A stretch of 64,000 nucleotides of DNA, from NCBI GenBank assembly GCA_916048095.2, contig OU696578.1:8165545-8229544 (forward strand), written 5' to 3'. The translations under genes and the position numbers were made by a program. Each line of letters begins with the position of its first letter. The stretch's first letter is position 1. This document shows positions 1 to 64,000 of the stretch, piece by piece. The stretch is from Sacculina carcini (lineage: Eukaryota; Arthropoda; Thecostraca; Sacculinidae). A model generated the notes under the pieces. The model saw only the letters and a program-made list of their open reading frames with translations. It did not search any database and had not been told where the DNA came from.

Positions 1-420
1 CATACATACACACATTCATACACACATTCATACACACATTCATTCACACATTCATACATTCACACATTCATACATACACACATTCATACATACATTCATA
101 CATACACACATCCATGCATACACACATTCACACATACGCACATACATTCACACATTCATACATTCACACATTCATACATACACACATGGATTCACACATT
201 CATATATACACACATTCATACATTCACACATTCATATACACACACATACACACACACACATTCATACACACATTCATACATACACACATACATACATTCA
301 TACATACACACATACATACATACACACATTCATTCACACATTCATTCACACATTCACATTCATGCATACACACATACACATACATACGCTACCCTAGTAA
401 GTTAGTGAGTGTGTATGAGT
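1..420. repeat. CA-rich minisatellite (CATACACACATTCA-like)
   Basis: Degenerate tandem repeat of CACATTCATACATACA-like units, open at the left window edge. It passes at about 420 into a short GT tract (418-459). The open frames across it encode only His-Thr repeats and are not genes. It lies in the GCDH intron or beyond, and 460-629 is unique sequence without a recognisable exon. Confidence 0.9.
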
Positions 421-629
421 GAGTGTGTGTATGTGTGTATGTGTGTGTGTGTGTGCGTGGACGCATGGAACGGCTTGAATGCATAAATAGTGAGTGAAGT
501 GAGAGTGTATTGGGAAATACAAAGAGAGGTTGGATAAAGCTGGATTTTAACAAGGAGACAGGACAGTTCGAGCTTAGCTCATGTCCTGTAGCCACAAATA
601 TGTGAGGACAAATATATACACACACATAC

Positions 630-1505
630 TAATGTGGTAAAGCTGCTATTGGTAACTGGTAAGTGGTAATGCTGATGGTAACAAAATTGGTACAAACTGG
701 TAACATTGGTGGTAAAAAGTGGTAAATAGTGATAAAACTCATAGCAATGGTGATATAAATGGTAATTAAAGCGGTAAAGAATTGGTAAATGAAGTGGTAA
801 AACGGTGGTAGCATTGGTGGTAACTAAAGTGGTAAAAACTGGTAACATTGGTGGTAAATAGTGATAAAACTCGTAACAATTGTGATAAAAATGGCAATTA
901 AAGCGGTAAAGAATTGGTAAATAAAGTGGTAAAACGGTGGTAGCATTGGTGGTAACTAGAGTGGTAACATTGGTGGTAAAAAGTGGTAAATAGTGCTAAA
1001 ACTCATAGCAATGGTGATAAAAATGGCAATTAAAGCGGTAAATAATTGGTAAATAAAGTGGTAAAACGGTGGTAGCATTGGTGGTAACTAAAGTGGTAAC
1101 ATTGGTGGTAAAAAGTGGTAAATAGTGCAAAAACTCATAGCAATGGTGATAAAAATGCTAACTAAAGCGGTAAAGAATTGGTAAATAAAGTGGTAAAACG
1201 GTGGTAGCATTGGTGGTAACTAGAGTGGTTAAAACTGGTAACATTGGTGGTAAAAAGTGGTAAATAGTGCTAAAACTCGTAGCAATGGTGATAAAAATGG
1301 TAACTAAAGCGGTAAAGAATTGGTAAATAAAGTGGTAAAACGGTGGTAGCATTGGTGGTAACTAGAGTGGTTAAAACTGGTAACATTGGTGTTAAATAGT
1401 GATAAAACTCGTAGCAATGGTGATATAAATGGTAACTAAAGCGGTAAAGAATTGATAAATAGTGGTAAAACGGTGGTAGCATTGGTGGTAAATAAAGTGG
1501 TAACA
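630..1505. repeat. 132-bp minisatellite built from GGTAA motifs
   Basis: About six tandem copies of a roughly 132-bp unit. The landmark GTGGTAAAACGG recurs at 794, 926, 1058, 1190, 1332 and 1462, so spacing is 132, 132, 132, 142 and 130. Internally the unit is made of shorter GGTAA/GGTGGTAA modules, implying growth at two scales. It lies in the GCDH intron directly downstream (minus sense) of the exon ending at 1513. The long Tyr/Leu/Pro-rich frames through it are repeat artefacts. Confidence 0.93.
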
Positions 1506-1512
1506 TCCGCAC

Positions 1513-2571
1513 CTGTAGGCGCTGTCGACTCGCTCCACCTCCCTGGCTATGAGGCCGTATGTGACTGAAGACACGCCACTACAGCCATAACCATGTATTG
1601 TGGCACCCAGCATGCCCAGCGCGCCCATCTCACGTATTATTTCACGATCAAACACTGTAGAGAGGCAAATAGCATATCGGCTAAGCTTTGGTTCTTTTAT
1701 ATTATTATTATTATTATTGATAATTAGTATTATTATTAATTGCAGGTAGACCCAGACTTGACGCTAAATGTGTAAGGATTCAAGAATATTAGATTGAGAA
1801 AATTTGATTTAACGAATTTCTTCCAGTCCCTCGCCTCCTGCAAAGGTAGCACATTACATTAGAACGCTAAACCTAACCTAACCTAAAATCTATGAAAAAT
1901 ATAGAAACGTTTGTGTGCATTTTTTAAGCGTTTTTTTATAAATTAGCGTTTTTAATGTTCTTGAATCCTTACACATCTAGCCTAGACCGTAAATCCAATA
2001 GCATGGGGGAAGAGTGCAAGTGCACTATTACCACCCTGCTGCGGTGGTCCCATGTAATTTTGGAAGAGTCCAAAAGATGTACAGAGAAGAAGACAGTTAG
2101 AAAAGTAAACGTTTTAGTCAGAAAGATGAAAACTAAAGAAGAATAAAAAGAAACTTCCGAAACCGAAATTCCCATTTTCTCCCGCACTCTCCCATACAAG
2201 CCCACACAAATTCGAAATTCCTTGTTTAATCGATAAATTCAAGACAGTTAGAATTACACTACATTTAAATCAATAACTCTCGTGATAAAAATCACAACGG
2301 CACTTGGCAATAATTACAATAATTGTCATTGCAATAATTGCAATAATTGCAATTGCAATAATTGCAACAACAAAAATAAACCCAGATTCAGCCGTAGAAA
2401 TGACTTGAACAGCACCTGCATTCCTGTTGGCCATCACAATACGCGGCATTAGTTTGTGCTGACAATACTGGCGCACCGAGTCGCGAACCTGACGCTCGTC
2501 CGGCGTGAGAAAGTGGTCAATATTGAGCGGGTCGCGCCAGTCAAATGATACGCCACTGTCCGACCCACACA
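1513..2571 (-). CDS. GCDH: Glutaryl-CoA dehydrogenase, two 5' exons (partial gene)
   Basis: Mitochondrial FAD-dependent acyl-CoA dehydrogenase family member that oxidatively decarboxylates glutaryl-CoA to crotonyl-CoA in Lys/Trp breakdown. Two exons are visible: 2571-2416 (contains [31 protein letters not shown]) and 1654-1513 (contains [39 protein letters not shown]). These match the start of the mature human enzyme closely from memory. Junctions are phase-consistent: the first exon ends GCAG/GTGCTG with one spare base and the second opens after CTACAG. The second exon ends TACAG/GTGCGG, splitting the Arg of the GYR motif. The catalytic core and remaining exons lie left of the window. Acceptor of the 2571 exon sits in a (TG)n tract. 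A possible first exon is listed separately. Confidence 0.93.
1769..1975. mobile_element. MITE-like element with 18-bp perfect terminal inverted repeats
   Basis: 207 bp bounded by TGTGTAAGGATTCAAGAA (1769-1786) and its exact reverse complement (1958-1975). The interior is AT-rich with no coding capacity and includes a short ACCTA run at 1869-1884. It is inserted just upstream of a dispersed repeat that also occurs near 42.7 and 46.2 kb. No clear TA or 8-bp target duplication is visible, so the superfamily is open. Confidence 0.7.
1979..2145 (+). repeat. Dispersed repeat family C, copy 1
   Basis: Contains AGCATGGGGGAAGAG, then CTATTACCACCCTGCTGCGG and a GATGTACAGAGA stretch, followed by AAAGTAAAC and CAGAAAGAT. 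The same order of blocks is seen at 42660-42855 and 46195-46380, with fragments at about 13020-13060 and 19140-19200. No coding frame is shared among copies. It may be a SINE or the 3' end of a LINE, but ends are not defined here. Confidence 0.65.
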
Positions 2572-2854
2572 CTGACACACACACACACAAAATACATATA
2601 TCTACAAACACATACACTTACAAACATATTTTATTAACGTTATGTAATAATGTAGTATATTAAGTGTTTTGTCATTTACATGGTGGATTTTGTATTAGCC
2701 TTTTGTATTAAAGTAGTCTTTTTTACATTCATATAGTACATTTTGTATTAATGCAACTTGTGTTAATACAGTGTATTATTTATTAATGTAGCTTGTATTG
2801 AAGTAGTGTTGATTAATCGCGCACAATGCGTGCAGCGAAAGATGACGCAGCTAC

Positions 2855-2945
2855 GAGAAGCGTATTCCACCTGAAGAGGTTGATAAACCGCGACAGCAAG
2901 CTTGCATAAAAGCCGAGCATTTCTGCGCTGTTGAACACGAAACAT
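2855..2945 (-). CDS. GCDH: Possible first exon of GCDH (mitochondrial leader)
   Basis: An ATG at 2945 opens a frame starting MFRVQQRRNARLLCKLAV, rich in Arg and hydrophobics with no acid for 26 residues, as expected of a mitochondrial targeting peptide. GCDH needs a leader ahead of the exon at 2571, which requires a donor leaving one base. A GT donor (GTAGCT) after base 2855 would satisfy this phase. The donor is weak and leaders are not conserved, so this is an inference from position, composition and phase only. Confidence 0.33.
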
Positions 2946-3031
2946 TGCGGCAAACGCCGCGTACCAAAGACATGTTCAAATCTGAAACCATCACAGGTTC
3001 GGTGTCGGTCAAGGTCAAGTATAGTGTAGCA

Positions 3032-3265
3032 CAGTGGTTCCTAACCTGTGGGGAATGGAAGAGTTGCCAAGTGGGAAGCTAAAGGTCGGACAGAACAGGA
3101 CAAATATGTGTTTCTATCAAATCGAATTCGTTTATTTTTGTTTCTAATGACATATTTACCTTTACTTTGGTGCAGCAACTGAATTATTTGAATTTAACAG
3201 CGCTGTTGTGGAAGATATGGTTCCTTAAGAAGTGGGGAATCAGACAAAAAGGTTAAGAACCAATA
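3032..3265 (+). mobile_element. hAT-type MITE, family D, copy 1
   Basis: Begins CAGTGGTTCCTAACC and ends with GGTTAAGAACCAATA. It is flanked by a near-identical 8-bp duplication, GTGTAGCA before (3024-3031) and GTATAGCA after (3266-3273), the hallmark of hAT insertion. A second copy of the same family in opposite orientation is at 13835-14069; both contain CAAGTGGGAAGCTAAAGG and CGGACAGAACAGGAC or their complements. Non-coding. Confidence 0.75.
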
Positions 3266-4505
3266 GTATAGCAACTAAAAGGTATCGGCAATAACTCCCT
3301 TGCAAAGAGAAAGCTATCAGGTGAACAATAACAGAAGTAAAAATGAAAGAAAATTCAGAAATAGAAAATCCTACTAGAGGAATCAGTAAACCTTTTTAAA
3401 TACCTCCGTAGGCACAAACACATAGAAAAGCTCAAATGCGCTGGGACTGTCTACAAACAAATAAACAATCTGACATTACGTAATCTCAAGAACATATATG
3501 ATTTGTTCGAAAAATTATTAGCGCAACATTATATCAACTTACTTGATATTAAAACTAAAATTTTAAACCTCCTAAATGAATTTATGGTGGGTTTCACCCT
3601 CACACCCTCTCATACACGTATTCTTTCGCTTTTTCTCACCGACCCTCAACTATTTTCGGCCTATTTAATTACAACACACATACCTGAATGAAAAGTATTT
3701 TGCATAAAGTTATAATTTTGCATATATCTATCATTTTTTACAATTTTAATTTATTGAATTGAATTTAATTTGAATTGTTATTTTTGCCAAGCTGATTTTG
3801 ATGATGATATACCCAATGAACTGAACTCAGCAAAATTATCGAGGGGTACAATTGCATATTCATACCCCCAGCCAATTTGTCGGGGGTATATATACCCCCA
3901 TATCCCCATTGTCGACGACCAAGCCGTAAACAGCCGAACAACACATACAACATACACACACCTGCACAATAGCTATTGAATTGACCAAGTTATTAGGAAA
4001 TGATGAAAATTCCGCCGGTAGATGACAGGGCAAACTTGGTACATATGTATAGCTCTGATGTGTTGTTCACTATGTACATCATATGTACATATTGTACACT
4101 ATGTACATATTGTGCTTGTATGTTAAACTTTGTCATTATGTTTACAATCTGTTGTTCTCTATATTGTAACTTTAGCAAAATAATAAAAATAGAAAATATA
4201 TATATGTTATATTTATATTATTTTCTATTCTAAATAAAATAGTTTTAATTTTTCATTCTGAAAGCCAGATGTGTATAAGCATAATAAGGGTGAGTATATT
4301 GTTAGGCTTGCATCGCATTCACATTAGAATATCGGTTTATCTGTTCATTTGTGTACGATTATTCGGGAATACTTACATTTCCATCAAAAGGTTCTGTTGT
4401 ATAATCGTACATGGTCATTCCTTCAGAAATAGTATTTCACAGGGATACCTGGTCGCTCTCCAATCAAATATTTATGATCTCCACTTTTTGGTCCACCCTC
4501 TATCT
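3266..4505. other. AT-rich intergenic stretch with a C-rich repeat fragment (family H)
   Basis: No gene is seen. A block at about 3770-3930 contains GAACTGAACTCAGCAAAATT, CATATTCATACCCCCAGCC and TATACCCCCATATCCCC. Its reverse complement is recognisable at about 46720-46890, so it is a dispersed element. The rest is low-complexity AT-rich sequence. Confidence 0.55.
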
Positions 4506-4780
4506 CAGTGGTTCCCAACCTTTTCTAGTTTGTGGCACCATTGACAAGCATTTCAAAAATTCCCGGCACCCTTATAAGGAAATACATATTTAAAATCTCC
4601 GTTGTCTTTATAATCATTTTTCATTTTGACATTTTGCATCGGTGTAACAACACCTTATACATAGATATGACAATTTTCTATACACTGATCCTGCTATTAC
4701 AAAAAAACGGTATTATAATACAAAATTTAAATTTTTCCCTCTGAATTTCGGCGACATCCTCAAAAGATCTCGCGGAACTT
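4506..4780 (+). mobile_element. hAT-type MITE, family B, 3'-truncated copy
   Basis: Starts CAGTGGTTCCCAACC and follows the complete copy at 39861-40168 block for block (CTTATAAGGAAATACATA, CACTGATCCTGCTATTAC, CATCCTCAAAAGAT). It loses the right terminus at about 4780. Non-coding. Confidence 0.75.
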
Positions 4781-4837
4781 TCCGGTACAATTATCCGACC
4801 AGACCGACGCTTTTTCCTCAACAGCTGCTTGCATGGC

Positions 4838-5118
4838 CAGTAATTGGCCTCGTGTGACCACTCGACTCAGCCAATCGTTGTCCAAGGCATTAAGTGGCCG
4901 CGCCAGGAATTTCCGGTTGGGGGGCTAGGGAAATTGATGCGAGGGCTTGGCGAAACGACACTCGAAATTTTCATGGTCATGATTTTTCAGGGGGATGTGG
5001 GATTTGGTACATTTGGGGGGCTTCAGTCCCTTAGCACCGCACTGTCACCTTCTTAGCACCGCCACTGAAGCCAATACTACAATACAGTTCTTCCCCATAA
5101 TTGGACACACGAGGCCAA
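4838..5118. mobile_element. Inverted-repeat element with a nested family A MITE
   Basis: AATTGGCCTCGTGTG at about 4842 is repeated inverted as CACACGAGGCCAATT at about 5104, marking the ends of an outer element. Inside it, 4892-5066 is a copy of MITE family A: AGTGGCCGCGCCAGGA at the left, AGCACCGCCACTG at the right, with GGGCTTGGCGAAAC and ACACTCGAAA inside. A transposon within a transposon explains the stretch; nothing codes. Confidence 0.6.
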
Positions 5119-5609
5119 TTATTGGCCAAGCCAATTATAGCTATTCTGTGTCAGTGTGAGGTTTGTTTCACCGTGATGTGATGGGTGTTTTCATGAATGG
5201 TTGGTCCTTATAGCATCTAGATTGTCACAATATATTTGACTTGATGAAATATGTTTGTAGTCTGAATTTTTTGTGTATTGGATTTTTTAAACAAGAAATA
5301 ATGCTATGTGATTGTAGTTAATCAAAGTTGAAAAGCGAAAATTGAACAGTAATTCAGTGAAATATATGAATCTATATTTCAAAGACTTGAAGTCACATTA
5401 TAGTATTTTATCTAGTGAAATACTCATGTCAAATAGATGTATATCATATATTTCTACCGAATTGATATAGATTCTGGGTATAAAAAACGCAACAAATTTA
5501 TTTCTTGTAAATACAACACAAAATAGAGGACATTCTATGCACAAATATATTTAGCCAAACAAATCAAACAAAAACACAAAAAAACAAAAAACAAAAAGAG
5601 TCTTATCAA
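5119..5609. other. AT-rich intergenic stretch, nothing recognised
   Basis: AT-rich sequence without open frames, inverted repeats or known repeat blocks that could be identified by eye. It ends in an A-rich run (5560-5600) just outside the left arm of the inverted duplication. Confidence 0.5.
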
Positions 5610-6440
5610 CAGTGTTATATAACACTGTTTTTACCGAAAAAATAAAGAGCTGAATTCTGCTAGAACTCAGCCAGTTAACTGCCTAAACAGAACAAAGACA
5701 ATTCACATTGTTTCATGACCTTCTTGATCATCATTCGTTTCTGCTTTATCATCATGATCATCTTCATCATCTGATCCTTCATCATCTGACTCGTCATCTG
5801 ATTCCTCGTCATCCTCATCGGATTCGTCATCTGAGTCTTCGTCATCATCATCACCTTCTTCTCCATGATCGCCGACGTCTTCGAGGTGAGAAGAGACGGA
5901 TCGAGTGATGGGTGCGTGGTTGCGGCGAATTCTTGATACGGCAGCGGCTGCAGTGTTCGTACTCGACACTATCGCCTTGAGAACGTTATTGACGCCAACC
6001 TCAAAACGACGTATTTCTTCAGCTATTTCTCGCTTGCGTTGCATCACCTTGTCAATGACGGCAGTCAACGTGGCCTCGACTCTCTTGGTCAGCTTCACCA
6101 GATCGGGTCCAGTTGGATCAACTTCGACAGGGGCGGATGTGCTCGGCAATTCACCATCTTCCTTGAGAACCTCTCCGACCACCGGAACTGGATCTTCCTC
6201 GGACACCAAACCAGAACTATCCACTGTTGATCTTTCCAAATAAAAAATAATGCTAAAACTCAGAACCAGTATTGAAAATGTCCTCAAACTCATTGTGGTT
6301 AAATATTAAATTGGTACTGGTTCAATGGAAAACAAAACTTCATGTAGTCATTACACACGGTAATTACGCGTGAACGCTACGCAAAAAAAAAGATTTATTC
6401 TCTTAATATTCACGTGATTTTCATTCACTGCGACTTTCAA
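5610..6440 (-). repeat. Left arm of a large inverted duplication
   Basis: Read on the minus strand, this arm matches 10840-11680 read on the plus strand, covering 5' flank, whole gene and 3' flank. Homology extends past the stop codon through TTTAGGCAGTT and CTGGCTGAGTTCTAG to CAGTGTTATATAACA, and upstream through CCATTGAACCAGTACCAAT and CGTTCACGCGTAATT to CACGTGAATATT. The arms fade out beyond these points. About 4.4 kb separates the arms. Confidence 0.88.
5703..6293 (-). CDS. Secreted acidic protein, copy 1 (unknown family)
   Basis: Single-exon 196-residue protein, not recognised. Residues 1-19 (MSLRTFSILVLSFSIIFYL) look like a signal peptide. A Pro/Ser/Val-rich segment follows, then an amphipathic helix at about 64-110 with alternating charged and hydrophobic residues (VKLTKRVEATL, KREIAEEIRRFEVGV). 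RIRR at 121-124 is a furin-type processing site. The tail from about 139 is almost entirely Asp, Glu and Ser with SDDE repeats, which could bind divalent cations. The paralogue at 10996-11586 has the same length and differs at about eight positions. Start chosen because both copies share homology from this Met. Possible roles such as extracellular matrix, mineral or mucus protein are speculation. Confidence 0.8.
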   Translation of the reverse strand: MSLRTFSILVLSFSIIFYLERSTVDSSGLVSEEDPVPVVGEVLKEDGELPSTSAPVEVDPTGPDLVKLTKRVEATLTAVIDKVMQRKREIAEEIRRFEVGVNNVLKAIVSSTNTAAAAVSRIRRNHAPITRSVSSHLEDVGDHGEEGDDDDEDSDDESDEDDEESDDESDDEGSDDEDDHDDKAETNDDQEGHETM

Positions 6441-7085
6441 TCATAGATTTGGCAAATTGAAATAAAGCTGCCAAATCACGGGATTGTGATTTTCAATAAC
6501 AATTAGAGATTTTCAATTCAACTGCTTAACCCTTTTTTCATTCTCCCACGAATAATTTCGCCACATACTTACCACATTTAATAAATAACTTAACTTAAAT
6601 CTTACCCGCTTAATTTTTTGAGTGGATGCTTTTCTGATATTAATTCATCAAATAATAATATTTTTTGCGTTGATGAATTTCTTTTAATTATAATGAGGAA
6701 TTGGAAAATGCAAATAACTCTACTTACGGAAAATGTTTTTATCAACTTTAGGGTTCATAAATACGCAAATTTGTATATATATACTATTATAATGACGAAA
6801 AAAATTATATTTATATACGATTATATTTACGTAAATTCACAAACAAAATTATATCATCGATGCGCAAGGAAACAAAATGGAATTCAACCGCATGCACACA
6901 CAAACACAAACGCACATACACACACACATACATACAAACACACACACAAACACACTCAAACACACTCAAATACATACAAACACACAAACACACAAACAAA
7001 AACACACACTCAAACACAAACACTTATACACAAACACACACACACACACATATTTGAGTTCGTTTACTCAATCTTTTCCCAGCTC
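6441..7085. other. AT-rich spacer with CA-rich repeat
   Basis: AT-rich sequence to about 6885, then a degenerate (CACAAA/CACACT)n tract at 6893-7053. Open frames here encode His/Thr repeats only. No gene recognised. Confidence 0.7.
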
Positions 7086-7375
7086 CAGCGGCGGCGCCAG
7101 GATTTTTTCGATGGGGAGCTAAGGAAAAAGTTGAGGGGGCTTGGCGAAGCATGAAGAGCTACACTCGAACGCTGACTACATGATAAAATTATATGGAACT
7201 GGGGCACACTGATTCAGTCCTCGAACTTGAAACATAATTACAGGACTTCATTTAGAGTGGCAAGAAATTTTAATGTCCATGATCATGATTTTTTTGGGGG
7301 AGGACTTAGGGGGGCTTGACATATTTTTGGGGAGGCTCCAGCTCACCCAAGCCCCCCCCCTTGGTGCCGCCATTG
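7086..7375 (+). mobile_element. hAT-type MITE, family A, full-length copy
   Basis: Left end CAGCGGCGGCGCCAGGA, right end TTGGTGCCGCCATTG, inverted to each other. It is flanked by CCCAGCTC (7078-7085) and CCGAGCTC (7376-7383), an 8-bp target duplication with one mismatch. Internal blocks GGGGCTTGGCG and ACACTCGAA recur in other copies. Non-coding, 290 bp. Confidence 0.8.
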
Positions 7376-7684
7376 CCGAGCTCAAAATTAAAAATTTCTC
7401 GTTGCCAATGCATTTCCATTTCAATCAACTGTTTTTGATCAATTCAAGACGCACGACCATTCGACATGGAAAATTTCTCTCTTTTTCCAATGTCATTTCT
7501 CCAATTTTCAATTCTTCAACATTGTTTTAAATCGGCTAGGAAACATGGGCGCGTCCAGTAGATGAAAAGGGTAGGCTGATATGGGATTGATTAGTTGCTG
7601 CTGGTCACGATTGATTGTCAAAAACTCTATTCTAGACCTTCCCCCCCAAATACGCCCAAACCGAACTGTCTGAGCTCGCCATTG

Positions 7685-7878
7685 CAGTGGCGGCGCCAGG
7701 ACTATCCAGCAGGGAGCTAAGGAAAAAGAGGGGCTAAGGAGAAAGATGTGGTGCTTGGCAAAACATGAGGAACAACAATCGAAATATTGATAATCAGGAT
7801 TCTTGAGGGGTCAGGGGATTGGGCCCATTTTTGAAGGGACTTCAGCTCCCTTCAAGTTCCCTCTTGACGCCGCCACTG
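7685..7878 (+). mobile_element. hAT-type MITE, family A, second copy
   Basis: Starts CAGTGGCGGCGCCAGGA and ends GACGCCGCCACTG. Internal AGGAAAAAGAGGGGCTAAGG and GGCAAAACATGAGGAACA are shared with the copy at 35030-35233. Flanks CGCCATTG and CGCCAATC agree at 6 of 8 bases. Confidence 0.75.
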
Positions 7879-7917
7879 CGCCAATCTCCTTCAATTTCCA
7901 TCTCCAGTACTCTAGCC

Positions 7918-8225
7918 CAGTGCTTCTCAAACTATCTGATGTGGCGGACCGGCAGTTTTTTTTCAATGTGTCAGGGACCGGCAAGTGAAGCAATATTCAG
8001 TAAATAGTAATAGTAATATTCATATATTAGTAATAATAGTAGAATAATAGTAATATTCATATATACAGGAAAAATATAATGAATACATAATAAAAGTAAG
8101 TTGACATTTCACCGTGGCATGGAGTTTGACTACTGTTTCTTTCTTTTCTGGAAAATCTCCACGTACCGGTAGACGATGGCTCGCGTACCGTCACCGGTAC
8201 GCGTACCACACTTTGAGTAGCACTG
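7918..8225 (+). mobile_element. hAT-type MITE, family F
   Basis: Left terminus CAGTGCTTCTCAAACT and right terminus ACTTTGAGTAGCACTG form an imperfect inverted repeat. Flanking 8-mers CTCTAGCC (7910-7917) and CTCCAGCC (8226-8233) differ at one base, a clear hAT-type target duplication. Non-coding. It begins 40 bp after the family A element at 7685-7878. Confidence 0.78.
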
Positions 8226-8584
8226 CTCCAGCCAATGTCGGGAGCTAGCTGCAAGGGACTGTACGCTTAAGCGCGTGGTAACTGCTAGAAAGGCTATGAA
8301 ATTAGGAGTTTTTGTCTTTTTTGAATAATTCAGTTTTGCCTTCAATCAGTGAGATGTTACCTGGTGCCGTTTAGAATATTTCTCAAAATTTAGATTGATA
8401 ATATTTTTCTGTTATTTTAGTCGTAATACTTGTGAGATATTTTTATTTCAGTGCACAGTTAAATCCACACCTCTCCATCAGATGTGATCATTTTTGTTAT
8501 ATTGGCAATATGTTCTATGTTCTATGTCCTAGAAATAATTCAAATTCAGTGGGTCGAAAACCGTAGAATATGCAAGTATGTATA

Positions 8585-10120
8585 TTAAGGTCTATTGATC
8601 ACTTTTGACACCAGCAGATCGTCCCAGAAGATGTGATTCACTTTCAAGAACAGCTGCAGATCGAGACTGTGACAAGTGGCAAGATGTTGGAAGTCGTTCA
8701 AGAGCGAGTCGCCAAGCTGCCGTTGAAGAATCTGAGAGGAAGCCAGAAGAAATCGACAGTCCATAAACTGCTGGGGCAAGGAGGCACTGATCCGCCGCTT
8801 TTTCAGGCACATTGAAGCAAAATCGTCGCTGTTTTCGGGCGAGGATTGTTGTGGCGATGCAGCGACAATCTTGAGGTGCCGGAGAGCGGTCTCTTGGTCG
8901 GCATTTAGTGCGGACTGCTGGAGAAGTTTGACAACGCCGTCTTCGAAGTTCTCACTTTGCACAATGTTGGCCGAAGAGCCGAGAAAACTTTCAAAATTCT
9001 CGTCCGGATACAAAGCGATCAACTCGTCGAAAAGGAGGCGTACATCACACAAATCCGTACCTTCTTTCTGGACAGCGGACGCAACGGAGCGAAACTTTCT
9101 CAGACTTTCCGCTAGACTGCACAGAAGTCCATGGTCTTTAGCGGACAGCAAGTAGTCGCCCATTAAGGGATCATCTTGAAACACTACCAGGTCTGGTTGA
9201 AGCTGAAAGTACCTCTCAACGATATCGCACGTGGTCAACCATTGATCTTTGCTGCGCTGCACGGGAAGAAGTGGAGATCTCTCGCGCAACTGCGCCGCCA
9301 ACGGCACCGACCTCAATCTGCCCATTAGAGCATTGACTTTCTCCAGTAGGGCGCTCTCCTTGCCAATAAACGCGTCCACCGCCAGACTAAGACGCTGCAT
9401 CGCACAACCAATGAGCGGGATCGAGCTTAGGTCGGCCAACAGCGAGCTCGCTTGTGAATGCTCGCACGTAATCGATACCACATCCTCCAGACTCCTGTTG
9501 TTAACCGCCAGTACATGTCGAATGAAAGCCGCGTGGTTGACGGACGTCTGGGAAGGGTCACAATGCAGCGGGGAGAAACCCAGCAGCACGGTGCGATGTC
9601 CAAATCGGTTGTTGTGCGGGTAGGAGGCGAAAAGAGCACAATAGTCGACGCCTGCCCGATTCCAGCCATCCAGGACCAGCGAGAATCTGTCCGGGATCTC
9701 ACACGATATGCGACTTTCGACATCTGCGACCAATTTCTCCATGTGCCTCCTCAGCAAATCACCAGTGACAACCTCCAGTCTGGTGTGCTTGCGCGTCAGT
9801 GTGTCTTCGACGAATGAAAACGGCTTCAGGCCGCAGCACACCCACTCGATCCAGCCACACGTTGAGGCCAGTGTAGTGCGACTGACGATGTTAGCAGTCG
9901 TGCCATTGCTGGCGAAGTTGCACAGTTGCACATTTTGATAGGCGTCGAGCGCTAGGGATGTGTACTCGGCATGCTGGCTCTTGATGTGGTTCATCAGGTT
10001 GGTCCAGCCAGTGCCTCGCTTCTGTGTGAGCATCTTGCCGCATTTGCACACCCACATACTCGGATCGTACTCGCATTGGTCGAAGAACTTGCGCGCAATC
10101 GGCTCATTTTCCGACGGCAT
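8585..10120 (-). CDS. hAT-transposase-derived protein with BED-type finger, probably domesticated
   Basis: Intact 511-residue single-exon frame. Residues 18-52 form a BED-like zinc finger (C25-x-C27, H45, H50; note CxC instead of CxxC). Residues 146-157 (FSLVLDGWNRAG) match the DGW motif that carries the first catalytic Asp of hAT transposases (D151). The second motif, normally a GDN-type Asp ahead of PLxGCAxHRLNLA, reads TCEHSQASSL then IPLIGCAMQRLSLA at about 235-247, so Asp is replaced and His is Gln. The C-terminus (LFLKVNHIFWDDL) resembles the end of the hAT dimerisation domain, but the usual SER-x-FS motif is changed. No terminal inverted repeats were found around it. It is more GC-rich than its surroundings and lies between the two arms of the inverted duplication. 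Domestication is inferred; an immobile decaying transposon with an intact frame is the alternative. Confidence 0.78.
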   Translation of the reverse strand: MPSENEPIARKFFDQCEYDPSMWVCKCGKMLTQKRGTGWTNLMNHIKSQHAEYTSLALDAYQNVQLCNFASNGTTANIVSRTTLASTCGWIEWVCCGLKPFSFVEDTLTRKHTRLEVVTGDLLRRHMEKLVADVESRISCEIPDRFSLVLDGWNRAGVDYCALFASYPHNNRFGHRTVLLGFSPLHCDPSQTSVNHAAFIRHVLAVNNRSLEDVVSITCEHSQASSLLADLSSIPLIGCAMQRLSLAVDAFIGKESALLEKVNALMGRLRSVPLAAQLRERSPLLPVQRSKDQWLTTCDIVERYFQLQPDLVVFQDDPLMGDYLLSAKDHGLLCSLAESLRKFRSVASAVQKEGTDLCDVRLLFDELIALYPDENFESFLGSSANIVQSENFEDGVVKLLQQSALNADQETALRHLKIVAASPQQSSPENSDDFASMCLKKRRISASLPQQFMDCRFLLASSQILQRQLGDSLLNDFQHLATCHSLDLQLFLKVNHIFWDDLLVSKVINRP

Positions 10121-10839
10121 TTTCGTGCTGCACCCTTTCGAGAACTGTTGCGAACTGATTCAATGGCTCCAACGTCCACCGCTCGACTGAATCCGTCCAC
10201 ACCACTCACAACATCGGTAAACCTATACACATACACACGCAAGCGTAGAGAGAGAGAGAGAGAGCGAGAGAGGAGAACGTCGGCCAAGCGACAGCCAAGC
10301 GCCAACTATTGTGAAGCTACAGCGCACACGCAAGCACGCACGATTGGCAGAGGCCGGGAATTGGTCAATTGCCAACGCTGGGAGACACTGTTTGGCCTTG
10401 TATCGATTAATTGTCGGCGCTGCCGCAGTTCAATCTAGAGGGCGCCACCATTGCAAGTCAATGGCGTTGATTGGTAATTGGAATTGAGAAAACAGCTGAT
10501 GCACAAGAATTTTTGCAAATTACAATTATTGCTGTTTAAATTTTGTTCGCTACTAAAATATTTTATTTAACCAGTGTTGACAACATAATGATCATATTCT
10601 ATAATACAATTTGGACAAAAAAATGCATTCAATTCAACCAGTATTGTCAACGTACAAATTATATTTCAAAATTAAATGGAAGCAAACAAGATCATTATTA
10701 TTCGGCAATGCATTATGCTTTGAAACTAATTACTTTTAGGCTACATGTAACCAATAAATCTTGAAAATGAAAAGGAGATTTTCAAAACATGATATATTTT
10801 GAAAATGAAAAAGTGAAACGTCCTAACTGTAGTTGGAAG
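10121..10839. other. Upstream region of the hAT-derived gene
   Basis: Holds a GA-rich run at 10243-10275 (CT-rich on the gene's sense strand) and GC-rich sequence to about 10450, plausibly promoter or 5' UTR of the minus-strand gene. From 10480 to 10839 it is AT-rich with nothing recognised. Confidence 0.4.
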
Positions 10840-11680
10840 TAGTATTGAATATATATCACGTGAATATTACAATTCATTTGTCTTGAGAAAATATCATTTT
10901 TCGCTGATCGTTCACGCGTAATTTAAATATGTTATTAATGACTGGATTAATTTTTGTTTTCCATTGAACCAGTACCAATTGAATATTTAACCACAATGAC
11001 TTTGAGGACATTTTCAATACTGGTTCTGAGTTTTAGCATTATTTTTTATTTGGAAAGATCAACAGTGGATAGTTATAGTTTGGTGTCCGAGGAAGATCAA
11101 ATTCCGGTAGTCGGAGAAGTTCTCAAGGAAGATGGTGAAGTGCCGAGCACATCCGCCCCTGTCGAAGTTGATCCAACTGGACCCGATCTGGTGAAGCTGA
11201 CCAAGAGAGTCGAGGCCACACTGACTGCCGTCATTGACAAGGTGATGCAACGCAAGCGAGAAATAGCTGAAGAAATACGTCGTTTTGAGGTTGGCGTCAA
11301 TAACGTTCTCAAGGCGATAGTGTCGAGTACGAACACTGCAGCCGCTGCCGTATCAAGAATTCGCCGCAACCACGCACCCATCACTCGATCCGTCTCTTCT
11401 CACCTCGAAGACGTCGGCGATCATGGAGAAGAAGGTGATGATGATGACGAAGAATCAGATGACGAATCCGATGAGGATGACGAGGAATCAGATGATGAGT
11501 CAGATGATGAAGGATCAGATGATGAAGATGATCATGATGATAAAGCAGAAACGAATGATGATCAAGAAGATCATGAAACAATGTGAATTGTCTTTGTTCT
11601 GTTTAGGCAGTTCACTGGCTGAGTTCTAGTAGAATTCTGCTCTTTATTACTTCGGTAAAAAACAGTGTCATATAACAGAG
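10840..11680 (+). repeat. Right arm of the large inverted duplication
   Basis: Mirror partner of 5610-6440, containing gene copy 2 with both flanks. Non-coding flanks have diverged more than the coding part: for example, the arm's 5' flank needs small gaps to align, whereas the genes align without any. That suggests selection or local gene conversion on the gene. Confidence 0.87.
10996..11586 (+). CDS. Secreted acidic protein, copy 2 (unknown family)
   Basis: Paralogue of the minus-strand gene at 5703-6293, also 196 residues, with the same signal peptide (differing at residue 2), the same helix, the same RIRR site and the same Asp/Glu/Ser tail. Changes are concentrated in residues 27-49 just after the signal peptide (for example SSG to SYS, PVP to QIP); only two conservative changes fall in the acidic tail. 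An upstream in-frame ATG at 10954 is rejected because homology with copy 1 begins at 10996. The two genes are transcribed away from each other with about 4.7 kb between start codons. Function unknown. Confidence 0.8.
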   Translation: MTLRTFSILVLSFSIIFYLERSTVDSYSLVSEEDQIPVVGEVLKEDGEVPSTSAPVEVDPTGPDLVKLTKRVEATLTAVIDKVMQRKREIAEEIRRFEVGVNNVLKAIVSSTNTAAAAVSRIRRNHAPITRSVSSHLEDVGDHGEEGDDDDEESDDESDEDDEESDDESDDEGSDDEDDHDDKAETNDDQEDHETM

Positions 11681-12239
11681 TTGGGTTGAAAAACGTTAAT
11701 TTTTTTGTCGTATACTAAATATATTTCTGTGTGAAAATTCTTGCTTGGCGCCTCATGAATATATTGGAAATTTGATTATTCACGCGTTTGCTCGTTCTGC
11801 CACGATCGATGTTTTTACAGTTTATGAATTGCTCTCCGATATTTAAGCTATGTGATTAAGTTTAACAACAGATCGTGGTTGCACTGTATTCGGATTTTTA
11901 TATGCGTCTTTGTGTTTGCTACTTCCGTACAAGCAAGATTTTTAAGGTACAGAATTTTATAAATCATCCAATTTTAATTTGTTAAGTGTGTTGTTCGTTG
12001 TAAGCGCTGCAAAACATGTTGAGTAAAGTAGTACGTAATTTGTCAGAAATTAAATGTTTTTCATTAAAATTGAACGTGAAATAACGAAAAATAATGCGTC
12101 CTTTTTAGAACAACACTTTTAAGAATATGAATTTAGTTGAAACAAATCCACTTGTGTTTTCTAACAACTTATAAAATATCGGATTTTTTTGACATAATAA
12201 ATATGACACAATAATTTGAATTTGTTTTATGGATTTTCA
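11681..12239. other. AT-rich intergenic stretch, nothing recognised
   Basis: AT-rich spacer between the duplicated gene and the transportin promoter. No open frame, repeat family or RNA gene was recognised. Confidence 0.5.
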
Positions 12240-12247
12240 TGACGTCA
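12240..12247. promoter_or_regulatory. CRE palindrome upstream of TNPO1
   Basis: A perfect TGACGTCA lies 129 bp before the transportin start codon. This is the consensus site for CREB/ATF-type bZIP factors and is common in housekeeping promoters. Position favours function, but the same octamer is unusually frequent in this window. Confidence 0.4.
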
Positions 12248-12375
12248 TTAAAATTGTTTCACCAATTGGGAAACACGAGGTGTCTTTTATGGCGCGACTG
12301 CGGTTTTCTCTTGTCACCAGTCAAATGGCACGCTCCTCCATTTGGCTGTTTTAATGTTTGTGTAGAATTTGAAGC

Positions 12376-15300
12376 ATGACACAGACTCTTTTCGTTCAAG
12401 ATATGGAGTGGCAACCGACGGAGGATGGTTTGAAGCAGATTTTACAGTTGTTGAAGGAATCGCAGTCTCCGAATACTGAAGTTCAACTCGCCGTACAACG
12501 TGTATCCTTTTTAAACGAGTTTTTCAGCTGTATTTACAATGTTTCAAATTATGTGGGTTTTGTATCGTGTTTTTAGCGTATGCTTTTTCTATTTTGTTTG
12601 GTTGTTTTTGTTGTAATTGACCATTGTATATCGTTTTTTAACCACACCATGTGATTTCTTTTACTCGTCACAATAGCGCTTGGAGGAGCTCAACAATCAT
12701 CCACATTTCAACAATTATCTGGTGTATGTCTTGACACGCCTCAACACAGAAGGTGAGCGTTTTTGGTGTATATCTTAACTACTGATTGCACACTGTTGCA
12801 AGTTGATTATGCAATGATAGTGGGAATGATGGTGCATTATTGCAATGCCGTTCATTTTTATTGAAATTTGGATAATTTTATTGTTATTTCACGTATTGGT
12901 TTCACGTATACGTTTTCACGGTTTTTAGCATGTATGAACTGATATTCGCGGTTTGAAATATCATCGGGTTTCGTTTATTTTTAGTACCCCACCTTGAGTA
13001 TTATTATCAATATGATTAATTACAGGTAAATTCAGTAGCATGGGGGAAGAGTAATTCAAAGAAAACACTGTGCCTGTGAAAGTGGAATTACGTAATTCAA
13101 AGAAAACACTGCCTATACTTTTCCACGAAAATCTAGCTGTATTTTTGTTTGTGAACGTTTGGTTTCCAGCCAACAGTCTTCGGTGTGCGTATTGGCCGTA
13201 TGACTGTTCTGTCATGTTATATCCATAGGTCATGGGGCGGCGCTAGGATTTTTCCTGGGTGAGGAGTCTAAGGAAATTTTTGTTTGAGGGGGCTAAGAGA
13301 AACAATGCCTGGGTATTGGGGACCTACACTCGAAATGTAGCATAGCGAGCTTCTGTTTTGGCTGACAAAAAATTAAACTTGGCATTTCATATTAATCATT
13401 GGATGACTTTCGTGCAATGAAAACAAAAACAAAAAATAACCATCACGTTTATTCACTCTTTGAAATTTCGCAAACAATCTACATTTTATTAAATACATCC
13501 AAGTATCGTTGGCGGGCTGTAGTTTGCCTAGCTCTGCTATCAAGAGAGAGGGAGGGAGGAAGACGGTTTTCCCCTCCTCTTTCCTAGTAAACTTTCTGTA
13601 ACCGCCATTGTCAGATGTATCGTGCGATGTTGTGCAACATCTTTGTGTTGCTGAGCCTCTGGGATTCGTTTTAATGCAATGATTGCAGTGGTATCCAACT
13701 CTCTTTTCTCTCTGGCCAAGTGTCTGTTTCCGTGCGATCGCATTTCTCTGCGTGTGTGTGTGTGTTTGTGTGTGTGTTTGTCCCTACATCAGTGCTGTAG
13801 TTCCTAATATATTTGAATTATATTTATATAGGCCAGTGGTTGTAAGCCATCTCTTCATTTTCCACACAACACAGCGCTGATAAATTAAATAAATTTGGTT
13901 GTTACATCAAAGTGAATGTAATTAGAGGTCATTAGAAACAAAAATAAACGATTTTCAATTGATAAAAACACACATAGTTGTCCTGTTCTGTCCGACCTTT
14001 AGCTTCCCACTTGGCAACTCTTCCATTTCCCACCAGACAGGGGAATTCCCCACGGGCTAAGAACCACTGATTTATGTAATGATTATGGTTTTATTCATAA
14101 TTGATTTAGTATTGGTCAGTTTTTATCAGACATTTGTTTGACATATGACAATATAATACAATTTATACAATATGACATTCATCAGGGATTGTTTGAGTCA
14201 GCATTTCGTTGTTGCTACGTTGCAGCTCGTTATTGCATCTGCAATGAATAATCAACATTTCGAGCGCGTGTCTTGCAGAATTGATTGCAAGTACTCTGCA
14301 TCTTTTGTATCTTTCATTGCAAATGCAATGAATGGTCAACGTTTCGAGCGCGTCAGTGTGTTTTTGCAGAATTGATTGCAACACTGCACACATTGTTCGT
14401 ATTGCAGATTGTTGCGTGTTGCATAGGTTGCATGTCCGTTGCACGATCAACATCTAGCATCTATCAAGTTCAAGCTGTGTATTGCTAGCAGAGCAAATCT
14501 CAAACACGCGGCTCACGGCAATATAATTATTAAACCCTATCAAAATACCACTTGCAATAATTATTATTACCATAGATTCCGGCCCGTGTTTTAATACAAA
14601 ATTCTACTGCATATGTTCCATGGTGGGCTTGATAGCTAGATCTATTTCAGAGTTTAATTATTTTATTCATCCATAAGAACAAGCTTTATTGTAGTATCAG
14701 TTATATCAATGTTGATAAAGTACAAATATGTGCAATAGTTTGATGAACAATGTAAATTTACACGTAAATTATAGGAAGGAAGGGATTTTATTCAATTTTA
14801 TATGTAGAACAAACAGAACAATAGAAAAAATACTACCGGAGAAAAGTTCAAATTTTCACTGGACTTATTTGAGAGCCGTACAACTAGAAACCTAGTATTT
14901 CAGGTCTTCTGAAAAGTGGCATGTGTGTGTGTGTGTGTGCATGTATGTCAGACGAGGCAACTCGCTCTCTCAGCGGGCTAATTCTCAAGAACAATGTGCG
15001 TGCTCACTTTCACAAGCTGCCACCTGCCGTGTGCGAGTTTATCAAGCGCGACTGTCTGGTGGCCATCGGCGATCCGTCCTCATTGATTCGTGCCACCATC
15101 GGTATATACTGTCTTTCTCTATCCTCTCTCTATCTCTCTCTCTCTCTCTGTTTTTATCTCTCTCTCTCTCTATCTCTATCTCTGTTTGTTATTTCTCTCT
15201 CTCTATCTCTTTTTGTTATTTATCTCTCTCTCTATCTATGTTTTTTATTTCTCTCTCTCTCTATCTATGTTTTTTATCTCTCTCTTTTTCTCTCTCTATC

Positions 15301-18297
15301 TCTGTTTTTATTTCTCTCTCTCCTCATTTTCTGTCTCTTCTCTTTTTATCTATCTCTCTGTCTCTGTTTTGTGTTTTCTTTCTCTTTGTCATTCTCTTTC
15401 CGTTTTGTTTTCTCTCATTCTCTTTCCTTTTCTCTTGTTTTTATTTTTCTTTCCCTCTCTCTATCTCTTTCTCCATCTCTCGGTCTCTTCTTTCACTATC
15501 ACACCTTTTCTCTCACTATTCAATTCAAACTGTTATTTTCTCTCTGTTCCCGCTCTCTCCACACTGTGTGTCTGTCACTGTCTGTCTGTCTGTCTGTCTG
15601 TGTTTCTCACTCACTCACTCTCTCTCTACCAGCATCTATCACTCCTCTTGTGTTACATTATAATTCTACCATATCTATCTGTATGTGTGTGTGTAGGCAT
15701 TGTGGTGACGACTATTGCACAGAAGACAGAACTGACAGGCTGGCCCGAATTGCTGCCTCAATTATGCAACCTGATTGACTCCAAGGAGACGAGTACATGT
15801 GAGGTGTGTGTGTTCTTACACGGCCTTGCCTACACACACACACACACATACACACACACACACACACACACATATCGTTATGTTCATACATTCCTATACA
15901 TATACAAACATGTATACACATTTTAAGTAATTTTCAAAAGAATTTGCAAAAGAATTCACAAATAGTTCCCATTTCAACTGCGTTTTCATTCTTCCTGTGA
16001 CATTTGCAAAATGTTTTTTTTTGTCTTCAAAGTTTGGTATGGCTGCATTGAATATGTTTGATGAATTTAGTCGGCCAATAACAAATATATTTGTACAGTT
16101 AAACAGCGATATAAGACGCTAGTTGGGGTACAAACAATTCCACCACCACGTTGTTCTATCTTATTGCGCCGATTATACCAATATAACTGTGTGTTTATTA
16201 GTTTGAGACTCGTGGTACACGAGGATAATACAAAATAAACGTGTCTAATAGTGAATGAAACACAAATAAATAAATATATCGATGTTTAACTGTAATTGAA
16301 TTGTGTGTACTCTTGTGTGTGTGTGTGTGTGTTTGTGTGTGTTTTCTGTGTGTGTGTGTGTGTGTGTTGCAGGGCGCGTTTGGCACATTGCAGAAGATAT
16401 GCGAGGACTCTGCCGATATGCTCAACACGGACGCTCTGCCTAATCAGCCGCTAGGCATGCTGATACCCAAGTTTATCGAGTTTATCCGCCATTCCAATCC
16501 GAAAATCAGGTACAACAATATCGTCTGTGTTTTTTTGTTATTCAATTTCCTCTGTCCAAGTCCAGATTTGTGTGTGTATCGTACATGTGTGTGTGTGTGT
16601 TTGTGTGTGCTGTTTTTATGTTCTTATATACTCATAAATATATGTATTCATGTATGTGTACGTACGTATATGTATGTGTGTGTTTGTTTGTGTGTCGTAT
16701 AAGAGAGTCTTTGAGTTTTCAGTGTTTTTTATTATTGAGTTTTTTAACAACATTATTCATTATAGAAATCAATTAGATAATAGATAATAGTTGTTCATAA
16801 ATATAAATCATTTATATTTATACTTGAAAAATTGATGATTCACTCAGATGTAAATTACTTTTGAAGTTTATATACTTCAAATATTCTTCTTTATATTCTC
16901 CTATTCTCCTATTATATTCTCCTATTCTTATACTAAAATTCTAGACCGAAATAAGCGATTCTTTTACACACAGGAAACTGCCGTATATACACACATATGT
17001 TATGAATGTGTGTGTGTATGTCTGTCTGTGTGTGTGTGTGTGTGTGTCAGGTCGCACGCTATCGCCTGTGTCAATCCGTTTATCATCGGTCGTACTCAGA
17101 TTCTGATGGATCACATTGATCGTTTCGTCGAGAATCTATTTCAGCTGGCCGGCGACGAACACGCCGACGTGCGCAAGAATGTGTGTCGTGCGCTGGTGAT
17201 GTTGGTCGAGGTGCGCATGGATCGTCTCATTCCGCATATGAACAATATTGTCGAGGTAAGCCTGACGTTCGTTTCGCCTCGTTCGTTACTGGTTTTGGTC
17301 TTGGTGTTTTATTGTTAAATCTCTGTGTGTGTGTAAGTGTGTGCCCTATCCAATCTTTAACATTTTCACCTTTTACCTTACATATTTCACCTTCCACCTT
17401 TTCATATTTCACTTTCCACCTTTCATATTTCACCTTCCACCTTTCATATTTCACCTTTCATATTTCACCTTCCACCTTTTATATTTCACCTTCCACCTAC
17501 ATACTTCACCTTCCACCTTTCATATTTCACCTTCCACCTTTTCATATTTCACCTTCCACCTTCCATATTTCACCTTCCACTTTTTCATATTTCACCTTCC
17601 ACCGTTTCATATTTCACCTTCCACCTTTCATATTTCACCTTCCACCTTTTCATATTTCACCTTCCACCGTTTCATATTTCACCTTCCACCTTTCATATTT
17701 CACCTTTTACCTTTTATATTCCACCTTCCACCTTTTATATTCCACCTTCCACCTTTTATATTTCACCTTCCACCTTTTAACAGGCCAGTAAGTCAGTATC
17801 TATTGTGTCTTGACTTAAGGTCTGTCTGCAATGAAAGGTCGCACAGAAGGACGTGCGTGTGTGTTTTCATCAATGCCTGCTCGTTGATTTTCCTTTATAG
17901 TCAGTGGATTGGATTGGATTTTGATTGGATTTATTAGCGCAGTTGTTGTGGACATTTTGTGGACTCGGCTCAGTGAGGGGAATTAGACAGAAAGAATGTT
18001 GTTTGCGCAGAATTGTGGCAAACAGTCTTGAAGACTCTTGTCTTCCAAAAATCATATTTATTTTTATAAACATTTGATTCTGCGTGTTTGTGGACCAAAA
18101 TTATTATACCTGCTTGATTTTGATATGTGTGTGCGTGTGTATGTTTTGTGTATGTGTGTGTGTGTGTGTATAATCGTGCATACACTGTGTGTGAACCTGG
18201 TGTGTATGTGTGTTTGTCTGTCATATTTATGTGTGCCTAGTAATGTGTGCGTGTATGTGTGAATATAAGTCTTTTTGTCAAGCGTATTCGAGACTAA

Positions 18298-18353
<56 letters not shown>

Positions 18354-18699
18354 TTTGTGCTAAATTAGTGGTTCTTAACCGGGTAACCGGTTCTTAATCG
18401 TTCTAGTTCCCAAGGGCTACGAGGAATGCTTTGAAATTTACAGAAAATATGTGTCATACCTATGATTTTTTATTTTTCCGGTAATTTTAAATCTGTATTA
18501 ATGAATATTGAATTGAATAATTTTTATTATCACGTCGTTTATAGTTTTATATTTTTCATTTAGCTATCGAAAGTGTGGGGGTGCGTAAACTGTCTGCCGA
18601 TTTGAAAAAGGCTGTCTGAACACTGAAAAACGTTGAGAACATACTGGAATATATATATAAAGGTTCCATTGACCAAATGTTTGTTTGTGTGTGTCGTGT

Positions 18700-18744
<45 letters not shown>

Positions 18745-21700
18745 TGTCGTGTGTGTGTCGTGTGTGTCGTGTGTATGTGTGTCGTGTGTGTGTCGTGTGT
18801 ATGTGTGTCGTGTGTATGTGTGTCGTGTGTGTATGTGTGTGTCGTGTGTGTGTGTCGTGTGTGTGTGTGTGTCGTGTAGTACATGCTGCTACGCACCCAG
18901 GACCAGGACGACGCCGTATCCCTGGAGGCTTGCGAGTTCTGGCTCTCGCTGGCCGAGGAACCGGTATGCAAGGCGGCACTGGCACCGCACCTCAACCGAC
19001 TGGTTCCGGTTCTGGTTCGCGGCATGAAGTACTCCGATTTTGACATTGTTATGCAAAAGGTAGTCCACTCTCTCTCTCTCTCTCTCTCTCTACAGCTCTC
19101 TTGCTCTGTACTTCTTTCTGTGTCATGTGTGTCAATATCACCACCGTGTGTATACTGCAAGCTAACCAAAAGATATACAGAAAAAAGAAAGAGAATTTCC
19201 AAAAATTATACGATTTTTAGTGAGCAAGGTGAAAGGTGATGAAGTAATATTTAAAAAAATAAATCAACGATGAATCAAATAAAGTTATCAAATATATTAA
19301 ATAATCTAATACAACAGCAGACGGCTTAAGATAATATAGTAACTCAAAATCAACTGGAAACTTACGAATTTTTAGTATATGTTTAATGTATTTGAAAATG
19401 TGTTTTAACCTCTGGGCATCTGCATGTGTGTGTGTGTCTGTCTGTCTGTCTGTCTGTCTGTGTTTGTCAAAAAGACGTAGATTTGTCAAAAACGACAATT
19501 TAACACTGTCTTAACAAAACTGATTAATTTTTCTTAAACGTATTTTTTGTTGGCTGTATGATTTTTAAGCATGCGACGTTTTTTCCATTTCTTCAATGTT
19601 CAATACTTAATACAAACACACACACATATTCTGGGATAGGTATAATCACACAACAATTGTCAATTTCACCAAACATAACTCTACAATACTTATGCATTTA
19701 CAAATAACAATACTATGTGTGTATGTGTGTGTGTCAAGTTTGTTATATATAGATGTCTTAATATGGGGTTTTGTGCATGTTTACAGTATGTCAGTATGTG
19801 TGTGTGTGTTTATGCCTGTGTGTGTGTGTGTGTGTGTGTTGGCAGGGTGATATTGAAGAGGACTCAATGGTGCCAGATCGCGACGAAGATATTCGTCCCA
19901 GATTTCACCGCTCTCGCTCTCATCAGCTGGAACACGGCGCTGGCGCAGGAGAGAGTGGACAGAGTGGAGGAGGAGGAGGGGCAGATGATGAGGACGATGA
20001 TGATGATGATGCCGGAGACTGTGGTGATGATGGCCAACTGTCAGACTGGAATATCAGTGAGTATCACACACACACACACACACTCTCTCTCTCTTTCTCT
20101 CTCTGATTATCTCTCTCTCTGTATCTCTCTGATTCTCTCTGTATCTCTCTCTTTGTCTCTCTCTTTATCTCTCTGATTCTCTCTCTGTCTCTCTCTTTAT
20201 CTCTCTGATTCTCTCTCTCTCTATCTCTCTCTCTCTGTCTCTCTCTTTATCTCTCTGATTCTCTCTCTCTCTCTTTATCTCTGATTCTCTATCTCTCTCC
20301 TTAATTCTCTGACTCTTTCTCTCTTTCTCTGATTCTCTCTCTCTCTTTATCTCTGATTCTCTCTCTCTCTTTATCTCTGATTCTCTCTCTCTCTCTCTAT
20401 CTCTCTCTGATTCTCTTTGTATTTGTATGTCTGTTTGTATCTCTCGCTTTGTCTCTGTTTTCATATATCTCTGTGTGTGTGTGTCTGTCTGTCTGTGTGT
20501 GTGTGTAGGAAAGTGTAGCGCGGCCGCGCTCGATGTGATGGCCAATGTGTTCGGCAACGACCTGCTGCCCATTTTGCTGCCGATTCTCAAGGAGACGCTG
20601 TTCCATCACGAATGGCCGGTGAAAGAGTCGGGAATTCTGGCGCTGGGAGCCATTGCCGAAGGTTCATCTCAAAAGTCTTTCTCTTCGTCCTCTTAATCTC
20701 TGTTCTTATCCTACGTTCTTGCTTTTGTGTGTTGTTTTCAGCGGTTCGATTGTTTATTCTCATGGCTAATCGGTTTTCTTTTTCCTCTCCCCAATTTTGT
20801 TTGGATTTCATTTTTTCTGATCTTGTATGGTAGTATTTACCCAGCGCAATTTCGTCAGTTGGTGTCTACGTATACTCTTCCTGTCTGTGTGTATGTGTGT
20901 GTGGCAGGGTGTATGTCGGGCATGTTGACTCATCTGCCCGAAATTGTGCCATTCCTCATCAACTCCCTGTCAGACAAGAAAGCGCTGGTACGTTCGATCA
21001 CCTGTTGGACTCTGAGCCGCTACTCTCACTGGGTCGTTCAACAGCCACACGAACTCTACCTCAAGCCGCTGATGGCCGAACTGCTGAAACGTGTGCTGGA
21101 CGCCAACAAGCGCGTGCAGGAGGCGGCGTGTTCGGCGTTCGCCACTCTTGAAGAGGAGGCGTGCACAGAACTGGTGCCCTATCTCGGCTTCATCCTGCAG
21201 ACGCTTGTATATGCCTTCACCAAGTACCAGGCGAAGAATCTGCTGATTCTCTACGATGCCATCGGTACATTGGCCGATTCGGGTGAGATGGACTATCTCG
21301 TTGTTCTTCATCTCTTCATCTTATCATCATAGCTTCTAATCCTCTTTTTGAGCATCCTAGCTCTCTTCGCTTGCTAATGCAACACGCCGGACACATTTGA
21401 GTCGCTAGCGATTCGTAACGAACATTTTCCTTGCCACTAAAACTGTCTCTCAATTTGATACTGTAGTAATATATATAAAATATACCATACCTAGTTGTAT
21501 TATTCTAAGCAAACCATGACTATTTGTATGTATGTGTGTGTGTGTGTGTGTGTGTGATGCTGACCAGTGGGTGCGCATCTCAACAAGACTGAGTTTATCG
21601 AGCTACTGATGCCGCCTCTTATTGTCAAGTGGAACATGTTGAAGGACGAAGACAAGGATCTGTTTCCTCTGCTCGAGTGTTTGTCTAGCGTGGCCACAGC

Positions 21701-24700
21701 TCTTCGCGACGGCTTCCTTCCCTATGCCGAGCCCGTTTATCGTCGCTGCGTATCGCTAGTCGAACAAACTCTCAACCAAACGCTGGCCCACCAGCAGAAT
21801 CCTCAGAACATCGAAGCGCCCGATAAAGACTTCATCATAGTCGCGCTCGATTTGCTCTCGGGTCTGACCGAAGGTCTAGGAGCCAGTATTGAGCCGCTGG
21901 TGAAGACCTCACAGCTGATGCAACTGCTGTTTCAAGCTATGCAAGATCCGGTGCCCGAGGTGCGTCAGAGTAGCTTTGCATTGCTCGGCGATCTGACCAA
22001 GGCGTGTTTTGAACATGTTTTACCGTGCATCAGTAAGTGATTGCATCGACCATGCAACATACATACACACACACACACACAGACGTACATACACATAATC
22101 AGTCACACACACACACACACAGAGACGTACATACACATAATCAGTCACACATACATAGACACACAGATATACACACACACACACACATAGATAAACAAAA
22201 TACACACATACATGCAACATACACACACACACACATAGACGTACATACACATACTCAGTCACAGTCACACATTCACTTCTAGTATGTATCGGTGTGTGTG
22301 TGTGTGTGTGTTGAAAATCACATCTGTTCTGTTCTGTTTAATCTGTTTGTTTGTCTGTTTGTTGTCTGTGTTTGTTTGTATGTTTGTGTATATGTGTGTG
22401 TGTGTGTAGGTGTTTTTGTCTGTTGTCTATGTGTGTGTTTATCTATGTATGTGCGTGTGTGTGTGTGTTTATCTATGTATGTGTGTGTGTGTTTATCTAT
22501 GTATGTGTGTGTGTCTGTTTGTGTGTGTGTGTGTCTTGTCTGTTTATCTGTGTATGTTTGTGTGCATATCTATTTGTGTATGTCTGTCTGTGTGTCTGTG
22601 CCTGTATGTTTGCAGCTGATTTTTGTGGCATTCTAGCGCAGAATCTCAATCCTCAGCATGTATCCGTGTGCAACAACGCCACCTGGGCCATTGGCGAAAT
22701 CGCCGTCAAAATGGGTACTCAAGAACATTAATAATTACCCATAATAACTATACTCAAGAACATTAATTATTACCCATAATAACTATATGTGTTTATAATA
22801 TAATTTTATATGAATGAATATAATTAATACGTTAGATGTAATATATAATTTACAACTTTTACCGTATGTATGAGTATTATGTATAATTATATATACACAC
22901 ACTTATACGCACACAATAATATGCGAATATGCTTATATCAACAAATTCTACGGAAAGATAGAAGAAAGATTTTTCTTGACCTCTTGTAGTAAACATGACA
23001 AGAAGATTAAATAAAGAATTAACCAATAGTAATTGCTATATTATTCCAAGGTGTTTATATGACTTGAATATATATATGGTTGATGGTTAATATTAGTTTT
23101 ATTATTAATAAATTCATGTTGTCTTCACTTTCGCCAATAATGTCTACGTAAACAATATATCACTTGTGTGTGTGTGTGTGTGTTTGTGTATTTAGGTGTA
23201 ATTTTGTGTGTGTGTGTTTGGGTGTCCTTGTGTGTGTGTTGGGGTGTCCTTTTGTGTGTGTGTGTGTGTGTGTGTTGGGGTGTCCTTTTGTGTGTGTGTG
23301 TGTGTGTTTGGTTGTCCTTTTGTGTGTGTGTGTGTGTGTATCCTTTTCTGTGTGTGTGTGTGTGTTTGGGTGTCATTTTGTGCCTGTATGTTTGTGTGTG
23401 TTTGGGTGTCATTTAGTTTATGTATGTGTGTGTGCTTGGTTGTCATTTTCTGTGTGTGTATTTGGGTGTCGTTTTGTGTAATGCGTGTGAGTGTGTGTGT
23501 GTGATTGCGTGTATGTATCAATATGTGTGTTTATGTGTGTATGTATATGTGTTTGTATGTGTTTGTGTGTGTAGGTGGTGAGATGCAGTCATACGTGCCA
23601 ATTGTTCTGCCTCAACTGATAGCCATAATCAACCAATTAAACACGCCGAAAACACTTATGGAAAACACCGGTATGTTTCTATGTTTGTTTGTTTGTGTGT
23701 TTATATATATATGCTACTGTGTATGTGTGTGTGTGTGTTTGTTTTCTTATTATTCCGACTATAGTATTGAATTTATTTTTATTTTGTTTATATTTGTTAG
23801 TCTAGTTTAATATATTTATTTGTTTATATCTAGTTTTCTGCTTGATTTTGTACGTGCGCGTTTGTATGTATGTGTGTGTGTGTGAGTGTTTTTGGTGACC
23901 GTATGAAAAGTGAGATATAAATGTCCTAATGTAATGTAATGTGTAATATTTTCAGCTACAGTTTTTACAGTATGACGCATTTTTACCAATATTTCCGCCC
24001 ATTTACTGATTGATTAATATTGCCTTTATCTTGATTAGTTTAATTTTCCTGATATTATGTCCCTGATAATTGTCTTAATATGTGTCTATGTAAGCGTGTG
24101 TGCGTTTGTGTGTATCTGTGTGTGTTTATATATGTGTGTATTTGTAGATATATGTGTGTGTGTGTCCTAGAGACCTTCCAAGTGTAGGGCGCTATATAAT
24201 GTAATGTAATCTACCTAATATAATGTGTGTGTATGTGTGTATGTTATAGCCATTACCATCGGACGTTTGGGACTCGTGTGTCCCAAAGAAGTGGCCCCAC
24301 ATTTGCAACACTTCATGAAGCAATGGTAAACTGCACTTCCCACCCCCTCTTCCCATCTATCCCACACTCTTTTCCCAACTATTTCCCACCTCCCAACTCT
24401 TGCTGTCTATTATTAGTATTTTTATATTTTTTGTTTTTCTTATTCATACTTTCACACATAGAAATTTACTTCTTGCTGGCAAGACACACAACACAGTATG
24501 TTTGTATGTCTGTGTGCATGCATGCATGTGTGTGTGTGTGCAATTATGTTAGCAATTAATATAAATAAACAACTCGAATCATAATTGAATCATATTTATA
24601 AACCATTTAATGCATCTGTGCAATCAGAATATTACACTAATGTGGGTCAACTTTTATTATACGCTATATGTGTGTGTGTGTGTGTCTGTGTGTGTGTGTT

Positions 24701-25870
24701 CAGGTGTACGTCGTTGCGTAATATTCGCGACAACGAGGAGAAAGATTCGGCGTTTCGTGGCATCTGTCATATGATTACACTAAATCCCAACGGTGTTGTC
24801 CACGTGTTCATCTTCTTCTGCGATGCCGTCGCTAGCTGGGTCAGCCCCCGAGCCGATCTCAAGGAGATGTTTCACCGAGTAAGTATGTGACTTGTGAGTC
24901 ACTGAGTGACTCACTTACTCACTCACTCACTGAATGACTCACTGACTCACTAGTTACTAATTACTATACTTGTTTTTTTTACTATTACCAATACTTACTA
25001 CTTGTTTTTACTACTACTTATTTTTACTTCTTATTACTAATACTTATTACTTATTTTTACTACTCCTTATTACTAATTTTTACTATTTGTTACTTATTTT
25101 TTACTAATTTGTATTACTTATTTTTTATAATTCTACTTCTTACTTATTATTACTAATTCTTTGTGACTTGTGACTCGCTGAATGACTCACTAGTTACTAA
25201 TTACTATACTTGTTTTTACTATTGAACGCTAATTTTTATTACTACTTATTTAGTATCGCTCATTCTTGTTACTTATTTTTATTACTAATTATTACTCATT
25301 TTTACTACTACTTATTACTAATTATTTTCACTTTTACATACTATTACTTAATAATACTAATTCTTTAAACTTATTATTGCTTAATGAGATTAATAGTTCT
25401 TATTACTTATTTTTACTACTGCTTATTACTGCTTGCTATTTATTTACTTATTTACAAATTCATACTCTTGTTCATCTGGTCACTACAATTTTGTCATCAT
25501 AACAGAAAATATCATATTTATCTTTTATTCATAACATTTTGTTTTTTTCTCATTTTTGGAGCGTGTTTATTTTATCTATGTGTATATCTATGTGTGTGTG
25601 TGTGTTTCAATTCCAACTAATTTTCTTCTCAATTTCGAATAAATTTAAATATCACATTAGCATTGAATAACAACAAAATAGAACATATTTCAAATCACAA
25701 TATCATGATTCCAGTATAACTGTGTGTGTATGTCTGTATGTCTGTGTGTGTGTATGTGATAGATTTTGCACGGCTTCAAGAACCAGGTTGGCGACGAGCA
25801 ATGGAACCAATTCAGCGCCCAGTTCCCGCCCATGTTGAAGGAACGGCTGGCCACCAACTACGGCGTCTAA
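12376..25870 (+). CDS. TNPO1: Transportin (karyopherin beta-2) nuclear import receptor
   Basis: HEAT-repeat importin that carries PY-NLS cargoes through nuclear pores and releases them on RanGTP. Sixteen coding exons: 12376-12501, 12677-12752, 14952-15101, 15697-15803, 16373-16509, 17051-17255, 18880-19059, 19846-20056, 20509-20661, 20908-21282, 21568-22032, 22616-22714, 23575-23670, 24250-24325, 24704-24878, 25763-25870. All junctions are GT/AG and phase-consistent, giving 912 residues (human about 898). Landmarks: [15 protein letters not shown] near the N-terminus, [13 protein letters not shown], the acidic H8 loop in exon 8 (six Asp in a row, needed for Ran-coupled cargo release), and W482 and W752, which sit where human W460 and W730 line the NLS groove. 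It ends [11 protein letters not shown]. Loss of the loop length is not seen. Fourteen of fifteen acceptors lie in (TG)n-rich tracts, and introns 4, 8 and 11 also carry (CA)n near the donor. TNPO2 is not excluded in name, but invertebrates usually have one gene. Confidence 0.97.
13232..13330 (+). mobile_element. MITE family A, truncated copy in TNPO1 intron 2
   Basis: GGGCGGCGCTAGGATTTTT followed by GAGGGGGCTAAGAGAAA and CTACACTCGAAA matches the left half of family A. The right terminus is missing. Confidence 0.6.
13835..14069 (-). mobile_element. hAT-type MITE, family D, copy 2
   Basis: Begins CAGTGGTTGTAAGCC and ends GGGCTAAGAACCACTG. Its right part (CCTGTTCTGTCCGACC, CCACTTGGCAACTC) is the reverse complement of the copy at 3032-3265, so it is inserted in the opposite orientation. 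Target duplication is not clear. Confidence 0.7.
14241..14382 (+). repeat. Short tandem duplication in TNPO1 intron 2
   Basis: A block running from GCAATGAATAATCAAC through TTTCGAGCGCGT to CAGAATTGATTGCAA is repeated about 90 bp later with few changes. The area 14160-14480 is dense in TTGCA/TGCAA motifs and has several weak inverted pairings. No coding sense. Confidence 0.6.
15110..15640 (+). repeat. CT-rich low-complexity tract filling TNPO1 intron 3
   Basis: Several hundred bases of (CT)n with interruptions, all pyrimidine-rich on the sense strand, starting a few bases after the exon 3 donor. It gives way to (TG)n just before exon 4. Ser/Leu-rich frames across it are read-through artefacts. 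Confidence 0.9.
16096..16292. mobile_element. Mariner/Tc1-type MITE in TNPO1 intron 4
   Basis: Left end CAGTTAAACAGCGATATA and right end ATATCGATGTTTAACTG form inverted repeats. Both sides are flanked by TA (16094-16095, 16293-16294), the target duplication of the Tc1/mariner superfamily. 197 bp, non-coding. A diverged second copy is at about 47745-48050, sharing CCACCACGTTGTTCTATC and GGATAATACA. Confidence 0.8.
17340..17780 (+). repeat. 21-bp minisatellite in TNPO1 intron 6
   Basis: About twenty tandem units of roughly 19-23 bp built on CATATTTCACCTTCCACCTT with small length variants, starting about 80 bp downstream of the exon 6 donor. All copies are pyrimidine-rich on the sense strand. 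The Phe/His/Leu/Pro repeat frame across it is an artefact of near-21-bp periodicity. Confidence 0.93.
17800..18879 (+). repeat. 3' part of TNPO1 intron 6: GT arrays
   Basis: Contains a pure (GT)n run at 18298-18352, a hAT-like terminus fragment (GTGGTTCTTAACC) at about 18369, and a long (TGTGTCG/TGTGTATG)n array at 18675-18877 that abuts the exon 7 acceptor (GTCGTGTAG). No exon was found inside. Confidence 0.8.
19060..19845 (+). repeat. TNPO1 intron 7: short CT run, family C fragment, TG tracts
   Basis: A (CT)n run follows the donor. A fragment of dispersed repeat family C lies at 19140-19200. (TG)n and TCTG runs occur at 19425-19460 and 19715-19842, a short (CA)n at 19615-19627. The last tract abuts the exon 8 acceptor GTTGGCAG. 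Confidence 0.75.
20057..20508 (+). repeat. TNPO1 intron 8: (CA)n, then CT-rich array, then (TG)n
   Basis: Sense-strand (CA)n at 20066-20082 lies directly after the donor. A long array of CTCTCTGATTCTCTCT-like units fills 20083-20420, and (TG)n/TCTG at 20472-20506 abuts the acceptor. The intron therefore consists almost entirely of simple repeats. Confidence 0.9.
22059..22602 (+). repeat. Facing (CA)n and (TG)n blocks filling TNPO1 intron 11
   Basis: After the exon 11 donor the sense strand is (CA)n-rich with ACATAC and GACGTAC interruptions (22059-22272), then from 22291 it is (TG)n-rich with matching GTATG interruptions up to the acceptor of exon 12. The two roughly 210- and 310-base blocks are complementary and separated by only about 20 bases. 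Confidence 0.9.
22715..23574 (+). repeat. TNPO1 intron 12: AT-rich half and TG-rich half
   Basis: The first 400 bases are AT-rich and include, at about 22890-23000, a dispersed block (ATGCGAATATGCTTATATCAA, broken here as ATGCGAATATGC and TTATATCAACAAA) that recurs at 36605-36720. From 23165 to the acceptor it is (TG)n with GGGTGTC interruptions. Confidence 0.75.
23671..24249 (+). repeat. TNPO1 intron 13 with two L2-like 3' tails
   Basis: Two short fragments end in sequence typical of L2/CR1-clade retroelement tails: AGTGAGATATAAATGTCC at about 23910 and GGGCGCTATATAATG at about 24187, each followed by (TAATG)n. Elsewhere the intron is TG-rich up to the exon 14 acceptor GTTATAG. Confidence 0.5.
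24879..25762 (+). repeat. TNPO1 intron 15: ACTTATTACT-type repeats
   Basis: 24890-25490 is a degenerate array of CACTGACTCACT and TTACTACTTATTACTAAT units, T-rich on the sense strand. The end of the intron switches to (TG)n before the exon 16 acceptor GTGATAG. Confidence 0.8.
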
Positions 25871-26355
25871 CAACATCCGGCATCTGTTCTTCAACAACTC
25901 CATGATGATGTTGATGTTGACCGCGTGTTTCTGGTGTTTCTCGGCTCAGCCGTGTTTTTGTCTATGTTTCTCTCTCTCTCTGTCTGTGTGTGTGTGTGTG
26001 TGTTTGTGTATTGCTATTATATGTTGTGTGTGTGTGTGTTAAGTTGCGTTTTGGCACGTGTGTGTATGTCTGTCTGTCTGAGTGTGTATGTGTGTGTGTG
26101 TGTGGCTGAGTGTGTTTATATATGTGACAGTCACACACATACATGCACATACACACACATACACATACACACACACACACATACACACACATATATACAC
26201 ACTCACTCACACACATACACACACTCTCTCAGACGCACACACATATACACATACATACACTCACTCATACACATGGCTGGTAGCGTTTATCAAACGTGTG
26301 TGTGTGTGTGCGTTATTTGTGCATGTTAATGTATCTTGTCTTGTCTATGACAGTT

Positions 26356-26386
<31 letters not shown>

Positions 26387-27950
26387 ATGTCATTGTTGCT
26401 TATACTCTGTCCTTGTTACACTCCTCCTCCCCCGCTCTGTCTTTGCACTCATGTGTTCCTTTGTCCTGTGTGTGTGTGTGTGTGTGTGTGTATGTCTGTC
26501 TCTGTGTGTAACTTAGCGCCAGGGGTAGTAAGTTGCGGGTATAAAATTGCTTAACGAGAACAACACACACACACACACACACAGTCTGTATGTGTGTGTG
26601 TTTGTGTGTGTCAGTCAGTCAGTATATAGGCGTAGGCGTATTGTTTTAGAGGGGCGCCGCTTCAAATCCAGCTCGGGTAGAAGTTTTTCTTGTCTGCGCG
26701 TTGCGTGCGTTGTCGAGGCTGTGTGTGTGTGTGTGTCCGGCGTAATCACATATATGTGTGTGTGTGTTGTTATTGTTGATGTTAGGTGGTTAGGTTGTTG
26801 TTTGTTTTGTTTTGTTGGCTAGGTTTGCGCGTGAGTGATTGCCAAAAGGCGGGCGTTAATATTGTTAATGTTAGTGTTGAGTGCGTTCAACGAATAGGTG
26901 CGTAGGTGCGTGCGTGTGTTTTAGCTGGTTTTTTCCCCTCTTCGGTTTCTCCTGTGTTTCCGTGTTTCCTATGCGAGGCGTTTTTTGTTTTCACATTTTT
27001 TTTATCATTAATATTATAGATATGTATATGTTTCACTTTTTTGAGTTTCATTATTCGAGGCGTTAGTTCATCATTGTCGTATCGCAATTATTCATTATGT
27101 ATTTGTCTCCAATGTACTTCGTGCGTGCGGACGTTAAGTCAGTATAGGTGGCGCTAGTTGGCAGCGGTAATTATAGGTGGCGTTAGTGGTTTGTTGTGAG
27201 CGTGCGAAATATGTGAGCGTGTTAAGTATAGGTGGCGTTGCGATCGTGCATGTATTTTGTAAGCTAGGCTGTGAGTTGTTATATTTCTCATCATCTCCTT
27301 CGCTCTCACGTATTTGCCCAACGATTATTATTGCGCTAATGTTAAATCCATATATATATATATATATATATATGCGTGTATAAATTGCGTGCGTCTATAT
27401 TTTAATGTTAATATCGATGCAAGTAATATGTGTGTTTCTGTGATAGGATACGAGGCGATAGGGCTGTGCGTGTATGTATGTCTGTGTGCTCTGACGTTTT
27501 AGCGTTGCGTGTTAGGCGGTTGTAATGCGAAAAAACACACACACACACAATTGGTATTAGACCCAGCTTATATATATATGTTTTTATATGCGTTTTAGCT
27601 CTAGGATTGTTCATCGTGCAACTCATAGATAATCATATTGTTAATGGTTAGGACGGGTCGTGTGTATGTCTGTGTGTGTGTGTGTATGTGTGTGTGTCAT
27701 CCACGCCTTTCGTGTCATATCTACTTTACTACATCTTAGTTCCACGTGTTTGTGTGTGTGTGTGTTTGTGTGTCCCTATGTGTGTGTGTGTGTGTGTGTT
27801 TCAATTTCATTGTTCGACATTTTCATTAGTTGTTTGCATTGATTTCGCTAGTTGTGTTTATATAAATTTGTGTGTGTATATATTTGTGTGAGTGTGTTGA
27901 ACTTTTGAATTGATATATATATAATTGAATAAATATATACAAAAATAAAC
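25871..27950 (+). other. TNPO1: Probable TNPO1 3' UTR, GT/CA-rich
   Basis: No splice acceptor or open frame of interest follows the stop codon. The first AATAAA signals seen are at 27928-27933 and 27944-27949, followed by a GT-rich stretch typical of a cleavage-site downstream element, implying a 3' UTR of about 2 kb. It contains facing (TG)n and (CA)n blocks at 25985-26115 and 26130-26270 that can form a long hairpin. Three copies of TATAGGTGGCG lie at 27144-27240. The UTR boundary is inferred; transcripts would be decisive. Confidence 0.5.
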
Positions 27951-28386
27951 TCATTCACCTGGTTTGTTGGTTTGTGTGTGATTGTAATGTTTAATCGAGG
28001 ATTATACCTCGAGGGGTTTAACTAGGGTTAAACTATGAATAATGGTTTTAATCTCAAATTTATAATGTTTTTTCTAGCAGTAGCGTTCAAACTTCCATTT
28101 TTAAACTTCTCGATAATATTTGAAATATTTTCATTTTGAGCATGTGAGTAATATTGATCCAATACGATTGTGTTGTCATCTTACTTTTACTCCTCGCCCT
28201 AAATAATATTTCCTGCCTACGCCCGTGACATGGTGTCATTCAGCTAGTGTGATATTTATCAATGTATCAATTTGTGTATCAGCCGCGTGCATAATTGAGT
28301 TCGTCCATTTGCCGTGTGTGTGTGTGTCGTGTGTTTGTGTATGTGTATGTGTGTGTTTATCCATCGTCTTTCCACTGACCTCAATG
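27951..28386. other. Intergenic stretch, nothing recognised
   Basis: AT-rich spacer downstream of the presumed transportin poly(A) site with a short (TG)n at 28314-28358. No gene seen. Confidence 0.5.
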
Positions 28387-28508
28387 CAGAGGCGACGCCA
28401 AGGAGGGGAGCTTAGTGGAGTTGAAGCGTTCCCCCTATAAAACAAAGGGATTGTTTTCAGTTAGCTTACATTAAGCACCCTGGCGCAGATCTCCTGGCGC
28501 CGCCACTG
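28387..28508. mobile_element. MITE family A, short internally deleted copy
   Basis: CAGAGGCGACGCCAAGG at the left and CTGGCGCCGCCACTG at the right are the family A termini with a shortened interior (122 bp). Target duplication is unclear. Confidence 0.6.
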
Positions 28509-29600
28509 TCCTGATGGGGTTGTTTCGGCTCGCTTTTGTCGTCCAGTGCTGTGTCGTGTCATTCCCTCGAGGAATAGTGTGCCGCATCATTATGGGCCGC
28601 CAAGGTGCGCCACATATCTCGCAAATGCGCCGCAAATGCACGCTTTCATCTCCCTGGACGACGGCAAGCGTGTGCGATTAGGAGATTGTGTGTGTGATTG
28701 TGTGATTGTGTGAATGGTTTGTTTGTTTGTTTGTGTATCTGTGTGTGAAGAATTATCCGTAGCAAGGAAAGGGTTTCATGCAAGGAGATTGCTGTATATG
28801 TATAGCAATAAGAAAATAGGTCTTTTTGACATACCCAAGGTTTATGACTCTTCCTTTAAGGTTTCAGATTTTTCTGTTTAATTAAGGTTTTCAGGGTTTT
28901 TGTATGAGAAAGAAAAATTGTTCAGACATAACCATACATTGTATGCATTTCAATCAGAATTCATCAAAGTCATAATCAAAATCACCGTCACCAAAAAGTT
29001 CATTAAACTCTTCCGCAGTTAGTTTGGCGTCTAGATTTCATGTATTATATTGATTGATAAAATACCACACTAACTTGGCAATACAATTCATTACATAATT
29101 TGATCTCCGCTTACACATAATTTGACTTTGTAAACTGGGATTTCTCACATACTCAAGTATAATACTCCTCCAACTTTTAATGTTGAAATTTGACACGAAA
29201 ATGGGAGCTGATTATATCTGAGTGATTGCGGTATATACATATAAATTTATTAAGTTTTGCTATATCTTTTATTTTGTTTTTGCGATAGTTTATCCAACAT
29301 TTTTGCATTTTCCATTTCTTTCTCGTCGTTTAAATTAGCAGGTACTTTCTATAGACCATGGTATCAAATCAACTTATTCTCTCTCAATCAATTAGCTAAC
29401 ACACACAGATAACACCCGCTTTCACTCACACAAAACGCACACACACACACTTCATCATAATGCAATCCAATCTGATGTTTGCATGAGCGATTTGTTAGCG
29501 GCATGTTGACACTATGTCGCAGAGGCGTACTGCCCAATATTGCACGGGGAGTTAATTTTTTGCATTACTTGCTGATCTCTTCGTATGTTGTGGTCCAAAT
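28509..29600. other. Intergenic stretch with one short minus-strand frame
   Basis: 28510-28680 is locally GC-rich. At 28958-29032 the minus strand reads AKLTAEEFNELFGDGDF then ends in an acidic DYDFDEF before a stop; it could be a terminal exon or a decayed transposon piece, but no partner exon is visible. The rest is AT-rich with nothing recognised. Confidence 0.3.
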
Positions 29601-29749
29601 AAATTTTATCGGAACTAACATAATTTTTTTCTAAAACATTGTGCGTGTAGCCCCATGATTTTAGAGTGACTGGACACTCCTCTGGCGGTTAGTTTAGCAC
29701 GTGTTAGCTTAACGGGATCTGTGCGTTGGTTAATCGCGTTACGCGTTGG

Positions 29750-29900
29750 CATTTGTGATTGGATAACAATGTGCGATTCGTTTGGGCGTGTTTGCTTAGG
29801 CAAGACAGCAGGCCACGCCTACCTGTGCTGTGATTGGCTGCAGTCGGCAGCACGTACACACACACACACACGCGCATACACGCAGGCGCAACAGAAAACT
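29750..29900 (+). promoter_or_regulatory. Probable SHOX promoter region
   Basis: Two reverse CCAAT boxes (GTGATTGGATAAC at about 29755 and GTGATTGGCTGCAG at about 29830) and a GCCACGCC KLF-like motif lie 200-340 bp before the SHOX start codon. The segment is GC-richer than its surroundings. No TATA box is obvious. Inference from motif clustering only. Confidence 0.4.
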
Positions 29901-30093
29901 CAACTTTGACAATTGCACAATTGCTTGCAAGCTGTGCGAACGCAACTTTTCCTCACTGAATTAATTCGTCTTCAACAAGTTTTTGCTGTTTGTTTTCTTA
30001 ATTTGTCTTTCTATTTTATTATTATTTTTGTTTTTCATATTTTTTTGCCTCGCATCTGTTTGCTTTTGAGTGTTATTACAAGAAATTTTCGAC

Positions 30094-42222
<12,129 letters not shown>

Positions 42223-42756
42223 AGACAACTCAGATTTTGGGGACTCAATCAGGAAGGTAGTGATGTGCAGGTGGTGTTACAGGAAGAAGGTGCAGAAATT
42301 GGATGTGGAAAGAAGTTGAGGTAGGAATAGAAGGATGGAAGGATTAAAAGTCTAAATATTGGAAGTCTGTATTGTTTCGTGGACTTGGCGTAAATTACCG
42401 TCTAGCGTCCGGAGAGCTCCTGACGCTCCCGCGCCCGACAATAGCATCACGGAAGGTGTCTGAGGAATAGCGTGAATCACCTCTGCTGGTTGCGCTCCCA
42501 AACAACCGGTTTGCTCAGCGGAGAGGTCAAGCTCCCTTCAGTTCAGAGAAGGAGTGGACCAGAGGCCGGCAGCACGAAATAGCGGCAAGAAGTGAAATGT
42601 GATGATCCCGTGTTGTGCAATATTATTGGTGGAGGAAATACGATCGTCATCATGAGTGCTATAATTAATTACAGGAAAATCGAGTAATATGGGACAAGTG
42701 CAAGCATTTTTACCACCCTGCGGTGGCCCCATGTACTGGAACGGCCCAACAAGATG

Positions 42757-42792
<36 letters not shown>

Positions 42793-42975
42793 AAGTCAGA
42801 AAAGTAAATAATTCTAGAAAGAATGAGAGTTCGAAAACAAAATACTAAATAAATAGCAATAAACCATCGATACGATAACACCTAACAACCTCACAATATA
42901 TGTCACTGTGTTCCAAAGCCATCCAAACCACAATACCCGATCTAGTCATCCATGTGTGAACAACCGCCCGTGCAT
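42223..42975 (+). other. Probable SHOX 3' UTR, with dispersed repeat family C
   Basis: Follows the SHOX stop codon. 42660-42855 is a copy of repeat family C (AATTACAGGAAAATC, ACCACCCTGCGGTGG, CAAGATGTACAGAGAG, then a GA run). AATAAA motifs at about 42848 and 42861, within the repeat, are the first candidate poly(A) signals noticed. UTR extent is inferred. Confidence 0.4.
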
Positions 42976-43312
42976 ATCCATCCGTGGTGTAGTGGTAGAA
43001 CACCCGCCTCACAAGCGGGAGGTCCGTGGTTCGAAATCCGGCGGAGCAGAATATATTTGGACGAATTCTATAATCCAACAGTCCCTGTCCACCCAGCAGA
43101 AAATGATGGTACCAGATATCAGTCATGAGTTGTGTCATGCATTCTGGGGAGGTGGCCCTCTCTGATACGTCTTCCGTCCATGTGGCGTCATAGCGTGGAG
43201 AGGGTTGGTTCTGCGGTGGCAGCGAGCTGCACGGGACACACCTGTGTGTGTTCATAAGCTTCGGCTTCTTCCCGTGTAGCAGCTGTCACTTGAGACCCTT
43301 AACCCTTAACCT
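42976..43312 (+). mobile_element. tRNA-derived SINE, copy 3 (most complete)
   Basis: Head with GTGGTGTAGTGGTAGAACA, stem CCCGC/GCGGG around loop CTCACAA, and a good B box GGTTCGAAATCC. The full body follows and the tail is ACCCTTAACCCTTAACCT. Overall very similar to copies 1 and 2. The head could in principle support Pol III transcription. Confidence 0.9.
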
Positions 43313-44240
43313 ATTCGGTCAAAAGACGATGGTTTACGGTGAAATATCCTCCAGCGAGAGAACGGGGTCATCATGTTTCTCTCACAGTGGTTCTCAACCT
43401 ATATTCGGTGTTGGCAGCATTTTCAGAATAAGCGATCCGTTCTCGCACTCCTTGGATTATTGATAGCCATAATGAAAAAGATCAAAATACAAACGACTCG
43501 ATAGCAAGATAATAATAACTTACTTATTAATAATTCACGAAATAACATTTTCAATAGAATTAAGTGAAAAGGCATTTTCTATGAGAAAGATATCAATCAC
43601 AGGTGAAAACATGTTTTATCCTAAATAATTTTCACGAATCCTAGTACGCCCAGCACATCGCATGCTTGAAACTGAAAATACCACTGCAATAATATTGGCA
43701 TCAGCATAAATTTGATATCCCGTTTTTTCCGACGTGTGCTAATCAAACGTGTTTGACTGGTGGTCTTTCTCTCTTTCTGAATTTAGCCTATGATATTCTA
43801 CCAATGATCAGTTTCGTCGAGTGTGGATCTGAATGTGTACCTGCAGGATATATCTGTGTGTGTGTATGTGTGTATGTGTGTGTGCCAGGACTTTATTCCA
43901 TGTAGTAATTTAATTTTTTTCAAATATACAATATATAGATACACCAACAAACAGTTAATCTGAAAATAAAGTTTTCATTCTTCGAAGTGACACAACAAAT
44001 TTCACCCCAATAATTATTCCTGTAATCTACCCGCGCCGGTTTGTTTGTATGCGCGTGTGTGTGTCGTGTAACCAATGACGTCACTTCTCAGCCGTTATGT
44101 CCGATATTTATTTGACGTCACAAAAACACACATCATAGTCAAGTCAGGATGGCAAGAAAAAATGACTAGCGGCCAAATTCTTATGGCTTCCGTTCTATGA
44201 GACATTTCATCCATTTTTTATCCGTCTCAGATTCTCGCTG
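43313..44240. other. Intergenic stretch between SHOX and ODAD1
   Basis: Contains a partial hAT terminus (CAGTGGTTCTCAACC at 43386) and AT-rich sequence. At 44073-44120 a CCAAT box fused to a CRE (CCAATGACGTCAC) is followed 37 bp later by a second TGACGTCA, a promoter-like arrangement without an evident gene. Nothing else recognised. Confidence 0.45.
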
Positions 44241-44373
44241 TGTATGTATGTGTGTGTGTGTTTGTGTGTGTGTTTGTGTGTGTGTATTTTCCACTCGCCC
44301 TGGGAATACTCTCAACATACAGCCGACACACACAGACACTCTCTTCCTCTCTCACGAAGATCAACGCTGAAAT

Positions 44374-44402
44374 GGGGGAAACGGGGAGATGGGGGGGAGG
44401 GA
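44374..44402 (+). other. Candidate G-quadruplex motif
   Basis: Four G runs of at least three with short spacers (G5, G4, G7, G3) in a purine-rich stretch continuing to about 44430. It satisfies the usual pattern for a four-tetrad-capable G4. No regulatory role can be deduced. Confidence 0.5.
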
Positions 44403-45076
44403 AGAGAAGTGGTGGGGATGAGAGAGAGAGAGGGCGTGTGTGGTGGGGGTTCGCGCCACATCGCCTCGTGGCGCGCGCTAATCTGTCTGGGCTCGGTTAT
44501 AATTGAATTAATCGCCAGCGTGTCCAGCTACAATGTCCAAGCCAGTTGTTCACGACTGACCGACTCACACTCACGGACACACACACACACACACACAAAC
44601 ACACATACACACGGACACACACACACACACACCAGCACCAACACAAAACAACAGTAATTCCAAGAAGCGATTTTTTTAAATTAAGACACAAATTTATACG
44701 AGCAATGATCGTATGTGTGTGTATGTGTTTGTGTGTGTGTGTGTTTGTGTGGGTGTATTTTGGCGCGCCGGTCTTTGAGAAATATTCAACACACATGCAA
44801 CAAAAAACACGACACATTCACACACACACACACATTCGCAACCAAACATTCATTCATTCGATAAGCAAAACAACATGAACAACAAAGCGCACAATTAATG
44901 TACAATTAATGTCAACTTGGAGATATTGTGGAAAATAATGTATGGGTGCAGAAATTAATATAATGTTATTCAGCTATAACATTACCGTAGATCCACAAAA
45001 AAACATTAACCACACACACACACACACACACGCTTATTTTTATATACAAAAAAGGGTTTGCAAAACACCAGCTTTT

Positions 45077-59754
<14,678 letters not shown>

Positions 59755-59762
59755 CTCTGCCT

Positions 59763-59769
<7 letters not shown>

Positions 59770-59817
<48 letters not shown>
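59770..59817. repeat. (CA)n upstream of ODAD1 first coding exon
   Basis: Pure (CA)n on the plus strand, (TG)n in transcript sense, ending a few bases before GAG/GCAG and the ATG. Its position is that of the TG tracts at internal acceptors, which suggests that the ATG exon is preceded by an intron in the 5' UTR or coding sequence. Confidence 0.7.
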
Positions 59818-59828
<11 letters not shown>

Positions 59829-60564
59829 TATATATTAGGCATTATTTGGTATGGAGCAAAATTGACTATACAAATATATATTCAGAGTAATGATAAAAAT
59901 AACTATTTCATGCTAATTGTATACTGGTATTTTTGCTATATGAAAATGTATAACATTATTGTGCATACAAATCTTACTATACAAACACACGCACATACAA
60001 ACACAGTAAAATTAGACCAATATATGGATTTAATATTGATGAGCCGTTTGAAATAGTAAAATTTTCCGCTTAATCAGATTATAATGCATTACAAATATGT
60101 TCCTAGGCTATTATATCGCTAAAGTTCAAGCAAATACTTTGTTTCATAAGTTGAACAAGTTCATAGGTTGATCAAATTGTCTTCAAGTTATTCATGTATT
60201 GCAAAAATTTATTAGGTAGTATATTGTGGATTTTACATATTGAAAATAGAATATGTTGGTCCTCACGTATGTCTAGAAAACGTCAGGGGCACAAACGAAA
60301 ATCAAAACGAAAACTAAACTATTTTCCCCTAGAAAAAAAAACAAAATTTTCAAGTTTTTCTCTTGAAATAATAATTTTAAACATTATTGGAAGGAAATTT
60401 AGTTGTACCAAACAGCGTCTACAAATAATGTTCATCTATGCCAGGTTTAATTTATGCACACATGTATATATTATTGTGATTTATACATATACAAAATTTG
60501 TTTTTCCATAAAAACATAAAATAAAGACTTATCGCTAAAAAAACATCCTCAAAAACGGCCTCAC

Positions 60565-60651
60565 CTGACACACGAAGGATGACTCAAATAAATGACAAGA
60601 CACCTTGTCGCCAACACTTGGGTGCAGTTGTTTGATCAATAGCGAACACAT
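60565..60651 (-). CDS. Candidate upstream exon of ODAD1 (weak)
   Basis: An ATG-led 29-codon frame (MCSLLIKQLHPSVGDKVS and 11 more residues) ends at a strong donor CAG/GTGAGG. Its phase 0 would join in frame to the exon at 59760 if the acceptor TATGAG is used. No homology supports it, and known family members start near the next exon, so it may be 5' UTR, an alternative first exon, or chance. Confidence 0.25.
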
Positions 60652-63023
60652 TCATTACATCACATATAGATACACACATACACAAACATACAGAGTTCTA
60701 CGCGCACCTACACCCATATAAACGTTTTTAAACGCACAGTCTAAATCAACTACGAATCAGCGTAGAGAAAATTAATCTAAAAAGAGATATTGCGAATTAA
60801 CGTGACTATCGCATTAATTGTCCTCTCATATATCAATGCAATATTTAAGGACATTTAAGTCAAACAAGAACAATTTATTAATACAAATTTGAAGGAATAT
60901 TGAGTAATAGTGTAATGTAATTTTAATGATACAAAACGTTGGTCGATAACAAATAAAATGCCGCTAAATTATCATTCAATTAATTATTAACCGACATGTA
61001 AGAAGCCAATATATAATGCATTGAAATTAATCCACTGTGCAGAAAAAAACAGTCGAAAAAGCACGTTTGTCAATTTATTCGTTTTACAACACATTCAGGA
61101 CTTCACAAACAACATACCAGCATGAAGCAACACAAAAAACATGGGACAGAATGTGCGCGTATATAATCATTGATCAAAATCACTAAAATAATTTAATTTC
61201 GCTATCAAAAGTGGCGTAAATGTTGACAGAGACAAAAATGACGCATATTCAACACACAAAGCGCGCCCAAAATGTAGAAATTGCCTCACGAGCGCCACTT
61301 GATGTCAAATTTGACATTTTCGACGCCCCCCGCTATTCTCCAAACACATACACATTAACAATAATAATAATGATAATCTACTAAAAACGGCAGTTATTGC
61401 AAATAATAAATAAAATCATCCAGACAAAATAAGGAAACAATAATGAAACGCAATCAAGTCAAACAGAATGTGAATGGATAGTTTAATTATGTACAGAAAA
61501 TGCTGCCGGAATTTCACACGGAAAATTCAAACGCAAAACCAGTGGTTCCCAAACATTGGTCCATGGTGTATTTTTTTGAAGGTCCATAAAATGCTCACAT
61601 AACTGTTCCCTTTAAAAGAAGTTATATCTTTATATTCGGTTAATTTTCGTGTAGTTTTCTGAGTTATTCTAATTAAATATATGTCGCTGTTCGCATCTGT
61701 TGTTCTGAACTTTTCGCAAAAATCCCCGCATCGCCAAAGTGCAGCCAAAAAACAAACAAAACACAAAAACTCAATAAATAACGCATCAAATTACAACAAC
61801 ACGAACAACATTATATCCAACACCTAGAATGACACCACATTCAAATCACAACAAACACACACACACACACGTGTAAAGGACAGAACACAATAAGCAGAGG
61901 GACATGGACTAAACACCGAACAACTTCACAATAATCTCCAACAATCTCTCCACACACACACACACACACACACATACACACACATAGATACACAACTATA
62001 ATAGTGGAATCTACAGATAGTGTGTGTGTATGTATGTCTGTGTGTGTAAGTGGGTGTGTGTATAACGTGTATATGTGTGTGTATGTTTGTGTTTGTGTGT
62101 GTGTGTGTGTGTGTGAGCGCTTTGGAAACCTAACGTTGGATAAGAAACGCTATATAAATGCCCTACAGTACTGTGTAAGTGTGAATGTGTATGTGTGTGT
62201 GTGTGTGTGTGTATGAGAGAGTGTGTGTACCTGCGTGAGCATGTTTGTGTATGTATGTATGTGTGAGTGTATACACATATGTGTATACACTCACACATGT
62301 GACACATGTGTGTGTGTGTCACGTGACATATAATCAGTCATACACACACACACACACGACTTGAACATAATGCTGCTAGATATATATATGGTGCATTTTC
62401 GTCCAAATATGTGCCTACACTTGTGTGTGCGTGTGTGAGAGAATGAACATGTGTATACGCGTGTTTGTAATTGTCATTTGATGTCATATATACATACCGT
62501 GTAAGTGTGTATATATGTGCAAATATTTGTCAGTGAGTGTATATATATATACATATATATGTATATTGTTCGAAATTGCACTGAAAAGCCAACGTATTGG
62601 AATACAATAAGACAATTTACTTACTTACTTACATACACACACACCCACACACACTCACGTACACAGACACATACATAACCACACACACACACTCAACCAC
62701 AGACACACACACATATATACTCATGCATACAAACAAACACATACACACACATACTCATGTATACAAACAAACACACACACACACATACTCACGTACACCC
62801 ACACACACACAAATACTCACGTACACAGACACATACATAACCACACACACACTCAACCACAGACACACACACACACACACACATACACACACACATATAT
62901 ACTCATGAATACAAACAAACACACACACACACAAATACTCACGTACACAGACACATACATACTCAACCACAGACACACACATATCCTCATGTACACACAC
63001 AAACACACAAACACACAAGCTAT
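60652..63023. other. Intergenic stretch, mostly AT-rich and microsatellite
   Basis: 60652-61540: AT-rich, no gene seen. 61541-61750: hAT-like fragment beginning CAGTGGTTCCCAAAC with no right end found. 61850-62230: CA and TG tracts, with an L2-like tail (GAGCGCTTTGGAAACC, AAACGCTATATAAATG) at 62113-62165. 62630-63015: (CA)n with ACTCACGTACAC words. It may include the 3' UTR of the gene whose last exon ends at 63024. Confidence 0.6.
62259..62298. repeat. 40-bp perfect palindrome
   Basis: Centred on ACATATGT, every base from 62259 to 62298 pairs with its mirror (outermost ATGTGTGAG and CTCACACAT). It can extrude as a cruciform without a loop sequence. It lies in TG/CA-rich intergenic DNA. Confidence 0.9.
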
Positions 63024-63291
63024 TCAGGCAGAGTCGGATCGTGTCAATTGCGTTCCGGCGCCGGACGGCAGTCTGTGACGCTCCGGCGACGAACTGACCG
63101 GCTGTTGCGGCGAAGAAGCCGGCGCCGGCGGAAGGCCACCCCCCGCAATGGTAGCTGCCGGCGCTGGGGCCAGCAAAACAGCATTGTTACTGCTAGCGTT
63201 GTTGTTGTTGTTGTTGATGGTTGTGGTGAAAATGGTGTTGTTATGACCAGGCAGAACACCACCGCCCGTACCATGAACCGCGGCAGACTCA
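63024..63291 (-). CDS. Terminal exon of an unidentified gene (Asn/Pro/Ser-rich C-terminus)
   Basis: 89 codons to a TGA stop, opening after an acceptor CACAG in a long (TG)n tract with phase 2. It contains a six-Asn run, Ala/Pro-rich LLAPAPAATIAGGGLPPAP, SSPQQPVSSSPERHR, and ends RSDSA. Low complexity and likely disordered. It cannot belong to ODAD1, because it lies upstream of that gene on the same strand and ends in a stop. The rest of the gene is beyond the right edge. Not recognised. Confidence 0.6.
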
Positions 63292-63299
63292 CTGTGACA

Positions 63300-64000
63300 C
63301 ACACACACATACACACACACACACAGACACACACACACAGACATACACAAATGTTTGGTGTTCCTCGAATTATCGAAATAACAGCGGTATTATGTTCAAG
63401 GCATGTCATGTGGTTTATATATATGACAATTTGAACTCAGCAAAATCGTCAAAGAGCTTTTTTGTCGCTTGTATTTTTTGTTGTTGTCATACTGTGTTGT
63501 GTATTGTGGGCAATAAACAATAATCTATGAACACACACACACACATACATACTCACACACACAGACACGTATGTTGTGTGACATTGTATATGAATAGTGT
63601 TTAAATGTGATCGTGTGTGCGTGTGTGTGTATATATGGGTGTGCGTGTGTGTGTTTATACTTATGCACATAGAGGAAGAACTATAGATATATAAGAATAG
63701 ATAGAACTTGAGGGTATATACGTGTGTATAATTTGTGAATTTGTGTATGTGAGATGTAAGCCTGTCTATGAGTATTAGCTCGACGGGTCTATTTGTCATT
63801 ATTGATGTTATGTTATGTATTGAAATTGTTCATTTCTCGATGACAATACATGGTTAAAATACAAGAAGATACAAATTACAAATACACATACACAAACACA
63901 AACTCGGTGTCTTGTTGTGATAGTTTTTGCGTAATATGAACAATACATATGCACAAAAAAACAAAAAAAAACAAAACAAAAACACACAAACACACACTCA
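63300..64000. other. Right-edge intron sequence with CA/TG tracts
   Basis: Intron upstream (minus sense) of the terminal exon. (CA)n lies next to the acceptor (63298-63350), with TG-rich sequence at 63610-63660. No further exon was recognised before the window ends. Confidence 0.5.

Follow-up and report, generated by a model that had tools for sequence, protein, structure and literature searches.

Does an intron whose two halves can pair through complementary dinucleotide repeats reveal how the introns of a genome are built, or does it owe its form to a feature of splice sites in general? The question is raised by a transportin-1 (TNPO1) intron at 22033..22615 on the plus strand of the window, i.e. 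the whole 64-kb stretch of DNA analyzed here. This intron, numbered 11 in a preliminary description of the sequence and the 10th of the 14 TNPO1 introns that follow the first, begins with GTAAGT and ends with TTTGCAG, and its boundaries are exact, since the flanking TNPO1 exons join in frame and match transportins. It holds a CA-rich arm on the donor side (22059..22272; 58% CA/AC and 4% TG/GT dinucleotides) and a UG-rich arm on the acceptor side (22291..22602; 56% TG/GT and 1% CA/AC), both of which are imperfect repeats. The exact ends and the dinucleotide composition confirm the preliminary description of the intron as essentially two complementary blocks, CA and then UG. Folding of the introns had been proposed as a check, and the prediction for 22033..22615 is a strongly folded RNA with one long stem, having a minimum free energy of -245 kcal/mol compared with a mean of -205 (sd 9.5) for 10 dinucleotide shuffles; the predicted helix reaches from about 22061 to about 22609, and 100 pairs span more than half of the intron. 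According to such predictions, the pre-mRNA of CA-UG introns can fold with the splice sites close together, with a putative effect on splicing.

The gene itself is well supported. The exon preceding 22033..22615 matches transportin-1 in the PDB (E 1.7e-73), and 15 exons read by eye, including those flanking 22033..22615, form a single frame of 870 aa up to the stop, with a product that matches transportins over its full length; with the first exon, whose end coincides with a codon boundary, the total comes to 15 introns with GT-AG ends. Among the best 120 of 2987 matches, the best full-length named one comes from an acorn barnacle, Amphibalanus amphitrite, with 81% identity along the entire query, followed by an unnamed protein (80%) and, as the next named ones, by proteins of termites, a mayfly and a cricket (74%), while the highest score among these 120 belongs to a longer protein from a spider (69% identity, 85% of the query covered). 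Judging from these protein matches, the host is an invertebrate and most likely a thecostracan crustacean. The preliminary description had attached wider interest to the paired arrangement should the genome be that of an invertebrate, and the barnacle as nearest named full-length match, among those 120, speaks for exactly this.

CA followed by UG had also been described for other introns of the window, and the order was found in each of them. In TNPO1 (all plus strand), intron 4 (15804..16372) has CA close to its donor and UG at its acceptor, and intron 8 (20057..20508) combines a donor CA, a long CT middle and an acceptor UG. In ODAD1, on the minus strand and identified by PF21773 in one exon, there are three such introns, taken to be those numbered 3, 5 and 6: one with a CA arm at the donor and UG on the acceptor side (57220..57839), one with a short donor CA, an acceptor UG and a LINE-like insertion (50400..57037), and one with a long donor CA arm and UG runs about 200 nt from the AG (49534..50199). 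The opposite strand of this gene is uninformative, since CA-then-TG is its own reverse complement. The last case lies in a gene that had been called SHOX, a name supported as far as homeodomain (PF00046) only, in which a plus-strand intron with boundaries set by reading alone (36427..39512) holds CA arrays at 38545-39132 and an acceptor UG tract at about 39477-39498. The remaining TNPO1 introns share the UG tract at the acceptor, be it without a CA run (12753..14951, 15102..15696 and, with a long tract, 17256..18879), with a single CA run distant from the donor (19060..19845), with UG on both sides (16510..17050) or with a UG-rich donor side (23671..24249); the tract is short in 20662..20907 and 24879..25762, long in 22715..23574, and also present in 21283..21567 and 24326..24703. 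A counter-example is the first TNPO1 intron (12502..12676), which has neither a UG tract nor a CA arm.

Several further repeats and insertions were seen in the window. Within the longest of these ODAD1 introns, 50602-54594 has the appearance of a LINE insertion, with two plus-strand open reading frames (ORFs) of 323 and 1006 aa, the second of which is reverse-transcriptase-like by reading. The long homeodomain-gene intron contains two 14-mer minisatellites (37406-37682 and 37816-38409) with consensus units that, save for one base, are mutually reverse-complementary. TG arrays followed by CA arrays, i.e. the opposite order, occur in the TNPO1 3' UTR (25985-26274), where they could form a hairpin in the mature mRNA. 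Elsewhere in the window, 5628-6353 and 10936-11661 form an inverted repeat of 726 nt, 97% complementary and 4.6 kb apart; each arm carries a near-identical acidic ORF of 200-211 aa, and between the arms an ORF of 500 aa encodes a BED zinc finger (PF02892), suggestive of a transposon.

To tell a rule from a single observation in this genome (264 Mb in 43 contigs), we assembled introns with exons supported either by homology or by an uninterrupted reading frame. Ab initio gene finding on the sampled stretches yielded many doubtful exons, and only introns of recognized genes were retained. The final set comprises 40 introns, with 46 acceptor sites and 42 donor sites from 11 genes: 14 introns are from TNPO1, five from ODAD1, and the rest come from four contigs, sampled at fixed positions as 20 stretches of 10 kb (two of these stretches being half N); four further stretches gave no intron from a recognized gene. 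The genes outside the window are CHD1, a prenyltransferase (FNTB), spectrin, Na/K-ATPase beta, CLIC, eIF2-gamma, MED22, EAF and one coiled-coil gene. Of these, CHD1, the prenyltransferase, spectrin, ATPase beta, MED22 and EAF score above the curated Pfam cut-off; two genes with scores under that cut-off we take, by recognition, to be CLIC and eIF2-gamma, and the coiled-coil gene is named by reading alone. The introns outside the window include 17 with predicted ends and four read by hand (MED22, two in eIF2-gamma and one in spectrin), and six acceptors and two donors entered as single sites, of which at least three of the eight (CLIC_up, EAF_up and eIF2g_dn) are off by one base, an offset that, judged by eye, is insufficient to alter any count. 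Two introns with uncertain ends (L009 954-1723 and L014 1137-1328) were excluded prior to counting, and two whose initially predicted donors were wrong (L016 3923 and L025 7507) entered with corrected donors. The first TNPO1 intron stands outside all counts, and seven introns of L002 and L007, which had been fetched by similarity to CA tracts, were kept out of the final set and used in the pooled swap test described below (43 introns before length filters) and in separate "biased" rows of the order and polarity tests. Some analyses use the 36 boundary-checked introns of the set. In their GT-AG ends and in a reading frame conserved over the junctions, these agree with canonical U2-type introns. 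Three genes contribute 25 of the 46 acceptor sites (TNPO1 14, spectrin 6, ODAD1 5), and sites clustered in genes are non-independent, therefore the p-values given here are optimistic.

A sense-strand UG tract just upstream of the AG is present in most of the introns examined, with a bias that peaks over the final 60 nt. Counted over the terminal 100 nt, TG outnumbers CA at 41 of the 46 acceptors and CA outnumbers TG at five (Wilcoxon p=4e-8, optimistic owing to the clustered sites). At least three TG units lie inside the last 43 nt at 38 of the 46 acceptor sites, drawn from 11 genes, compared with a single site for (CA)>=3 and none for (CT)>=3, and, judged by reading, a UG acceptor tract occurs at least once in 10 of the 11 genes. 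A canonical C/U-rich polypyrimidine tract was not found at any of these 46 acceptors: no pyrimidine run of at least 9 nt occurs in -40..-4, runs of at least 6 nt occur in four, and the median longest run is 3 nt. The mean composition of positions -25 to -5 is U 0.45, G 0.37, C 0.08 and A 0.09 across the same acceptors. In the profile of 36 introns, TG/GT steps make up roughly 60-78% between -10 and -28, and in 25 of the 36 no more than 40 nt separate the last run of at least four TG units from the end of the intron; the AG-free zone upstream of the acceptor has a median length of 61 nt, and a search for branch-point motifs in the introns gave no clear picture. Because TG, at 0.64 close to the acceptor, is down to 0.23-0.30 upstream of -63 in the 27 introns of at least 400 nt, and because neither CA nor TG consistently prevails in mid-intron (14 vs 15 of 29), the acceptor bias is position-specific and not a simple effect of the transcribed strand. 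The tract is not obligatory, as eight of the 46 sites have fewer than three TG units near the AG, including all three introns of one gene (L027), and the first TNPO1 intron also does without it.

We consider it probable that these are ordinary U2-type GT-AG introns with 3' splice sites in which (UG)n stands in the polypyrimidine tract's place. The UG tract would do the job of that tract, and it might be read either by U2AF2, via the U's, or by a GU-preferring factor such as PUF60 (known as half pint in the fly) or CELF/Bruno. Since the genome is rich in dinucleotide arrays, UG arrays would be kept and CA arrays removed at acceptors, while CA arrays would be tolerated, and perhaps mildly favored, in the 5' half of introns, and CA-UG introns would simply be the subset where both arrays occur. 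Introns with CA first and UG second, such as 22033..22615, then look like extreme cases of an unusual acceptor design.

Alternatively, the two arms could have been selected together, as proposed for fish, with the donor CA arm and the acceptor UG arm forming a stem that loops the intron out and replaces U2AF2; as a general account of these introns we regard this as unlikely. It has predicted structures in its favor: apart from the low free energy of 22033..22615 relative to its shuffles, 15804..16372 and the ODAD1 introns 57839-57220 and 50199-49534 lie more than 5 sd under theirs, and 20057..20508 lies about 1.4 sd under. Yet 12 of the 16 introns folded (three over 1100 nt were left out) fall under the shuffle mean, so that folding under the shuffles is not special to CA-UG introns, and the ODAD1 introns a and b, which lack a CA arm, are more than 3 sd under their shuffles.

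The order of the arrays gives this account its other support. Both tracts (at least four units each) are present in 12 of the 36 boundary-checked introns, and 11 of these 12 are mainly CA-first (p=0.006, uncorrected), in agreement with the claim that CA precedes UG inside introns. Much of this order follows from the acceptor rule, because the bias falls to 8 vs 2 (p=0.11) once the last 60 nt are removed. CA-first order may nonetheless extend past the acceptor tract: beyond the last 63 nt, a 5'-CA/3'-UG polarity is obtained by Wilcoxon test (p=0.006; n=27 introns of at least 400 nt) but is not significant by sign test (17 vs 10, p=0.25), both uncorrected after several windows and thresholds had been tried. 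This polarity is seen in genes from the random regions (p=0.014, n=11), less so in window genes (p=0.16, n=16), and is carried mostly by a few introns; unexplained by the tract alone, it counts against the UG acceptor tract as the whole story. The preliminary description had called for counting the two orders over all introns, and here the outcome is split. The excess of CA-first order holds within the introns of our set and is absent from crude placement counts over the genome: for (CA)8 and (TG)8 separated by 10-40 nt there are 1253 CA-first placements vs 1654 in reverse, and for gaps of 250-280 nt, 13659 vs 14672. Such genome-wide counts are a weak and unfair test, because they mix introns with TG-exon-CA neighbors, from which the reverse order also arises, and because long arrays inflate the placements. 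Counts of neighbor order were rejected as a test, as CA-TG and TG-CA changes along one sequence are necessarily equal within one; their gap bins, the sole informative part, gave no clear difference. In one EAF intron (L022 6454-7880), (TG)n directly follows the donor and (CA)n lies close to the acceptor; this intron offers a natural control for pairing without the order.

Against co-selected arms, no clear coupling between them was found in the introns of our set. Over the first 100 nt of the 42 donors, CA outnumbers TG in 23 and TG outnumbers CA in 18 (p=0.33), and a run of four or more units is of CA in 11 and of TG in 7. When donor CA and acceptor UG (at least four units, within 100 nt of each end) are tabulated over the 40 introns, seven have both, three CA only, 22 UG only and eight neither, and the donor CA arms do not co-occur with acceptor UG tracts above chance (Fisher p=1, 40 introns); 22 of the 29 UG-acceptor introns are thus without a CA arm. 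Nor, by predicted duplex energy, did a donor end favor the acceptor end of its own intron over those exchanged among introns (P=0.21 for arms of 80 nt in 40 introns, 0.24 for 150 nt in 34 and 0.07 for 250 nt in 23). With UG acceptors frequent in the absence of a CA arm, the EAF intron in reverse order, donor CA barely exceeding donor TG and swapped arms pairing no less well, the idea of the CA/UG pair as an organizing principle is not borne out. Two further features of the donor side were observed. In the 40 nt past the donor hexamer of 36 introns, C predominates over G in 27 and G over C in 7 (p=0.0016). A CLIC intron (L025 1635-2291) opens with a nearly pure (CA)n array a few bases past the donor and has a weak UG acceptor, being a CA arm without a partner.

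Neutral growth of microsatellites, in which abundant CA/TG arrays come to lie in introns without any function there, is improbable as an explanation of the whole, and is disfavored for acceptors: CA/TG arrays are indeed very frequent in the genome, and their orientation is near balance on the donor side and in mid-intron, but strand-symmetric neutral growth would not orient 41 of 46 acceptors one way. Most of the genes examined are presumably housekeeping genes, which argues against the UG tract being a site for a regulatory protein (TDP-43/TBPH), and among the 27 last runs of pure UG that were found, 17 are at most 17 nt long (interrupted UG sequence often extends upstream), short of the 12 guanosines that pUG quadruplexes are reported to prefer, making either of these roles in place of a basal acceptor element very improbable, even though missplicing of CFTR exon 9 is reported to need TDP-43 on a UG-rich sequence upstream of the 3' splice site (PMC12171016).

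The reading of (UG)n as a stand-in for the polypyrimidine tract is of interest beyond this locus. Among the splice signals of animals, the polypyrimidine tract commonly counts as near-universal, and UG acceptors without a C/U run would provide a natural test of the division of labor among U2AF2, PUF60 and CELF; they could also mislead standard gene finders, and introns that naturally have or lack a CA arm would be plentiful material for studying the role of repeat pairing in splicing. A bolder and tentative extension, which we hold to be doubtful as it stands, is that in a crustacean lineage (UG)n microsatellites have taken over from the polypyrimidine tract in most introns, with a changed reader of the 3' splice site (PUF60/half pint or CELF for U2AF2), and that CA arrays in the 5' half fold a subset of the introns shut.

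Known systems, compared here on the basis of excerpts from the cited papers, each share a part of this arrangement. Among crustaceans, Daphnia introns have a sense-strand bias of GT over AC repeats (PMC3152781), which is the same preference as here; in Daphnia pulex, however, it is reported as a bulk strand bias together with T-rich motifs, without a stated position at the 3' splice site and with poly-T, CT and CTT as the dominant intron motifs, whereas the bias described here concerns placement at the 3' splice site (PMC3152781). None of the titles and abstract openings listed in literature searches describes UG tracts replacing polypyrimidine tracts in a crustacean. A UG-rich segment near the 3' splice site is shared with human sites that depend on PUF60: at one such site the choice of acceptor and branch point needed the UG-rich segment, poly(GU) competes PUF60 binding more efficiently than poly(U), and CELF/Bruno-like proteins are described as readers of UGUGUGU (PMC6093180). 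The human case involves a regulated set of exons, and the exon tested also has a UC-rich tract, whereas here the C/U run is lacking and most genes examined have the UG tract (PMC6093180). The closest parallel to 22033..22615 itself is found in the (AC)m-(GT)n introns of fish and lamprey, in which AC-rich and GU-rich ends pair, and which in zebrafish are spliced without U2AF2 (Lin et al. 2016, Genome Res 26:12, as relayed in PMC7404189 and PMC9198270). In both cases, AC- and GU-rich tracts occupy the two ends of the intron and predicted pairing brings the splice sites together; the fish-type arrangement, with AC-rich sequence near the donor and GU-rich sequence near the acceptor, is found in 22033..22615, in the other introns named by the preliminary description and in 7 of the 40 introns overall, and on paper, as far as the analogy goes, 22033..22615 resembles its fish counterparts. 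Unlike in fish and lamprey, a UG tract is present at most of the acceptors examined regardless of a CA arm, coupling of the arms was not found, and the host is a crustacean. Our best reading is, then, that the self-pairing CA/UG introns are a subset resembling the (AC)m-(GT)n introns of fish, in a genome where, among the genes examined, the UG tract is common and the CA arm the exception.
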